A DNA stretch of 64,000 bases from Arsukibacterium sp. UBA5043 (GTDB taxonomy: Bacteria > Pseudomonadota > Gammaproteobacteria > Enterobacterales > Alteromonadaceae). Both the position numbers and the translations under genes were made by a program. Below, piece after piece: positions 1-64,000 of the stretch (the first letter of the stretch is position 1; the number at the start of each line of letters is the position of its first letter). The stretch lies in contig DIBV01000017.1 of NCBI GenBank assembly GCA_002415085.1, forward strand, positions 173,490-237,489, written 5' to 3'. The notes beneath the pieces were generated by a model. The model saw nothing but the letters and a program-made list of their open reading frames with translations. It was not told where the DNA came from and did no database searches.

Positions 1-548
1 GACGTTACCGTGTGCTGATTAAAGCTGGGGCCGGCCAGATACAAGGTCGGGCCAAGGCGCTTACCCGTGGCGATATCCTCTTTAAGCTGCAACTGCCGGT
101 CATGGCCCAGCATACCGCGCACGGTAGTAACGCCTCCGGCCAGGTACAGCGTTAATACATCGTCCAGATAGCGCTTGGGCACACCACTGAAATCAGCCAG
201 CGGCGGCACATGGCCATGCATCTCGGCCAGGCCTGGCATCAGGAACCGGCCGGCGCCGTCAATCAGTGTTGCGCCTTGCGGTATTGCAAGCTCGTTAGCA
301 GGGCCAACGGCAATAATCCTGTCGCCTTGCACCACTACGCGCTGCTTGCGCAGCACCTGCTGTTCAGCTGCAACCGGCTCGTTATACATCGGTAACACAT
401 GCACCTGGTCAAATACGAAATAACGTTGTTGAACTGATGGTTCAGCTTGCTCAGCCTGCTTGCTTTGCGCGGCAGCGCTGACAGACGGCAACGCCAGAAC
501 CAGCACCATAAAATAACTACACCGGAATAATAATGTTTTCAGTAACAT
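1..548 (-). CDS. Amidohydrolase family protein, N-terminal part (cut by window edge)
   Basis: The reverse strand is open from an ATG at 548 to the window edge, giving the first 182 residues. The protein starts with a signal peptide (hydrophobic to about residue 26, ending A-A-A). It continues with the beta-sandwich start typical of imidazolonepropionase/dipeptidase-like amidohydrolases: G-D-R-I-I-A-V-G near residues 75-82, then M-P-G-L before the metal-binding H-G-H at residues 111-113. It is therefore probably a secreted, metal-dependent hydrolase of cyclic amides or dipeptides. Substrate cannot be given because most of the barrel, including the later metal ligands, lies outside the window. 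A second ATG at codon 14 is a possible start, but codon 1 gives a more complete signal peptide. Confidence 0.8.
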   Translation of the reverse strand, partial: MLLKTLLFRCSYFMVLVLALPSVSAAAQSKQAEQAEPSVQQRYFVFDQVHVLPMYNEPVAAEQQVLRKQRVVVQGDRIIAVGPANELAIPQGATLIDGAGRFLMPGLAEMHGHVPPLADFSGVPKRYLDDVLTLYLAGGVTTVRGMLGHDRQLQLKEDIATGKRLGPTLYLAGPSFNQHTVT

Positions 549-651
549 GGTACCGTGCCTTATGCCGTCATCAGAGCTTGCTATGATGAACAACCCTCTG
601 TATTTTGGCAATGCCTGATAAAATGATGAGCAATGCCAGATATGATGTTTG

Positions 652-1116
652 TCACTGACCAAACATTTTCTTTGCCCGCTCGGCAATTTCTGCGTCAGTC
701 AGATCCTCAGTATGGGTGGCAAACATCCAGCGATGACCAAAAGGGTCAACCAGACAACTACTGCGATCGCCCCAAAACTGATCAGCCACTTCTATTGAGA
801 GCTTAGCACCAGCCGCTGTGGCCTGTTTAACCAGCGCATCAACATCTTCAACATAAATCATCAGGCTAACCGGGCTGTCGCCCAGCATATCCGGGCTTTT
901 ACTACACCACTCATCGCTTTGCTCGCTTAACATAAACAGCGCAGCACCAATTCGCATTTCGGCATGCATTACCGCGCCATCAGGCATATCCATCCGACTG
1001 ATAAGTTCTGCGCCATAGGCTTTTTGATAGAAATCAATGGCTTTAGCGGCACCCTTAATTGTTAAATAAGGGATGGTCGAAGCATAATTTGGTGGAATAG
1101 GTAGAATAGACGCCAT
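652..1116 (-). CDS. VOC family protein (PhnB/glyoxalase-like)
   Basis: This 154-residue protein fits the vicinal-oxygen-chelate fold in its PhnB-like branch. It has an early Y-L-T-I-K-G-A followed by A-I-D-F-Y-Q-K-A-Y-G-A-E, a central M-I-Y-V-E-D-V-D, and a late V-D-P-F-G-H-R-W that carries the usual metal-site region. Proteins of this type are cytoplasmic dimers. Many are annotated as glyoxalase or bleomycin-resistance relatives without a proven substrate, and none can be assigned here. An AGGAGA ribosome-binding site lies just upstream of the ATG and fixes the start. It stands alone between two genes on the same strand, with no clear operon partner. Confidence 0.85.
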   Translation of the reverse strand: MASILPIPPNYASTIPYLTIKGAAKAIDFYQKAYGAELISRMDMPDGAVMHAEMRIGAALFMLSEQSDEWCSKSPDMLGDSPVSLMIYVEDVDALVKQATAAGAKLSIEVADQFWGDRSSCLVDPFGHRWMFATHTEDLTDAEIAERAKKMFGQ

Positions 1117-1185
1117 TTCAGTCTCCTTCTGTTGAGTTTCAGGCTTTACCAGTATAGCGGCTTTATGGTTGGCCGGCGTATCAGG

Positions 1186-2064
1186 CTACTTTGCTGAGTG
1201 CTCTTTTGCTGTTAAATAATCCAGGGTATTTACCATCTCAAATTTTGGGCTGCGACCAATAAACTCCCGCAGCATTGCGGTATGAGCTGCCCCCATTAAA
1301 ATCAGTACCCGGTCATCGCTGCTCATGGGGATCCTATTTAAATTAGTATAGATTTTCATATTACGCAGATAAAACTGCGCCGCCTGCTCTGCGCCTTCAA
1401 AGCCATCACCAATGCCAACATAAAACAGTTTATCGGCATTGGTATTAAGCATGTAATCCAGCATTAGCGGGTGATTGGTTAACTGTAATTGCTCCAGCAA
1501 AGACAGCTGTTCAAAACGCTGATTAACTTCAGCTAACCCGGGATAATGCAGAAAAGGCTGATTGGTTAATTGCAAATAGGTATCTCGGTCTACTGAATTT
1601 GTTAGCTCAGGGCTATGCTCAATAAAATCTCCCAGGCTGTAGTTGTACCCTAAATGGTTATCGATACCATATACCTTGTCGAGGCCACTTAATCTGGCGA
1701 CATCAAAGCCCAGCATACTCAGCTCACCATAGCGGGTATTCAACACTTTCGGATCCGCTAAAAATGCCTGATAGGCCTGGTTCATCGTCGTCATATCCTC
1801 CGGTAAAAACTCAAGGCACACAATGGTCGGTTTAAATTGGGCAATTAATTTGGCGATGTCTTTAACCGCTTGCTGGTTAGCCTGCTTATGTTCATCAAAA
1901 TTAACGACATTGGCGTCACTGCTAGCACCAAAATGAAAACTGCCTACATTTAACACTTTAATTTTATTGCCAGCGCCAGGCTCTGCGTCAGCCAGTAAAA
2001 CAGAAGGAGTTGAACTACTGCAACCGACAAGGCAAAGCGCGAGTAAAAATAAGATATTTTTCAT
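1186..2064 (-). CDS. DUF5694 domain lipoprotein
   Basis: The 292-residue product has a lipoprotein signal: a short hydrophobic stretch and the lipobox L-V-G-C with Cys at residue 15, so it should be membrane-anchored. The body resembles DUF5694/TraB-like proteins. It has a V-L-N-V-G-S-F-H-F strand near the start, a K-P-T-I-V-C-L-E-F strand, and a C-terminal G-A-A-H-T-A-M-L-R-E-F motif like the conserved histidine motif of TraB/ChaN-type folds. Biochemical function is unknown for the family. The Shine-Dalgarno sequence is weak. There is no evident operon, and the next gene leftward is the unrelated VOC gene. Confidence 0.7.
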   Translation of the reverse strand: MKNILFLLALCLVGCSSSTPSVLLADAEPGAGNKIKVLNVGSFHFGASSDANVVNFDEHKQANQQAVKDIAKLIAQFKPTIVCLEFLPEDMTTMNQAYQAFLADPKVLNTRYGELSMLGFDVARLSGLDKVYGIDNHLGYNYSLGDFIEHSPELTNSVDRDTYLQLTNQPFLHYPGLAEVNQRFEQLSLLEQLQLTNHPLMLDYMLNTNADKLFYVGIGDGFEGAEQAAQFYLRNMKIYTNLNRIPMSSDDRVLILMGAAHTAMLREFIGRSPKFEMVNTLDYLTAKEHSAK

Positions 2065-2286
2065 TTATTTAGACCATCTGTTGCATAGCAAACCAGCATA
2101 GCCAACATTGGCAAGAGCAGCAATAGCATCAGTGGCGATAAATCAGCTAGCGAATAACATTAAGGGTCAGATCCAATTGTTGCAGTTGTCTGCCCGGCAA
2201 AATGCAGCAGCATCACATTGCAATTGGGATTTTATACGGTTAACCGCTAAACTTTGTTTATCGATATTTACTTAGCGAGATTTAAT

Positions 2287-2934
2287 ATGCGTTTGTTATT
2301 ACTGCTGGTTCTGGCTATTAGTGTGAGTGTTGTTCCGCTGCGGGCGCCGGCGGCAGAAGATCAGCATGGCTATATTGGGAATCATGGAATGGTGTTATTT
2401 GCTGCAGATGATATTTTGCTGGCGTCACATTTACCGCTTTATCAAGCACCACATAATTATCAGCTTATCTATCAGATAACCCTGCCGCCGACTGAGCATA
2501 AAGCGGTGTTGGCTACACTGCAAAAAAGACAGCAGATGACCTTGCTGCCACAACAATTCGATTTGCGCCAACTAATCGCAGGACAAAACATCAATATTAA
2601 GGCCACGGTATATCATGGCCATTTTGAACGAGGTGGCAGTGTCTGGTTTGATCAGGTGCCGGTAAACTTTGCCCGCCAGCTTTATATACGGCCAATAGTG
2701 CAACCGGGCAGCGCAACTGAAGCTCGGTATGACGTGCTAAAAATTAATCAGAGCTATTTTTTAATCCATCAGATTGCTGCTAACCCGAGCTATGACCAGA
2801 TATTGCGCACGGAACGGCCCCTTACTGAACCGCTGATATTAAAAGCGCCGGCTGATGTGACAGCGTTGCAGCAACTAAATGCAATGGGTATTGAGGCGAC
2901 TGAAGTGTATCTGGAAACCACCGATTTTCAGTAA
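2287..2934 (+). CDS. Secreted protein of unknown function
   Basis: I do not recognise a family for this product. I chose the ATG at 2287 because it begins a clean signal peptide (M-R-L-L-L-L-L-V-L-A, ending near A-P-A-A), giving 215 residues. An in-frame start 11 codons upstream would put charged residues before it. The mature part is predicted periplasmic or exported, rich in short beta-type stretches, with no cysteine pairs, transmembrane segment or catalytic signature that I can see. It is transcribed toward the convergent STAS gene. No neighbour suggests a role. Confidence 0.6.
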   Translation: MRLLLLLVLAISVSVVPLRAPAAEDQHGYIGNHGMVLFAADDILLASHLPLYQAPHNYQLIYQITLPPTEHKAVLATLQKRQQMTLLPQQFDLRQLIAGQNINIKATVYHGHFERGGSVWFDQVPVNFARQLYIRPIVQPGSATEARYDVLKINQSYFLIHQIAANPSYDQILRTERPLTEPLILKAPADVTALQQLNAMGIEATEVYLETTDFQ

Positions 2935-2988
2935 TAATTGAGGGCGCAACTTATATCATGAGCGAGACCTTGTTGTTGATAACATAAG

Positions 2989-3483
2989 CTATTTCAGTTG
3001 CTGTTGTAATAAGGTCACCAGCGGCTGAAACTCTGCTTTATTTTTATCGTTCAGGTCAATTAAGGCCTGATGAGCGCGTAAAATCATCTGGCCTTGCTCC
3101 TGCTCACTGTAATGTTGAGCCCCAATGCTGGTCATGTCAGCTGTCACGTTAGTTGGCTGCTGCACAATCTGAAAAGCCTGATCCAGGCATAAGCTAAACA
3201 GTAACTCATTAATTTCATTTTGAGTTGAAAAAAGAGTGGGTTTTGCCAGGTGTTGTTGCTGACAGTAGCGAGCCAGACTGGCCAGTAAACCGACGTAGGT
3301 ACTGTCGATAAATATCGCCTGATTTAAATCAATAACCACCTGGTCGCACTGGATAGGCGCACTGAATACGCGTTCAATTAAATCATCCATACCGGTAGCA
3401 TTGGTATAGCGTAGTTCACCACACAGCTTGAAATAACAACAGTTATCAATGTTGGCAAACAGAATTTGAGATGACTCACTCAT
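2989..3483 (-). CDS. STAS-domain anti-sigma-factor antagonist-like protein (HsbA/SpoIIAA type)
   Basis: Residues 1-100 of this 164-residue protein form a STAS domain. The conserved D-L-N-x-x-x-F-I-D-S-T-Y-V-G-L segment places the phosphorylatable serine at residue 61. A C-terminal extension of about 60 residues follows. STAS proteins switch partners: when unphosphorylated they bind an anti-sigma or other target, and when phosphorylated they release it. The gene begins 3 bases after the stop of the receiver-PP2C phosphatase gene, so the phosphatase presumably dephosphorylates this protein. The C-terminal extension recalls HsbA of Pseudomonas. No serine kinase gene of the RsbW/SpoIIAB type is nearby. 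Confidence 0.82.
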   Translation of the reverse strand: MSESSQILFANIDNCCYFKLCGELRYTNATGMDDLIERVFSAPIQCDQVVIDLNQAIFIDSTYVGLLASLARYCQQQHLAKPTLFSTQNEINELLFSLCLDQAFQIVQQPTNVTADMTSIGAQHYSEQEQGQMILRAHQALIDLNDKNKAEFQPLVTLLQQQLK

Positions 3484-3486
3484 GGG

Positions 3487-4860
3487 TTACTCGCTTAGCG
3501 GATTATCAGGCGGATCAGTAACGTCCCGGCTCAACTTTAGTATAGTCAGATCATCGGGCAATGTTTGTCTGGGATCAATATTCAGTGCCTGCAGCAAGCC
3601 TGCAATATCCGTTGCGGCAATGCTCTTATCGAGCAGAAACTGCAGCTTTGATTCCGTTGTGGACTGAGGCAGCAAATCTAACAGGCCATCTGAGCACAGC
3701 ACAATGCCACTATGTTCAGCCAACGTCAGCTGTTGGTTGCGATACTCGCTAAAATCGAACATGCCTGCCGGTGTGCTTTTGAGCTCAAGATAGTTTGCCT
3801 GTTGCTGTTGCTGCACTAAGGGCCAGGGATAAGCACCAGCATTAGCGTAGGTAAGCGTATTGCTGCGGGTATCTAATACGGCGTAAAACAGCGCAATATA
3901 CTTTGTGATGTTTTCCCGCAGCAATTCGCTGTTTAACGTGCCTAGCATCGCCGCCGGATCGAGCAACGTATCGGCATTGCCGCGTTGATAACGCTCATAA
4001 TATGAGCTGACAAAACGCTTTAAGTAAACCGTAACAAAGGCAGAGGCCACGCCATGCCCTGACACATCTGCGATATAAAACACCACCCGGTGCGGATCGG
4101 CATTAAAATAATCAACAAAGTCACCACTCATGTATGCCGAAGGAAAAAGTGCATGACTAAATTGATATTCACCACAGCGAAACCGCTCTGGCGGTAACAT
4201 TTTAAACTGTACCTGTTTACCTGCCCGCTCGCCTGCTTCCAGCTCAGCCAGCGATTGCTGAAGTTGCTGATTACTAACTGCCAGCTCTGCTGTTCGGGCC
4301 TGGACCTTCGCCTCAAGAGTATCGTTAAGTTTGGCCAGCTCAGCAATAGCGGTATAGGCGCGCAGCGCCGACAATACCGTGGTGGTTAAGCGTTGGACCG
4401 TGAGCTCTGTTTTAGCCCGGTAATCATTAATATCGTAATCCTGCACTACTTTTTGTTCTGGCGCCTGGCCAGCCTGACCGGTTCGTAACACAATCCGTAC
4501 TAAATGATTTTGTAAAGTATCGCGAATATAGTGCACCAGCGTCAGCCCGGCGTCATCGGTTTCCATTACTACATCCAGTAAAACCAATGCAATATCATGA
4601 TTACTGGCAAGGATCGGTTTTGCTTCGCTTGCACTGAACGCACTGATAAATTTAAGCTTGTGGTTTTGAAAATTAAAATCACGCAGTGCCAGCAATGTTA
4701 CCTTATGAATTTCTGGATCATCATCAACAATAAGCACCGTCCAATACTGATGCTCAGTTATCGGCGCGTTGTTGTCTTCTGCAAACAGCATTAGCTCGGA
4801 ATGAGCAGCCGATTCTTCCAAAGCTGAAGTGCTATTGTTTGGAGCAACGTTGTGAACCAT
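3487..4860 (-). CDS. Response regulator with SpoIIE-type PP2C phosphatase domain (HsbR/RsbU-like)
   Basis: From the ATG at 4860, preceded by GAGGAAG at a 7-base spacing, the product has 457 residues. A receiver domain covers about 40-165, with V-D-D-D and a phospho-acceptor Asp at 96. A coiled coil follows at about 175-215. The remainder is a SpoIIE/PP2C phosphatase with the metal motif D-V-S-G-H-G at 265-270 and the terminal D-D-L-T-I-L. It should be a cytoplasmic signal-activated phosphoserine phosphatase acting on the STAS protein encoded directly downstream. Unlike Pseudomonas HsbR, there is no room for an anti-sigma kinase domain. A 31-codon upstream extension to 4953 exists but lacks a ribosome-binding site. 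Confidence 0.88.
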   Translation of the reverse strand: MVHNVAPNNSTSALEESAAHSELMLFAEDNNAPITEHQYWTVLIVDDDPEIHKVTLLALRDFNFQNHKLKFISAFSASEAKPILASNHDIALVLLDVVMETDDAGLTLVHYIRDTLQNHLVRIVLRTGQAGQAPEQKVVQDYDINDYRAKTELTVQRLTTTVLSALRAYTAIAELAKLNDTLEAKVQARTAELAVSNQQLQQSLAELEAGERAGKQVQFKMLPPERFRCGEYQFSHALFPSAYMSGDFVDYFNADPHRVVFYIADVSGHGVASAFVTVYLKRFVSSYYERYQRGNADTLLDPAAMLGTLNSELLRENITKYIALFYAVLDTRSNTLTYANAGAYPWPLVQQQQQANYLELKSTPAGMFDFSEYRNQQLTLAEHSGIVLCSDGLLDLLPQSTTESKLQFLLDKSIAATDIAGLLQALNIDPRQTLPDDLTILKLSRDVTDPPDNPLSE

Positions 4861-5240
4861 CCCACGCTTCCTCACATTAATAAATGTGCTTACTGACGGT
4901 AGCATAGTTAAGCAACCGCGAAAACACCCAACTTTCAGATCCTGAAAACACATCTTTACCCTAGTAAAAATTACCGGCTAAGGGGTTAAAGTATGAAATA
5001 AATGCGCTGTTCAGTATCCCCTGGCCGTGGGTTTAACGGATAACCAAAATAAACGTGATCCACATTAAAATACATAATATCAATAAGTTAATCTGTCACT
5101 TTATTTATTTAAAAACCAAAATTTCAGATTGGCCTGCTTGCTGCAGCAGTAGCGTTGTCCTGACAGCAGGATGGCAGCGGCAGCCAAACGTTGCTATCAA
5201 CATCCGCTGTAATTTTTAATTAGAATGGAGAACGCATCTT
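4861..5240. other. 380-bp divergent intergenic region
   Basis: This stretch separates the minus-strand phosphatase/STAS operon from the plus-strand DUF2383 gene and must hold both promoters. It is AT-rich in the middle. A short inverted repeat, TCCTG-ACAG-CAGGA, lies at 5158-5171. A GGAGA ribosome-binding site precedes the ATG at 5241. I could not identify convincing -35/-10 pairs, and I see no open reading frame or RNA gene. Confidence 0.5.
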
Positions 5241-5693
5241 ATGGCACAGTTAAATAATCCAGAAATTAAACATGTACATGACATTATTCAGGTACTCAAC
5301 AGTGGTATTGATTTTTACGGTGATGCGAAAGAAAAAGTAGATGACGATCAACTGGCACAATTTTTTGACCGGATGCTGAACGCAAGGCGGCTGATAAAAG
5401 AACGCCTGCAACCGTTCGCTATTGCAGAAGATGGTGAGCGTGAAGATGGCTCAGCCTTTACCGTCGAGGCCCGCAAAGTATATACCAAGGTCATTGGTGC
5501 GATGTCATCTGATAAAGAGCATACTTATATCAGCCAGCTGGAAGAAGTAGAAGACAAAACGTTGGAAGAGTTGAAAGCCGCATTAAAAGAAAACCAGCCG
5601 CCACAGTTTGAGACGGCCCTGCGCCAGTCATTAACAACGATGCAGGAGTGCCATGATGAAATGCGGGCACTGAAAAAAGCAACCAGCCACTAA
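5241..5693 (+). CDS. PA2169-family four-helix-bundle protein (DUF2383)
   Basis: This 150-residue, highly charged, all-helical protein lacks a signal peptide. It fits the DUF2383/PA2169 family of ferritin-like four-helix bundles, with an N-terminal H-D-I-I-Q-V-L-N-S-G-I-D-F-Y helix. Family members are often induced in stress or stationary phase, but their biochemistry is unknown. The start has a good GGAGA ribosome-binding site. The gene is single and ends at a strong bidirectional terminator shared with the convergent amidotransferase gene. Its divergent position next to an HsbR/HsbA-like partner-switch pair could mean co-regulation, but this is only inference. Confidence 0.78.
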   Translation: MAQLNNPEIKHVHDIIQVLNSGIDFYGDAKEKVDDDQLAQFFDRMLNARRLIKERLQPFAIAEDGEREDGSAFTVEARKVYTKVIGAMSSDKEHTYISQLEEVEDKTLEELKAALKENQPPQFETALRQSLTTMQECHDEMRALKKATSH

Positions 5694-5709
5694 CTGGTTT
5701 AAAAACTAA

Positions 5710-5734
5710 AAAAACGGCCGTTCAGGCCGTTTTT
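5710..5734. terminator. Bidirectional rho-independent terminator
   Basis: A perfect 10-bp inverted repeat (AAAAACGGCC at 5710-5719, GGCCGTTTTT at 5725-5734) has a 5-base loop. It has A and T tracts on opposite sides and sits between two convergent genes. Confidence 0.9.
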
Positions 5735-5779
5735 TCTTCCTGATACTGCTGGCTTACTGCAGGCTCGCCTGGCAAACAG

Positions 5780-7549
5780 TCAGTGAATACCGTGGCGCTG
5801 CAACCAAAGTTCCAGTAAGGTGGCCTGCCACAATTTTGAGCCAAATTTGCCAGTGTAATGTTCCGGTGCTGCCAGCATGGCATCAATATAGTTCATATTA
5901 AACAGCTTACGGGCTCTGGCTTCCGGCTGACTGAATACCTCTTTAGCCAGCTCCAGATATTCGCCCTGCATCTGGCGCAGGGCCGGTACCGGGAAATAGC
6001 CTTTTGGACGATCGATAACGGCACTGGGTATAATATCTCTGGCGACCTGCTTTAACAAATACTTACCGCCATCGCGCAGTTTTAAAGGGTGCGGGATCTG
6101 AAATGCCAGCTCGACCAGTTCATGATCCAGAAAAGGCACCCGCGCTTCCAAACCGAAAGCCATGGTCATGTTATCGACCCGTTTTACCGGATCATCGACC
6201 AGCATCACCGAAGTGTCCAAATGCAGCGCTTTATCTACCGGCAAGCGTGCACCACAATTGGCAAAATGGTGTTGCACCAGCTTAAGCGACTCGTTACTCA
6301 GACAGAATTCCGGTGCCAGCACTTTCGACAGCGCTTGTTCATCCCACGAAAAATAGGCCTGTGCATAGCGCTCTGCTGCATCCTGTTCTGAAACATCGGT
6401 CATCGGTGGATACCAGTGATAACCGGCAAACACCTCATCTGCGCCCTGGCCGCTTTGCACCACTTTAACATGCTGGCTAACTGCCTGAGCTAGCAGATAA
6501 AAACCGATAACGTCGTGGCTGACCATCGGCTCAGACATTGCATCTATGCAGGGCCGCAAATGCTCTAATAAGGTACCGTGCCGGGCAAAAATCTTGTTGT
6601 GCTCAGTATCGTAATGACCGGCAATAATGTCAGAGTATTTGAATTCATTACCCTCTTCTTCTGCCACATTGTCAAAGCCAATCGAAAACGTATGCAACTT
6701 TTTCTGGCCCAGTTCGCTTAGCATTCCTACCAGCAACGATGAGTCAACCCCGCCGGACAGCAATACACCTACCGGCACATCGGCTTCCAGCCGGCGTTTG
6801 GCACTGCTAAATAAAGACGCTTTCAGTGCCTCCTGCCAGTCCTGTTCGCTGCGCTTGTCGCTGTCGTCTACTTTGCTGTTCAGCTGCCAGTAACAGCCCT
6901 GGCTTATTTCACCGTCAGCACTGACTTTTAACCAGTGCCCTGGTAGCAATTTATGCACATTGCTAAATAAGGTGTCTGCGCCAACAATGGCCCGGAACGA
7001 CATATACTGATGCACGCCTAACGGGCTTAATTTTGCCGGAACTTCCGGACATTTTAATAAAGATGGCAGGGTTGATGAAAACCAGAAACCCGTTTGATTA
7101 TGGTGATAATACAAGGGTTTTATTCCCAACCGATCGCGGGCAAAAAAAGTACTGTTGCTGTCACGATGCCAGATTGCAAAGGCAAACATACCATTAAAAC
7201 GGCTCATGCATTGCTCCTGCCACTGGGCATAAGCCTTCAGAATTACTTCGGTATCACTGGTGGAAAAGAACTGATGCCCCAGTTGCTCCAGCTCCTGTCG
7301 CAATGCTTTGTAGTTGTAAATACAGCCGTTAAATACGATGGTCAGCCCCAGGCGGGCATCATGCATCGGCTGGGCCCCTGCTGCTGTTAAGTCAATGACT
7401 TTCAGCCGCTGATGGCCAAAACAGGTATTCCCTTGCGCTGTTAACCCCCAGCCATCCGGGCCACGCGGTGCCAGACACTCCAACATTGAATTAACATAGT
7501 GACTTGACGCTTTACCCTGAAAATTTACTTCTCCTGCTATTCCACACAT
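5780..7549 (-). CDS. Asparagine synthase-type amidotransferase, NAGGN family
   Basis: The product has 589 residues, the length I recall for the N-acetylglutaminylglutamine amidotransferases (TIGR03104 type). It has an N-terminal nucleophile glutaminase domain with Cys2 and R-G-P-D at 29-32. This is followed by a synthetase domain with the ATP-pyrophosphatase motif S-G-G-V-D-S-S at 265-271, then Q-S-G-Q-G-A-D-E-V-F-A-G-Y-H-W-Y-P-P and E-P-M-V-S-H-D, which I recall as characteristic of that family. The expected reaction is ATP- and glutamine-dependent amidation of a dipeptide or small acid, making an osmolyte amide. The usual partners (GNAT/ATP-grasp fusion and M42 peptidase) are absent. A RimK-like ligase and a YafJ-like GATase are divergent from it instead. 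An asparagine synthetase B role cannot be excluded. Confidence 0.85.
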   Translation of the reverse strand: MCGIAGEVNFQGKASSHYVNSMLECLAPRGPDGWGLTAQGNTCFGHQRLKVIDLTAAGAQPMHDARLGLTIVFNGCIYNYKALRQELEQLGHQFFSTSDTEVILKAYAQWQEQCMSRFNGMFAFAIWHRDSNSTFFARDRLGIKPLYYHHNQTGFWFSSTLPSLLKCPEVPAKLSPLGVHQYMSFRAIVGADTLFSNVHKLLPGHWLKVSADGEISQGCYWQLNSKVDDSDKRSEQDWQEALKASLFSSAKRRLEADVPVGVLLSGGVDSSLLVGMLSELGQKKLHTFSIGFDNVAEEEGNEFKYSDIIAGHYDTEHNKIFARHGTLLEHLRPCIDAMSEPMVSHDVIGFYLLAQAVSQHVKVVQSGQGADEVFAGYHWYPPMTDVSEQDAAERYAQAYFSWDEQALSKVLAPEFCLSNESLKLVQHHFANCGARLPVDKALHLDTSVMLVDDPVKRVDNMTMAFGLEARVPFLDHELVELAFQIPHPLKLRDGGKYLLKQVARDIIPSAVIDRPKGYFPVPALRQMQGEYLELAKEVFSQPEARARKLFNMNYIDAMLAAPEHYTGKFGSKLWQATLLELWLQRHGIH

Positions 7550-7750
7550 ACTAACCCTCTGATTAAATTATCAGTTGCCACCGGCTTCGCTTCAGCTGAA
7601 AGATAACCAGGATAAGCAATCTGATTGAGTAGCAAATCTACACTTGTGATCATTCCCTTTACTGAAAAGCTTAAGTTTAGCTATAAATCTGAATTTTTGG
7701 AGGAAGAAACCGATTTTTGTCGCTATGCTAAAGTTAACCTTAAAGCAACA

Positions 7751-7770
7751 ATTAGTGAGAGAACACTAAT
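7751..7770 (+). promoter_or_regulatory. Hairpin containing the ribosome-binding site of the ATP-grasp gene
   Basis: A perfect 7-bp inverted repeat (ATTAGTG at 7751-7757, CACTAAT at 7764-7770) ends at the base before the ATG at 7771. The only purine-rich Shine-Dalgarno candidate, AGAGA, lies in its 6-base loop. It could present or mask the site in the mRNA, or serve as a DNA operator. Confidence 0.5.
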
Positions 7771-8724
7771 ATGAATATTTGCATCTTATCTACGGACCAG
7801 GAACAGGACGATCAACGATTGCTCGATGCAGCCAGAGCAAAAGGCCACAAAGCAGAACGCTATAACATTCGCGATATCAGCATGGTACTGACCAGTGAAA
7901 AACCGGTTATTTATTGGCGGGATCAGGAGATAACCAAAAGCCTCGACGCCATTATTCCACGATTGAACGTCAATTTTACCGATTACGGCACCAATGTGTT
8001 GCAGCAGTTTATTTGCAGCCAGACTTATGTCAGTGAGTCGCCTGCTGCACTGCGCCTGGGACGGGACAAACTTAAAAGTCTGCAATACCTGCTGGCCAGG
8101 GGCCTGCCATTTCCGGCGACCGGTATTGCCTATACCCCGCAAGGGTTCCGGCAACTGGCCAAAACCATTGGTATACCGATGATTGTTAAATTAATTGAGA
8201 GCACCGAAGGCACTGGTATTTTCCTGGCTAAAAATCTAAAAGAGATGGATAACATCGTTAAAACCTTTGGTCAGCTTGGTGCCAGCTATATTATTCAGTC
8301 TTTTATTACCGAAGCGGCCGGTACTGATGTCAGAGCTTTTGTGGTTGGCGGCAAAGTCGTGGCCGCAATGTGTCGCCGCTCCCAGGATGGCGACTTCAGA
8401 TCGAATGTCGCACTCGGCGGTCGCTCAGAGCCTTATCAGCTGACCGCCAGGGAACAAGAAATAGTACTGTCAGCAACAGCAGCCATCGGTATCAATGTCG
8501 CTGGTGTCGATTTTGTCCGCTCTGATTCCGGGCCAATGCTGCTGGAAGTTAACGTTTCACCGGATTTTACCGGCGAGCAGGGCATTGAAAATATAACCGG
8601 CGTCAATATTGCCGATGCGATAATCGACCATGTGGTCGGCAGGGTGTGCAACTTTTATCAGCATCACTATACTAGTGCTACCGTACTTGAATCACCACGG
8701 GGGATTTTATGTGCCGATGGATAG
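7771..8724 (+). CDS. RimK-family ATP-grasp ligase
   Basis: This 317-residue protein aligns along its length with RimK, the ribosomal protein S6 glutamate ligase. Matches include an N-terminal N-I-C-I-L-S-T-D strand, D-A-I-I-P-R-L-N, G-R-D-K-L-K-S-L-Q, and the ATP-grasp core with V-K-L-I-E-S-T-E-G-T-G-I. Later come D-V-R-A-F-V-V-G-G and the Mg-binding L-E-V-N-V-S-P near the C-terminus. It should join an amino acid to a carboxylate through an acyl phosphate. Its 3' end overlaps a class II glutamine amidotransferase gene by 16 bases, and it is divergent from an amidating enzyme. Small-peptide synthesis is therefore as likely as S6 modification. A perfect hairpin abuts the ATG. Confidence 0.85.
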   Translation: MNICILSTDQEQDDQRLLDAARAKGHKAERYNIRDISMVLTSEKPVIYWRDQEITKSLDAIIPRLNVNFTDYGTNVLQQFICSQTYVSESPAALRLGRDKLKSLQYLLARGLPFPATGIAYTPQGFRQLAKTIGIPMIVKLIESTEGTGIFLAKNLKEMDNIVKTFGQLGASYIIQSFITEAAGTDVRAFVVGGKVVAAMCRRSQDGDFRSNVALGGRSEPYQLTAREQEIVLSATAAIGINVAGVDFVRSDSGPMLLEVNVSPDFTGEQGIENITGVNIADAIIDHVVGRVCNFYQHHYTSATVLESPRGILCADG

Positions 8725-9542
8725 CCTACACTGGCAAACCAGTTTATCTTGATACCCTTGTTACTAAGCCAGATCACTCACTGGTGGTGCAAAGCCGACA
8801 CAGCCAGATGAATTTCACCACCAGTGGTGAACTGCTCAGTATTAATGGCGATGGCTTTGGCATTGGCTGGTACGACGAACGCGAAGAGCCAGGTTTATTT
8901 AAAGATGATCTGCCTGCCTGGCATAATACTAATCTTGACAGCTTATGCCATCATATAAAGTCACATACCTTTCTGGCCCATATCAGAGCCTCGACTACCG
9001 GTGATATTCAGCGGGCTAACTGTCACCCGTTCCGGTATAGAAACTGGATATTTCAACATAATGGTCACGTCAGCCACTTCAATAAAATACGTCGTGCGCT
9101 GCAAATGAAGATTAGTCCTGAACTCTTTCCGCTGCTGCAAGGCACTACCGACAGCGAAACCTTTTTTTATCTGGCTATTAGCTATGGCTTGCCAGACAAT
9201 CCTAAAGCCGCAATGCAGAAAATGGTCAGAGAAGTATTGCAGGTGCTGAACGAAACGGGTCAAGACGGCGTGCTTAATTTGTCATGTGCATTTTCCGATG
9301 GCAATAGACTATACACCTTGCGTTATTCGTATAATGAAGCACCGATGACTCAGTTTGTGTCAACAGATACCAATTGTATGCAGGAGTTTGCCAACAGCAA
9401 ACCGCAAATACCAGCGGGAAGCACCATAATTGTCTCTGAACCACTGGATGACATTAGTGATAAGTGGACAAAGATCCCAAATAACTCTTTTACTACTGTG
9501 TTCCAGAACGAAGTGAAGACAGAACGCTTTCTTGATGATTAA
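8709..9542 (+). CDS. Class II glutamine amidotransferase (YafJ/EgtC-like)
   Basis: This 277-residue N-terminal-nucleophile hydrolase keeps the catalytic Cys2 (M-C-R-W-I-A-Y), G-D-G-F-G-I-G-W-Y, a central H-I-R-A-S-T-T-G, N-C-H-P-F and the Q-H-N-G-H glutamine-binding turn. It has only the glutaminase domain, so it must release ammonia for a partner or hydrolyse a gamma-glutamyl bond, as EgtC does in ergothioneine synthesis. The 16-base overlap with the upstream ATP-grasp gene implies coupled translation and a shared pathway. It is followed by a bidirectional terminator. The true substrate is unknown. Confidence 0.85.
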   Translation: MCRWIAYTGKPVYLDTLVTKPDHSLVVQSRHSQMNFTTSGELLSINGDGFGIGWYDEREEPGLFKDDLPAWHNTNLDSLCHHIKSHTFLAHIRASTTGDIQRANCHPFRYRNWIFQHNGHVSHFNKIRRALQMKISPELFPLLQGTTDSETFFYLAISYGLPDNPKAAMQKMVREVLQVLNETGQDGVLNLSCAFSDGNRLYTLRYSYNEAPMTQFVSTDTNCMQEFANSKPQIPAGSTIIVSEPLDDISDKWTKIPNNSFTTVFQNEVKTERFLDD

Positions 9543-9581
9543 ACAGCATGTCGCTGTTTACAGTCATCTGATTAGCCACAA

Positions 9582-9607
9582 AAAAACGGCCGATGCAGGC
9601 CGTTTTT
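9582..9607. terminator. Bidirectional rho-independent terminator
   Basis: Inverted repeat AAAAACGGCC (9582-9591) and GGCCGTTTTT (9598-9607) with a 6-base loop, between the convergent GATase gene and secF. Its stem is identical to that of the terminator at 5710-5734, so the two bracket the amidotransferase/ATP-grasp locus. Confidence 0.9.
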
Positions 9608-9620
9608 GTAACAACAATGA

Positions 9621-10562
9621 TTAACTGTATTCGGTTTCGGTTTCGGTTTCTGAAGGCGGAGGTGGCAGCATATCCTCGCGGCTAATGCCCAGCACTTCAG
9701 CAATAGCACTGGCAACATAAACTGACGAATATGTCCCCACCGCAATGCCAAATAACAGTGCAGTCGCAAAGCCGTTAATCAACGCCCCACCCAGAAAGAA
9801 CAGAACAACCAGCACCAACACGGTGGTCAACGAGGTTACCACCGTGCGGTTCAACGTGGTGGTGATGGCGTGGTTTATGGTTTCATCGACCGTCGCATCC
9901 CGCAGTTTGCGAAAACTTTCCCGCAGCCGGTCAAATACGACTATGGTATCGTTAATTGAGTAGCCTATCAGGGCCAGAATAGCGGCAAGTACTGTTAAAT
10001 CGAACTCCAGCTGCAATACTGAAAACAGCCCGACCGTTAATATGACATCATGCGCCAGCGACAGTACTGCCCCCACCGACAAGCGCCATTCAAAACGCAG
10101 GGCAACGTACAGTAAAATGCCAATAAGTGCGACCAGCAAAGCCATGCCACCATCCTGCTTCAGCTCTTCGCCAACGCTGGGCCCGACAAATTCAACCCGG
10201 CGCAGCTCTACCGGCACGGTTTGCTGATAATTCAGCGCCTGCAGCACGGCCTGCCCTACTTTTTCCTGCGCCAGATCGGGGCGCAGCGGAATACGGATCA
10301 GCACATCTTTACTGGAACCAAACAGTTGAATTACTGCATCAGGATAACCGGCAACGGCCAATGTTTCGCGCATCGCCGTTAAATCTGCTGGCTGGTGCAA
10401 ACCCACTTCAATTACCGTGCCGCCGGTAAAATCAAGGCCCCAGTTAATACCGTTGCTGAAAATTGACGCCAGAGAGCCCAGTATCAGCAAAGCTGACAAC
10501 ACTAACGCCGGCCATTTAATCCGCATAAAATTAACCGGCTGGTTAAACTTAAATAATTGCAT
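9621..10562 (-). CDS. secF: Protein translocase subunit SecF
   Basis: The 313-residue product matches SecF. One N-terminal membrane segment is followed by the G-I-N-W-G-L-D-F-T-G-G-T motif, a periplasmic domain of about 90 residues, and five further membrane segments. The latter carry the conserved L-I-G-Y-S-I-N-D-T-I-V-V-F-D-R region. With SecD it forms the proton-driven complex that helps pull preproteins through SecYEG. It starts 10 bases after the end of secD and is clearly co-transcribed. The C-terminal tail is proline- and glutamate-rich. It ends at the terminator shared with the convergent GATase gene. Confidence 0.95.
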   Translation of the reverse strand: MQLFKFNQPVNFMRIKWPALVLSALLILGSLASIFSNGINWGLDFTGGTVIEVGLHQPADLTAMRETLAVAGYPDAVIQLFGSSKDVLIRIPLRPDLAQEKVGQAVLQALNYQQTVPVELRRVEFVGPSVGEELKQDGGMALLVALIGILLYVALRFEWRLSVGAVLSLAHDVILTVGLFSVLQLEFDLTVLAAILALIGYSINDTIVVFDRLRESFRKLRDATVDETINHAITTTLNRTVVTSLTTVLVLVVLFFLGGALINGFATALLFGIAVGTYSSVYVASAIAEVLGISREDMLPPPPSETETETEYS

Positions 10563-10572
10563 ACATTACTCC

Positions 10573-12426
10573 CTACAGCGGCAGTGACTGCAAACGGCGG
10601 CCACCCCAGAACAAGTTAACCAGCAAACGGGTACCTACTACGGCCGTAAAGATGGAGGTTAAAATACCGATGGCCAGAGTAATAGCAAACCCTTTGACCG
10701 GGCCACTCCCCACCCCAAACAGAATAAGCGCGACCAGTAAGGTGGTAATATTGGAGTCAGCAATGGTTGAAAACGCCCGCTCATAGCCCAGATTAATGGC
10801 TTGTTGCACGCTGCGCCCCTCGGCCAACTCTTCCCGTATTCGCTCAAAAATAAGCACATTAGCATCAACCGCCATACCAACCGTCAGTACTATGCCGGCC
10901 ATGCCCGGCAAAGTTAATGTTGCCCCAGGGATCATCGATAAAAAACCGACTATCAATACCAGATTTGCTGCCAGTGCCACATTGGCTACCAGGCCGAACG
11001 CTTTGTAATACACCAGCATAAACAGCACAACTGCAGCCAGTCCCCACTGAATGGCCGCCAAACCCAGGGCGATATTTTCTTTGCCTAAGCTCGGGCCGAT
11101 AGTGCGCTCTTCAATCACCTGAATAGGCGCTATCAGCGCACCAGCACGTAATAAACTGGCCAGATGCTGCGCTTCTGCCGGGGAACCTAAGCCAGTGATG
11201 ACAAAATCACGCCCCAGACGCATGGTAATGGTGGCGTCATTAATCACCTCCTGCTGCTTCACCAGTACCGCTGTACCATCAGCATTAAGCTCGGTGCCGG
11301 GTTTATATTCAATAAAAACCGTTGCCATTCTGCGGCCCACCGCACTTTTTGACGCCTCCGACATTAAATTGCCACCTGCGGTATCCAGTTTAATGTTGAC
11401 CTGAGGCTGGCTATATTCGTCATAGCCGGAAACAGCATCAATAATATGATCGCCAGTTAACAGCACCCGTTTTTCCAGTAATACTGGCCGGCCATCGGCA
11501 CTGTGGTAAAGATCAGCATTGGCGGATAACCGTCCTGCTACTGCAGCAGCTAAATCACTGTCAGTATCAACCAACCGAAATTCCAGGGTTGCGGTAGCAC
11601 TTAATATTTCCTTAGCCTGGGCAGTATCCTGTACGCCGGGTAATTGCACAACAATCCGGTCTGCGCCCTGGCGCTGCACTACCGACTCGGCAACGCCAAT
11701 CTCATTCACCCGGTTGCGCATAATCGTGATGTTCTGTTCAAGCGCATAATTACGGATCTCGCGCTGCCGCTCTTCACTCAGGGATACCAGTAAACTCAGG
11801 TTTTCAGCGTCATCTGTTATCACAAACTGGTTATCTTGCTGGCTTAACAACGTTGTCGCTTCTTTCAAATCTTCAGACTGACGAAAACTGAGCGTAATCT
11901 GCCCCTGCTCCAAGTCAGCTTTAACCCTCAGATAGCGGATATCAGCCTGACGTAAGTCGCTGCGAAAGGCACTGACCATATCATTCAGGTGTTTATCCAG
12001 CGCAGCCTGCATATCAACTGCCAGCAAAAAGTGTACGCCACCGCGCAGGTCCAGTCCCAGCTTCATTGGCGTAGCGCCAATTGCCGTTAACCAGGCAGGC
12101 GTGGCCGGCATCAGGCTCAGGGCGCTGGTGTAATGAGTGCCTAATACATTTTTTGCCTGATCAAGTGCCTGCAGTTGCTGCTCGGCATTACTAAAACGGG
12201 CAATTATTTTACCGTCCTGTAACGCTACGGATGTTGCAGTAATGCCGGCGTCAATAAAGGATTGCTCCAGCTTGAGCCGGGTTGGCTCGGTAATTGTACC
12301 GCCGCGGCTGGCACTGATGTTAAGTGCCGGCTCTTCCGGATATAAATTGGGTAATGCATATAGCAAGGTTAGTAACAGCATGCCGATAACGACCAGATAT
12401 CGCCATGCCGGATTTTTATTTAACAT
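10573..12426 (-). CDS. secD: Protein translocase subunit SecD
   Basis: At 617 residues this is close to E. coli SecD (615) and collinear with it. It starts M-L-N-K-N-P-A-W-R-Y and has a first membrane segment and the M-K-L-G-L-D-L-R-G-G-V-H motif near residue 120. The large periplasmic P1 region includes V-V-Q-R-Q-G-A-D-R-I-V-V. Five C-terminal membrane segments carry G-M-A-V-D-A-N-V-L-I-F-E-R. It acts with SecF in late protein export. The usual upstream yajC and tgt genes are missing: a small secreted-protein gene lies 93 bases upstream. This may therefore be a relocated or second secDF copy. Confidence 0.95.
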   Translation of the reverse strand: MLNKNPAWRYLVVIGMLLLTLLYALPNLYPEEPALNISASRGGTITEPTRLKLEQSFIDAGITATSVALQDGKIIARFSNAEQQLQALDQAKNVLGTHYTSALSLMPATPAWLTAIGATPMKLGLDLRGGVHFLLAVDMQAALDKHLNDMVSAFRSDLRQADIRYLRVKADLEQGQITLSFRQSEDLKEATTLLSQQDNQFVITDDAENLSLLVSLSEERQREIRNYALEQNITIMRNRVNEIGVAESVVQRQGADRIVVQLPGVQDTAQAKEILSATATLEFRLVDTDSDLAAAVAGRLSANADLYHSADGRPVLLEKRVLLTGDHIIDAVSGYDEYSQPQVNIKLDTAGGNLMSEASKSAVGRRMATVFIEYKPGTELNADGTAVLVKQQEVINDATITMRLGRDFVITGLGSPAEAQHLASLLRAGALIAPIQVIEERTIGPSLGKENIALGLAAIQWGLAAVVLFMLVYYKAFGLVANVALAANLVLIVGFLSMIPGATLTLPGMAGIVLTVGMAVDANVLIFERIREELAEGRSVQQAINLGYERAFSTIADSNITTLLVALILFGVGSGPVKGFAITLAIGILTSIFTAVVGTRLLVNLFWGGRRLQSLPL

Positions 12427-12519
12427 TTAATTTGTCCTTCACATACTCAGCACCACTAAAGCAACGTTAGCTATGCTATAGCGGGAAAAAATGGGCAACG
12501 GATCGTTGCGGTTTGAGTT

Positions 12520-12849
12520 TTACAGTGAAATAAAGGCGGGAGGCGCGCGGGCGGAGTAAGATTGACTTAAAGCAGAAATGGCAACCCATTGCCGACTTAT
12601 CTCAGCGGCAGAGCTCGCCAGCTGAAAAGTAAATTGATTGTCAGGTATTATTGCTGCTGGCGGCTCATCATCGTCGCTATTGTCAGCAGCTATCGCTTGT
12701 TGATGAAGCGCAGAAGAAATGGCAGGGTTGAGTCCTTGCAGCTGGGTATCTGCCAGCCGTTCCAGCCCATTGCCATACACTGCCAATGCTTGCGGTGATG
12801 ACAATAAAGCCAGATAAACCAGAATGGCAAAGCCAGTGAACCAGCGCAT
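12520..12849 (-). CDS. Small exported protein of unknown function
   Basis: The 109-residue product begins with a convincing signal peptide (about residues 1-23, ending A-L-A). The mature part has an acidic N-S-D-D-D-E-P-P linker and ends in S-A-R-A-P-P. A C-terminal A-R-A-P-P or R-G-P-P tail is seen in several short leader-like periplasmic proteins of gammaproteobacteria encoded before transporter genes, but I cannot name the family. It is on the same strand as secD, 93 bases upstream, so co-transcription is possible. Coding status rests on the open frame, signal peptide and position. Confidence 0.5.
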   Translation of the reverse strand: MRWFTGFAILVYLALLSSPQALAVYGNGLERLADTQLQGLNPAISSALHQQAIAADNSDDDEPPAAIIPDNQFTFQLASSAAEISRQWVAISALSQSYSARAPPAFISL

Positions 12850-13011
12850 AAAACCTCATAACAGACACAGGCGGACAGCGACAGGCGGATGTCGTTAACC
12901 TGCTTGCACTATCATGAGGCTTAGCGTTTAAAGAAACAAGCCACTGCTAAACAAATAACGAAAAGTTAGTAGCGCTTTTATCGTCGCAGCAGGCAGTAGT
13001 CTCTGTACCGC

Positions 13012-14550
13012 TTATTTTTCCGGTTTGTCGGAATTAACCAGCGACAACTGATATACATCATGCCGGCGGTCTTTCATGGTATTAACACTGCCATGGGTAT
13101 GCAGCTCTTTTAATAAATCCAGATTAACGTCAACAATTAGCAGCATTTCGGAATTAGGGGTCGCTTCAGCTTTAATCCCGGTAGTCGGAAAAGCAAAATC
13201 TGACGGCGTAAATAACGCCGACTGGGCATACTGAATATCCATATTATTAACCCGCGCCAGATTACCTACTGCCCCGGCAATGGCCACATAACACTCATTT
13301 TCAATCGCCCGGGCCATCGCACAGTGCCGGACCCGGGTATACCCGTTCTGGGTATCGGTTAAAAAAGGCACAAACAGGATGTTCATTCCCTGATCTGATA
13401 ACAAACGCGCGTACTCCGGAAACTCAACATCGTAGCAGATCATAATGCCAATTTTACCGCAGTCAGTATCGAACACTTTCACCTTATTGCCGCCGTGCAT
13501 GGCCCAGTTGCGCTTTTCAGCCGGGGTAACATGCACCTTATCGTATTGCTCCCAGCTGCCATCCCGGCGACACAAAAAACCACTGTTATGCAGCTTGCCA
13601 TCGTAGATGCACGGCATACTGCCGGTAATAATATTGATGTTATAGGCAATAGCAAACTCAATGAATTTTTCACGGATAGTATCGGTATATTTTGCCAGCT
13701 CGCGAATGCTTTGGGTGACACTTAAATGGTTATAATGCTCCATCAATGGCGCAGCGAATAACTCCGGGAATAGAATAAAATCGCTTTTATAGTCGGATAC
13801 CGCATCAACAAAAAACTCCATCTGCTCAAACAGCTGGTTGATGTCTTTCATATTGCGCATTTGCCACTGCACCAGGCCCAGTCGTACTTCAGCTTTAGGG
13901 GCATTAATTAATTTTACTGATTTGGTGTAGTAAATATTGGCCCATTCCAGCAAGGTGGCATATTCCTGCGACTGCACATCGCCGGGAATGTAACCGGTCA
14001 GTAACTTACGGACATGAAAGCCATTGGCCAGCTGAAAACTGAGTACCGGATCATACAGCTCTTTGCTTTTAACTTTTTCAATGTATTGTTTTGCGGTCAG
14101 TTTGTCGGAATGCTGCTGATAATTCGGCATTCTGCCGCCAGCCATAATGGCGCGTAAATTTAAGTTCTCGCAGATCTCTTTGCGAACATCGTACAGCCGC
14201 CGTGCCAGACGCAAGCCACGGTACTCCGGATGAATAAACACTTCTATGCCGTACAGCACATCGCCATTATGGTCATGATTATCAAAAGAAAAACCTGAAA
14301 CAATCTGCTCGTAGGTATGATCATCACTGAATTTTCGGTAATCAATAATCAGCGAAAATGCACAACCCACAACTTTACCGTCAACACAGACACAGATCTG
14401 ACCTTCAGGAAACTTGGTTAGCAAGGTATCGACTCTCTCTGCCGTCCAGCTTAATAACGGCCCCGCCTGATACACCTGTTCGGATGCTGCGCGCAGCTCT
14501 TTCATATCCTCATTGGTCAGATGGCGGATTTCGACATGATTAGCTTCCAT
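13012..14550 (-). CDS. GNAT acetyltransferase-nitrilase fusion protein
   Basis: This is a 512-residue two-domain enzyme. Residues 1-210 are a GNAT fold (H-P-E-Y-R-G-L-R-L-A-R-R-L acetyl-CoA loop near 110-125). Residues 220-500 are a carbon-nitrogen hydrolase with the full catalytic triad: Glu in F-P-E-L-F-A, Lys in P-A-E-K-R-N-W and Cys in M-I-C-Y-D-V-E-F-P-E. The family occurs widely in marine gammaproteobacteria. Its substrate is unproven, and a coupled acylation and amide hydrolysis is a plausible inference. It is cytoplasmic, with no signal peptide. It begins 18 bases after a pseudouridine synthase gene on the same strand and is likely co-transcribed with it. Confidence 0.88.
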   Translation of the reverse strand: MEANHVEIRHLTNEDMKELRAASEQVYQAGPLLSWTAERVDTLLTKFPEGQICVCVDGKVVGCAFSLIIDYRKFSDDHTYEQIVSGFSFDNHDHNGDVLYGIEVFIHPEYRGLRLARRLYDVRKEICENLNLRAIMAGGRMPNYQQHSDKLTAKQYIEKVKSKELYDPVLSFQLANGFHVRKLLTGYIPGDVQSQEYATLLEWANIYYTKSVKLINAPKAEVRLGLVQWQMRNMKDINQLFEQMEFFVDAVSDYKSDFILFPELFAAPLMEHYNHLSVTQSIRELAKYTDTIREKFIEFAIAYNINIITGSMPCIYDGKLHNSGFLCRRDGSWEQYDKVHVTPAEKRNWAMHGGNKVKVFDTDCGKIGIMICYDVEFPEYARLLSDQGMNILFVPFLTDTQNGYTRVRHCAMARAIENECYVAIAGAVGNLARVNNMDIQYAQSALFTPSDFAFPTTGIKAEATPNSEMLLIVDVNLDLLKELHTHGSVNTMKDRRHDVYQLSLVNSDKPEK

Positions 14551-14568
14551 AACAGTTCCTTCAATTAA

Positions 14569-15237
14569 TTAAAATTCTGCCGGGTTGGTCAGGCTCATTT
14601 GCTCAGCAGTGAATGGGTGGATAAAGCTGATGTTGCAAGCATGCAATAACAAACGCCCGGCCTGAGCGATATTATCTGGCGTACCATACAGGGTATCACC
14701 CAGTATGGGGTGACCTATGGCCCGGGTATGCAGCCGCAACTGATGCGAACGTCCGGTAACCGGCATCAGCAATAACCGGCTTTGCTGGCGCATGCTGTCT
14801 CGCTCTACTACCTGAAAGTGGCTTACCGATGCTTTGCCGCTTTTGCATATTTTATACAACGGCCTGTTTTCAGGATCAGCCGCTATCGGCAGATTAATCT
14901 CACCCTGTGTTTTTTCGACCAGCCCGGCCACTACCGCCTGATATTGCTTGCTGATACTGCGGGCCTGAAACTGCTTGCTTAGCTCAGACAAGGCGCGTTT
15001 GGTCAGCGGCAATAACACGATACCTGAGGTATCATAATCTAATCGATGCACCACAGACGCAGTGGGCCACTCGCGCTGTACCCGGCTTATCAGGCAATCT
15101 TTATTTGCCGGATGGCGGCCAGGCACCGTTAATAATTTGGTGGGCTTGCTGACTACCAGCAGCTGTTCATCTTCGAACAACAAGGTAAACGGCTGCTCAG
15201 TAGCCGGGAGCACTGCCAGTTCTGATAGGTCTGTCAT
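14569..15237 (-). CDS. RluA-family pseudouridine synthase (paralogue)
   Basis: The 222-residue product has the RluA-family core: catalytic H-R-L-D-Y-D-T-S-G (Asp of R-L-D), V-S-K-P upstream of it, and the late T-G-R-S-H-Q-L-R-L-H motif. It lacks an S4 RNA-binding domain, as does RluA itself. It isomerises uridine in rRNA or tRNA; the exact position cannot be read from sequence. A second, closer RluA homologue starts 130 bases away on the opposite strand, so this copy probably has a different target. It lies 18 bases upstream of the GNAT-nitrilase gene. Confidence 0.85.
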   Translation of the reverse strand: MTDLSELAVLPATEQPFTLLFEDEQLLVVSKPTKLLTVPGRHPANKDCLISRVQREWPTASVVHRLDYDTSGIVLLPLTKRALSELSKQFQARSISKQYQAVVAGLVEKTQGEINLPIAADPENRPLYKICKSGKASVSHFQVVERDSMRQQSRLLLMPVTGRSHQLRLHTRAIGHPILGDTLYGTPDNIAQAGRLLLHACNISFIHPFTAEQMSLTNPAEF

Positions 15238-15366
15238 TTAATAACACCCACTCGCCAAAATAGTAAAATACATTCGCCGCTTTATGGCTATTATGCCTGA
15301 TAAGCGGTTTGTCTGCAGCGCAAAATCCGTTATGCTGCTGGCCGGATTGATTACTGCTCTCAGGTT

Positions 15367-16068
15367 ATGGCCGATACCTTTATCTATTCTCCCCCAACTG
15401 AGCCCTGGCTTGATATTTTATATCAGGACAAAGATATCATTGTGCTGAATAAACCCAGTGGTTTGTTAACCAATCCTGGCCGGGGGCCCCATTTAGCGGA
15501 CTGTCTGTTAAGCCGGGTTCAGGCTGAGTTTGCATTGGCGCAACTGGTTCACCGGCTTGATCTCAGTACTTCAGGCATCGTGGTTATTGCGCTGCGACGT
15601 AAAGCCGAGCGCGAGTTAAAGCGCCAGTTTGCCGAACGAATAGTTAAAAAACGTTATCTGGCGGTAGTCGCTGGCCATTTAGCCGCTGACAGTGGCAGTA
15701 TCGATTTGCCCCTGACTGTAGATGTCGGGAATGAGCCCCGTCAAAAAGTCTGTAAGCTGACGGGCAAAACCGCCCTGACCCACTACAGGGTATTGCAAGC
15801 GTTACCCTCTGCCTCGCTGTTGGAACTGCTGCCGGTTACCGGACGCTCGCATCAGTTGCGGGTCCATATGCTGGCGCTGGGCCATCCGATCCTTGGTGAC
15901 GCCTTTTATGCAACGGAGCAGGTGCAGGCTGCTGCGCCCCGTTTACTGCTGCATGCGGCAAACTTACAGTTACAGCAACCCTACTCCGGAGAGACCCTTC
16001 AATTTACTGCAGATACTGACTTTGTTTCTGCCAGCGGCAGCCTGAACTGGCCCGTCAACAATTTCTGA
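15367..16068 (+). CDS. rluA: Dual-specificity pseudouridine synthase RluA
   Basis: The 233-residue product matches E. coli RluA closely: P-P-T-E-P-W-L-D-I-L-Y-Q-D near the start, N-K-P-S-G-L-L, H-R-L-D-L-S-T-S-G with the catalytic Asp, E-R-E-L-K-R-Q-F, and G-R-S-H-Q-L-R-V-H-M-L-A-L-G-H-P-I-L-G-D. RluA modifies U746 of 23S rRNA and U32 of several tRNAs. It is transcribed divergently from the paralogous gene and is followed by mscL about 100 bases on. The ATG at 15367 gives the family-typical N-terminus. Confidence 0.88.
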   Translation: MADTFIYSPPTEPWLDILYQDKDIIVLNKPSGLLTNPGRGPHLADCLLSRVQAEFALAQLVHRLDLSTSGIVVIALRRKAERELKRQFAERIVKKRYLAVVAGHLAADSGSIDLPLTVDVGNEPRQKVCKLTGKTALTHYRVLQALPSASLLELLPVTGRSHQLRVHMLALGHPILGDAFYATEQVQAAAPRLLLHAANLQLQQPYSGETLQFTADTDFVSASGSLNWPVNNF

Positions 16069-16172
16069 ACATCTCATCTGGTAAATTTAACTGGGCAGAC
16101 TATAGTGATGGTACCTGCCATCGCAGCTGCATTTGGTAAGGCACACTAATAACAATAAAACAGGAATTTACT

Positions 16173-16574
16173 ATGAGTATGCTCGGAGAGTTTAAAAGCT
16201 TTGCCATGCGCGGCAATGTGGTTGATATGGCGGTGGGGATTATTATTGGCGCTGCTTTTGGCAAAATTGTTTCGTCTTTTGTCAACGACGTTATCATGCC
16301 GCCCATTGGCGTAATGCTGGGTGGGGTAAATTTTCGCGATTTAGCAGTGGTCATTCAACAAGCGACCGAAAGTCAGGCCGAAGTAATGATTAAATATGGC
16401 ATGTTTATCCAAAGCATTATTGATTTTATTATTATAGCTTTGGCGGTATTTGTCGGAGTAAGAGCAATGAATTCGATGAAAGCAAAAGAAGAGGCCAAGC
16501 CGGTAGCGGTAGCGGAAATACCGGAAGATGTTAAGTTACTGGTAGAAATCCGGGATTTATTGAAAAAGTCTTAG
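16173..16574 (+). CDS. mscL: Large-conductance mechanosensitive channel MscL
   Basis: The 133-residue product is collinear with E. coli MscL. It has [13 protein letters not shown] in the pore helix, [20 protein letters not shown], a second membrane helix and a charged C-terminal helix ending E-I-R-D-L-L-K-K. It forms a homopentameric inner-membrane pore that opens under high membrane tension and vents solutes during hypo-osmotic shock. An AGGAA ribosome-binding site precedes the ATG. A strong terminator follows. It may connect functionally with the osmolyte-type amidotransferase at 5.8-7.5 kb. Confidence 0.97.
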
Positions 16575-16601
16575 CCGTGATTTCACCAGGTTAGTGGCAT
16601 A

Positions 16602-16630
16602 AAAAAACGTCTCCTAATGAGACGTTTTTT
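16602..16630 (+). terminator. Rho-independent terminator of mscL
   Basis: Inverted repeat AAAAAACGTCTC (16602-16613) and GAGACGTTTTTT (16619-16630), loop of 5 bases, 27 bases after the mscL stop. Confidence 0.93.
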
Positions 16631-16662
16631 ATTTCTCTAAGCACAATGTTTTCGGCAGCAAT

Positions 16663-16740
16663 ACCCGATTGTGCTCGCCGCAGCAACTCGCCCTACTGCC
16701 TGCGGTAGGGCTCAGACACTCTGCGCCGACAAAATCGGGT
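16663..16740. repeat. Nested palindromic (REP/BIME-like) intergenic element
   Basis: Outer arms ACCCGATT (16663-16670) and AATCGGGT (16733-16740) enclose inner arms GCCCTAC (16690-16696) and GTAGGGC (16705-16711). The 78-base cruciform-capable element lies between the mscL terminator and the convergent peptidase gene. No T tract follows, so it is not a plain terminator. Only one copy is in this window. Confidence 0.5.
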
Positions 16741-16770
16741 TTCCTGCCTCATCACTGGCTTATCTGCTTC

Positions 16771-19242
16771 CTACAAGTTCTGCTCAAATAACTTATAAAT
16801 ACGCCGGTATTCGTCCAGCCAGCTACTGGGCTGCCGGAAACCGTGCGGCTCTACCGGATAAATCGCCGTTTCAAAGTCCTGTTTTTCCTGTTCAATTAAG
16901 CGCTGAACCAGCCGCACCACATCCTGGAAAAACACATTATCATCCACCATAGGTGCATTAATCAGCAGCGGCCTGGTTAACCCCTGGGTAAAATAAATTG
17001 GCGAGCTGCGCTCGTACGCGATCGGATCAATATCCGGGGTGTTCAGGATATTAGACGTATAAGGGTGATTGTAGTAAGCCCAGTCGCTGACCGGACGCAG
17101 TGCTGCGCCCGCCTGGAACAGGTCTGGCTGCTTAAACAACGCCATAAAGGTCATAAAACCACCATAAGAGCCACCGTAAGTGCCGACGCGCTTGCGATCA
17201 ACATTGGCGTTATCCACCAGCCAGTCTACACCATCGGCTAAATCTTCAATCTCAGGCGTTCCCATCTGGCGATAGATTGCTGTACGCCAGTCCCGGCCAT
17301 AGCCTTTTGATGCCCGGTAATCCATATCCATCACCACATAGCCTTGTTGCGCCAGCAAGTTATGAAATAAGAACTCACGGAAATAACCAGACCAGCCCAG
17401 ATCACTGTTTTGCAGATAGCCCGCACCATGATTAAAGATGACTGCCCGGCGCGGCTCGCCCTGCTTGTAGTTTGCAGGGTAATACACTTTACTGAATATC
17501 GGCTGCTTAGCATGGTTGGAAGGCACTGCCACCACTTGCGGTGCAATTAACGGCAACTGTTTAAATTCAGCCGATACCGTGTCGGTCAATCTGACAACCT
17601 CCGCGTCTGGAGCTGCCGCCATTAGATATAAATCTTCCGGCATCAGGTTGCTGGAATGGGTTAATAGCAACTTTTGCTCATCGCCAGATAACGTGTAATC
17701 GGTCATTCCACCCAGTTTTGTCAGCTGCTCGGTGTTGTTGTTAGCCAAATTTAAACGGTATATTTCATATACGCCAGGGTGCGACGCATTCGCTTTAAAG
17801 TACAAATAGTTATCATCTGTGGTTAAGGTAGGATTGCTAACTTCAAAAGTTCCACGGGTCAACTTTTCTGCCTTACGGCTAGTTAACGATTTACGGTATA
17901 GATGTGAGTAGCCACTTTCTTCAGACAGAAAATACAGAGTGTTGCTGGTGTTTAGCCAGCCAAAATCATTAAAGGCGTAGTTTACCCAGGCGTTGTCATG
18001 TAAGCGATGTTGTGGCACCAATGCTTTCTTTTCAAAGTCAATTGTGGCAATCCAGCGATCTTTGTTGTCGAACGCTTTAAGCATAATGGCGACCTGCTCA
18101 CCGCTACTGTGCCAGCGCATGGCGCTCTGACTCCAGTACCAGTCGGTCATCAAACCTATGTCCCGAATAACCTTAGCACTTTTATACTTTTCCCCGTTAG
18201 CTTTAGCGTTTTCGGCCTTGACCTCGGCCAGCACGTCTTCATTATAACCGGGTAAGCTGGTGTAACTTAGCGGATACTGACTGCCATCGGTTAACGATAC
18301 CAGGATTAGCCGTTGCGGTTCAGGTTTAAAGTCATTAACCCGCCATCTTACCGGTTGCGCAGCAATATCGCCGGTTTGGGTAATATAATTAGGCATAATA
18401 TCTTTATCATTGCGTGGCTTGGCCTTGCGCACGGCGACCAGTAAATAATCTGCTTTGGGTGATATGCTTGCGTCAACGATCTGTTGACCTTTACCAAAAT
18501 AGGCAGCAACCGGCGCTAATGACGGATTTGCCGCGCGCAGTGCAGTTTCTGCTTGATACTGCTCAATTTTATCACGCTGCGTTTTTGCCACAAAACCGAT
18601 AAGTTTTTGTTGTTCTTGCGCCAGATAACCGCTGGGAGCAGCAGGAGATGTTGGTTTGTCTTCTGTTTTTAAGCTGATCAGCTCGCTGCTTAAACCAGTG
18701 GTTAAATCTGTACTGTAATAGGTCCATCCCTGCCGGTAAACCAGTCGGTTATCCAGTAAAAACTGGGGCTCATTTTGAGTTGCATTACTGCGGGTCACTT
18801 GAATTATCTGGCCGTCAGCATTACGAACGAAAATATTCCCTTCAAACACCCAGGCCTGCAACCGCCGATCAGCACTGTACTGCACATGGGTACTGCCCAT
18901 CTGATGTAATTGTGATAACGCTACTGCGCTACCATTATCATCAGCATTTAGCGCCCGCTGATACCAGTCACGCACTTCACTGCCTGGCCGTTTTTGCTGA
19001 TAATACACCTGATTGCTGTCCGCACTCCAAAACGCATTTTCTGGCGAACGCCCCATCCAGTCAGGGTCTGCCATAATCTGCTCAAGGGTCAGCTTAATGG
19101 TGGGATCAGCCTGATAAAGCGATGTCACCGATACTGTTGCTTTATCCCAGGTTTGCGGTTCTGTTTTGGCTAAAGCCAAATTACTGCTTAGTAACAACGC
19201 CACAGTGACTGCTGCAAGCACCGTTTGGTGAAATAATTTCAT
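16771..19242 (-). CDS. S9 family prolyl oligopeptidase/dipeptidyl peptidase, exported
   Basis: Starting at the ATG at 19242 gives 823 residues with a signal peptide (M-K-L-F-H-Q-T-V-L-A, cleavage near A-L-A-K). The upstream in-frame ATG would add 14 polar residues before it. The N-terminal two thirds are a DPP4-type beta-propeller with repeated W-x-x-D/S-x-x-x-V-Y-Y segments. The C-terminal alpha/beta-hydrolase carries the nucleophile G-G-S-Y-G-G-F, the acid in P-M-V-D-D-N-V and the histidine in V-E-P-H-G-F. It should cleave peptides in the periplasm or outside the cell, often after proline. It is single, convergent with mscL and divergent from the PEP-CTERM gene. Confidence 0.92.
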   Translation of the reverse strand: MKLFHQTVLAAVTVALLLSSNLALAKTEPQTWDKATVSVTSLYQADPTIKLTLEQIMADPDWMGRSPENAFWSADSNQVYYQQKRPGSEVRDWYQRALNADDNGSAVALSQLHQMGSTHVQYSADRRLQAWVFEGNIFVRNADGQIIQVTRSNATQNEPQFLLDNRLVYRQGWTYYSTDLTTGLSSELISLKTEDKPTSPAAPSGYLAQEQQKLIGFVAKTQRDKIEQYQAETALRAANPSLAPVAAYFGKGQQIVDASISPKADYLLVAVRKAKPRNDKDIMPNYITQTGDIAAQPVRWRVNDFKPEPQRLILVSLTDGSQYPLSYTSLPGYNEDVLAEVKAENAKANGEKYKSAKVIRDIGLMTDWYWSQSAMRWHSSGEQVAIMLKAFDNKDRWIATIDFEKKALVPQHRLHDNAWVNYAFNDFGWLNTSNTLYFLSEESGYSHLYRKSLTSRKAEKLTRGTFEVSNPTLTTDDNYLYFKANASHPGVYEIYRLNLANNNTEQLTKLGGMTDYTLSGDEQKLLLTHSSNLMPEDLYLMAAAPDAEVVRLTDTVSAEFKQLPLIAPQVVAVPSNHAKQPIFSKVYYPANYKQGEPRRAVIFNHGAGYLQNSDLGWSGYFREFLFHNLLAQQGYVVMDMDYRASKGYGRDWRTAIYRQMGTPEIEDLADGVDWLVDNANVDRKRVGTYGGSYGGFMTFMALFKQPDLFQAGAALRPVSDWAYYNHPYTSNILNTPDIDPIAYERSSPIYFTQGLTRPLLINAPMVDDNVFFQDVVRLVQRLIEQEKQDFETAIYPVEPHGFRQPSSWLDEYRRIYKLFEQNL

Positions 19243-19592
19243 AGTTTTAATCTTGTACTGAATTAACGACGCCCTGTTATACAAAGCCTTGAGCCGGAAC
19301 GCAACCCGATGCGGCTGAATAGCAAAAGATCTGAGCTGGAATGCGCTGCCAGGCTAAATTATTGTCCAATAAATTTACAATTCGCTCCAATCAAGACAAG
19401 GCCCCATATTGTTGGACTAGCTTGACTCAGCGCCATAGAGTTGATTTCTTTATCAATTATTAGCGCGTACTTATTTACATTTAATCTGGCATTAAATATG
19501 CGTAACAAAGCATGCAGTAAGGCAAGGAGCACAGCTGTTGGCAACCCTGTCTGTTGAAACAGTTTGTCTAACTCTATTAAAAGGAGCTTTCT
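19243..19592. other. 350-bp divergent intergenic region
   Basis: It holds the promoters of the S9 peptidase and the PEP-CTERM gene. Visible elements are a GTCCAA (19364-19369)/TTGGAC (19412-19417) inverted pair, a sigma-54-like element at 19487-19501, and an AAGGAG ribosome-binding site before 19593. A 61-codon minus-strand open frame inside it has no ribosome-binding site and is not considered a gene. Confidence 0.5.
19487..19501 (+). promoter_or_regulatory. Candidate sigma-54 (-24/-12) promoter of the PEP-CTERM gene
   Basis: TGGCATTAAATATGC has the GG and GC dinucleotides exactly 12 positions apart, as in TGGCAC-N5-TTGC, and agrees with TGGCA and TGC. It lies 92 bases before the start codon. 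In Zoogloea, PEP-CTERM genes depend on RpoN with the PrsK/PrsR system, which supports the reading. Confidence 0.45.
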
Positions 19593-20579
19593 ATGACTTT
19601 AAAACGTAAAATAATACTGGGTGTATCGACCTTGCTATTACTTGTTGCCGGATCAGCGCAAGCCGCGTTAATCCCATTTCAAACCTTTGTTGGAAATTAC
19701 GGTGTGTCCACTGACGGCTGGGGGTCTACCAGCCAAAGTGGCACTATCAGTGCGCTAGTGCCAAATGGTGCGACCGTAGTGGCGGCATATCTGTATTCTT
19801 CAACTTTTGATAACCCAACTCTAGCAGATGTGGGTGGGACCCTCGCTGGTGAGACAATAAATTATGATACTAACCTCGGAACGATCCCGGCACCTGCCTG
19901 TTGCAACTTGACAGCTACCAGGGCCGATGTCACGTCGATTATAAAACCTCTGGTTGATGGTGGTCCCGGCGGAGTCTACAACTTTGATATTACTGAAACC
20001 TCCGATTTTCAGGATGGTTCAGCATTAGTAGTGGTTTATAGTGATCCTACTTTGGGTGTATCAACTGTGGGCATTCTTGATGGTTATGCCCGGGTTGATG
20101 GCGATACCACCTCGCTAAATTTTGCTGATCCGCTTGATCCCACGGCACCGGGCTTCTTTGCTCATATGATGTTGGGTATAGGTTTTAGCTGCTGTGGTCA
20201 AACGAATACTGTCGAAGTGAACGGCACGTTAATTACCCAAAACGCTGGTAATAACAATGATAGTGCAGACCCATCACTGGCCAACGGTAATCTGATTACT
20301 GTGGGCAGTTTCGATGACCCGTTCTCACCGTTAATGCCCGGATATGATGAAGATACTGAACGCTATAGCTTAACTGATTATCTGAGTACCGGTGATACCA
20401 GCATTACCATTGAAACGACCAATGCAACCAACAATGATAATATCTTTATGGCAGTATTTCATGTGTCTGGTGAAGCTGGCGTTAACGAGCCACCACCTGG
20501 CGTGTCAATTCCTGAGCCAGGTACCTTAGCACTGTTTGCGCTGGCAATGTTTGGATTGCGTCGACGCTTTAATAGTTAA
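19593..20579 (+). CDS. PEP-CTERM sorting-domain exported protein
   Basis: The 328-residue protein has a signal peptide (cleavage near A-Q-A-A, residue 24). Its mature body is long, acidic, and rich in T, N, D and G. It ends in a PEP-CTERM signal: I-P-E-P-G-T-L at about 306-312, a hydrophobic helix, then R-R-R-F-N-S. Such tails are recognised by exosortase (EpsH/XrtA family), which processes proteins for the surface or extracellular matrix. Two C-C pairs (P-A-C-C and S-C-C-G) may form disulfides. No exosortase or exopolysaccharide genes are in the window, so the sorting machinery must be elsewhere. A strong AAGGAG precedes the ATG. Confidence 0.9.
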   Translation: MTLKRKIILGVSTLLLLVAGSAQAALIPFQTFVGNYGVSTDGWGSTSQSGTISALVPNGATVVAAYLYSSTFDNPTLADVGGTLAGETINYDTNLGTIPAPACCNLTATRADVTSIIKPLVDGGPGGVYNFDITETSDFQDGSALVVVYSDPTLGVSTVGILDGYARVDGDTTSLNFADPLDPTAPGFFAHMMLGIGFSCCGQTNTVEVNGTLITQNAGNNNDSADPSLANGNLITVGSFDDPFSPLMPGYDEDTERYSLTDYLSTGDTSITIETTNATNNDNIFMAVFHVSGEAGVNEPPPGVSIPEPGTLALFALAMFGLRRRFNS

Positions 20580-20596
20580 AAAGCTATTAACCATAT

Positions 20597-20627
20597 AAAA
20601 ATGCGCGGCATTAATCCGCGCATTTTT
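20597..20627 (+). terminator. Rho-independent terminator (PEP-CTERM gene, convergent with azoR)
   Basis: Perfect 12-bp inverted repeat AAAAATGCGCGG (20597-20608) and CCGCGCATTTTT (20616-20627) with a 7-base loop and a T tract, 18 bases after the stop. Confidence 0.93.
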
Positions 20628-20666
20628 TTCTTTAAATTATTATTTATATTCACTTACACAATATGT

Positions 20667-21272
20667 TTAAGCTGCAACTTTCTCGCTAAGCTTACCCAGT
20701 TGCTGCCGCGCTGCTGTCAATGCTTGCTGAGCCGCTTCTTCGCCCATATTCAAACCTTCTGCATATACAAAGTGCAGTTGGGTTAAACCGATGAAGTTAA
20801 AGAAACTGGTTAAAAACGGAGTTTGACTGTCGGCTGGCGTACCCTGGTATAGTCCGCCGCGGGTTGCCAGTATGATCACCGGTTTATCAGCCAGCAGGCC
20901 GACCGGCCCCTTATCAGTGTATTTAAAAGTGACCCCTGCCCGTGCCAACCGATCCAATAACGATTTAAGCTGCGATGGAATACCAAAATTGTACATCGGC
21001 ACACCTAGCATAATAAGGTCAGCAGTCTGAACCTGATTGATCAAATTATCTGAATAGTGGGCAAGCTGCTGCTGCTCTGCGGTACGATCTGCGGCAGGTG
21101 TCATCCATGCAGCCAACTCTGCCATCATCAGGTGAGGTAGAGGTGCTGCATTTAAATCAATTTCTGTCAGGTTGATATCACTGCCAAGCTGATCAATAAA
21201 AGCCTTGCTCAGCTTGCTTGAATGGCCATTGTCACCGCTTATCGAGCTGTTTATTACCAGAACGTGTTTCAT
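20667..21272 (-). CDS. azoR: FMN-dependent NADH-azoreductase AzoR
   Basis: I set the start at the ATG at 21272, which has AAAGGAG at 7 bases, giving 201 residues as in E. coli AzoR. A longer frame adds 13 residues without a ribosome-binding site. The flavodoxin-like fold shows V-L-V-I-N-S-S-I-S for FMN phosphate binding, P-M-Y-N-F-G-I-P-S-Q-L-K and a T-R-G-G-L-Y segment. It reduces quinones and azo compounds by two-electron transfer from NADH, protecting against thiol and quinone stress. It lies back-to-back with an ECF sigma/ChrR pair. An ATGAT-AC-ATCAT inverted repeat at 21300-21311 in the shared upstream region could be an operator. Confidence 0.92.
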   Translation of the reverse strand: MKHVLVINSSISGDNGHSSKLSKAFIDQLGSDINLTEIDLNAAPLPHLMMAELAAWMTPAADRTAEQQQLAHYSDNLINQVQTADLIMLGVPMYNFGIPSQLKSLLDRLARAGVTFKYTDKGPVGLLADKPVIILATRGGLYQGTPADSQTPFLTSFFNFIGLTQLHFVYAEGLNMGEEAAQQALTAARQQLGKLSEKVAA

Positions 21273-21445
21273 TATTTTCTCCTTTGAACGTATGCGCAGA
21301 TGATACATCATATTTATAGAATGTTAATCGCATTAAACTGCAAGTTCCTTTCTATTTAATAGTTAAATAAGTTTTAAACCGCTGCCACGTACCAGGCGTA
21401 TAACAATGAAATTCGAATAACAAATACGAGCCGGGACACATAAAT

Positions 21446-22105
21446 ATGTTGGAAACTACCGTGCTAAAAAGGCATCATGATGCTTTACCAAAGCAAAAGC
21501 GAATAAGCCAGCGGATGACCATTAATAGTGAAAACGAAACACGCACCGGACAATGGGAAGACGCCCTGACTTTGGTGGCGTTAAATCAGGACAAAGCGGC
21601 TTATGCTGAACTGTTCAGGTATTTTGCGCCGAGATTAAGAGCGTTCGGCATTAAAATGTTTGGCAATGAACAACAAGCAATGGAAATGGTGCAGGATGCT
21701 ATGTTGAACGTCTGGCGTAAAGCCCGCTTGTTTGATGCGAGTCGTGGTTGTGCCTCTACCTGGATATTTACCATAGCGCGGAATGTGCGGTTCGATATGC
21801 TGCGTAAAAAACAAAGCCGCAAAGATGATATTAGCGCTGACGATTTGTGGTTTGATGGCGATTATCCCGAGCAGGAAAGTAACAGTAGTGATCATTGGGA
21901 TACGATGTTAATGAGCGAAAAGCTCGCACCACATTTTGATGCATTACCCCCTGCACAGCGCATGGTAATGCAAAAAGTATATTTAGAAGAAAAATCACAT
22001 CAGGAAGTGTCTGATGAACTGGCAATACCTTTAGGTACAGTGAAATCGCGGATCAGGTTAGCATTAGATAGATTGAGAGGGGCATTAGATGACACACGCA
22101 GTTAA
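21446..22105 (+). CDS. ECF RNA polymerase sigma factor (RpoE/ChrR type, ECF11-like)
   Basis: The 219-residue product has a sigma-70 region 2 (Y-A-E-L-F-R-Y-F-A-P-R-L, then S-R-G-C-A-S-T-W-I-F-T-I-A-R-N). Region 4 includes L-P-P-A-Q-R-M-V-M, S-H-Q-E-V-S-D-E-L and the L-G-T-V-K-S-R-I-R recognition helix. It is followed with a 17-base overlap by a ChrR-type zinc anti-sigma gene, placing it with the singlet-oxygen/photooxidative stress sigma factors. An internal ATG at 21515 would shorten it by 23 residues; neither start has a strong ribosome-binding site. I found no clear ECF11-type promoter upstream. Confidence 0.9.
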   Translation: MLETTVLKRHHDALPKQKRISQRMTINSENETRTGQWEDALTLVALNQDKAAYAELFRYFAPRLRAFGIKMFGNEQQAMEMVQDAMLNVWRKARLFDASRGCASTWIFTIARNVRFDMLRKKQSRKDDISADDLWFDGDYPEQESNSSDHWDTMLMSEKLAPHFDALPPAQRMVMQKVYLEEKSHQEVSDELAIPLGTVKSRIRLALDRLRGALDDTRS

Positions 22106-22775
22106 ATTTCATCCGGGATTAATGTTACTGGAACAATATGTGGAAGGTACTTTGTCTGCGGACGTAGCCCTTGCTGTGTCAGCACATATTGACTTGTGCC
22201 CACATTGCCAGCAGTTGAATAACGACATCACTAACGATCAGGCAGCCGTGCTGACTGAACAGCAGGTATCAGGCCGTAACGACGAACAGGAATGGAATCA
22301 GATGCTTGATTTTATTACCAATCAGCCAGTGTTGGCTGCGTCGGTGATTACTGATACGAAAGCAGCGCCGGTAGCAAGTGTTACGGTAAATGGTAAGACG
22401 TTTCAAATTCCAAGAGCATTGGCCAGACTGGCTGAGAATCAGAACAAATGGTTACATCTGGGTGGTATCGCCACCGCCAAGTTGCCCACAGCAGAAAAGC
22501 AGCATGTGTCGTTACTTTATATTGATAAAGGGACTGAAGTACCAAATCATACCCACCTCGGTTTGGAGATGACATTAGTGCTGGCTGGACGAATAGTCGA
22601 CGAGAATGGCGAATATGGTGTTGGTGATTTACTGATTAACTCACCGGAAGACACCCATACACCAAGAACGCTGGCTGACGAAGATTGCTTATGTTTGTCT
22701 GTGCTTAGTGCACCTTTAAAGTTCAAAAAAGGCCTAACCCGGCTGTTAAACCCGTTACAACAGTTCTTCTATTAG
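22089..22775 (+). CDS. chrR: ChrR-type zinc-binding anti-sigma factor with cupin domain
   Basis: The 228-residue protein begins with the zinc anti-sigma domain. His8, His33, Cys37 and Cys40 have the same spacing as the ligands His6, His31, Cys35 and Cys38 of Rhodobacter ChrR. After a linker comes a cupin domain with N-H-T-H-L-G-L-E and a later D-T-H-T, matching the second metal site. It should hold the sigma factor encoded just upstream inactive until singlet oxygen or peroxides trigger release. The 17-base overlap with the sigma gene gives stoichiometric expression. A strong terminator follows. Confidence 0.92.
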   Translation: MTHAVKFHPGLMLLEQYVEGTLSADVALAVSAHIDLCPHCQQLNNDITNDQAAVLTEQQVSGRNDEQEWNQMLDFITNQPVLAASVITDTKAAPVASVTVNGKTFQIPRALARLAENQNKWLHLGGIATAKLPTAEKQHVSLLYIDKGTEVPNHTHLGLEMTLVLAGRIVDENGEYGVGDLLINSPEDTHTPRTLADEDCLCLSVLSAPLKFKKGLTRLLNPLQQFFY

Positions 22776-22806
22776 TAAGACAAAGTTAGCTTGGTGGAGC
22801 AAGCGT

Positions 22807-22834
22807 AGCGCCGTGCAAACGGCGCTTTTTTTTT
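22807..22834 (+). terminator. Rho-independent terminator of the sigma/chrR operon
   Basis: Stem AGCGCCGT (22807-22814) and ACGGCGCT (22819-22826), loop GCAA, followed by a run of nine T. It lies 31 bases after the chrR stop. Confidence 0.95.
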
Positions 22835-22864
22835 GCTGGATTATTTGGCCCGGCACTAACAACG

Positions 22865-25165
22865 CTATACTAATAGTGCCATACCGCCGTTTAAATTATA
22901 CACCGTGTTAAAACCAAACCGGCGCAATACCTTGCACGCCAGCAAACTGCGATTTCCACTGCGACATACCAGCAATAATGGTTTGGAAGGTTCCAGCTGC
23001 TTACTGATAAGCGCATCGCATAATTTTGATAAAGGCACCGCTAATACTTTATTCACTGCCGGCAAGTGCTGTTGCAACGGCCCAGCGGTTTGTTCGTGGG
23101 GTTCCCGCACATCAACTACCTGCAATTGGGGCTGTTGGCTCAATACCTCGGCCAGTTCGGTCTTGTCTAACAGGCGAGTTGCATCTGTTATTGCTACTTC
23201 GACCAGACCACAGTAGTGGTGGCTTGCTTGCTGCAATTTGGCCGTTTGAGCATTTAATTGCTGTTGCCATTCATTAACCGGTTGGCCCGTCAGGACGTTA
23301 TTGAATAACTCACTTTCCTGGCTGGCAAGGCGCAATGTAGTGGCAAAACGCTGGGCATAATCATGGCTGGACAATAATAATGTATCGGGATCGATCTGCG
23401 CAGCCAATGTCTGAATACTCTGCTGTAATGCAATAGCATCGCCGCCAGCCAAATCAGTACGGCCAATCCCTCCGGGTAAAATTAAGTCACCTACAAATAC
23501 CGCCAGTGGCCGTTGTTCCCGTTGTAACATAATGCTGACCGCATTGGCACAATGGCCTGGGGTAGCCAACCGGGTAAGCTGATAGTCAGCCAGGGTTAAC
23601 GCGTCTTCCCCCTCTGGCCAGCCTAAATTGTCACCGTTTTCCTGATAAAAATGTAGCGCCTGACGCAACAACATTGCTGCACTATTTTGTTGTCGATCGT
23701 GTTGTAGCTCTGACTGCAGGTCATGCTGCAAATCGTGTTGTGCATGTTGATGTGTTTCCAGAATAGCCAATAATCGCAGTTGCCGGCCTTGTACAATATT
23801 AATCATTCGGTTTACCAGGGCTGGCACCGGATCAATCACGACCGCCTGTTTTGCCTGCGCATCAATCAGCAAGTAGCTGCAACTGTCTTCATGCTTCAGC
23901 TGAAGCAAGCCATTTGCATGGATTTCCAACGTGGGGGTGGCGTCAGTTACAACCAGGCAGTGCTTATTAACCACCTCTTTTAGTGCGCTGATCGCTTTAC
24001 AAGCGTCTGTGCATTCAGTGGCTGTCATTGCTGGCCCGAACGATAAGCGGATGGCTCCCTGACTTCGCCAGGCAGCCAGTCCCATAGCATCAAGCACAAA
24101 GCTGCTGGGTACCTTAGAACTGCACGCCGAGCCACTACTTATCCGGATGCCGGCCGCATCAAATAAATCCATAATTTCTTTACTGTAAAAACCCGGCACA
24201 GAAAAGTTTATCGTAGTCGGTACAATATATGGCGGTTCACTGTTTAGCACCAGCTCTGGAAAAACATAGCGCAGCGCACTGAGTAAAGCGTCCCGGTAAT
24301 CCCATAACGTTTGCTCATTCTGAAAAACTTTGCCGTCAGTTTGCTGCAACTCGGCTAATACCGCTCCCAGGGCAGCAATCCCAGGTAAGTTTTCAGTACC
24401 CGAGCGTAAGCCACCTTCCTGACCACCACCGGCAATAAACGGCTGATACGGCGCACTGGCTCTGATATACAAGAAGCCGACCCCTTTAGGTGCGTACAGT
24501 TTGTGGCCACTAAATGGCGCATAATCAATGGTGGTGGTTGCCAGATTAAGCTGCATTTTGCCCAGCGCCTGCACACAGTCAACCAACCAGAATACGGCAG
24601 GGTTCGCCGCACGAATACAATGCTCCAGCTCCTGCAATTGCTGGCTAATGCCCGTTTCATTATTCGCTGCCATCGTACAGATAAGACCGGCGGCGGGCGC
24701 ATGCTCTGTAATAAACCCTAACTCTAGCTGGCCGTTATGATCGACCGGAATCGCCATGACCGTGGCGCCCAGTTGCAACACCTCATTCCAGTGTTTCAGA
24801 CTTTCAGGGACCGCTTTATGCTCGGTGGCGCCATATAACAGCAGCGTATCAGGTCCAATTCTGGCCTTAGCACGCAGTGCCAGCAATGCCGAAACCACAC
24901 CACTTTGAATACCTTCAGTAGCGCCGGAGGTAAATACAATGCGACCGTTTCCGGCCCCCGTTACGGTACGAGCCAGATTTCTAGCTTGTTCCAGTGTTGC
25001 TTTTGCCTTAATGCCGGTGGCATGACTGCTGCTGGGGTTACCAAACTGCTGTTGCATGCACTGCATGGCCGCTACTGCCGCCGCCGGCAATACGGGCGTG
25101 GTGGCGTTATTATCTAAATAAATTTCAGCGGGTCGGGCCCGGGGGCTTACAGCTTTCGTTGTCAT
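22865..25165 (-). CDS. Cysteine desulfurase-metallo-beta-lactamase-rhodanese fusion
   Basis: The 766-residue polypeptide has three sulfur-related domains. Residues 14-400 are a class V PLP aminotransferase of the NifS/IscS type, with S-G-H-K and its lysine at 222 and the persulfide-forming S-G-S-A-C-S at Cys348. Residues 410-655 are a metallo-beta-lactamase fold like persulfide dioxygenases: H472-x-H474, T-P-G-H538, G-D560 and S-H601-D-Y. The Asp of the usual HxHxDH is Gln, and a Q/H/D-rich segment follows. Residues 665-766 are a rhodanese with C734-R-S-G-N-R. It could make, pass on and oxidise persulfide in one chain. An alternative TTG start lies 8 codons upstream. The gene is single. Confidence 0.9.
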   Translation of the reverse strand: MTTKAVSPRARPAEIYLDNNATTPVLPAAAVAAMQCMQQQFGNPSSSHATGIKAKATLEQARNLARTVTGAGNGRIVFTSGATEGIQSGVVSALLALRAKARIGPDTLLLYGATEHKAVPESLKHWNEVLQLGATVMAIPVDHNGQLELGFITEHAPAAGLICTMAANNETGISQQLQELEHCIRAANPAVFWLVDCVQALGKMQLNLATTTIDYAPFSGHKLYAPKGVGFLYIRASAPYQPFIAGGGQEGGLRSGTENLPGIAALGAVLAELQQTDGKVFQNEQTLWDYRDALLSALRYVFPELVLNSEPPYIVPTTINFSVPGFYSKEIMDLFDAAGIRISSGSACSSKVPSSFVLDAMGLAAWRSQGAIRLSFGPAMTATECTDACKAISALKEVVNKHCLVVTDATPTLEIHANGLLQLKHEDSCSYLLIDAQAKQAVVIDPVPALVNRMINIVQGRQLRLLAILETHQHAQHDLQHDLQSELQHDRQQNSAAMLLRQALHFYQENGDNLGWPEGEDALTLADYQLTRLATPGHCANAVSIMLQREQRPLAVFVGDLILPGGIGRTDLAGGDAIALQQSIQTLAAQIDPDTLLLSSHDYAQRFATTLRLASQESELFNNVLTGQPVNEWQQQLNAQTAKLQQASHHYCGLVEVAITDATRLLDKTELAEVLSQQPQLQVVDVREPHEQTAGPLQQHLPAVNKVLAVPLSKLCDALISKQLEPSKPLLLVCRSGNRSLLACKVLRRFGFNTVYNLNGGMALLV

Positions 25166-25290
25166 CGTCAGGCCTATTACGCACGGCAACGCCGCTTATA
25201 GCTAAAAGAAATATCTTATAACAAACATCATAAATGGCTTGGCCTTAAACAACAAGCAAAGCCTGTCGCTGTGTTGCTGAATTACATGCA

Positions 25291-25317
25291 ATAAAAAGGG
25301 CTGCACCTGGCAGCCCT
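25291..25317 (-). terminator. Rho-independent terminator of fadR
   Basis: Stem AGGGCTG/CAGCCCT (25297-25303, 25311-25317). On the minus strand it is followed by a TTTTTAT tract, directly after the fadR stop. Confidence 0.85.
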
Positions 25318-25321
25318 AACC

Positions 25322-26038
25322 TTACTCAATAAGGTCTTTCGGAATATCTGGCCGTAGCTCCTGCCAGATTTTACCGCTTTCAATACCATATTTCCTTACA
25401 GCCATTACCACTTCATCGTGCTTTCCTGCTTCAGCATACTGCTTTAACTGCGCATAATATTTGCGGGCCAATTCACGGGCAGCCGGATGAGAGAAGTAAA
25501 AGCGGGCTATTTTGTTATAAAGTCCGCGGAAACCATTTAATATCAGTACATATATCCGGTTGGAAGAATGCAACGCAAGTTCGTGGTTTAAATTATAATC
25601 AAACTCGGCAAATGCTGCCGGTGTATCATCAAGTACTTCGGCACCGGTAAAGGCCGCGATCACTTCCTGCTGATGCGTTTTAATTGCACCACGAATATAA
25701 ATAGCACTAATATTAGTGCGGGCTGACAACAAATCGTCAACCAGTTTAGGCATTTGATCTTCATCCAACCTGGCGAGGGTTTCAAGAATGTTAAGCCCAG
25801 AAGTTTCCCAGTAATTATTTACTTTGGTAGGCTTGCCATGCTGAATGGTCAGCCAGCCATCGCGCGCCAGACGCTGTAATACTTCGCGTAAGGTGGTTCG
25901 GGTTACACCAATCAGTTCCGACAGTTCACGTTCTGCCGGTAATATTGATCCGGGCGCAAATTTACCATTCCAGATCGAGTCCACTATATATTCTTCAGCA
26001 AAACCGGCAGGGCTTTGCGCTTTAATCAGATTGGTCAT
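25322..26038 (-). CDS. fadR: Fatty acid metabolism regulator FadR
   Basis: From the ATG at 26038 the product has 238 residues (E. coli 239) and is nearly identical to FadR in its N-terminal GntR winged helix: [43 protein letters not shown]. The C-terminal domain binds long-chain acyl-CoA and releases DNA. FadR represses beta-oxidation and activates unsaturated fatty acid synthesis. A matching operator lies upstream of fadI at 45456-45472. An open frame extending 47 codons further upstream is not homologous to FadR. It is divergent from dsbB, an arrangement I recall from Vibrio and Shewanella relatives. Confidence 0.96.
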
Positions 26039-26210
26039 GCCAAAAAATCCGTCAGGGTCATTAGATAAGTTGACTGATTGTACCAGAGCGCTGCCAGTTA
26101 ACAAGTCGGTGTTTAAAATTAGCCACGGTGATGCAACACAACAATTGTGTAATGTGCATAAATCCCTTAAATTAGCCAATTAGCTGATTGTTAAACCATT
26201 AGGAACACCT

Positions 26211-26744
26211 ATGCTGGCTACAATAAAGAAAATATCGCGCCATCGCTTGTCCTGGTTTTTGCTGTTATTAAGCGCCCTGGCTTTACTTGCCAGCGGTTTA
26301 TATTTTCAATATGGCCTTAATCTGCAACCTTGCATAAAATGCATTTATATCAGAGCGGCGTTCGCCGGCATTCTGCTGGCTGGCCTGTTGGCAATGCTGG
26401 CGCCGCGGCAAAATGCGCTGCGCCTGCTCGCCCTGTTGTTATGGTTGACCAGCGCCGCTATTGGTCTTTATCACGCCTTGGCATTAGTAAATATTGAACA
26501 AACGCTTGCTGCCGGTGGCTTTAGCAGTTGCGCTTTATTTGCTGAATTTCCTAGCTGGTTAGCGCTGGATAAATGGCTGCCCAGCATATTTGAAGTTACT
26601 GGTAGTTGTGGCGCAGTTGACTGGCAGTTTTTAGGTCTGAGCATGGGGTACTGGAGTATGCTGATCCTGGCAGCTTATTTGCTTAGCGCCGTTGTGGTAT
26701 TAATTGGCCAGGCAGGCCGCATTTCCAATAACCCTTACCGGTAA
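26211..26744 (+). CDS. dsbB: Disulfide bond formation protein DsbB
   Basis: The 177-residue membrane protein has four predicted helices, the active C-I-K-C pair at 41 and 44 in the first periplasmic loop, and the second-loop pair Cys107 and Cys133. It reoxidises DsbA and passes electrons to quinones. The active pair is C-x-x-C with I-K rather than V-L as in E. coli. It is divergent from fadR and ends at a strong terminator, facing fklB. Confidence 0.95.
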   Translation: MLATIKKISRHRLSWFLLLLSALALLASGLYFQYGLNLQPCIKCIYIRAAFAGILLAGLLAMLAPRQNALRLLALLLWLTSAAIGLYHALALVNIEQTLAAGGFSSCALFAEFPSWLALDKWLPSIFEVTGSCGAVDWQFLGLSMGYWSMLILAAYLLSAVVVLIGQAGRISNNPYR

Positions 26745-26786
26745 CATTATCGGGTTAAAGCCGTAAACAGATCTTTTTACCCAAAA

Positions 26787-26810
26787 AAAGCCCTGCAGAT
26801 GCAGGGCTTT
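26787..26810. terminator. Bidirectional terminator between dsbB and fklB
   Basis: Perfect stem AAAGCCCTGC (26787-26796) and GCAGGGCTTT (26801-26810), loop AGAT, with A-rich sequence on the left flank. Confidence 0.9.
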
Positions 26811-26847
26811 GTATTTGGTGCGCTAAAAAAGCATTGTGCAGTAGTCG

Positions 26848-27465
26848 TTACAGAATAGCCAGCAACTCTACATCGAATACCAGGGTACTGTATGGGGCGA
26901 TAGCATTGCCTGCACCACGCTCGCCGTAGGCCAGGTTTTGCGGAACATACAAGCGTAATTTTGAACCTACTGCCATTAACTGTAGTGCTTCAGTCCAGCC
27001 GGCAATGACGCCTGAAACCGGAAATTCAGCTGGCTCGCCACGCTGATAAGAGCTGTCAAAAACGGTGCCATCAATCAGGGTACCATGGTAATGCGTGCGT
27101 ACCGTGGAAGCAGTAGTTGGTTTTTCGCCTTCAGCTGCTACCAATACTTCGTACTGTAAGCCAGAAGCGGTAACGGTAACTTCAGCACGCTTAGCGTTTT
27201 CTGTCAGAAACATTTCACCTGCTTCAGCCAGTGCCTTCGCTTTTTCCTGCTCTGCTGCCTGCATCCGCTCGCTGATCACACCAAACGCTGCGCGGATTTG
27301 CTCTTCGCTGACTTCAGGCTCTTGCTCGTTGTACGCTGCAGCTAAACCGGCTGCTACTGCAGTAATATCTAAGCCATCAAATGGGTTGTCGGCTAATTGC
27401 TGGCCCATTTGTAAACCAATACCATAGCTGGCGTGTTGTTCTAGCGTTGCATATTTATCAGACAT
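26848..27465 (-). CDS. fklB: FKBP-type peptidyl-prolyl isomerase FklB (FKBP22)
   Basis: The ATG at 27465 has AGTGGAA upstream and gives 205 residues collinear with E. coli FKBP22. It has an N-terminal dimerisation region (A-S-Y-G-I-G-L-Q-M-G-Q-Q-L), a long charged helix, and a C-terminal FKBP domain (Y-H-G-T-L-I-D-G-T-V-F-D-S-S, G-W-T-E-A-L, Y-G-E-R-G-A-G, F-D-V-E-L-L). It catalyses prolyl cis-trans isomerisation as a V-shaped dimer in the cytoplasm. A 33-codon upstream extension is not conserved. It is the third gene of a probable operon with the ATP-NAD kinase-like gene and yfcL. Confidence 0.95.
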   Translation of the reverse strand: MSDKYATLEQHASYGIGLQMGQQLADNPFDGLDITAVAAGLAAAYNEQEPEVSEEQIRAAFGVISERMQAAEQEKAKALAEAGEMFLTENAKRAEVTVTASGLQYEVLVAAEGEKPTTASTVRTHYHGTLIDGTVFDSSYQRGEPAEFPVSGVIAGWTEALQLMAVGSKLRLYVPQNLAYGERGAGNAIAPYSTLVFDVELLAIL

Positions 27466-27570
27466 AAATTCCACTTTTGCTGGGCTGTTGACAGCAGATG
27501 CTTGCCAGACAGCAATTAAAATCGGCGAACATACTAACCTATCAAGCTGCGAATGTCTCGCCACAGACGC

Positions 27571-27855
27571 TCATAACGCCTGTACCTGCTGCCATAGCTG
27601 TTCAACATGTGCTTGATCGTCACTGGCCAGTTCGCCGCTGGCAATGGCTTTTGCCAGGCTCTGCTCTACCCATATGCATAATTGTGGCTTGTTGAAGGGT
27701 TCTGCCGCCACTTCCAGACTGCCGACAGCTAAATCAAAATGGCCCCGTAAGTAACCAGCCGCAAACAACTGGTCGTCAGTTGCCTGCGGGATCAGGCCAT
27801 CAAAAAAATCGGCCACGGTATCAATATACTGCTCTGGTTTTGCTAATTGATTCAT
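27571..27855 (-). CDS. yfcL: YfcL family protein
   Basis: The 94-residue all-helical acidic protein matches YfcL. It has A-D-F-F-D-G-L-I, then A-T-D-D-Q-L-F-A-A-G-Y-L-R-G-H-F-D-L-A-V, and a C-terminal V-E-Q-S-L-A-K-A-I-A-S-G-E-L segment. Function is unknown. It starts one base after the stop of the ATP-NAD kinase-like gene, so translation is probably coupled. In enterobacteria yfcL sits in the aroC operon region; aroC is about 4 kb away here. Confidence 0.85.
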   Translation of the reverse strand: MNQLAKPEQYIDTVADFFDGLIPQATDDQLFAAGYLRGHFDLAVGSLEVAAEPFNKPQLCIWVEQSLAKAIASGELASDDQAHVEQLWQQVQAL

Positions 27856-27856
27856 G

Positions 27857-28987
27857 CTACTCCTCGTCCTGATAACCTAAACGGTAAATTACGTAGTCGT
27901 TATAGCCGGTCAGCACATTAAGCAAACCGTGTAAGGCTTTATCCAGTGCCTGATCACCAGTGTCACTCAGTAGTGGCCGGCCATTTAATTGTTGTAGTTT
28001 GGTTTTGGTGGCCAGCAAAATCATATTCTCCCGACCAATCGCTTTAATAACAGCCGGTGACAGTTGCTGATTGCCACGCCCGAATACATGGCCCTGACCA
28101 CCAATAAGCGTAATGACTAACTTACTGGGGTAACCCGTCACCAGTTCCAGCAATTCTGTGGCGGTAACATCACTGGCAATCAGCTCACCGTTCTCGACGA
28201 CATCAACCCCCAGTAAAGTGTTTGGCAGGCCCAGCTCTGTCATCACTGCAGCGACTGTACTGCCTGATCCCATTACATACCGAATATTATCTTCCATTAA
28301 ACTGGCCACATAGGCCGCTAAATCGTCCAGCACCAGCTCTTCCGACTCTTTGCCTGCAGCCTTAACGCTCTGCACGTAACGCAGTTCTGATGGAATGCGC
28401 ATTTCCCCATAACGACGGGCTTTGACCACACCATCCCGAAATGCAGTTTCGTCAATATCCATCACCGGAGCTTCCGCCAGAGTAACCAGCTCACCGCTAA
28501 TTAACCGCTGTAGCAGTTTGCCGGCAGCCTGCGGTGAAATAGCATAAACACCCGAATGAATTTTACAGCCAGCAGGCACACCTAATACCGTGGTCTTATC
28601 AGCAAGCACACTGCATAAGTTACGGGCGGTGCCATCACCGCCGGCAAACAACAGCAGATCGACGCCCTGCGCAGCGATGGCCAGCGCAGCCTGCTCAGTA
28701 TCAGCCGCCACGGTAGGATAAGTTGGCGGCACATAACACACCTGATAATTCAGCCCCAGTTGCTGACACACATCAGCGCCCATGTCACCGGCTGCAGTTA
28801 CCACATTAAACTGATTTTTTAATGAAAGTAGCTGCTGTAATGCGACATGAGTACGTTGCCCCGCCATAGGCACAGCTCCGCGAGCCAATGCTTCTGCGGC
28901 CATGCCGTCACTGCCCTTCAGCGCCACACTGCCGCCAAGGCCCGCCAGCGGATTAATAATAAGCCCTAACCGAAATGGATTTATCAT
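27857..28987 (-). CDS. ATP-NAD/AcoX kinase family protein
   Basis: The ATG at 28987 starts a 376-residue protein with N-P-L-A-G-L-G-G-S and the diacylglycerol/NAD-kinase-type G-G-D-G-T-A-R-N motif near residue 100. Later G-x-G-S-T and I-G-G-Q-G-H-V-F-G-R-G-N-Q-Q-L segments are typical of AcoX-type ATP-NAD kinases. It is not the canonical NadK of about 290 residues. Substrate is unproven and may be NAD or another polyol compound. A 34-codon extension upstream lacks conservation. It is followed one base later by yfcL and is divergent from the aldehyde dehydrogenase gene. Confidence 0.85.
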   Translation of the reverse strand: MINPFRLGLIINPLAGLGGSVALKGSDGMAAEALARGAVPMAGQRTHVALQQLLSLKNQFNVVTAAGDMGADVCQQLGLNYQVCYVPPTYPTVAADTEQAALAIAAQGVDLLLFAGGDGTARNLCSVLADKTTVLGVPAGCKIHSGVYAISPQAAGKLLQRLISGELVTLAEAPVMDIDETAFRDGVVKARRYGEMRIPSELRYVQSVKAAGKESEELVLDDLAAYVASLMEDNIRYVMGSGSTVAAVMTELGLPNTLLGVDVVENGELIASDVTATELLELVTGYPSKLVITLIGGQGHVFGRGNQQLSPAVIKAIGRENMILLATKTKLQQLNGRPLLSDTGDQALDKALHGLLNVLTGYNDYVIYRLGYQDEE

Positions 28988-29178
28988 AGGTTCAGTTGTA
29001 TCCGGATAGCTGTCTGCCAATGGCGCGCATTGTAACGACTTCCACCGTGCTTGCCCAGTATTGCCGCTCTGCGCTCCCTGCCAGCTCATAGTTCTTTGGC
29101 AATGACGAAGCGTGCTTGCTGCACTGGTCTGACTGGTTTAGAGTACAGTTAGACTTTTACCACTTTCCAGGGAAAACG

Positions 29179-30582
29179 ATGTCAGCACTTCAGCTGCAAT
29201 TTGCGCAACTAAAACAAGCTTACAGCCATAGCCCTTATCCGGATTATCAACAACGCCGGCAACAGCTGACTGCGCTGCGTCAGGCTATCTCACAACACGG
29301 CGACGCACTGTGTACTGCCGTGAGCGAGGATTTTGGCTATCGCAGCAGCGATGAAACCCGCTTACTGGAAATTATGCCGTCGCTAAGCGGGATTGATTAC
29401 CATAAAAAGCAGTTAAAAAGCTGGCTCAAACCTGAAAAACGGCATGTTCACTATAGTTTTATGCCCGCCAGCAACCGGGTGATGGTGCAGCCGCTGGGTG
29501 TGGTTGGCATTATCGTGCCGTGGAATTACCCTGTTTATCTGGCACTGGGCCCGTTGATGGCCGCCATTGCCGCCGGCAACAAAGCGATGTTGAAATTATC
29601 GGAGTACACGCCGGCAACCAATAAAGTGCTGACAGCCATATGCCAGCAGGCCCTGGCAGCAGATGTCATGGTGATTGAAGGGGATGCTGAGATAGCGGCT
29701 GAGTTTTCGCGCCTGCCTTTTGATCACTTGTTGTTTACCGGCTCTACCGCGGTTGGCCGCAAAGTGATGCAGGCCGCTGCGGCAAATCTGACCCCGGTGA
29801 CGCTGGAGCTCGGTGGTAAGAGCCCGGTGGTGATTGCACCTGATGCTGATATCGGGCAGATCGCAAAACGTATTTTGTTTGGTAAAACCGCCAATGCCGG
29901 TCAGACCTGCGTGGCGCCCGACTATGTGCTGGTACCGGCTGACAAACTGGAATTGTTAATTTCTGAACTATGTCAGGCATTTAGCGCGTTTTATCCGGAT
30001 TTTGCCACTAACCCCGATTACAGCGCGATAATAAATAAAGCACAGTACCAGCGGCTGATGACCATGCTTGAACATGCCCACAGCAGCGGTGCCCGGGTGA
30101 TTAATTGTGACCTTAACAGTGACGCTGCAACCGTTAACAGTGAACGGCGCCTGGCGCTACAGTTAATTGTTGGTGCTGATGACAACAGTAATTTAATGGA
30201 GCAGGAAATATTTGGTCCCTTGTTGCCATTAATTCCCTACCATACCCTTGCTGAAGCCCTGGATTATATTCAGCAGCGACCAAGGCCTTTGGCGCTGTAT
30301 TTAATGAGCAACGATAGCGATACCCAGCAACAGGTACTGAAACAAACCCATGTCGGCGGTGTTTGTATCAATGACACCCTGGTCCATGTGGCACAGGACG
30401 ACCTGCCATTTGGCGGCATTGGCCCGTCAGGTTTAGGTAATTACCATGGCAAAGAAGGTTTTCTGCGGTTTTCTCATCAGAAAGCAATCCATCAGAAGGG
30501 GTGGTTTAACAGCGGCCGGTTTATTTATCCGCCGTTTAACCGCAAAATGTTTAAAGCCATACTGAGCTGGTTAACCCGTTAA
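29179..30582 (+). CDS. Aldehyde dehydrogenase (coniferyl aldehyde dehydrogenase type)
   Basis: The ATG at 29179, with a GGGAAAA ribosome-binding site, gives 467 residues, the length of class 3-like and coniferyl aldehyde dehydrogenases. Visible motifs are the Rossmann loop F-T-G-S-T-A-V-G, the general-base region L-E-L-G-G-K-S-P, the catalytic cysteine in A-G-Q-T-C-V-A-P, and E-I-F-G-P-L-L-P. It oxidises aldehydes to acids with NAD(P). The C-terminal basic hydrophobic tail suggests membrane association. Aromatic aldehyde specificity is inferred from overall resemblance to CalB-type enzymes. It is divergent from the ATP-NAD kinase operon. Confidence 0.88.
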   Translation: MSALQLQFAQLKQAYSHSPYPDYQQRRQQLTALRQAISQHGDALCTAVSEDFGYRSSDETRLLEIMPSLSGIDYHKKQLKSWLKPEKRHVHYSFMPASNRVMVQPLGVVGIIVPWNYPVYLALGPLMAAIAAGNKAMLKLSEYTPATNKVLTAICQQALAADVMVIEGDAEIAAEFSRLPFDHLLFTGSTAVGRKVMQAAAANLTPVTLELGGKSPVVIAPDADIGQIAKRILFGKTANAGQTCVAPDYVLVPADKLELLISELCQAFSAFYPDFATNPDYSAIINKAQYQRLMTMLEHAHSSGARVINCDLNSDAATVNSERRLALQLIVGADDNSNLMEQEIFGPLLPLIPYHTLAEALDYIQQRPRPLALYLMSNDSDTQQQVLKQTHVGGVCINDTLVHVAQDDLPFGGIGPSGLGNYHGKEGFLRFSHQKAIHQKGWFNSGRFIYPPFNRKMFKAILSWLTR

Positions 30583-30655
30583 AAATAAGGTAGTACGAAA
30601 GTACACCAGCCACCCTGCTTTGGTTTCTGAGCAGGCTTCAGCAAATACCTGCTTT

Positions 30656-31816
30656 TTATTCTATATTCGCGATATTTTTCGGCAAGGTTAACACCAACAG
30701 GCAGGCCAGCAGGGCAAAGCCGGCGGCGAAGATAAAGGTTTGCGCTGCACCAGCACCATTTTGCCAGCTTAAACCGGCCAGATAAGCACCGATAGCCCCA
30801 CCGCCGCCGAAAATAAGCCCGGCATAAATGGCTTGGCCCCGGCCGCGCTGGGCTTTGGGAAATACCTGCTGAATAAACTGCATGGCGCAGCTGTGGGCGA
30901 TAGCAAAACTGCCGGCATGCAGCAACATACTCAGGGCCAGCAACCAAGCAGAGTCCGCCAGCAGTGCCACCATTAACCAGCGAATGGCAGTTAAGCCATA
31001 ACAAATACCTAACAGGGTGCGATAGCTGCGGTTGCGCATAATACGTCCGGCAAAGTAAAACGCGACGATTTCTGCCGCTACCGCCAGGCTTATCAGTAAA
31101 CCGGTCTGGCTGCCGCTATAACCTAAATCCCTGCTGTACAGAGTGAAAAAGCCGTAAAAAGGTGCAAAACTGATTTGCATCAGCAGTGCCGCCCCCATAA
31201 AAATCCATAAAACCCGGTGTTTTAATAGTTGCCGGTAAGACAGGCTTGCTGCTGTGGCATCATAGTCCGGCCTCAGCGTGGGTAAATTAAACAGACAAAA
31301 TACCAGCAGTAATAAAAATGCCAGTGCGGTGGCAGGCATAAACTCACTACCATACAACTGATAAAACCAGCCACCCAGCATCACCAGCACAATATAACCC
31401 ACGCTGCCGGCCGAGCGGATCCGGCTGTACTGCTCTGTATCGTTATTCAAAAATAAAAAAGTGGAGACTTCCAGCTGCGGTAATATAGCGGTCCAGAAAA
31501 AACTGAATAACGCCAGAGCGGCCAGTAATAGGCCAAAACCGCCATTGATAAAGCTGCCAAGCCAGCCAATACAAGCCAGCACCGCGCCCAACTGCATAAC
31601 AACTAACGGCTTACTGCTGCGCTCAGCCAGGCCAGCCCAGATAGCCGGCCCGATAATACGGGTGGCGGTGACGATAGCCAGCATCAGGCCTATTTGGCGC
31701 GAGTCAAAGCCGCGGCCATCCAGAAACAGGCCCAGGTAAGGTACAAAAATGCCAAGTACGCCAAAATACGTGAAGTAAGCCAGCGCTAACGCCGGCCTGG
31801 CAGCGAGAAGTGTCAT
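30656..31816 (-). CDS. MFS transporter (HcaT/LacY-like)
   Basis: This 386-residue protein has about 12 hydrophobic helices and belongs to the MFS_1-like group of proton symporters that includes HcaT (3-phenylpropionate). It begins A-Y-F-T-Y-F-G-V-L-G-I-F-V-P-Y-L-G and has the charged cytoplasmic loop after helix 2, R-G-F-D-S-R-Q-I-G. Substrate unknown. The gene follows aroC by 21 bases on the same strand, so prmB-aroC-MFS is a likely operon, as in Shewanella relatives. It is convergent with the aldehyde dehydrogenase gene. Confidence 0.85.
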   Translation of the reverse strand: MTLLAARPALALAYFTYFGVLGIFVPYLGLFLDGRGFDSRQIGLMLAIVTATRIIGPAIWAGLAERSSKPLVVMQLGAVLACIGWLGSFINGGFGLLLAALALFSFFWTAILPQLEVSTFLFLNNDTEQYSRIRSAGSVGYIVLVMLGGWFYQLYGSEFMPATALAFLLLLVFCLFNLPTLRPDYDATAASLSYRQLLKHRVLWIFMGAALLMQISFAPFYGFFTLYSRDLGYSGSQTGLLISLAVAAEIVAFYFAGRIMRNRSYRTLLGICYGLTAIRWLMVALLADSAWLLALSMLLHAGSFAIAHSCAMQFIQQVFPKAQRGRGQAIYAGLIFGGGGAIGAYLAGLSWQNGAGAAQTFIFAAGFALLACLLVLTLPKNIANIE

Positions 31817-31837
31817 AAGGTCCTGAGCGCGGCTTGG

Positions 31838-32938
31838 TTATCGGTTAGCTCTGGCAATATCCGGGGTGCTGACGCTGACGCCGGCATTTTGCGCCCGGTG
31901 TCGCAGCAGATGATCCATTAATACAATTGCCAGCATTGCTTCAGCAATGGGCACGGCCCGGATCCCGACACAAGGGTCGTGCCGGCCTTTGGTTACAATA
32001 TCCACCACGTCGCCATCCACATTAATGCTTTTACCCGGGATGCTGATACTGGAGGTAGGTTTTAACGCCATACTGACCATAATATCCTGGCCGGACGATA
32101 TACCGCCTAACGTACCGCCGGCATGGTTGGAGCTGAACCCTTGTGGCGTTAACGCATCGCGATCGGTTGAACCGCGCTGTTCTACCACCGCAAAGCCATC
32201 ACCAATTTCCACAGCTTTAACGGCATTGATACTCATCATGGCATGGGCAATATCGGCATCCAGCCGGTCAAAAACGGGCTCGCCGAGCCCGACGGGCATA
32301 CCCGTTGCCACCACATTCACTCTGGCGCCTACTGAGTCACCGTCTTTCTTAAGCTGGCGCATATACTCATCCAGCTCGGCAATTTTATCCGGATCCGGGC
32401 AAAAAAACGGGTTATTTGCTATTTCATCCCAGTTGAGTGTTTCCGCTTTAACCGGGCCTAACTGCGCCAGATAGCCACGAATTACGATGCCACAGTGTTC
32501 TTTTAAATACTTTTTAGCAATAGCCCCCGCCGCTACCCGCACCGCGGTTTCGCGCGCCGATGAGCGGCCGCCGCCACGGTAATCCCGGATGCCGAATTTA
32601 TGCCAGTAGGTATAATCAGCATGGCCTGGCCGGAACAAATCCTTGATATTAGAATAATCCTGGGAGCGCTGATCAGTATTTTCAATTAATAAACCAATGC
32701 TGGCACCGGTAGTGGTATCTTCAAACACGCCAGATAGAATTTTCACCTGGTCTTCTTCCCGCCGCGCTGTAGTGTAGCGTGAAGTACCGGGTTTGCGCCG
32801 ATCTAAATCCAGTTGTAAATCGTCAACCGTTAAACTCATTCCCGGTGGACAGCCATCGACAATACCACCGATGGCCGGGCCATGGCTTTCACCAAAAGTG
32901 GTAACTTTAAACAACTGACCAATGCTGTTGCCGGCCAT
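31838..32938 (-). CDS. aroC: Chorismate synthase AroC
   Basis: The 366-residue product is a full-length chorismate synthase. It has [10 protein letters not shown] at 16-25, [10 protein letters not shown], and [11 protein letters not shown] with the FMN-binding region. It ends with G-R-H-D-P-C-V and D-H-L-L-R-H-R-A. It converts EPSP to chorismate, the last common step of aromatic amino acid, folate and quinone synthesis, using reduced FMN. Its ATG directly abuts the prmB stop, so the two are translationally coupled. Confidence 0.98.
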
Positions 32939-33889
32939 TTAGCTCTCCTCGAACAAGTGTTGATAAGCGATCAACTGCGCTTTACTCAGCGCAAATACAC
33001 CAAGACCACCAGCAGCAAACTCAAGCCAGTTAAATTGGACGTCTGGATACCTATCCTGCAATTCAACCATACTATTGCCGACTTCACAAACTAAAAACCC
33101 CTGCTCAGTTAAATGGGCGGCAGAGTGAGCCAAAATACGCCGGGTAAGTTCGAGACCATCATGGCCAGAGGCCAGACCCAGTTCAGGCTCGTGCCGGTAT
33201 TCCTCTGGAAGATCAGCCATATCATCTGCATCAACATAAGGTGGGTTGGTCACAATTAAATCGTATTGTTGACCGGAAAGGGCCTCATAACCATCCGATA
33301 GAATCGGATATACCCGATCCAGTAAGCCATGCTCATTAATATTAATATCAGCCACGGCTAACGCGTCAGGGCTGATATCAACCGCATCCACCTGGGCATC
33401 GGGAAAGGCGTAAGCACAGGCAATGGCTATACATCCGGAGCCAGTGCACAAGTCAAGGATCCGCTCTGGCGCTGCGACCCATTCCAAACGACTGAACTTT
33501 TCCTTAATCAGCTCTGCAATCGGTGAGCGCGGCACCAGTACCCGCTGATCAACATAAAACGGTAAGTTACAAAAATAGGCCTGATGAGTCAGGTAGGCAG
33601 CAGGCATGCGCAGCTCTATCCGCTGCGACAGCATATCAACAAAAGCACGCCGCTCAGGTTTGGTTAGCCTGACATTCAGTAATTTATCATCGGTCAGGGG
33701 TGGTAAAAACAAACAGTGGGCCAACAGGGTTGCGGCTTCATCCCAGGGGTTATCAGTGCCATGTCCGAAATAAACACCGGCTTCATTAAAGCGACTTACC
33801 GCAAAACGCAGCCAGTCATGCACGGTAATCAACGCCTCAAGCGCTTCATCAATATCAGATTCTGAAAACATTGGGTTTAATTCGGCCAT
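32939..33889 (-). CDS. prmB: Ribosomal protein L3 N5-glutamine methyltransferase PrmB
   Basis: The 316-residue protein has a helical N-terminal domain and an SAM-dependent methyltransferase fold. Motifs are [23 protein letters not shown] and the glutamine-binding N-P-P-Y. It methylates Gln150 of ribosomal protein L3 during 50S assembly. It is the head of the prmB-aroC-MFS operon and is divergent from smrB, an arrangement conserved in enterobacteria and Shewanella. Confidence 0.96.
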
Positions 33890-33939
33890 CTCAGTATTCG
33901 CTCTTTGTAAAAAATGGGCAGATTGTATAGACTTGCGCG

Positions 33940-34500
33940 ATGCAACGAAAGAAGCTTTCTCCTCAAGCCCGTTTATCTGCCGAAGACAGCGACCTTTTCC
34001 GCCAGTCGGTTACGGACGCTCGCCCGTTATTGCAAGACAAGATAGCCCCAGTTAGCAGAGCCAGCAAGAAAAAAGCCCGGCCTGCATTAAATATGCCGCA
34101 GCACGATCAGGATCTTTTTTATTTCTCTGATGGCTATGAAGGCGTTATCAGTGATGGCGGTTCGCAATCTTATGTCCAGCCCGGCGATGATCCCAGATTA
34201 GCCGGGCGCTTAAAACGAGCGGAGTTTCAACCACAGGTCGTACTTGATTTACATGGATTAACTCAGCTTCAGGCAAAAAGCGAACTGGCAGGCTTACTGG
34301 CATATTGTCAACAGCAACAGTTTAATTGTGCCTGCGTAGTGCATGGTAAAGGTTTGGGTATCCTGGCGCGCAAAGTGCCAAACTGGCTTATTCAGCATCC
34401 TAATGTGCGGGCATTTCATACTGCACCAAAAAGCTGGGGCAAACATGGTGCTTTGTTGCTGTTGCTGAAAATTAATCAGCCTGACGCTGAGCTACGTTAG
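33940..34500 (+). CDS. smrB: Endonuclease SmrB
   Basis: The 186-residue product has a flexible N-terminal region and a C-terminal Smr domain with [20 protein letters not shown] and [14 protein letters not shown]. SmrB cleaves mRNA between collided ribosomes and feeds tmRNA rescue. Its position next to prmB is the usual one. It is convergent with sixA, with only 9 bases between the stops. Confidence 0.95.
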
Positions 34501-34509
34501 TCACCAGGT

Positions 34510-34998
34510 TCAGCTTGATAAAATCACCAACTCTTGCGGCGCCACTTTTTCAACGATATGCCCCCCCTTCGCTGGCTGATAATCAATACAACACAACGAA
34601 GCTGTACTGAACACGGGTGTTTGTCCCGGCTGCGTCAGCGCTTCTACCAGAAAGCTCACCAGTGGCATATGCGACACCAGCAAAATACGGGCATCAGGTT
34701 GCTCACTTAGCCTGGCATCTATAGCATCAAGCATACCCCTGACACTGCCTTCCGGAACCAGTTGCTGCTGAGTTTCCAACTGACAGTCCGCCCCTTGCTT
34801 ACTACGCATAATTTCGGCAGTCTGTGCAGTGCGTAAATAAGGGCTAAGCCAGATATAAGTGAAGGAGCGATAGCAATTTTGCAGCCACTGCGCCATATGC
34901 AAGGATTCCCGCTTTCCGATTGCGGTAAGCTGCCGCTGACTATCCTGCTCAGTAAAAGGCTCGGCTTCCCCGTGACGCATAATAACAATGTTAACCAT
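34510..34998 (-). CDS. sixA: Phosphohistidine phosphatase SixA
   Basis: The 162-residue protein has the R-H-G catalytic motif at 8-10, a central L-S-P-Y-L-R-T-A-Q-T-A-E and the second histidine in L-L-V-S-H-M-P-L-V. SixA removes phosphate from histidines of phosphotransfer proteins; E. coli SixA acts on ArcB and the nitrogen PTS. It is close to smrB. In E. coli sixA lies next to fadJ, which is 7 kb away here. Confidence 0.93.
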   Translation of the reverse strand: MVNIVIMRHGEAEPFTEQDSQRQLTAIGKRESLHMAQWLQNCYRSFTYIWLSPYLRTAQTAEIMRSKQGADCQLETQQQLVPEGSVRGMLDAIDARLSEQPDARILLVSHMPLVSFLVEALTQPGQTPVFSTASLCCIDYQPAKGGHIVEKVAPQELVILSS

Positions 34999-35203
34999 TT
35001 ATATTGATACCGTACTACTTAGTCAGTGCGTTTTTGTTTGCCATTGTTAAAAAGCATACGCTGGGCAAAAATTGTGCGCTATGATAAAGAAACTCTGACA
35101 TTAACGTAACTGCTATTAACGCATAACGTAACGTCTGTTTATTACTAAATGCTATCAAAAATCGGAAATCTTGCAGTACTACCATACCGACATAGGACTA
35201 TTT

Positions 35204-37966
35204 TTGGAAAAAGTACATATAAAGCAAAGCCCCAACGATAACAGAGTCTATCAACACCTGACACTGGACAATGGTCTTACTGTTTTGTTAGTTCAGGATG
35301 AAAATGCTGAAAAAAGTGCCGCAGCCTTAACGGTCAATGTCGGTCATTTTGATGATCCGGCAGATTATCAGGGGATGGCCCATTTTTTAGAGCATATGCT
35401 ATTTCTTGGATCAGAAAACTTTCCGCAGCCAGGTGAATATCAGCAATTTATCAGTCAGCACGGCGGCAGTCACAATGCATGGACCGGCACAGAGCACAGC
35501 CATTTTTATTTCGACATCGATACTCCGCAATTGCAGCAGGCTGTTGCCCGTTTTTCTGATATGTTTTGCCGGCCTTTATTTACCGCAGCCTATGTTGAAA
35601 AAGAACGCCATGCCATTGAAGCGGAATATTCGTTAAAACTAAAAGACGACAGCCGGCGAATTTATCAGGTTCACAAAGAAACCATCAACCAGGATCATCC
35701 CTTCGCTAAATTTTCAGTGGGTAACCTTAATACGTTAAATGATAAACCAGGCCAAACTCTGCGTGACGCCCTGATCGAGTTTTATCAGCAACAATACAGT
35801 GCCAGCAGAATGAGCTTGTGTCTGGTCTCACCCACATCATTGTTAACCATGGCGCAGTGGGTATCTCACTACTTTGCTGATTTGCCGGCAGAGCTACCCG
35901 CAAAAGCACCATTAGACGTGCCGCTGTATAACGCTGAGCATCAGACCATTTTATTAAATATTCAACCACACAAAGATTCCGACAGACTGGTAGCCAGTTT
36001 TGCTCTGCCAGACATCCAACCCTGGTATCCACATAAAATAGTCAGCTTTCTGGCATCTATTCTGGGTGATGAAAGCGACGGCTCGTTATTGAGCTATCTG
36101 AAAAATGCCGGGTTGGTGAACCAACTAAGCGCAGGTGGCGGAATTGACGGCAGTAACTATAAAGATTTTACCGTATCCTTTGAGCTGACCCGCGCAGGCC
36201 GGGCTAACACCCAAGCGATCCTCAAAGCGCTCTATAGCGCGCTGGCCAGAATTAAACAGCACCCACTGCCCCACAGTTTATTTGAGGAACGGCAAAAACT
36301 TTTGCACTGGTCATTTATTTATCAGGAGCCCGCCGACGCCTTGCAAACAGCCAGTCAATTATCGGTCAATCTGCAGCACTATCCGGTTGAAGATATTATT
36401 TTTGGTGACTACAGGATGGAATTGCCTGCTGAATCTTTGTATCAGCAGTTGCTAAGCTGGTTCAGGCCAGACAATATGCGGATAATGCTGATTGCCCCTG
36501 ACGTGCCTGTGCTATTGGAAGCAAAATGGTATAACACGCCTTATTCCGTTACCCGGTTAAGTGATGAATTGCTGCACACTTTGCTGACGACCGGTCCGGT
36601 TGCTGAAATTACGCTACCCAGTACCAACCCTTATCTGAGCGAGCAGCTGAGCTTGCTGGAAAAAACTGCACATATGGCAATACCGCAGCAAATATGTAGC
36701 ACTCCTGGTTTAAGCGTCTGGCACAAAGCGGATACCGAATTTAACACACCTAAAGGCCATATTTTTTTGCAACTTAGTCTGCCTCAGAGTATTGCTGACA
36801 ATCATCAGCTTGCAACCAGCAGGTTATGGCTGGAGTTGTTTCAGGATCACATTAATCAGCAGTTTTACAATGCCACGACTGCGGGTCTGAGCTATAATCT
36901 GCACGTTCAGAAGCAAGGGATCAGCATCCATATCTCCGGGTTGGCAGCCAATCAGATCCAGCTGTTACAGAATATTTTACAGCAAATAGGCCATACTGAA
37001 TTCTCAGAGCTTCGTTTTAATGAAATTAAACAACAGCTTTGCCGACACTGGCGCAATAGCAGTAAAAGTAAGCCAGTCGCCAGATTATTCAGTCAATTAT
37101 CGGCATTGCTCCAACCTTTGAATCCAGAGATTGAAATCTTAATTGACGAGCTGGAGCAACTGAGTTTCAGTCAATTCTGTCATTTTTCAGCCCATCTGCT
37201 GGACAATGTTCATTTAGAAGCGCTGATGGTAGGCAACTGGACAACAAATAACGCCGAAGATCTGCAACAGATGCTGCTTAACTGGCAACACCAGCAACAT
37301 AGTGTTGGTTGTAAAATTACACCTGAAGCTAATAGTATTAAGGGTTTAGGTCCGGTCTGGTTAAAAACAGAAACCGAAAGCGGCGACCATGCGCTGGTGG
37401 TTTACCTGGCAGCTGAACAGGCCAGTGCCGAGCAAATGGCGCTGTTTATGCTGGCGAATCATCTTATGTCTCCCTATTACTTCCATCAGTTACGCACCGA
37501 GAAACAAATGGGATATTTAGTGGGTACAGGCTATGTCCCCATTAATACCCTGCCGGGTATGGCATTTTATATTCAGTCCCCTAATTTCGATTGCAGTGCC
37601 TTATATCAGGCGACCGTGGCATTTTTTCATGAGTTTCTGACGCAGATTGAAGATATGCCAGATGAAACCTTTGCCGAGTTAAAACAGGGGTTGACGGCCC
37701 AGCTCGCTGAACGCGACAGTAGCCTGGGTTCCAGGGCAAAAAGACTCTGGCTGGCACTGGGACAAGATGATACCCGGTTTAATCTGACCAGCAGAATAAT
37801 TACTGCTCTTGCTCAATTAGATAAAAAACATTTCACCGACTTACTTACCCAGCTGTTGGCTGATGATTATGATGTGTTGATCCTGGCGTCCGGAGCTAAC
37901 GATCAAAACTCACATATCAGGACAATGTCCCGGGCTGAACTAAGACAAAAAATTGCCACAACGTAA
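35204..37966 (+). CDS. M16 family zinc metallopeptidase (pitrilysin/insulysin-like)
   Basis: No ATG precedes the active site in frame, so an alternative start is needed. The TTG at 35204 has AGGA six to seven bases upstream and gives 920 residues; another TTG at 35171 has no clear site. The inverted zinc motif H60-F-L-E-H64 lies in the first of four homologous M16 domains. The later R-x-x-x-Q-x-G-Y-L-V near the C-terminus matches insulysin-type substrate binding. There is no signal peptide, unlike E. coli Ptr, so it should act in the cytoplasm. It is single, with a 205-base upstream region. Confidence 0.9.
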   Translation: MEKVHIKQSPNDNRVYQHLTLDNGLTVLLVQDENAEKSAAALTVNVGHFDDPADYQGMAHFLEHMLFLGSENFPQPGEYQQFISQHGGSHNAWTGTEHSHFYFDIDTPQLQQAVARFSDMFCRPLFTAAYVEKERHAIEAEYSLKLKDDSRRIYQVHKETINQDHPFAKFSVGNLNTLNDKPGQTLRDALIEFYQQQYSASRMSLCLVSPTSLLTMAQWVSHYFADLPAELPAKAPLDVPLYNAEHQTILLNIQPHKDSDRLVASFALPDIQPWYPHKIVSFLASILGDESDGSLLSYLKNAGLVNQLSAGGGIDGSNYKDFTVSFELTRAGRANTQAILKALYSALARIKQHPLPHSLFEERQKLLHWSFIYQEPADALQTASQLSVNLQHYPVEDIIFGDYRMELPAESLYQQLLSWFRPDNMRIMLIAPDVPVLLEAKWYNTPYSVTRLSDELLHTLLTTGPVAEITLPSTNPYLSEQLSLLEKTAHMAIPQQICSTPGLSVWHKADTEFNTPKGHIFLQLSLPQSIADNHQLATSRLWLELFQDHINQQFYNATTAGLSYNLHVQKQGISIHISGLAANQIQLLQNILQQIGHTEFSELRFNEIKQQLCRHWRNSSKSKPVARLFSQLSALLQPLNPEIEILIDELEQLSFSQFCHFSAHLLDNVHLEALMVGNWTTNNAEDLQQMLLNWQHQQHSVGCKITPEANSIKGLGPVWLKTETESGDHALVVYLAAEQASAEQMALFMLANHLMSPYYFHQLRTEKQMGYLVGTGYVPINTLPGMAFYIQSPNFDCSALYQATVAFFHEFLTQIEDMPDETFAELKQGLTAQLAERDSSLGSRAKRLWLALGQDDTRFNLTSRIITALAQLDKKHFTDLLTQLLADDYDVLILASGANDQNSHIRTMSRAELRQKIATT

Positions 37967-38033
37967 ATTGATTTTGACACTGTTCCTAAACTTAGTTACC
38001 GTAAGCGGAATAACAATAAAAATGATGTAATAC

Positions 38034-40274
38034 GTGGGCAAACGTCACCTCCGCTGCGCTAAAACGACTGTTGTACTGTTGGCTGTTCATCCTACCTGGC
38101 TTTATGCCTTTAGCTGGGACAGCGTGCAGCCTTATTTGTTTTCAGCGGTATTATTTTTTGCCTGTGCTGCTTTGCTGCTGGCGCATGCCAGTATCGTTAA
38201 AATGCGGCGCTACCACAAACGACTGGCAAAGAGTGAAGAGCGATTGCGCCTGTCATTATGGGGCAGCGGTGACGAGCTCTGGGACTGGCGAATTCATACC
38301 GGCCAATTATATCGCTCCAGCTCCTGGTTAAAACCGGTCGAACTGAAACCTGAAACGCACGACTTTCCGCCAAACAAACTGCAGATCCATCCTCAGGATT
38401 TAGACAGAGTAATCAATTTGCTTAACGACCACCTCAATGGTGGCAGTGCCTTTTTTGAAGCGACCTATCGACTGCGCACCGCTGAAGGGATATACATTTG
38501 GGTACTGGATCGTGGAAAGGTGGTCGCATACGCCACTAACGGCAGTCCAAGCCGGATGACCGGCACCCTTAAAAACATCCACCAATTGAAAGAAGCGGAA
38601 GGCAGAATGCAGTTATTCGCCCGCTGTCTTGAAAATATTTCAGATGCAGTGTTAGTTTGTGATACCCATTTCAATATTATCGAAGTTAATCCAGCATTTA
38701 GCAGCATTACCGGTAAAAATCGTGCCGAAGTCATTAACAGCCGCTTTGAACTGTCGTTGTATCCAAGTCGTTTTATGCAAGATATTCAGCTACAACTGGC
38801 AAAACATGGCCGTTGGAGCGGTGAAATCCGCGAACAAAAAGAAAATGGCGAAATATATCAGGCAGAGTTGGCATTTGATGTCATTAGAGATGAGGAAGAC
38901 AACCCGCAACAATATGTTGGGGTATTATCAGATATTACCGACCGGAAATTGCGTGATGCAGAACTGAACCGGCTGGCGAACAACGACACCCTGACCGGTT
39001 TGCCGAACCGGGCCGTTTTCATGACTAAACTGGCCAGTTTGGTGACAGTCGATGCGGTTCATGCGTTACTGGTATTCGATTTAGATAATTTTAAGAAAAT
39101 TAATGACTCGCTGGGCCATGAACTGGGCGATACCCTGCTGTGTAAGCTTGCACAAAGACTGCATGGTGACCCGCGATACCAGAACAAATTATACCGCCTT
39201 GGCGGCGACGAATTTGCCGTAATGCTCAATAACACCAATGATATTCATTCTATAACCTCTATGGCCAAAGGATTGCTCGAACAAATTAACCGGCCATTTT
39301 TTATCAGTCAGCATGAACTTGCTGTTACCAGCAGTATTGGCATTGTGTTGTTTCCGGATGACGGCAACGACCCTCAGGCTTTGCTTCGCAATGCCGACAC
39401 GGCCATGTACCATGCCAAAAACGACGGCGCCAACCGCTACTTGTTTTTTAATGACAGCATGAACAAGCAAGCAGTAAAACGGTTGCAGGTCGAAAATTTA
39501 ATTCGCTACGGTTTAAAAGAAGATTATTTCACGGTGTTTTATCAACCTAAAATGGACATTCTGACCGGTAACGTCGTCGGTATGGAAGCGTTGGTGCGGT
39601 TTATCACTCCCAAAGGCGGACTGGTAAGCCCTGCCAGCTTTATTCCGGTAGCCGAGGAAACCGGACAAATTGTCGAAATCGGCGCAGTGGTGCTGCGAAA
39701 AGCCTGTGCCGATGTTAAAAAGTGGCTGTCACTTGGCTTATTTCAGGGTCGTGTTGCGGTTAACTTGTCTGCCAAGCAATTTATGCTGCCAAATCTGTGC
39801 CAGCAAATCGACGATGTATTGGAGCAATGTGAGCTACCTTCATATCATCTGGAACTTGAAATAACAGAAGGCACGGTAATGCAATCGCCTAAGCTGGCGA
39901 TCGACATGATGAAGAAACTCCGGGCTCGCGGTATCCACCTGGCGATGGATGACTTTGGTACCGGCTACTCGTCACTGGCCTACCTGAAACAATTCCCCTT
40001 AAATACCCTGAAAATTGATAAAGCTTTTATCGATGATATGGACAATGCCAGAGGCAGGAATATGGTAGATACCATCGTGACCATTGCCCACAATTTAAGT
40101 TTAAATGTGGTTGCAGAGGGTGTTGAAACCCAGGATCAATTGGATATGCTCCGGAAATTACGTTGTGAGACAATTCAGGGATTTTATTACAGTAAACCGC
40201 TTTCAGCCGAAGACTTTGCCGCGTTTTTACTGACGCAAAAACAACGGCCCCGGCTGTCAGCTATTCCAGGTTAA
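38034..40274 (+). CDS. PAS-GGDEF-EAL c-di-GMP regulator, membrane-bound
   Basis: A GTG start gives 746 residues. One clear membrane helix lies at about 37-58. Two PAS domains follow (about 70-190 and 195-310). Next is GGDEF with an intact R-L-G-G-D-E-F signature, then EAL with E-A-L-V-R, E-I-T-E, D-D-F-G-T-G, L-K-I-D-K and A-E-G-V-E-T. The inhibitory I-site position reads R-Y-Q-N instead of RxxD. Both synthase and phosphodiesterase signatures look intact, so net activity cannot be predicted. The short region before the membrane helix lacks the periplasmic propeller seen in longer relatives. The gene is single. Confidence 0.9.
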   Translation: MGKRHLRCAKTTVVLLAVHPTWLYAFSWDSVQPYLFSAVLFFACAALLLAHASIVKMRRYHKRLAKSEERLRLSLWGSGDELWDWRIHTGQLYRSSSWLKPVELKPETHDFPPNKLQIHPQDLDRVINLLNDHLNGGSAFFEATYRLRTAEGIYIWVLDRGKVVAYATNGSPSRMTGTLKNIHQLKEAEGRMQLFARCLENISDAVLVCDTHFNIIEVNPAFSSITGKNRAEVINSRFELSLYPSRFMQDIQLQLAKHGRWSGEIREQKENGEIYQAELAFDVIRDEEDNPQQYVGVLSDITDRKLRDAELNRLANNDTLTGLPNRAVFMTKLASLVTVDAVHALLVFDLDNFKKINDSLGHELGDTLLCKLAQRLHGDPRYQNKLYRLGGDEFAVMLNNTNDIHSITSMAKGLLEQINRPFFISQHELAVTSSIGIVLFPDDGNDPQALLRNADTAMYHAKNDGANRYLFFNDSMNKQAVKRLQVENLIRYGLKEDYFTVFYQPKMDILTGNVVGMEALVRFITPKGGLVSPASFIPVAEETGQIVEIGAVVLRKACADVKKWLSLGLFQGRVAVNLSAKQFMLPNLCQQIDDVLEQCELPSYHLELEITEGTVMQSPKLAIDMMKKLRARGIHLAMDDFGTGYSSLAYLKQFPLNTLKIDKAFIDDMDNARGRNMVDTIVTIAHNLSLNVVAEGVETQDQLDMLRKLRCETIQGFYYSKPLSAEDFAAFLLTQKQRPRLSAIPG

Positions 40275-40301
40275 TCGCAGCCTTGCATCACAGCGATAAA
40301 A

Positions 40302-40319
40302 AAAGCCCCGCAGGGCTTT
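40302..40319. terminator. Terminator between the GGDEF-EAL gene and maoP
   Basis: Stem AAAGCCC (40302-40308) and GGGCTTT (40313-40319), loop CGCA, with an A run on the left. It overlaps the maoP stop codon. Confidence 0.8.
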
Positions 40320-40668
40320 AATCGGAGTCTGTTTCTACGTACGAAAAATCGTCCGCGCCATCTGCAATACGTTTCTTACCGAACACAGTATGAAATTTTC
40401 GCTTTTCGTTCAGGCGTTGCTTGTATTTAATCCAGGTTTTTTCATAGGCGGAGCTCGCTTCTGCTTCGCCCCGGCAAACCAGAATAAAGCGTTGCTCTTC
40501 CTCGTTTACCGGTTCACGTGCACCCTGCTCCAGCTGTTGCATCGCGAAACCATGTTTTTCCAGCAAATTACCTTCTGCCAGAGTAAAGCGCCCGGACCGC
40601 GTAAAACCACGAGGGAAATTGCGGTCATCGAAAAAGCGACGAGTAGCGACAAAACTTTGCTGCATCAC
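40318..40668 (-). CDS. maoP: Macrodomain Ori organization protein MaoP
   Basis: The 116-residue protein aligns with E. coli MaoP (YifE): T-R-R-F-F-D-D-R-N-F-P-R-G-F-T-R-S-G, L-L-E-K-H-G-F-A, R-E-P-V-N-E-E-E-Q-R-F-I-L-V-C-R-G and K-F-H-T-V-F-G. With the nearby DNA site maoS, MaoP constrains DNA mobility in the chromosomal Ori macrodomain and belongs to the SeqA/MatP/MukBEF-coevolving set. It is divergent from hdfR as in E. coli, which supports both calls. Its presence suggests this window lies toward the origin half of the chromosome. Confidence 0.93.
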   Translation of the reverse strand: MMQQSFVATRRFFDDRNFPRGFTRSGRFTLAEGNLLEKHGFAMQQLEQGAREPVNEEEQRFILVCRGEAEASSAYEKTWIKYKQRLNEKRKFHTVFGKKRIADGADDFSYVETDSD

Positions 40669-40794
40669 TTTTTTCCTCTAATGTCGTTGAATATAAAGCC
40701 AGCCTGTTTAAACTGTGCGGAGTATGGTTAACAATATTCCTGTCGTAAAACAAAAATTTTTTATTGACACGATAAATAATTTTAAGGCTCAACC
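40669..40794. promoter_or_regulatory. maoP-hdfR intergenic region, expected location of maoS
   Basis: This 126-base divergent region holds the promoters of maoP and hdfR. In E. coli the 17-bp maoS site that MaoP needs lies between these genes. I cannot recall the consensus well enough to mark the exact bases. A TTGACA hexamer at 40764-40769 faces hdfR, but no good -10 follows at the right spacing. Confidence 0.4.
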
Positions 40795-41655
40795 TTGGAT
40801 ACTGAACTACTAAAGACCTTTCTGGAAGTGCAGCGTACCCGCCATTTTGGCAAGGCGGCAGAAAACCTTTATTTGACCCAGTCTGCTGTTAGTTTTCGGA
40901 TCAGGCAACTCGAACAGCAGCTTGGTGTTAATTTATTTAGTCGTTATCGGAATAACATTCAGCTTACCGCTGCCGGAGAACGTTTGTTGCCCCATGCTCA
41001 GGCTATGTTAACCGCATTACAACGCGCTAAACAAGACGTAGCATTAAGCAATAAACAAGCACAACAGCTCTCTATCGCCGCCACTGCTAACGTTTGGGAC
41101 AGCTTTCTGCTGCCGGGCTTTATAGGGGTACAGCAACATTATCCGCAGCTTGCCTGGCGCGCAGAATCACTGGGTACAGAGCAAATAGGCCGCTTATTGC
41201 TGGAGCGGAATCTGGACCTGGCCGTTGTTTTTGACCCACCCAAAGTCGACGAGATCCAGGTTGAAAAGCTTGATGACATTGAACTGATTGCTGTGACCAG
41301 TACTCAGCACAAGGATTGTGACACTGCTATGGCTCATCATTATATTCTAATGGACTGGGGGACGTCATTTGATATTCAGCATGCCAAGCATTTCGCTGAT
41401 CTGCCACCGCCAATGCTGAGAACCGGCAGTGCGAAAATTGCGTTGTCAATGCTGCTGCATAGCGCTGCAACAGCTTATCTGCCACTGGTGATGGTGCAGC
41501 CATTATTACACAATAATAGCCTCAGAACGGTAGACAATGCACCACGGATGAGTAGAGAGTTATTTGCCGCAACGTTGCATCAGGCAACCAACGAACAGTT
41601 GCTGCAAGACATCATTCAGCAATTGCGTCGGCACATCAGCAGCACCGCGGCTTAG
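40795..41655 (+). CDS. hdfR: LysR-family regulator HdfR
   Basis: A TTG start with AAGGCTC upstream gives 286 residues. The N-terminus M-D-T-E-L-L-K-T-F-L-E-V matches E. coli HdfR, and the winged helix (A-E-N-L-Y-L-T-Q-S-A-V-S-F-R-I-R-Q-L-E) is nearly identical. The effector domain is more divergent. HdfR represses flhDC in E. coli; its targets here are unknown. It is divergent from maoP. Its last 4 bases overlap the end of the small membrane protein gene on the other strand. Confidence 0.92.
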   Translation: MDTELLKTFLEVQRTRHFGKAAENLYLTQSAVSFRIRQLEQQLGVNLFSRYRNNIQLTAAGERLLPHAQAMLTALQRAKQDVALSNKQAQQLSIAATANVWDSFLLPGFIGVQQHYPQLAWRAESLGTEQIGRLLLERNLDLAVVFDPPKVDEIQVEKLDDIELIAVTSTQHKDCDTAMAHHYILMDWGTSFDIQHAKHFADLPPPMLRTGSAKIALSMLLHSAATAYLPLVMVQPLLHNNSLRTVDNAPRMSRELFAATLHQATNEQLLQDIIQQLRRHISSTAA

Positions 41656-41849
41656 GGACGGAATAAACTGCTGTTTCTGCCACGCATTTTACATAGCAGC
41701 AACCGCTTATGGCTGTTAAACAAAGGTAGTAAAAAAGGTCCGGTAAACAGGGCCGCCACCGCCCATTGTAACGCCTGCATGCCACTACGCAGCGCCGCAA
41801 CATAAACCCCAACGGCCACCATTAACCACACTACAGGTACTAATAACAC
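41652..41849 (-). CDS. Small membrane protein of unknown function
   Basis: A GTG start with GGAGAG upstream encodes 65 residues. There are two hydrophobic segments (about 2-22 and 27-44) separated by a short loop and followed by a basic C-terminal tail (H-K-R-L-L-L-C-K-M-R-G-R). The stop overlaps the hdfR stop by 4 bases. I do not recognise the family. The ribosome-binding site and basic tail support a real inner-membrane peptide, but conservation is untested. Confidence 0.5.
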   Translation of the reverse strand: MLLVPVVWLMVAVGVYVAALRSGMQALQWAVAALFTGPFLLPLFNSHKRLLLCKMRGRNSSLFRP

Positions 41850-41880
41850 CTACCACTCTCCAAAAATAGCTTACCAAAAT

Positions 41881-41919
41881 CCACAGTAACAGCCGATATT
41901 ATACCGGCTGCTACTGTGG
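41881..41919 (-). terminator. Long hairpin terminator of fadIJ
   Basis: A 15-bp inverted repeat with one mismatch (arms 41881-41895 and 41905-41919), 36 bases after the fadJ stop. On the minus strand it is followed by ATTTTGG. Confidence 0.75.
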
Positions 41920-41954
41920 TTGACTGTTAAGCTTTAGTTGAATTTTTGCAACGA

Positions 41955-44093
41955 CTACGGATAAAAGCGGCTGCCCTGCTCTGCCATGGCCAGCAGGCGG
42001 GAACAAGGTGCAAAACGTTCGCCATGCTCGGCTTCAAACTGGCGCAGGCTGGCAATCAGGTTCGTCACTCCTAAGGTATCGATATAGCGGAATGGCCCAC
42101 CTAAAAACGGCGGAAAACCTATGCCAAAAATCGCACCAATATCACCGTCCCGTGCCGAGGCAATTACGCCCTCATCAAGGCAGCGCACGGCTTCATTAAG
42201 CATTTGCACAGTGCAACGCCTGGCAATGGCATCACTGCTAAGGGTGCCAGCCGGTGTAATGCCCAGTACATTATAGACGCTGCTGTCGACCGTTTTGGCA
42301 CCTTTTTTCTCATTTTTACCGTACTGATAAAAACCCTTCGTAGATTTTTTACCTTTACGGCCATCTGCCAGCAACTTGTCAAAAGCAGCAGGAGGGGCAA
42401 AGCGCTCGCCTAATTGCTCAGTCAGGATCGGTGAGATTTTCGCGCCCACATCAATACCCACTTCATCTAGCAGTGTCATAGGCCCAACCGGAAAACCGAA
42501 TTTCACCAGTGCCTTGTCTATTTTCTCTACCGGCTCGCCGGCTAACAGCAAATTAGCGGCTTCGTTCATATACAACGCCAAAATACGATTAACATAAAAT
42601 CCGGCCCCGTCTTTTACCACAATGGGTGTTTTGCCCTGCTTGCGAGCGAATGCAACCGTTGTGGCAATCGTCTGATCAGATGTTTTGGCGTGGGCGATAA
42701 CCTCAACCAATGGCATCTTGTCAACAGGCGAGAAATAATGCAAACCAATCACGTTCTCTGGCCGTGTTGCTTTCGCCGCAATCTGAGCAATAGGCAGCGA
42801 GCTGGTATTACTGGCAAAAATGGTATGCTCGGCACAGTGTTGTTCAATATCTGCAACCATTTTTTGTTTTAAATCCAGATCTTCAAATACCGCTTCAATC
42901 ACTAAGTCTACATCATGAAAACCACTGTAATCTGTGCTGCCCGTCAATAATAGTAATTGCTTTTGCATTTCTGCTTTACTGATAAAACGACGTTTAAATT
43001 TCTTTTGCAGTAAATCATAACTGTATTTAAGGGCATTACTAATGCCTTGCTCATTAATATCTTTAATTCGTACCGGTACACCCGCTTTGGTGCTACTGAC
43101 GTTAGCAATACCGCCGCCCATCAAACCACCACCAAGCACAGCGGCTTTGTGGACTTTCTGCGGCTGGGTATTACCGGCCCCGGTCTCTTTTTTCATCTGG
43201 GTGGTAGCAAAAAATAAACTGCGAAGTGCTGCCGACTCATTAGTCATGCACAACTGGCCAAAGGCTTTGGCTTCAGCTGAAAGCCCTGCCGCATAGCCGT
43301 TGTCCTGGCCTTTACGCACCACTTCGATGATCCGTACCGGCGCAGGATAATTACCCTGGGTTTTCTTTAAGGTTTGTTTCAGTGCTTGTGAAAACAGTAT
43401 ATTGCGCCCCGGGCCGGTGTTCTCCAGCAGTTTTGCCAGCATACCTTTGCTTTTCGATGCACTTTTTGTTTTACCCTGCAACGCACGCTTTACGGCCGCC
43501 TCCAGTAAAATACTCACCGGAACCACTTCATCAACTAACCCGGCTTTTTTAGCCTGAACTGCCCGCAATTGTTTACCGGTCAGCATCATATCCAGCGCTT
43601 TTTGCACCCCAACCAAGCGCGGTAAGCGTTGCGTACCACCGCTACCTGGCAGTAAACCCAGCTGCACTTCGGGCAAGCCCAGTACTGTTTTTGCTGAATC
43701 AGTCGCTATTCTGGCATGACAGGCCATCGCCAGCTCCAGCCCCCCGCCAAGGCAGGGGCCGTTAATTGCCGCCACCACAGGGATTTTCATCTGTTCCAGC
43801 CGGTCGAACATTTGCTGGCCCATGCGGGCAATATCTTCGGCCTGCTCTGCAGTGTCACAGCTATCCAGCATTGAAATATCGGCGCCGGCAATAAACGAAT
43901 CTTTTTTACCGCTGATGATAACCACACCTTTGACACTGCTGTCGCTTTGCAGAGTTTTTAAAATGGCGTCAATCTCATCGGCGAAAGACGCCTTCAACAC
44001 ATTCATGCTCTCGCCAGGAATGTCCATGGTAATTACCGCGACATGATCGTCCCGCAGCGCCAGGCTAAAGCTGTTTTGTTGTTTCTTGGTCAT
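41955..44093 (-). CDS. fadJ: Fatty acid oxidation complex subunit alpha FadJ
   Basis: The 712-residue bifunctional enzyme matches FadJ length (714 in E. coli). The N-terminal enoyl-CoA hydratase domain (about 1-190) has [14 protein letters not shown] and [13 protein letters not shown]. The 3-hydroxyacyl-CoA dehydrogenase domain follows, with the NAD loop [10 protein letters not shown] and [10 protein letters not shown]. It carries out hydration and dehydrogenation of acyl-CoAs. Its start overlaps the fadI stop by one base (TAATG), so the subunits are co-translated. It is probably repressed by FadR through the operator upstream of fadI. Confidence 0.96.
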
Positions 44094-45403
44094 TATTCAG
44101 TCTCCACTATCATCGCAGCACCTAAACCACCCGCTGCACACGCTGTGGTTAGCCCTACTCCACCGCCGCGACGCTGTAGTTCATTCAAGGTCTGCACTAT
44201 TAAGCGGGTTCCGGTAGCGGCAAACGGATGGCCATAAGCCAGTGAGCCACCATTGACATTAAATTTGTCCATATCAATCTCGCCAATCGCTTCACTGCGA
44301 CCAAGCTTTTCTTCGGCAAATTTGCGACTGGCAAACATTTTAACGTTCGCCAGCGCCTGAGCGGCAAACGCCTCATGCATTTCAATTAATGTCAGATCGT
44401 TCAGGGTCATCCCCGCCCGATCCAGCGCAATAGGTGTCGCGTAAGACGGCCCCATCAGCATATCTTCATGTACGCCAATGGCAGTAAACGCATAGCTGCG
44501 AATAAAGCCCAATGGTTTGTAACCTAATGCTTTAGCGCGGCTTTCAGTCATCATTAATACTGCTGAGGCACCATCGGTCAGCGGCGTACTAGTCGCGGCG
44601 GTCACCGTGCCGTGATTACGATCAAATACCGGACGCAGCTTGGCGTACGATTCCAGCTTAGAGTCCATCCGGATATTGTTGTCTATATCCAGAAATTTGC
44701 GATACGGCTCAACATGAGCGGTCATCACTTCATTGGCCATTAAACCATTTTGCCAGGCTTTTGCTGCCAGGCTGTGCGAGCGATGTGCTAACTCATCCTG
44801 CGCAGCACGACTAATACCATGGGTTTTAGCCATTTGTTCTGCGGTGTCACCCATCGACAAGCCCGTACTGTATTCTGCCACCGCTGGTGGTACCGGCATC
44901 AAATCCTTTAAACCCAGACGACGTAAAATACTGAATTTCTGGCCAAAGGTTTTCGCTTTGTTCATATCAACCAACGCGCGGGCCAGTTTTTTACTGACGC
45001 CGATAGGCAGCACAGAACTGGAATCGGCCCCCCCGGCAATCGCGATCTCGAGGGTTCCGGCCATCATCGACTCAACCACACTGGCAACTGATTGAAAACT
45101 GGTGGCGCAGGCACGCGTTACACTGTACGCATCAGTATGCACCCCCATACCGGTACCCAGCACAATTTCCCGTGCAATATTAGGTGCTTCGGGCATTTGC
45201 ACTACCTGGCCATATACCACTTGCTGCACCAGACTGGCGTCCAGTTCACTGCGAATAAGCAGTTCATTAACCACCAGTTTGGCCAAATCCAGCGCCGATA
45301 CACCGTGCAATTCGGTCGCTTGTTTGGCAAAAGGTGTACGCAACCCTGAGACGATCGCTATCCGATCACCACTGCGGGTATGAAGTTTAATAGGCGCTGA
45401 CAT
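44093..45403 (-). CDS. fadI: Acetyl-CoA C-acyltransferase FadI (beta subunit)
   Basis: The ATG at 45403, with GAGGAAAA upstream, gives 436 residues, the length of E. coli FadI. A 17-codon upstream extension is rejected. Thiolase motifs are the nucleophile region A-C-A-T-S-F-Q-S with the catalytic Cys, the [14 protein letters not shown] histidine loop, and the C-terminal [10 protein letters not shown]. It performs thiolytic cleavage in beta-oxidation and forms a complex with FadJ. A FadR-type operator and a PsrA-like box lie 50-120 bases upstream. Confidence 0.97.
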
Positions 45404-45455
45404 AGTTTTCCTCTTATTTAGTCCGGATAGGTTAGTCCGGGATAGTCGACGCAAA

Positions 45456-45472
45456 AACAGGTCTGACCTGTA
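45456..45472. promoter_or_regulatory. FadR operator upstream of fadIJ
   Basis: ACAGGTC-T-GACCTGT is a perfect 15-base palindrome centred at 45464. It contains the FadR core GGTCnGACC and the flanking AACA/TGTT-like positions. FadR itself is encoded at 25322-26038. Occupancy would repress fadI transcription. Confidence 0.8.
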
Positions 45473-45505
45473 AGTATAAATTGATTGTAACGACAGTTGC
45501 GGTGA

Positions 45506-45525
45506 ATTAAAACACTTGTTTTAAT
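45506..45525. promoter_or_regulatory. PsrA-like palindrome upstream of fadI
   Basis: ATTAAAAC-ACTT-GTTTTAAT is a perfect 8-bp inverted repeat with a 4-base spacer. It fits the AAAC-N4-GTTT core of PsrA operators known from Pseudomonas and Shewanella fatty acid genes. No psrA gene is in the window. Confidence 0.5.
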
Positions 45526-45628
45526 GCAAACTGAACCTTATTTAGGTTATAACGTCTTAGCCTAGCTTCTTTTATAGCTAACTGCGCAGAAAACAACTGA
45601 AACTTTTAACCAAAAGACTTAAATCACT

Positions 45629-46582
45629 ATGGTAAACGCATTTTCCGCCTTGAAATCCTATCTGGACAGTCAGGTATTGGGCCAACCTGAGCTTACTGAA
45701 GGTATTTTACTTGCCTTACTGGCCAATGGTCATCTACTGGTAGAGGGCCCGCCAGGCCTGGCAAAAACCCGGGCAGTGAACGCGCTGGCTCACGGCGTAG
45801 AGGCAGAGTTTCACCGGGTACAATTTACCCCGGATTTACTGCCTGCCGATTTAACCGGCACCGATATCTACCGGCCAGAAACCGGCCAGTTCGAATTTCA
45901 ATCGGGTCCGCTGTTTCATCATATTATCCTGGCAGATGAAATTAACCGGGCTCCGGCAAAAGTGCAATCAGCGTTGCTCGAAGCGATGGCAGAAAAACAA
46001 ATCACCGTTGGCCGTACTACTTACAAATTACCGGAATTATTTCTGGTAATGGCTACTCAAAACCCGTTAGAGCAGGAAGGCACCTATCCGTTACCGGAAG
46101 CCCAGCTTGACCGTTTTCTGTTGCATCTTAAAGTTGACTATCCTGATGCTGAAACCGAGCGTGAAATCCTCAGGCTAACTCGCAACGAGGCCCTGAATAC
46201 CGCTCAGGACCAACCTGCCGCTATTAGTCAGGCTGATATTTTCAGTGCCCGTCAGGCCATTTTAAAGCTGCATCTGGCGGAAAGTCTGGAAGAGTACATT
46301 GTGCAATTGATCATGGCCACCCGCAATGGCGCCGCGTACAGTCCTAAACTGGCATCCTGGGTGAGTTATGGTGCAAGCCCTCGCGCAACTATTGCGCTGG
46401 AGCGCTGTGCAAGGGCCAAGGCCTGGCTGGCAGACCGTGATTTTGTTACCCCGGACGATGTTCAGGCGGTGTTTCACAACGCACTACGCCACAGGTTGAT
46501 CTTAACCTACACGGCTGAGGCAGAAGGTGTAACGACCGATGATGTGCTGACTGAAATCCTTAACTGCGTACCGGTACCCTGA
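45629..46582 (+). CDS. MoxR-family AAA ATPase
   Basis: The 317-residue AAA+ protein has Walker A G-P-P-G-L-A-K-T, Walker B I-I-L-A-D-E-I-N-R-A-P, sensor 1 A-T-Q-N-P-L-E-Q-E-G-T-Y-P and sensor 2 G-A-S-P-R-A. MoxR proteins act as chaperones with von Willebrand A partners, preparing or activating protein complexes. It heads a six-gene operon (MoxR, DUF58, DUF4381, two VWA, BatD) with gaps of 8 bases or overlaps. It is divergent from fadI. The exact client is unknown; Bat operons are linked to envelope and oxidative stress tolerance. Confidence 0.92.
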   Translation: MVNAFSALKSYLDSQVLGQPELTEGILLALLANGHLLVEGPPGLAKTRAVNALAHGVEAEFHRVQFTPDLLPADLTGTDIYRPETGQFEFQSGPLFHHIILADEINRAPAKVQSALLEAMAEKQITVGRTTYKLPELFLVMATQNPLEQEGTYPLPEAQLDRFLLHLKVDYPDAETEREILRLTRNEALNTAQDQPAAISQADIFSARQAILKLHLAESLEEYIVQLIMATRNGAAYSPKLASWVSYGASPRATIALERCARAKAWLADRDFVTPDDVQAVFHNALRHRLILTYTAEAEGVTTDDVLTEILNCVPVP

Positions 46583-46590
46583 ACAGCCCT

Positions 46591-47538
46591 ATGAACACCG
46601 CGTTTTCAGCCAACGAATGGCTTAAGCAATTAAATGCTGACGGCAGCTCGGTCGGGTTGCCCGAATTATTATGGTATCAACGCCATACGAAAGTACTGAA
46701 CCTGAAACCCACGATCAGTATCCATAGCAAGCTTGCTGGCACCTATCTGGCGCGTAGTAAAGGCCGCGGTATGGAGTTTGACGAAGTACGGCATTATCAG
46801 CCAGGTGATGATGTTCGCACTATCGACTGGCGGGTTACGGCGCGCAGTGGCAAAGTGCATACCAAGTTATTCCGGGAAGAGAAAGAGCGGCCGGTATTTA
46901 TCGTTACCGATTTAACTGACAGCATGCGTTTTGGCAGCAGTTTGTTATTCAAATCAGTACAGGCGGCTCATCTGGCGGCCGTTATTGCCTGGCATGTCAA
47001 AGAGCATGGCGATAAACTCGGCGGGCTGGTGTTCAGCAACCAGCAACACCGTGAATTAAAACCTCAGGGCCGCAGTCATGGCGTGCTTCGCTACTTGCAA
47101 GCGTTGCAACAATGTCATCACGGCGCAAACAACACCAATGGTTTAACGTTAACGCAGGCACTCGGGCAGCAACGGCGGCTGAGCCGTCCTGGTAGTCTGG
47201 TATATATTCTGTCTGATTTTAATCAGCTCGACGAGCAGGCGCTACGACATATCAGGGCAATTAGCCAGCATAACGAGGTAACCTGTTGTCAGATCAGCGA
47301 CCCGCTCGAACTGGCAATACCGCATGCGGCCAGTGGCATAGCAGCGGTACGTAATAACCAACTGGTGGTAAACGCTGAACTGGCAAACGCCAGCTTACGA
47401 CGTCGTTACCAGCAACAACAACAGCTTCGGCGGCAACAACTGGCAACATCGCTGGCGCAAGTTGGCTGTAAATGGCTGGATATTAGTGCGGGCGAACCTG
47501 TTATCAGTCAGCTGGAGCAAATTCACTATGGCCGCTAA
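46591..47538 (+). CDS. DUF58 domain protein
   Basis: The 315-residue protein has the DUF58 core S-K-G-R-G-M-E-F-D-E-V-R-H-Y-Q-P-G-D-D-V-R-T-I-D-W-R. A following VWA-like segment has I-V-T-D-L-T-D-S-M-R, in which the DxSxS metal motif is incomplete. It is cytoplasmic and the usual second gene after MoxR. Its C-terminus is glutamine- and arginine-rich. The end overlaps the next gene by 11 bases. Confidence 0.9.
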   Translation: MNTAFSANEWLKQLNADGSSVGLPELLWYQRHTKVLNLKPTISIHSKLAGTYLARSKGRGMEFDEVRHYQPGDDVRTIDWRVTARSGKVHTKLFREEKERPVFIVTDLTDSMRFGSSLLFKSVQAAHLAAVIAWHVKEHGDKLGGLVFSNQQHRELKPQGRSHGVLRYLQALQQCHHGANNTNGLTLTQALGQQRRLSRPGSLVYILSDFNQLDEQALRHIRAISQHNEVTCCQISDPLELAIPHAASGIAAVRNNQLVVNAELANASLRRRYQQQQQLRRQQLATSLAQVGCKWLDISAGEPVISQLEQIHYGR

Positions 47539-48019
47539 ACAATTACGTGGGCAGTTGGTCGACATTGCTGAACCCAGCTACCAGTTATCCTGGCAAATCC
47601 CGCTTGGAATTTATATTTTACTTACCCTTATCGTCGGGATGTTAGCTTATGGTAGCTGGCAGGTGTATAAGCGTTGGCGCTTTTTAGGTGCTAAGCGCCA
47701 GGCAATAATCCTGCTTAATCAGCTGGAGCCTGCGGCCACAAATCAAATAAACCAGCTGCTGAAGCGGGTGGTTAAGCATTATGCGCCGGCCCATCCCGTG
47801 CTGACAGCCAGTACCTTACAATGGCAAGGTTTTTTACAACAACAACTACCAGCAACGCCACTGCCAGCGTTGAGCATACTGCTTTATCAGGGAGATGCCG
47901 ACCCGGAGCACAGCCAGCAGTTTTATCAGTTTGCCAAATGCTGGCTGAGTAATCTTCACCCGACAAGCCTGGTTAACCGCCAACAGCCTCTATCTTCAGA
48001 GGAGCAAGCTGATGTTTGA
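47528..48019 (+). CDS. DUF4381 domain membrane protein
   Basis: The ATG at 47528 gives 163 residues with one membrane helix at about 25-47 (I-P-L-G-I-Y-I-L-L-T-L-I-V-G-M-L), followed by a basic cytoplasmic helical domain. This matches DUF4381, found only in MoxR/Bat operons between DUF58 and VWA genes. It probably helps anchor the complex. It overlaps both neighbours (11 and 8 bases). A longer frame from 47462 lies wholly inside DUF58 and is rejected. Confidence 0.85.
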   Translation: MAAKQLRGQLVDIAEPSYQLSWQIPLGIYILLTLIVGMLAYGSWQVYKRWRFLGAKRQAIILLNQLEPAATNQINQLLKRVVKHYAPAHPVLTASTLQWQGFLQQQLPATPLPALSILLYQGDADPEHSQQFYQFAKCWLSNLHPTSLVNRQQPLSSEEQADV

Positions 48020-49001
48020 GCTTACGTATCCCTGGCTGATGTTACTGATTATCGTGCCGTTGTTCTTTAAGAAACGCCAGCAGCAAAGGGAGGGGGCACT
48101 GACCTTACCGGCACTGGCCAGAATTGCCGCTCAGCAGCAACCCCGACCTGGATTAAGGCGCCATCTTGCCACTTTGCCCCAGGCCCTGATCTGGCTGATG
48201 CTGGTGTTAGCTGCCTGTCAGCCCCGTTGGCTGGGCGAGCCGGTTACCCTGCCCCAGCAAGGCCGTGATCTGATGTTAGCCATTGATCTATCAGGCTCTA
48301 TGGATATGAGTGATATGGTACTGGATGGCCAGGTAATGAACCGTTTAGCAGCAGTAAAAAGGGTAGTAGGTGATTTTATCCTGCAACGTAAGGGCGATCG
48401 TCTGGGTTTAATATTATTTGCCGACGCAGCTTATCAGCAAACTCCCCTCACCTATGATCTTGCAACCGTCCAAACATTTTTAGATGACAGTCAGCTAAAA
48501 CTGGTAGGCCAGCGCACCGCCATCGGTGAAGCCATTGGCTTGGCCGTGAAACGCTTAAATGAATATGAAACCAGTAATAAAGTACTGGTACTGTTAAGTG
48601 ATGGCGCCAATAATGCGGGCAATATTCAACCGCTGGAAGCCCTGGCATTGGCAAAGGCCGCCGGTATCAAAATTTATACGGTTGGTGTAGGGGCCGAACA
48701 AATGGTGCAGCAAACGGTATTTGGCCGGCGCACCGTTAATCCATCGCAGGATTTGGATGAGCAATTATTAAATCACCTTGCCACTGAAACTGGTGGCCGG
48801 TATTTCCGGGCGCGCAGTCTTGGTGAGCTGGCTCAAATCTATCGGTTGCTTGATCAATTGGAGCCGATAAGCCGGGATAACCTGACTTACCGGCCGCAGC
48901 GCAGCCTGCTGCACTGGCCGCTTGCTCTGGCGTTACTGCTGTCTTTTATTCTGGCAATCAGGCGTATTAACTGGCGGAGGCTATATGAACCTGCTCGCTG
49001 A
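48012..49001 (+). CDS. VWA-domain membrane protein (BatA-like)
   Basis: The 329-residue protein has an N-terminal membrane helix, a second at about 55-75, a von Willebrand A domain with an intact metal site (D-L-S-G-S-M-D, later T-A-I-G-E-A and L-L-S-D-G-A-N-N-A-G), and a C-terminal membrane helix. The VWA domain faces the periplasm in the usual model. Its end overlaps the next gene by 17 bases, supporting coupled translation within the Bat operon. Confidence 0.9.
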   Translation: MFELTYPWLMLLIIVPLFFKKRQQQREGALTLPALARIAAQQQPRPGLRRHLATLPQALIWLMLVLAACQPRWLGEPVTLPQQGRDLMLAIDLSGSMDMSDMVLDGQVMNRLAAVKRVVGDFILQRKGDRLGLILFADAAYQQTPLTYDLATVQTFLDDSQLKLVGQRTAIGEAIGLAVKRLNEYETSNKVLVLLSDGANNAGNIQPLEALALAKAAGIKIYTVGVGAEQMVQQTVFGRRTVNPSQDLDEQLLNHLATETGGRYFRARSLGELAQIYRLLDQLEPISRDNLTYRPQRSLLHWPLALALLLSFILAIRRINWRRLYEPAR

Positions 49002-50850
49002 TTTTCACTTATTGCGTCCCTGGTGGCTGCTGGCACTGTTACCCGCAGTCATTCTGTGCTTACTTTTGATAAACTACCGGCAGCAAAGCAGTGCCTGGCA
49101 ACGTGTTATTGCCCCGCACTTACAGCAACTGATGCTAAGTGGCGCCAGGTTAACGAAGCGCAACCCGTTGGCGCTGCCAATACTGTTTATTTGTTGGTTA
49201 CTAAGCACACTGGCACTGGCCGGGCCCAGCTGGCACCAACAACCACAGCCTGCTTTTACCCTTAATAAAGCTACAGTTCTGATCGTCGATATGTCAATGT
49301 CAATGCGCGCTACAGATATGTCACCTGACCGGGTCAGCCAGCAACGCTTTAAAGCACTGGACTTTATTGATGATCTGGCCGAAGGCGAACTGGCCCTGAT
49401 AAGCTTTGCCGGGGATGCCTTTGTTATTTCTCCGCTAACGCCTGACTTTAATAATGTGCGGCTGCTGCTCAGTGAGCTCAAACCTGAATTAATGCCCGTT
49501 CAGGGCTCAGATATTGAAGCGGCCCTGGAGTTGGCTGATAGCCTGTTGCACCAGGCAGGCCATAGTCGTGGCGATGTAGTGCTGTTTACTGATGGTTTTG
49601 TTTCTGCAGACTATTCGCGAATTATGCAGCGACTGGACAACTGGCCGCACCGGTTGTCAGTACTGGCATTTGGAACCGAACAGGGTGCCCCGGTGCAACT
49701 TGAAGACGGGCAGTTGCTTAAAGACTCCCGTGGCGCGGTGGTTATACCAAAAGTACCGTTGTCGCAACTGGCAGCGCTTGCCCGGAAAGGGCGTGGCAAT
49801 TTTGCCGTTGCCGGTAGCACTAACAGCGATATATCCGCTCTGTTAGCGACGATCAACAGCCCGTCGGAGCGACTTGCTGAAGGTACCGGGCAATTCGCCG
49901 GCGATCTGTGGCAGGACAATGCCGTCTATCTGGTATGGCTCCTGTTACCCCTGGCATTGTATCTGGCCAAACGGGCCCCGGTATTGGTGTTATTACCTCT
50001 TTGTTATTTACCAAACGCAGAAGCCGCAGCCTCCGATATCTGGCGTGACTTATGGCAGACCAAGGCTCAGCAAGCGATCACTGATTACCGGCAGCAGGAT
50101 TATCAACAGGCGCAGCAGAAATTCACCGACCCCCTGTGGCAAGGTAATGCAGCTTATCGGCTGCAGGATTACGCCGGTGCCGAGCAAGCATTTAAGCACG
50201 CCGTTCAGCAACAACCCAGTGCCGATGGCTTCGCTAATCTCGGCAATAGCCAGGCTTTGCAACAAAAATATGACGAGGCGCTGGCCAGTTATCAGCAGGC
50301 ATTACAACTTGATCCTGACCATCAGCAGGCTAAACAAAATGCTGAGCTGCTACAGCAAATGAAACAACAACAAAATATGCAGCAACAGGATGGTAAGCAG
50401 CAGGACGCTGAACAGCAAGACGCTGAGCAATCTGAAGACGGTCGCGACAATTCTGCTGGATCGGAGAGTAATTCTGAAGGTAATAGTGAAGACCAGGGCC
50501 AGGATAATCCAGAGCAATCTGAGACTGAGCAAAAAGATTCAGAGCAAAATGATGCTGGCGATCGGGCTAAGCAAACGGCAAAGCAAGAACAACAACCCGG
50601 ACAATCTGAACCAATGCCCAGTCCGCAGGATGCAGTAGCGCAACAAGCACGCGATGCTGCTGACAGCGAACAACAACAAGCTATCCGGGAAAAGTGGCCC
50701 AATGCCAATCTGGAAGAGCAACAACAACTCGATAACTTATTGCGTAAGGTGCAGGACGATCCGGGGCTGTTATTGCGCAACCGGATGAATCTGGAGTATC
50801 AGAAACGTCGGCAATTCGCTATCCCCAGAGGAGTAGAACAAGAATGGTAA
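48985..50850 (+). CDS. VWA-TPR membrane protein (BatB/BatC-like)
   Basis: The ATG at 48985, behind GGAGG, gives 621 residues. N-terminal membrane helices are followed by a VWA domain with D-M-S-M-S-M, a further helix near 315, two to three TPR-like repeats (about 370-450), and a long disordered region rich in Gln, Glu, Asp and Ser (about 450-560). A short conserved helix ends the protein. It combines the roles of BatB and BatC in one chain. It overlaps both neighbours. The low-complexity stretch produces long meaningless open frames on the other strand. Confidence 0.9.
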   Translation: MNLLADFHLLRPWWLLALLPAVILCLLLINYRQQSSAWQRVIAPHLQQLMLSGARLTKRNPLALPILFICWLLSTLALAGPSWHQQPQPAFTLNKATVLIVDMSMSMRATDMSPDRVSQQRFKALDFIDDLAEGELALISFAGDAFVISPLTPDFNNVRLLLSELKPELMPVQGSDIEAALELADSLLHQAGHSRGDVVLFTDGFVSADYSRIMQRLDNWPHRLSVLAFGTEQGAPVQLEDGQLLKDSRGAVVIPKVPLSQLAALARKGRGNFAVAGSTNSDISALLATINSPSERLAEGTGQFAGDLWQDNAVYLVWLLLPLALYLAKRAPVLVLLPLCYLPNAEAAASDIWRDLWQTKAQQAITDYRQQDYQQAQQKFTDPLWQGNAAYRLQDYAGAEQAFKHAVQQQPSADGFANLGNSQALQQKYDEALASYQQALQLDPDHQQAKQNAELLQQMKQQQNMQQQDGKQQDAEQQDAEQSEDGRDNSAGSESNSEGNSEDQGQDNPEQSETEQKDSEQNDAGDRAKQTAKQEQQPGQSEPMPSPQDAVAQQARDAADSEQQQAIREKWPNANLEEQQQLDNLLRKVQDDPGLLLRNRMNLEYQKRRQFAIPRGVEQEW

Positions 50851-52556
50851 TACGTAGTCTGTTATGGTCCTGGGCACTGCCAGCGGTACTATTAAGCTTA
50901 GTATTACTTAGTACATTGCTGAGTATGCCTGCGTATGCAGTTAGTGAGTTAACTGCACGGGTAGACAAAAACCCGGTTATGCTCGGCGAGAGCGTATTGT
51001 TAGAGGTAACCGCAGACAGCAGAGTACCGGCCACCAGTATCAATTTCAGAGTTCTTGATAACAATTTTACGGTTATGGCTCCCTCGGTAAACCAGAGCAC
51101 CCGGGTGATTAATGGCGATGCGAGTCACAGCACAATCTGGACCGTAACGATGCTGCCTAAAACCAGTGGTACTTTTACTATCCCTGCCTTTACTATTGAT
51201 AATGTCAGTAGTAACCCGCTGACGATTGAGGTTGTACCAGTACAGCAAGGTTCAGGCCAGCTGCGTGACGTTTTTCTGCAAAGTAAGCTAAGCAGTAACA
51301 CGCTGATGGTACAGCAAATGGTGTACTACGAAGTTACCATCTTTTTCAGCGGAGATATTCAGCGGGGTAGTCTGACTGAGCCACAACTGGATGACGCTCT
51401 GATCCAGCAGGTAGGTCAGGATAAAGAAGGTACTGAACTGATTGACGGTGAGCGCTATCGCTCTATTACCCGGCGCTATGCCATTACTCCCCAGCGCAGT
51501 GGTGAATTCACGATTACCCCCCCCACTTTCACTGGTGATGTGATAGACCGGGAAAGCGCACGGCAAAGCTATTTTGCCCGCAGTCGCACCATAGTACGCG
51601 AAGCGGAAGCATTGCCCATTACCGTGCAGCCACAGCCGGCCAGTTACAATGGTGACTGGCTGGTAGCAGGACTGGTAACGCTGAATGAAGAATGGCAACC
51701 GGAACAAACCCAGTTGGTGCAAGGTCAGCCGGTCACCCGGATTATTACGCTGTCAGCAGTAGATGTGGCGGCCAATCAATTACCGGAACTTAACTTAAAT
51801 CTGCCCGAGGGTTTTCGGGTTTATCAGGAGCAACCTCAGGTTAAAGGCGCAGAACGTGCCGGCCGGTTAGTCGCCCAAAAAGTGATCACCAGTGCCATTA
51901 TTGCCAATAGTCCTGGAGAATATGAATTACCAGAGGTGAAAGTAAGCTGGTGGAATAGCCAGACCGACCAACTGGAGCAGACCGTGTTACCGGGCCGGAC
52001 CGTTCAGGTTGAGGCTGACCCGACGCAGCCTGATGCCACCCCACCGGCCCAAGGACCCACCCTGACGCCCTCCGCGTCGGCCACGCCGCCTCAAGCCGTA
52101 TCCAACTGGCGCTGGAACTATACCAGTTCACTGTTGCTCACTTGCTGGTTGTTAACTTTGCTATTGTTTATTTACCAAAGAGTGCTTTGGCAAAAACATC
52201 GCGCTTATCAGGCTCAGGCAGCTGCCAGCGCAGGTAACACAGGGCCACGTTATGACAGCAAAGCATTACGAACCGCCTGCAAAGAGAACAATAAAGGTGC
52301 CGCAAAACAGCAACTTCTGCTATGGGCCCGCCATCAGAACATCCTAGCCACAGGGTCATTGAGTGCACTGGGTGAACATATCAGGCCCGGCATGTTTAAA
52401 GAACAAGTAGAGCAGTTAAATGCAGCGCTTTATGGCGATAGCGCAGTAAACTGGCATGGTGAACTGTTATGGCAAGCCTGGTCAGATTATCAGCATGACG
52501 AAGCAAAAACAGCCACTAAAACGTTATTGCCCCCGCTCTACCCTGAGCAAAAATGA
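50844..52556 (+). CDS. BatD family protein
   Basis: The 570-residue protein has a signal peptide (cleavage near A-Y-A-V) and several beta-sandwich modules of the BatD (oxygen tolerance) family, such as D-K-N-P-V-M-L-G-E-S-V-L-L-E-V. Further features are a proline-rich linker at about 390-420, one membrane helix at about 430-450 and a cytoplasmic C-terminal domain. Most of it lies in the periplasm. It is the last gene of the operon, overlapping the previous one by 7 bases. A GC-rich hairpin follows. Confidence 0.9.
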   Translation: MVIRSLLWSWALPAVLLSLVLLSTLLSMPAYAVSELTARVDKNPVMLGESVLLEVTADSRVPATSINFRVLDNNFTVMAPSVNQSTRVINGDASHSTIWTVTMLPKTSGTFTIPAFTIDNVSSNPLTIEVVPVQQGSGQLRDVFLQSKLSSNTLMVQQMVYYEVTIFFSGDIQRGSLTEPQLDDALIQQVGQDKEGTELIDGERYRSITRRYAITPQRSGEFTITPPTFTGDVIDRESARQSYFARSRTIVREAEALPITVQPQPASYNGDWLVAGLVTLNEEWQPEQTQLVQGQPVTRIITLSAVDVAANQLPELNLNLPEGFRVYQEQPQVKGAERAGRLVAQKVITSAIIANSPGEYELPEVKVSWWNSQTDQLEQTVLPGRTVQVEADPTQPDATPPAQGPTLTPSASATPPQAVSNWRWNYTSSLLLTCWLLTLLLFIYQRVLWQKHRAYQAQAAASAGNTGPRYDSKALRTACKENNKGAAKQQLLLWARHQNILATGSLSALGEHIRPGMFKEQVEQLNAALYGDSAVNWHGELLWQAWSDYQHDEAKTATKTLLPPLYPEQK

Positions 52557-52587
52557 GTATGATCCCGCTAAACCACTTGTAAAACAG

Positions 52588-52605
52588 CGCCGGCAAATGC
52601 CGGCG
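52588..52605 (+). terminator. Possible terminator of the Bat operon
   Basis: Perfect stem CGCCGGCA/TGCCGGCG around two A bases, 31 bases after the BatD stop, followed by a weak T-rich run (TTGCCTTGTTT). Confidence 0.55.
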
Positions 52606-52684
52606 TTGCCTTGTTTGGTATAAAGCGCTGGTAAGCCTGGGTTCATCTTGTTAGCATAAAAACAAATAATAAGGAGTCTATGCT

Positions 52685-54181
52685 TTGGAAACTGCAACTA
52701 TTTTTGCGTTAGGTATCTATTTTGCTGCCATGATAGGGATTGGTTTATACGCCTATCGTAATACTGATGAAGATGTCTCGGGCTATATGTTGGGTGGCCG
52801 GAAACTTGGCCCAGGCGTTACCGCACTGTCAGCCGGTGCCTCAGATATGAGTGGCTGGATGTTAATGGGATTGCCCGGTGCAATGTATCTTACCGGTCTG
52901 AGCAGTGCCTGGATCGCAGTTGGCTTACTTATTGGCGCTTACATCAACTACCTCGTCGTTGCGCCAAGATTAAGGGTTTACACCGAAGTGGCCCATGATG
53001 CGATTACTATTCCTGACTACTTTGAAAAACGTTTTGAAGATAAAACCCGCTTACTTCGGGTGGTTTCATCTGTCGTTATCGTGATTTTCTTTACGCTTTA
53101 CACCTCATCCGGGGTAGTAGGCGGCGGCAAACTATTTGAAAGTTCGTTTAACCTCAGCTACGAGCTTGGTTTATACGTTACAGCCGGTGTCGTTGTTGTT
53201 TATACCCTGATTGGCGGTTTTATGGCGGTAAGCATGACTGACTTTGTCCAGGGCTGCATCATGTTTGTATCGCTGGTGTTGGTTCCGGTGGTAGCACTTG
53301 ATCATCTGGGTGGTTTTAGCGAGGTTAAACTAGTTGCAGAAAGTATCAATCCCCAATTAATTAACTGGGTCGGCGCGTCATCACTCATCGCTATTATTTC
53401 TGCATTATCCTGGGGGCTGGGTTATTTTGGTCAGCCTCATATCATTGTCCGCTTTATGGCAATTCGCTCCGTTAAAGATATTAAAGCTGCCCGCCGCATT
53501 GGCATGAGCTGGATGCTGGTCACCATTGTAGGCGCATTAATGACAGGTTTCGTTGGTATTGCCTATGTCGCAAAAACCCAGATGACACTCAGCGATCCTG
53601 AAACTATTTTTATAGTATTCTCGCAGTTTTTGTTTCACCCTTTTATCGCAGGTTTTTTACTGGCCGCTATTTTAGCCGCCATTATGAGTACTATTTCTTC
53701 ACAGCTGTTAGTCACCTCCAGTTCACTGACTGAAGATTTTTACAAAACCTTTGTTAAACGAGATGCGACGCAGCGAGAGCTGGTACTAGTAGGTCGAATC
53801 TCAGTGCTGGCCGTGGCGTTAGTAGCCATAGCGCTGGCCTATGACCGGGACAGTTCAGTGCTGCAACTGGTCAGTAATGCCTGGGCAGGGTTTGGTGCAG
53901 CCTTCGGACCACTGATTATACTTAGCCTGTACTGGCAAAGAATGACATTCGCCGGTGCACTAAGTGGTATTGTGGTAGGTGCTTTGACGGTATTAATCTG
54001 GATTTATGCCCCAATCACCATCAACGGCGAGAGCTTAAGCAGCACGCTGTATGAAATCGTACCAGGTTTTATTCTCAGCACACTGGCAATTATTATCGTC
54101 AGTAAGTTCAGCCAGGCCCCGGCGCCAAGCGTATTGACCATGTTTAAAAAAATGCAACAACAGTTGGCTGATCAGAGATAG
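52685..54181 (+). CDS. putP: Sodium/proline symporter PutP
   Basis: A TTG start with AAGGAG eight bases upstream gives 498 residues; an ATG five bases earlier is out of frame. The protein has about 13 membrane helices and strong PutP signatures: Y-M-L-G-G-R-K-L-G-P, T-A-L-S-A-G-A-S-D-M-S-G-W, G-L-G-Y-F-G-Q-P-H-I-I-V-R-F-M-A and A-A-I-M-S-T-I-S-S-Q-L-L-V. It imports proline with sodium, for nutrition or osmoprotection. No putA is next to it. Confidence 0.95.
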   Translation: METATIFALGIYFAAMIGIGLYAYRNTDEDVSGYMLGGRKLGPGVTALSAGASDMSGWMLMGLPGAMYLTGLSSAWIAVGLLIGAYINYLVVAPRLRVYTEVAHDAITIPDYFEKRFEDKTRLLRVVSSVVIVIFFTLYTSSGVVGGGKLFESSFNLSYELGLYVTAGVVVVYTLIGGFMAVSMTDFVQGCIMFVSLVLVPVVALDHLGGFSEVKLVAESINPQLINWVGASSLIAIISALSWGLGYFGQPHIIVRFMAIRSVKDIKAARRIGMSWMLVTIVGALMTGFVGIAYVAKTQMTLSDPETIFIVFSQFLFHPFIAGFLLAAILAAIMSTISSQLLVTSSSLTEDFYKTFVKRDATQRELVLVGRISVLAVALVAIALAYDRDSSVLQLVSNAWAGFGAAFGPLIILSLYWQRMTFAGALSGIVVGALTVLIWIYAPITINGESLSSTLYEIVPGFILSTLAIIIVSKFSQAPAPSVLTMFKKMQQQLADQR

Positions 54182-54191
54182 CAGACCAGTA

Positions 54192-54227
54192 CCCCACAAC
54201 GCAATAAAGTACTAACGCGTTGTGGGG
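54192..54227 (+). terminator. Hairpin after putP
   Basis: Perfect 11-bp inverted repeat CCCCACAACGC (54192-54202) and GCGTTGTGGGG (54217-54227) with a 14-base loop, 10 bases after putP. No T tract follows directly, so it may be a weak terminator or an mRNA-stabilising stem. Confidence 0.55.
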
Positions 54228-54274
54228 GAAATTTGCTAAATTAAAATTAAGAAACCATTTGAGATACCTGCAAT

Positions 54275-55495
54275 ATGTATTTTTATGCTGCGCGCCAACC
54301 TATTCTTGACCGAAATAAAGCCCTGTACGCCTATGAATTGTTATTTCGTGACGGCCTGAGTAATGTTTTTCCTGAAATTGATGGTGATGAAGCCACCTCA
54401 CGAATGATTGAAGGTAGCCAGTTTAGTTTTGGTTTAGATGATTTTCTTGGCGACAAACCGGGCTTTATTAATTTCACCCTCGAGACCCTGATTAAAAAAT
54501 ACCCCAGTATGCTACCCAAAGAGCAGGTCGTGGTGGAAATACTCGAGACGGTTCAGCCTGGAAAACGACTGTTGGCAGAATGTAAGCAATTAAAAGAGCA
54601 AGGTTACACTCTGGCATTGGATGACTATATTCATCAGCCGGTATGGCGCCACTTTTATCCTTTTATCGATATTATTAAGATTGATTTTCGTAGCACTGAT
54701 ATCGAAACCATAAAAAGTGTGCAACAAGCCATCGTCGATTTTCCTCATATAAAACTACTGGCAGAAAAAGTCGAAACAAATGAGGAATTTCAGCAGGCGC
54801 TGGATATGGGTTTCTGCTACTTTCAGGGGTTCTTTTTCTCACAACCAGAGATGATGCAAACCAAAGCCCTGTCTCCGGCACAAATGACTCTGGCAGAACT
54901 GCTATACGAAACGTCCAAAGCAGAACTTAACCTGGCAAAAATTACTGAAATTTTCCAACGTGACGTCAGTTTGTCATACAAATTATTGCGCTACAGCAAC
55001 TCTGCAATTTTTAAACGCCGGGCGGAAATTGAAACTATAAAACAGGCTTTGGTTGTGCTGGGCCAGAGCGAACTCAAAAAATTCCTGTCGTTACTGTTTA
55101 CCGCACAAATTAGCAGTGACAAGCCTGCGGAGCTAATGAGGATGTCGATGACCCGGGCCCGCTTTGCCGAAGGCTTAGCCGCTATTGATGGTAAGGTAGA
55201 CACCGGCAAAGCGTTTTTAACCGGCCTGATGTCATTAATGGATGCAATTTTAGATGAACCTATCGCCAGCGTAATGGAAAAGCTGCCTCTGGCTAAAGAA
55301 ATTAAAGATGCACTGGTTGAAAACAGCGGAATACTGGCCGAATACTTAACCCTGATAAAGCACTATGAAGCAGCCCAGTGGCAGCAGGCGAATCAGGCAA
55401 TCAATCAACTGGGTATTGCCACCGATAAAGTACCTGACGCCTACCACACTGCAGTACAGTGGGCGAACGAACAAATGAAAGCCTTAGCAGATTAA
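54275..55495 (+). CDS. EAL-like/HDOD domain signalling protein (YuxH type)
   Basis: The 406-residue protein pairs an N-terminal EAL fold (about 1-200) with a C-terminal HDOD domain (about 200-390; L-L-R-Y-S-N-S-A, I-K-Q-A-L-V-V-L-G). The EAL catalytic motifs are altered: E-L-L for E-A-L, D-D-Y-I for DDFG and A-E-K-V-E-T for AEGVET. It is therefore probably a c-di-GMP binder or protein-interaction module, not a phosphodiesterase. It is cytoplasmic, single, and follows putP with a hairpin between. Confidence 0.88.
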   Translation: MYFYAARQPILDRNKALYAYELLFRDGLSNVFPEIDGDEATSRMIEGSQFSFGLDDFLGDKPGFINFTLETLIKKYPSMLPKEQVVVEILETVQPGKRLLAECKQLKEQGYTLALDDYIHQPVWRHFYPFIDIIKIDFRSTDIETIKSVQQAIVDFPHIKLLAEKVETNEEFQQALDMGFCYFQGFFFSQPEMMQTKALSPAQMTLAELLYETSKAELNLAKITEIFQRDVSLSYKLLRYSNSAIFKRRAEIETIKQALVVLGQSELKKFLSLLFTAQISSDKPAELMRMSMTRARFAEGLAAIDGKVDTGKAFLTGLMSLMDAILDEPIASVMEKLPLAKEIKDALVENSGILAEYLTLIKHYEAAQWQQANQAINQLGIATDKVPDAYHTAVQWANEQMKALAD

Positions 55496-55530
55496 CACTA
55501 AGGCTCTGGCACCAGGTGATAAGCTGTTAA

Positions 55531-55842
55531 CTATTCAAAGCTAACATACTGAGCCACTTTAGCGGCCAGTTTATCACCAATGCCTTTTACCTCGGTTAAC
55601 TGTTTCTGGCTCGTTATCGGGCCTTTTTCCTGAATGTAAGCCAGAATTGCCTGAGCCTTAGATTTACCAATGCCGGGAACTGCTTCCAGCTGCTCAATAG
55701 TGGCTTTATTAAGATTTAACTTCTGCTGCTGTGCTGCGATGGCAGCATGTTTATCCAGAGTGGCGCCGGGCTTTGCCGCCAGCGTCTGGTTTGCTGTCAG
55801 TGTCAATCCGGTTAACAACAATGCAATCATTACATTTTTCAT
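55531..55842 (-). CDS. ComEA-like helix-hairpin-helix DNA-binding protein
   Basis: The ATG at 55842, with AAGGAAT upstream, encodes 103 residues: a signal peptide (cleavage near L-A-A) and two helix-hairpin-helix motifs (L-N-L-N-K-A-T-I-E-Q-L-E-A-V-P-G-I-G, then L-T-E-V-K-G-I-G). It should bind DNA non-specifically in the periplasm and may assist DNA uptake. No other competence gene is nearby. The longer frame to 55905 is not supported. Confidence 0.88.
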   Translation of the reverse strand: MKNVMIALLLTGLTLTANQTLAAKPGATLDKHAAIAAQQQKLNLNKATIEQLEAVPGIGKSKAQAILAYIQEKGPITSQKQLTEVKGIGDKLAAKVAQYVSFE

Positions 55843-56182
55843 TGAATATTCCTTTCCAGTTTTTAACCGCGTCCCTGCAAAGCAATTGGCAAAAGTGTAA
55901 GCCACTACAACTGTTTAGATTGGTTCTGTAAACAGTGGCCTGGCACAAAACCCAGGGAAGCAACATTTTTATACCAATCAAGTTATAAATTAGGATTATA
56001 TTTTAACTTTTGCAATTTTTAATTAACTTTTATTTTAAAAATATTTCAATAACAATACTGTCTCTATTCAGCGACAATTAATGCTGTTCGGCATAGGCTA
56101 GCACTATATTGAAATACAAAGTTTATTGTTGCGTCCAATATAGTTAGGTAACATAGAACTTAAACCAAATGTGGAGAATCGT
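55843..56182. other. 340-bp AT-rich divergent intergenic region
   Basis: It contains the promoters of the ComEA-like gene and the PepSY-regulator-kinase operon. CTGTTTA (about 55909) and TAAACAG (about 55927) form an inverted repeat. One arm resembles half of a PhoP box, but the second half is not at the right spacing. No reading frame or RNA gene is apparent. A GGAG ribosome-binding site precedes 56183. Confidence 0.5.
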
Positions 56183-56440
56183 ATGCTTCGTTCCCTGCTG
56201 TTGCTGATCATGCTGTCGGTGGCAACAATGGCACCTGATGCCATGGCACTTGGTAAACAACAACCTCAGGTTACAAAAGAGCAAGCGGCAAACCTTGCTC
56301 AACAACGTTTTCCCGGCAAAGTGTTAAAAGTACAAACCGAAAGCCGCCACTACAGGGTGCGCTTAATTCAGGCTGATGGCAGAGTAATTACCGTACTGGT
56401 CGATAATCGTACCGGCCGGGTTGAAAGGGACGATAAATAA
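56183..56440 (+). CDS. PepSY domain periplasmic protein
   Basis: The ATG at 56183, behind GGAG, gives 85 residues; a GTG four codons upstream is part of the ribosome-binding site. A signal peptide (cleavage near A-M-A-L) is followed by one PepSY domain (E-Q-A-A-N-L-A-Q-Q-R-F-P-G-K-V-L-K-V, then V-D-N-R-T-G-R-V). PepSY proteins often act as sensors or inhibitors in the envelope. Its stop shares one base with the ATG of the response regulator, so it probably works with the kinase encoded two genes on. Confidence 0.85.
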   Translation: MLRSLLLLIMLSVATMAPDAMALGKQQPQVTKEQAANLAQQRFPGKVLKVQTESRHYRVRLIQADGRVITVLVDNRTGRVERDDK

Positions 56441-57117
56441 TGCGGGTATTAGTGGTTGAAGATGAAACGTTATTAGCTGAGCAGATAAAACATCAGCTGG
56501 TACAACAGCAATTCAGTGTCGATATTGCACAGGATGGTGACGATGGCTGGTTTAAACTGGCTGAGTACCCTTACGATTTAGCAGTTATTGATCTCGGTTT
56601 GCCTAAAATGGATGGTTTGAGCCTAATTCGTAAGGCACGGCAACAGGAAATTAAGACACCTATTATTATTCTTACGGCCCGGGGTAGCTGGCAGGAAAAA
56701 GTAGAAGGTCTTGACGCAGGCGCCGATGATTATTTAACCAAACCATTTCATGGCGAAGAATTACTGGCGCGTTGCAATGCTTTAATCCGCCGGGCTGCCG
56801 GCCAACCGGATCCGACACTCAGTGCTGGCCCGGTGTCTCTTAATAGCCGAACTCAACAGGTATGGCTACGTGAAGACGAAGTTAGCCTGACAGCCTACGA
56901 GTATAAAGTTCTGGAGTACTTTATGCTCAACCCGAGCAAAGTTATTTCTAAAACAGAATTAACCGAGCATATCTATGATCAGGATTTTGATTTAGATAGT
57001 AATGTTATTGAAGTTTTTGTACTCAGACTGCGCAAAAAGCTCGACCCTGACGGCGAGTTAAAGCCGATAGAGACATTACGCGGTCGTGGTTATCGTTTTA
57101 ACCTGACTATCAGTTAA
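56440..57117 (+). CDS. OmpR-family response regulator (PhoP/QseB-like)
   Basis: The 225-residue protein has a receiver domain with E-D-E at 7-9, phospho-acceptor Asp51 in I-D-L-G-L-P-K-M-D-G and K in L-T-K-P-F. A winged-helix DNA-binding domain follows (L-T-A-Y-E-Y-K-V-L-E-Y, V-E-V-F-V-L-R-L-R-K-K-type segment, R-G-R-G-Y-R-F). It sits in a three-gene operon, PepSY-regulator-kinase, with a one-base overlap upstream and a two-base gap downstream. Likely targets are envelope or metal-response genes, but none can be named. Confidence 0.92.
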   Translation: MRVLVVEDETLLAEQIKHQLVQQQFSVDIAQDGDDGWFKLAEYPYDLAVIDLGLPKMDGLSLIRKARQQEIKTPIIILTARGSWQEKVEGLDAGADDYLTKPFHGEELLARCNALIRRAAGQPDPTLSAGPVSLNSRTQQVWLREDEVSLTAYEYKVLEYFMLNPSKVISKTELTEHIYDQDFDLDSNVIEVFVLRLRKKLDPDGELKPIETLRGRGYRFNLTIS

Positions 57118-57119
57118 AC

Positions 57120-58445
57120 ATGACACTGTCACTCAAGCTACGCCAGGGCTTGGTTAGCATTGTATTGTTGCTACTGCTATTGCCGAGCTCTTTTATTGCG
57201 ATTGATCAGGCGTTTTTTACCCAACTTCTGACCAGCGCCGAGCAAAAGCTTGAAGTGCATATGTATGCCATGCTCTCTGATTTGAAAATTATCGATGGCA
57301 AAATTGAACTGAGTAATAACACCTTATCACCAGACTTCTTCCGGCCCGACTCTGGTTTAAGTGCTTATGTTACCAGTGTTGACCACACCAATACCGATCA
57401 AATAGTTTGGCAATCAGATTCGTCATTAAGCCAGAATTTTACCCCGCCGGATACTAATCTGGTGCCGGGTGAGCATTCATTTTATTCGTATACCAGCGCT
57501 AATCAGGAATACTGGCTGTTAAGTATTGCGTTGCTGTTTGATTCGGGAGAACAAACCCGACCGCTAGCGATACATATTGTGCAAACTGATGCCATGTTGC
57601 GCGCGCCTTACCTCAGCTTTCGCAATACGTTACTCAGCTGGTTTATCTGGATCGGTGCTGCACTGGTAATATTAAGTATCCTGGCGTATTACTGGACAAC
57701 TAAGCCACTGAGTAAGCTAGATCAGGAGATTCGTAAATTAGAGGGCGGCGAGCAGGATCATCTGAATGGTCAGTACCCGGTAGAGCTAACCAATATTAAA
57801 GAAGACTTAAACTTGCTGCTGGCGAATCAAAACCGGCAAAAACAGCGGTATCGCAACCACCTCAGTGATCTGGCCCATGCATTAAAAACCCCGGTAGCCG
57901 TGCTTAAAACCTCAGTGCTAAGTGAGCAACCGGAGTTAAAAGAGCAACTTGACCGGATCAGTGCCATGATCGAACATCAACTGAAGCGAGCCAGTAGCTC
58001 TGGTCAGGATATCTGGAAAAAGCAATTTGATATCCTGCCTCATGTAGACAAACTGTGTAATGCTTTGCAAAAAATTTACCGGGATAAAGATTTACATATT
58101 CAAATTGAATGTGCCGATAATGCAACATTCCGCGGCGATGAAACGGACTTAATGGAAATTCTGGGCAATTTACTGGATAACGCCTGTAAAGCCTGTCAAC
58201 GCCAGGTAAAACTGACGGTTATTCAGAATCCACTCAATTTAATTGTTGAAGACGATGGTCCGGGAATTGCCAAAGAAGCCAGGAAAAAACTGTTTGCACG
58301 TGGCACCCGACTTGATACCTATAAAGATGGGCATGGTGTTGGACTTTCTATTGTCGCCGAATTAGTCTCTTCTTATTCCGGCGGCATGCAAATTACCGAC
58401 AGCCCATTGGGTGGCGCCCGTTTTGAACTTATTTTTCCAGAATAA
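57120..58445 (+). CDS. Sensor histidine kinase (PhoQ-like)
   Basis: The 441-residue protein has two membrane helices (about 10-30 and 170-192) around a periplasmic sensor of about 140 residues, then a HAMP-like linker. The H-box is L-A-H-A-L-K-T-P with His253. The ATPase domain has L-G-N-L-L-D-N-A-C-K-A, E-D-D-G-P-G-I and G-H-G-V-G-L-S-I. The architecture and A-H-A-L-K-T-P box resemble PhoQ. The periplasmic domain lacks an obvious acidic patch, so magnesium sensing is not assured. It is the last gene of the operon. Confidence 0.9.
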   Translation: MTLSLKLRQGLVSIVLLLLLLPSSFIAIDQAFFTQLLTSAEQKLEVHMYAMLSDLKIIDGKIELSNNTLSPDFFRPDSGLSAYVTSVDHTNTDQIVWQSDSSLSQNFTPPDTNLVPGEHSFYSYTSANQEYWLLSIALLFDSGEQTRPLAIHIVQTDAMLRAPYLSFRNTLLSWFIWIGAALVILSILAYYWTTKPLSKLDQEIRKLEGGEQDHLNGQYPVELTNIKEDLNLLLANQNRQKQRYRNHLSDLAHALKTPVAVLKTSVLSEQPELKEQLDRISAMIEHQLKRASSSGQDIWKKQFDILPHVDKLCNALQKIYRDKDLHIQIECADNATFRGDETDLMEILGNLLDNACKACQRQVKLTVIQNPLNLIVEDDGPGIAKEARKKLFARGTRLDTYKDGHGVGLSIVAELVSSYSGGMQITDSPLGGARFELIFPE

Positions 58446-58535
58446 CCATCATGGCAAGGGTTTAAGCTGAATAATCACTGATCGCCCCGCTATTTCCTAC
58501 CGTAAGCTTTAAAAATATTCTGAGGAACAGCTTTT

Positions 58536-58898
58536 ATGGAACTTAACCCGGCAACAATTAAAATTAAAAACCTGCGTTTACGAACTTTCATCGGCATCAA
58601 AGACGACGAAATTAATAATAAACAGGACGTCATCATTAACGCCAGGATCCAGTACAGCGCTAACAATGCCGCCAACAGCGATGACATGAATAACGCCCTT
58701 AATTATCGTACGATTACCAAGCAAATTATTGAGCTGGTTGAGATGAATCGCTTTAGTCTGCTAGAAAAGTTAACGGCAGATGTGTTAGCGCTTGCCAGTG
58801 CCCATCCGGCAGTGCGCTTCGCTGAAGTAGAAATCGATAAGCCCCATGCGTTACGATTTGCTGACTCTGTGTCACTTACCCTGTCGGTAAACAAATAA
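58536..58898 (+). CDS. folX: Dihydroneopterin triphosphate 2'-epimerase FolX
   Basis: The 120-residue product is collinear with E. coli Fol[36 protein letters not shown] and F-S-L-L-E-K-L-T. It epimerises dihydroneopterin triphosphate to the monapterin form, a step toward tetrahydromonapterin. It is a homo-octamer-type tunnelling fold protein. It is followed by yfcH, the same order as in E. coli. Confidence 0.94.
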
Positions 58899-58957
58899 TC
58901 AAACAGACCATAGTCCGCTATACTTAGCGGCAACGGGCAAACGGACAGGAGCATTTC

Positions 58958-59848
58958 ATGCGTATTTTAGTTACTGGTGGAACAGGCTTAATAGGTTCTG
59001 CATTGCTTAAATACTGGCGTGATCAACATCAGATAACAGTGTTAACCCGCCAACCTGTTGCCCGTTTGCAACAAACTTCAGCCATTAATTATGTAAATAG
59101 CCTGAAAGACATCGACTTTAACCAGCTAGATGCAATCGTTAATCTGGCTGGGGAACCTATAGCTGACAAAAGATGGACAGAAAAACAGAAGCACCGTATT
59201 TGCCAGAGCCGCTGGCACCTTACCGAGCAGCTTACCGAATGCATTCTGGCGGCATCAACACCGCCTTCATGCCTGATTAATGGCTCAGCTGTCGGCTATT
59301 ATGGCCGCCAGGGTAGTGAATTTATCTGTGAGGAACACAGCGCTTTTTATCCGGAGTTTAGCCACGACATCTGTGCCCGCTGGGAAAATATCGCCCTCCA
59401 GGCAGCCAGCGAGAAAACCCGGGTGTGTCTGCTGCGCACAGGTATCGTGTTATCTGATCAGGGTGGTGCACTGAAAAAAATGCTGCCGGCGTTTCGGTTT
59501 GGCCTGGGCGGCCCACTGGGCAGCGGCCAACAATACATGTCTTGGATCCACATTGATGACATCGTAAAGTTGATAGACTTTCTATTGCACTCTCCTACTC
59601 TGCAGGGGCCGTTCAATGCGGTCGCCCCCAAAGCCGTTACCAACAAGCAATTCAGTCAGGCATTGGCAGAACGGTTAAACCGACCGGCGAAACTCACGAT
59701 GCCGGCTTTTATATTGCGGCTGATGTTTGGTGAAATGGCAGATATTCTGTTGTTCGGACAACGCGTCGTACCGCAACAAGCCCTGGATGCAGGTTTTAAA
59801 TTTCAGTATCCTAAGCTGCCAGCAGCGCTGGCAGACTTAGACATTTAA
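58958..59848 (+). CDS. yfcH: TIGR01777-family NAD(P)-dependent epimerase YfcH
   Basis: The 296-residue protein has the extended SDR Rossmann motif T-G-G-T-G-L-I-G at 6-13, N-L-A-G-E-P-I near residue 67, and the conserved S-A-V-G-Y-Y-G active-site tyrosine segment. It then has S-W-I-H-I-D-D and the C-terminal DUF1731 region. The reaction is not established. Location after folX is conserved in E. coli and may mean a pterin-related job. The start has ACAGGAG upstream. Confidence 0.9.
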   Translation: MRILVTGGTGLIGSALLKYWRDQHQITVLTRQPVARLQQTSAINYVNSLKDIDFNQLDAIVNLAGEPIADKRWTEKQKHRICQSRWHLTEQLTECILAASTPPSCLINGSAVGYYGRQGSEFICEEHSAFYPEFSHDICARWENIALQAASEKTRVCLLRTGIVLSDQGGALKKMLPAFRFGLGGPLGSGQQYMSWIHIDDIVKLIDFLLHSPTLQGPFNAVAPKAVTNKQFSQALAERLNRPAKLTMPAFILRLMFGEMADILLFGQRVVPQQALDAGFKFQYPKLPAALADLDI

Positions 59849-59863
59849 CCGGTTACACGCGGG

Positions 59864-62350
59864 TTAGCTTTGAATAACGCGTCTGATGAGCACTGCGCCA
59901 GGGATCTGCAGTAACCGCCGCAGCTGCCACCAACCAAGCAAGCTTACCGACACTACGCCAATAGCCGGTCCCATCCACCACAACGCAAAATGAAACTGAA
60001 ACGGCATGTCAAACACCCGTTGCTGCAGTGTCATCAACAGCAATTCGGCCAGCACCGTGGCAAACAATCCTGCCAGGGCGCCCAGAAATGCAAACTCAAG
60101 TAACAGTGCATTGCGTAAAAAGACATATTTGGCACCCAGCGTCCGTAAAATTGCCAGTTCCTGCTCTCGTTGTTCCAGGGTAGCCTGAACCTGAGCGACC
60201 AGCACCAGAGCGGCCGCTAGCGCAATAATTACCAGAATAAAGCTCAGGGCAATCGTCACCTGAGCAATAATATCGTTAACCTGAGTTATGATAGCATCGA
60301 CACTAATAACCGTAACCGTGGGCATTTGCCGGGCTAACTGGTTTATCAGTTTGCCGCTGCCCTGCTCCAGATAAAAAGCAGTAATATACGTTGCCGGAAA
60401 AGTAGCCAGCACGTCAGGGCTCAATATCATATAGAAGTTTGGTTGCAGGCTATTCCAGTCAACCTGGCGGATACTGGTTACCGTTGCCGAGACCTGCTGT
60501 CCGCCAACGGAAAAGTCCAGCGTATCGCCAAGCGATAATTGTAAGCGCTCTGCTATTTCCTGCTCTACTGAGACTTCCGCCGCAGTATTGTCAGTAAACC
60601 ACTGTCCTTCAATAATTTTATTATTGGCTGGTATGTCAGCCAGCCAGGTGAGGTTTAACTCGCGGCCTACTCCAACCCGCTGTTCGCTCCGATCTTCTTT
60701 TGACGCTTCCTGCTGCAATTTTTCATCATTCACGGTAATCAACCGGCCCCGTACCACTGGATAAAAGGGTTCTGCCTGCAAATTATTTGTTTCAGTAAAC
60801 GCCGTAACCTGAGTTCGCTGCTGTGCACTGACATTAACTAAGAAATGGTTAGGAGCGCCCTCAGGAATTTGCTGTTGCCACTGGCCTATCAGTTCTGCCC
60901 TTAAAAAATACAGCAATAACGTCAGAAAAATTGCCAGGCTAAAGGTGATGAGCTGAAAACTGTTCGGCCACAATCTGCGGCGTAAATTTGCTAAAGCCAG
61001 GCGTCCGGCACTGCTCTGCCCTGCTGCCACCGGTCGTGCCAACTTCACCATCACCGCGGCAAAGCCCAGTAAAATACCAGCAAATAATGCGCAAAGTAAA
61101 AATAAGCCGACGCTAATCAATAACTCGCCACTAAACAGCCACATTAAGCCCCAGATAGCAGCTGCACCAAACAGCAGTTGCCATTTGTCCAGAACCATTG
61201 CCACAGCAGGTTGCTTTAATACTTCAATGGCTGGTGTTTTCGCCAGCTGCCATAAAGGTCGGGCCGCAAACAGCAGGGCGCAGATAATGCATGTCAGGGT
61301 GCCCAGTAGCAGTGGTCTGACACTGAACTCTGTCCGATAATCACTGATGTACTGGCTAATACCAAGCTCGGCAGCAAAAATTGCTAACTGACCACCTAAC
61401 AAGCCCAGCACCAGACTAAACAGTACCACCAAAAATAAATGGCTGCCGTAGAGCAGTCTGGCTCTTGCCGTGGTAGCACCCAGAGCTTTTATAATGGCGA
61501 CGGCCTGAGTATGACGCTGACTGTAGCGGCTGGCTGCCACAGCGGCGGCACAAGCGGCTAATACGATACCCAACAGACCCGCAAGCAATAAAAAGCGCTC
61601 AGCACGCTCCAGAGCGCTGCCGATAGCAGATTCACGATCCAGGTTACGCCAGCGCTGATGAACACTGAGCATGGGTTGCAGTTGCGCTGCCAGTTCATCT
61701 AAAGCGCCAGTACTGCCAGCGAACAAATACCGGTAGCTAATCCGGCTGCCCGGCTGCACAATATTGCTGGCCGGCACATCAGCCAGGTGCATTATCACCC
61801 TTGGTGAACCACCAAACACACTCAGCGGCGCATCGGGTTCGTTGGCAATCACCCCGCCGACTACCAGCCGGGATTCGCCAAGTTCGATCGTATCACCGGG
61901 CTTAACTTGTAATAAATCCAGCAACCGGGTTTCAAACCATACTTCACCGGGCACCAACTGCGCAGTCGGGCCCGAGGTAATACTTGCCGAGCGGTGTAAT
62001 AGCAACTCTCCCCGCAGGGGATAAGCATCGTTGACAGCTTTAATGGTGGCAAGCTGCATTTGCTCGCCGGCAAACAACATGGAGTCAAATTGCATTTGGC
62101 GGGCTGTGGCCACATTAAGCTGGCTGGCCACAGCAAAAAAGTTTTCGTTAAACGGCTGACTTGACCCTAATACTCTGTCGGCGGCTGTAAACTGGGCGCT
62201 ACGTTGTTGCAATGCACTTTTCACGCTTTGAGTGATACCACTTAAACTGACAACAGAACCAACGGCCAGAAACAGGGCGAAGGCAATAACCCATAATTCC
62301 CCTCGTTTTAACTCACGCCAGAATAACCGACCTGCAATACTAGCCCACAT
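59864..62350 (-). CDS. ybbP: ABC transporter permease (YbbP-like)
   Basis: The ATG at 62350, with AGAGGA upstream, gives 828 residues. The protein has an N-terminal helix, two FtsX-type permease blocks, each with three helices, and extra central helices. A large periplasmic domain holds V-G-V-G-R-E-L-N-L-T-W, as in the YbbP/LolE-type macrolide-exporter-fold group. It pairs with the ATPase encoded just upstream, whose last 11 bases overlap its start. Substrate is unproven: YbbAP-TesA is thought to act on hydrophobic compounds in the membrane. A start 12 codons earlier lacks a ribosome-binding site. Confidence 0.9.
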   Translation of the reverse strand: MWASIAGRLFWRELKRGELWVIAFALFLAVGSVVSLSGITQSVKSALQQRSAQFTAADRVLGSSQPFNENFFAVASQLNVATARQMQFDSMLFAGEQMQLATIKAVNDAYPLRGELLLHRSASITSGPTAQLVPGEVWFETRLLDLLQVKPGDTIELGESRLVVGGVIANEPDAPLSVFGGSPRVIMHLADVPASNIVQPGSRISYRYLFAGSTGALDELAAQLQPMLSVHQRWRNLDRESAIGSALERAERFLLLAGLLGIVLAACAAAVAASRYSQRHTQAVAIIKALGATTARARLLYGSHLFLVVLFSLVLGLLGGQLAIFAAELGISQYISDYRTEFSVRPLLLGTLTCIICALLFAARPLWQLAKTPAIEVLKQPAVAMVLDKWQLLFGAAAIWGLMWLFSGELLISVGLFLLCALFAGILLGFAAVMVKLARPVAAGQSSAGRLALANLRRRLWPNSFQLITFSLAIFLTLLLYFLRAELIGQWQQQIPEGAPNHFLVNVSAQQRTQVTAFTETNNLQAEPFYPVVRGRLITVNDEKLQQEASKEDRSEQRVGVGRELNLTWLADIPANNKIIEGQWFTDNTAAEVSVEQEIAERLQLSLGDTLDFSVGGQQVSATVTSIRQVDWNSLQPNFYMILSPDVLATFPATYITAFYLEQGSGKLINQLARQMPTVTVISVDAIITQVNDIIAQVTIALSFILVIIALAAALVLVAQVQATLEQREQELAILRTLGAKYVFLRNALLLEFAFLGALAGLFATVLAELLLMTLQQRVFDMPFQFHFALWWMGPAIGVVSVSLLGWWQLRRLLQIPGAVLIRRVIQS

Positions 62351-63056
62351 TTGCTGTATCCTCTGCTGACGGTTCTGGCACAACAAAACGACCAGAGCGC
62401 ATTTGATACTGACGCTGACAACGCTTCGCTAACTCAGCATTATGGGTTACCAGCACCAATGTCGTGCCCTGGCTGTTGTTCAGCTCGAATAATAAGTCTT
62501 CAATCATTCTGCCCGTTACCGCATCCAGATTGGCTGATGGCTCATCAGCGAACAAAATGGCAGGTCGGGTAATAAACGCACGGGCAATAGCAACCCGTTG
62601 TTGTTCACCACCGGACAATTGTGCTGGAAAAAAATCTGCCCTGGCACTCAGTCCCACCTGCTCCAGCAATTCCAGCCCTCTTTCACGGGCTTTGCGATCA
62701 CCAGATAGCTCAGCAGGCAACGTTACATTCTCTAATGCCGTCAGACTGGGCAATAGCAAAAATGACTGGAACACAAAACCCACGTCACTGGCTCTGACCC
62801 CTGCCCGTTCATCTTCAGACATGTTATGCAGGGGGTGGCCCGCCATGTCAATTTCACCTGAGCTAGGCGTATCCAATCCGGCCAGCAAGCTAAGCAAGGT
62901 CGACTTGCCTGAACCTGATGCGCCTACTATTGCTACGGTTTCGCCCCGATTGATTGTCAGACTAATATCATGCAGGATAGTCAGTGATCCTTCTGGGACC
63001 TTGACACGTTTTGCAAGGTTTGTTGCTTTTATATGTAATTCAGGTGTGTTATTCAT
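62340..63056 (-). CDS. ybbA: ABC transporter ATP-binding protein YbbA
   Basis: The 238-residue ATPase has Walker A G-A-S-G-S-G-K-S-T, Q-loop F-V-F-Q-S-F-L-L-L, signature L-S-G-G-E-Q-Q-R-V-A-I-A, Walker B A-I-L-F-A-D-E-P-S-A-N-L-D and the switch V-T-H-N. It is of the MacB/LolD type. It powers the YbbP permease encoded downstream. Its ATG (63054-63056) and the tesA ATG (63055-63057) occupy the same CATG on opposite strands. The divergent ybbA/tesA order is the one found in E. coli. Confidence 0.95.
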   Translation of the reverse strand: MNNTPELHIKATNLAKRVKVPEGSLTILHDISLTINRGETVAIVGASGSGKSTLLSLLAGLDTPSSGEIDMAGHPLHNMSEDERAGVRASDVGFVFQSFLLLPSLTALENVTLPAELSGDRKARERGLELLEQVGLSARADFFPAQLSGGEQQRVAIARAFITRPAILFADEPSANLDAVTGRMIEDLLFELNNSQGTTLVLVTHNAELAKRCQRQYQMRSGRFVVPEPSAEDTANVG

Positions 63057-63642
63057 GCGTATCGTCTTATTGTTGTTAATCAGTTTAGCCAGTCATTTTG
63101 CTTATGCTGACAAGTTACTCATTCTGGGTGATAGCTTAAGTGCTGCTTACGGTATGCAGCAACATCAGGGTTGGCCGGCGCTACTCCAAAAAAATACGGA
63201 ATGGCAGCTTATTAACGCCAGTATCAGCGGTGAAACCACCTCAGGGGGGCTGGCAAGACTGCCAGCACTGTTAGCCGAGCATAAACCAGATGCTGTGCTG
63301 ATAGAACTGGGTGGTAACGATGGCCTGCGAGGCTTTTCGGTAGAGCTCATCCAGGCAAACCTGAGTAAAATCATTACACTGGTCAAGCAGCATAATGCGC
63401 AGCCGGTATTAATGCAAATACGGATCCCACCTAACTATGGACCACGCTATGTCAGACAATTTACTGTAGTTTACCCGCAGCTTGCAGAAAAACATGCCAT
63501 AACCCTATGGCCATTCTTTATGGATAGTATTGCGATCAATAGTGAACTAATAATGGCAGATGGTATTCATCCCAATGCAGCAGCACAGCCGATGATAAGC
63601 GAATTTATGGCGGATTTACTAAAGGAATTGCCATCGAAATAG
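63055..63642 (+). CDS. tesA: Multifunctional acyl-CoA thioesterase I/protease I/lysophospholipase TesA
   Basis: The 195-residue SGNH hydrolase has a signal peptide (cleavage near A-Y-A-D) and all blocks: L-G-D-S27-L-S, G-G62-64 region, G-G-N-D with Asn88, and D169-G-I-H172-P. It hydrolyses acyl thioesters and lysophospholipids in the periplasm. The ATG at 63055 is chosen because the frame further upstream runs antisense through ybbA. It shares its start region with ybbA. Confidence 0.94.
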   Translation: MRIVLLLLISLASHFAYADKLLILGDSLSAAYGMQQHQGWPALLQKNTEWQLINASISGETTSGGLARLPALLAEHKPDAVLIELGGNDGLRGFSVELIQANLSKIITLVKQHNAQPVLMQIRIPPNYGPRYVRQFTVVYPQLAEKHAITLWPFFMDSIAINSELIMADGIHPNAAAQPMISEFMADLLKELPSK

Positions 63643-63735
63643 CATAAGATCAGCTGATTACGCAACCGCAACCATACCGAATAAAAACATAAATTATTAG
63701 TGGTTCAAGCAGGAATAAAACAACTTTGGCAGGAA

Positions 63736-63859
63736 TGGCGTCCCCTAGGGGATTCTAACCCCTGTTACCGCCGTGCCAAAGTGTTTAGCGCGGTGTCATG
63801 ACACCGCCATCACGGCGTTAAAGCTAGTCAGTTGGGAATCATTGGCATTGAAAACAGAA
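63736..63859 (-). repeat. 124-bp tRNA-Glu-derived tandem repeat, unit 1
   Basis: Read on the minus strand, the unit ends with 40 bases (63775 to 63736) that match the 3' end of tRNA-Glu, including CCA, except for one change in the T-loop (TTCGAAT to TTAGAAT). Before it lies a two-stem structure: 63790-63797 pairs with 63800-63807 over 8 bp, and 63769-63775 pairs with 63811-63817. The 5' acceptor strand GTCCCCT is missing, so it is not a functional tRNA. It differs from unit 2 at 5 of 124 positions. Confidence 0.85.
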
Positions 63860-63983
63860 TGGCGTCCCCTAGGGGATTCGAACCCCTGTTACCGCCGTGC
63901 CAAAGTGTTTAGCGCGGTGTCCTGACACCGCCATCACGGCGATAAAAGTAGTCAGTTGGGAATCATTGGCATTGAAAACAGAA
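63860..63983 (-). repeat. 124-bp tRNA-Glu-derived tandem repeat, unit 2
   Basis: This unit directly abuts unit 1 and has the same length. Its last 40 bases on the minus strand (63899 to 63860) agree fully with the E. coli tRNA-Glu 3' half as I recall it: anticodon-stem 3' strand, variable loop, canonical T-arm, acceptor 3' strand and CCA. CAGGACACCGC further upstream also matches the D-arm/anticodon-stem part of tRNA-Glu, but the anticodon loop is enlarged and the 5' acceptor strand is absent. The inner hairpin loop differs from unit 1, while its stem is conserved. Confidence 0.85.
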
Positions 63984-64000
63984 TGGCGTCCCCTAGGGGA
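63984..64000 (-). repeat. Start of a third copy: either another repeat unit or the genuine tRNA-Glu 3' end
   Basis: Seventeen bases identical to the beginning of units 1 and 2 (CCA end and acceptor strand of tRNA-Glu, minus strand) are cut by the window edge. The 124-bp period is kept exactly. Whether an intact tRNA-Glu gene follows cannot be seen. Confidence 0.7.

Follow-up and report, generated by a model that had tools for sequence, protein, structure and literature searches.

Tandem repeat units built from antisense and sense pieces of tRNA-Glu downstream of tRNA genes in Arsukibacterium and related genera

The window analysed here, a stretch of 64,000 nt from Arsukibacterium sp. UBA5043, ends in tandem 124-nt units that read on the minus strand (Table 1). 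Tandem Repeats Finder delimited the repeat to 63733-64000 with a period of 124, 2.2 copies, and 96% matches, which bears out the exact 124-base tandem period proposed in an earlier, sequence-only reading of this DNA. The five differences named there between the two complete units were also recovered at 96% identity over 124 nt, and they include the hairpin loop (AG / AT) and the T-loop (TTCGA / TTAGA). From CACGGCGG to the CCA, unit 2 equals tRNA-Glu exactly and unit 1 nearly so. As had been described, the units end in tRNA-Glu 3' sequence up to and including the CCA, lack the 5' acceptor strand, and have an enlarged anticodon loop. tRNA gene calling gave none there, and the units are not functional tRNA genes in the sense of a complete cloverleaf with a 5' acceptor strand. 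The last 17 nt of the window had been taken for the start of a third unit. These nucleotides do match a tRNA-Glu 3' end, but they may close either a genuine tRNA-Glu gene or another unit; the former is possible because a tRNA-Glu starts beyond the adjoining gap and 17 relatives have a complete tRNA-Glu ahead of their units.

Table 1. Features of the repeat units at the end of the window
Feature	Position	Strand	Remark
tRNA-Glu 3' end, 17 nt	63984..64000	-	328 N directly after position 64000
Unit 2, 124 nt: spacer, antisense anticodon arm, altered sense anticodon arm, T-arm, acceptor 3' strand, CCA	63860..63983	-	
Unit 2, antisense copy of tRNA-Glu, anticodon arm to variable loop	63924..63948	-	antisense score 16.5 versus sense 6.5
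Unit 2, conserved ACACCGCGC; tRNA-Glu counterpart ACACCGCCC	63912..63920	-	
Unit 2, 12-nt TAAACACTTTGG replacing 3 nt (TTT) of tRNA-Glu and enlarging the anticodon loop	63900..63911	-	
Unit 2, tRNA-Glu 3' part, 40 nt identical	63860..63899	-	
Unit 1, 124 nt, T-loop mutated (TTAGA)	63736..63859	-	96% identical to unit 2
Unit 1, tRNA-Glu anticodon arm in antisense	63800..63823	-	read by analogy with unit 2
Unit 1, conserved ACACCGCGC	63788..63796	-	
Unit 1, tRNA-Glu 3' part, 39/40 nt (T-loop C to A)	63736..63775	-	

Extension of the contig past position 64000, which the sequence-only reading had proposed as a check, led across the gap to the 5'-terminal 22 nt of a tRNA-Glu and, further upstream on the minus strand, a complete tRNA-Ala(GGC). 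The tRNA-Ala is preceded by a promoter-like site, TTGACA-17-TAGAAT (11/12); such sites were not in excess in the scanned stretch (2 versus 2.3 in shuffles). A convergent GDSL lipase gene ends 93 nt past unit 1 and is followed by genes for an ABC ATPase and an FtsX-type permease, while an AAA ATPase gene and polysaccharide-export genes lie on the far side of the tRNAs. The nearest terminator-like sites 3' of unit 1 on the same strand are found within the lipase gene, more than 200 nt on (positions 2001 and 1887 of the extended locus, L003). A perfect 9-bp inverted repeat at 63723-63731 / 63774-63782 (TGCCAAAGT/ACTTTGGCA) joins unit 1 with the adjoining T-rich stretch; it may have arisen by chance or act as a weak terminator. 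Over 10 kb of L003, the gathering score of an Rfam family was reached by the tRNA-Ala only, and window positions 62900-64000 gave only three sub-threshold Rfam matches (E 3.6-7.3).

A new feature, missed in the sequence-only reading, is that the 5' part of the unit holds the tRNA-Glu anticodon arm in antisense. This part corresponds, in reverse complement, to the stretch of tRNA-Glu that runs from the D-stem 3' strand across the anticodon arm as far as the variable loop, with the anticodon shortened. In each of seven unit pieces tested, 0/2000 shuffles reached the antisense score, so the relation is not due to chance. The antisense part is followed by a sense copy of tRNA-Glu that starts from GACACCGC, with CGCGC replacing CGCCC. 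In the units compared, 10-12 nt stand where tRNA-Glu has TTT, and the 40 nt from CACGGCGG onward are again tRNA-Glu. The T-arm or the acceptor part is lost or damaged in several units. At three loci (L066, L068, and L073) a second unit subtype was seen that has no antisense half and keeps ACACCGCGC, by eye in hairpins with differing stems.

This build bears on the proposal that the units are decayed tandem tRNA-Glu genes (76 + 48 = 124). The 3' 40 nt of the unit equal tRNA-Glu and complete tRNA-Glu genes do repeat tandemly in these operons, but the 5' part is antisense rather than decayed sense sequence, the derived changes are common to the units, and the period varies by genome. As decay would leave the antisense half and the shared derived changes unexplained, we consider this origin very unlikely.

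A DNA search of 196 family genomes revealed the core of the unit in several genera, along with ordinary tRNA-Glu matches in most genomes. A covariance model of the core, built from 12 units, gave matches in 25/395 family genomes at E up to 0.1, and the unit itself was found in 21 of the 395, the genomes with strong matches (best E at most 6.1e-9). The stretches inspected behind the weak matches (E 0.028-0.075; G309, G138, G250, and G272) hold no unit. The strong matches span four genera, with 10/31 genomes in the genus of the window and 8/17, 2/6, and 1/19 in the others. Upstream of the units, 17 of the 21 genomes carry an intact tRNA-Glu; in the remaining four (the window's own genome, G042, G110, and G349), runs of N or contig ends interrupt the sequence beside tRNA-Glu-like sequence. 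Thus both an upstream tRNA-Glu and conservation in relatives were found, the joint absence of which had been named beforehand as the result that would refute the sequence-only reading. Draws from the order (1/394 genomes) and from the class (1/321) returned the window's own genome only, under a strict filter by which weak relatives may be missed. A pattern scan of named genomes yielded 24 stretches, 20 of which lie in Alishewanella, Arsukibacterium, Rheinheimera, Alkalimonas, Aliidiomarina, and an Idiomarina MAG. The pattern matches in Tamaricihabitans, a Clostridia MAG, an Opitutales MAG, and Mycobacterium were taken as chance, their 8-kb loci being without tRNA. Searches among open-licence PMC papers, a scope outside which most subscription papers fall, gave no description of the unit.

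The units stand in tandem downstream of a tRNA gene, in the window's own genome across the gap as well as in relatives, some of which have a single unit. They occur back to back or alternate with complete tRNA-Glu genes (L034 and L035), and both their copy number and their period vary between genomes. Broken remnants were found at L047, L051, and L038; together with the patchy presence within genera, they indicate that the unit is dispensable. Two further elements were noticed between tRNA-Glu copies. At L041, L045, and L052 another conserved spacer, CGCGTCACAGTC..AATACTGTGAAATAGGCTG, recurs between tandem tRNA-Glu genes, and Rfam gave no match over it at E up to 0.05. At L043:1126-1250, a match to RF02818 (Vibrio RNA AS5) reached 39 bits, below the gathering score of 96.

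Strong matches were seen at tRNA-Glu loci only and in no other context. An earlier suggestion was that the units are by-products of integration, that is, a trace left by an integrative element that used a tRNA 3' end as its target. tRNA 3' ends are frequent integration sites and the repeat is such an end, yet a Pfam scan for recombinase or integrase families found none among 10 neighbouring proteins (seven of L003 and three of window positions 57120-62386). With this result and the lack of strong matches in any other context, an integrative origin appears extremely unlikely.

For the comparison of sequences, 37 units were extracted with the anchors GCCG(T/C)GA or GCCGAGA plus ACACCGCGC, and 33 of them were used. 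Those left out are a near-duplicate (L005:217-275) and three units with a changed 3' side (L068:1305-1361, L069:1267-1327, and L073:1615-1672). The alignment comprised 30 of the 33, three units with an extra hairpin being excluded, and units without the antisense half (five rows) were excluded from all these counts. Twelve units from the Alishewanella/Alkalimonas side were compared with eight from the Aliidiomarina side, one of which comes from the fourth genus. Between these clades, the core GCCG...ACACCGCGC, through the exact anchors of which the compared units had been gathered, has a mean identity of 0.83 (shuffled 0.52). The 35 nt before the core have an identity of 0.48 (shuffled 0.47), which is the chance level; one of these spacers is partly N and that of L069 overlaps the preceding tRNA end. 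The comparison argues for a core under constraint while the spacer drifts. Moreover, the antisense half and the CGCGC persist though conversion by tRNA-Glu cannot restore them, from which purifying selection can be argued. Of the 40 model matches at E up to 0.0113, 38 were checked and 37 contain ACACCGCGC; the lone match without it is a partial unit running into a real tRNA-Glu. In the same 38 matches, GCCGnGA..GGCG lies inside the matched stretch in 34 and CACGGC in 30; these motif counts are not independent, since the model was trained on units already carrying the motifs. The ACACCGCGC strand is unchanged in the alignment although its pairing partner mismatches at one position in 7/30 units and at another in 10/30, which suggests that the sequence itself is kept, beyond its pairing.

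The 3' ends of the units follow the tRNA-Glu of their host. In G184, G253, and G241, the tRNA-Glu copies seen have a T-type acceptor (GTCCCCA..TGGGGAC), and 5/5 readable unit ends likewise. Fourteen other genomes in which the tRNA was seen have an A-type acceptor, with the T type in no readable unit end. A broken unit end at L126, where no host tRNA was seen, begins with CCCTTG. Recombination or conversion via the shared 40 nt would explain both the matching 3' ends and the changes in copy number.

The same process is central to the main rival explanation, according to which the units are a near-neutral by-product without a role: a fold-back duplication of tRNA-Glu whose further copies arose when tRNA-Glu 3' ends underwent unequal crossing-over. 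The patchy presence, the broken remnants, the variable copy number, the homogenisation of the 3' ends with tRNA-Glu, and the frequent damage to the T-arm or acceptor part are all in line with it. However, the antisense half, the CGCGC in place of CGCCC, and the shortened GUGA loop are kept across four genera and could not be supplied by conversion from tRNA-Glu, and the spacer adjoining the kept core stands at chance identity. We therefore regard a roleless by-product as a serious alternative that is nonetheless rather unlikely.

The predicted fold was analysed for the whole unit and its parts. The best fold of the whole 124-nt unit of the window is a three-way junction with a z-score of -1.98, and the 81-nt core has a z-score of -4.13; across 13 folded units, the values range from -4.13 to -0.61, with five below -2. 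Many of the other units also have the junction as their best fold. As a conserved fold, the three-way junction was rejected: the covariation of its closing helix was matched by 158/500 shuffles (30 distinct units), the covariation score of the whole junction was reached by 48/500, and 7/9 pairs of the closing helix fail in one or more sequences. A local hairpin, UAUCGCC-GUGA(N)-GGCGGUG, has 90% of its cells paired and a covariation of 0.175 versus 0.129 in shuffles, with 2/500 shuffles as high; one pair is changed on both sides, the score rests mainly on that pair, and the rows are related. RNAalifold selects the inner part of this hairpin, and the antisense stretch of unit 2 can form it with a GUGAU loop. 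The sequence-only reading had described an 8-bp hairpin with a 2-base loop; a hairpin is there, predicted with 7 bp and a 4-nt loop. The local hairpin outperforms the three-way junction as a candidate conserved fold, and the data lend it mild support, as related rows can beat shuffles without structure.

Folding was also applied to tRNA-Glu together with a following unit, because the free acceptor 3' strand of the unit might capture the 5' strand of the tRNA-Glu ahead of it and thereby control how that tRNA folds. The 5' acceptor strand was predicted to pair with AGGGGAC or UGGGGAC of the unit, instead of with its own partner strand, in 16/23 segments of tRNA-Glu plus unit. This behaviour is not specific to the unit, as the tRNA was predicted to lose its own acceptor stem in 21/23 unit segments but also in 29/29 Glu-Glu tandems and 15/15 segments with shuffled cores. 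The acceptor-strand swap was dropped as a mechanism for this reason, and control of tRNA-Glu folding by strand capture is quite improbable.

With moderate confidence, and judging from sequence comparison, we interpret the units as a repeat RNA that is derived from tRNA-Glu, specific to this lineage, and located in the 3' trailer of the tRNA-Ala/tRNA-Glu operon; it would work in the manner of the rtT RNA and have a constrained core. The units may have originated by snap-back template switching on tRNA-Glu, a fold-back duplication. Unequal recombination through the 40-nt direct repeat common to the unit and tRNA-Glu would have multiplied and homogenised the copies. The units would be transcribed from the tRNA promoter and excised by tRNA 3'-end processing enzymes. 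The core, with its short GNRA-type hairpin, ACACCGCGC, and altered anticodon arm, would be retained for the binding of a putative partner by the RNA, whether nascent or released. The simplest putative role is that of a pairing partner in the tRNA-Glu pathway or of a decoy, as the sequence-only reading had listed among its possibilities. More speculatively, the units could represent a new family of tRNA-trailer RNAs in which an antisense anticodon arm of the parent tRNA stands beside a sense decoy, and which, co-transcribed with tRNA-Glu, senses or adjusts its supply for translation or haem. Haem synthesis starts from Glu-tRNA. Such a function is a long shot; if it were true, the tRNA operons of this order would, taking rtT into account, often bear a second layer of regulatory RNA tagged with tRNA 3' ends.

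The resemblance to rtT, which the sequence-only reading had already suggested, holds for tandem trailer units ending in a tRNA 3' end and does not extend to a match with the rtT model. RF00391 gave no match to the unit up to E = 10 in window positions 62900-64000, and none in L034-L040, loci that carry the unit, up to E = 1. The model found rtT in 30/196 genomes of the family (six over the cut-off) and in 62/295 of the order (42 over the cut-off). The 20 best family loci of RF00391 were fetched (L084-L103), 19 of them with an upstream tRNA. At 14 of the 19, the 3'-terminal 18-19 nt of rtT are those of its own upstream tRNA (Lys, Ser, Glu, Tyr, or Arg). At L048, L049, L087, and L096, rtT lies in a tRNA-Ala/tRNA-Glu operon, the slot that the unit fills in other genera. 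Outside the window, the same genome holds an rtT-like element at L101 (G000:C1:754589-754721, minus strand; 37.1 bits, E 2.2e-5, cut-off 45). This element follows tRNA-Ser(gct)-Arg-Arg and ends with 19 nt of that tRNA-Arg, with a terminator-like hairpin, seen by eye, between the tRNA and rtT. Several rtT copies among L084-L103 are preceded by a terminator-like hairpin, and by eye a second copy of that hairpin follows rtT. At L048 and L049, the T-loop of tRNA-Glu copies passes into rtT-like sequence, as if tRNA-Glu and rtT had recombined at GTTCGA.

Other trailer-derived RNAs provide further comparisons. The sponge RNAs of 3' external transcribed spacers are tRNA trailer fragments acting on other RNAs, and a trailer fragment of the unit could likewise act on RNAs after processing. 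These sponges are not known to be copies of a tRNA, unlike the unit. Pseudo-tRNA repeats in a tRNA operon of Photobacterium are tandem partial tRNA copies in a gammaproteobacterium, like the unit; they involve other tRNAs and are not known to include an antisense arm.

The closest likeness is to rtT. Both are trailer repeats of tRNA operons ending in the 3' end of the upstream tRNA with CCA, and rtT is a structured RNA. The unit shares the end of about 19 nt taken from the upstream tRNA, these being included in its 40 nt. PMC4986893 describes the release of rtT as a stable RNA during tRNA processing, and background on its biology is also given in PMC7657543. The two differ in that the unit copies 40 nt of its tRNA, compared to 18-19 in rtT, and holds an antisense tRNA anticodon arm without an RF00391 covariance match. 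Whereas strong matches to the unit lie at tRNA-Glu loci only, rtT follows tRNA-Lys, Ser, Glu, Tyr, and Arg. The unit is thus of the same kind as rtT and a separate family, alike in position, in build, and, as we infer, in release. It adds to the little-studied rtT a second, unrelated element with a conserved RNA core tagged with a tRNA 3' end. A comparison can now be brought to the old question of whether trailer repeats are functional RNAs or recombination debris, and the antisense-plus-sense build may be read as the record of a new structured RNA arising from a tRNA gene.
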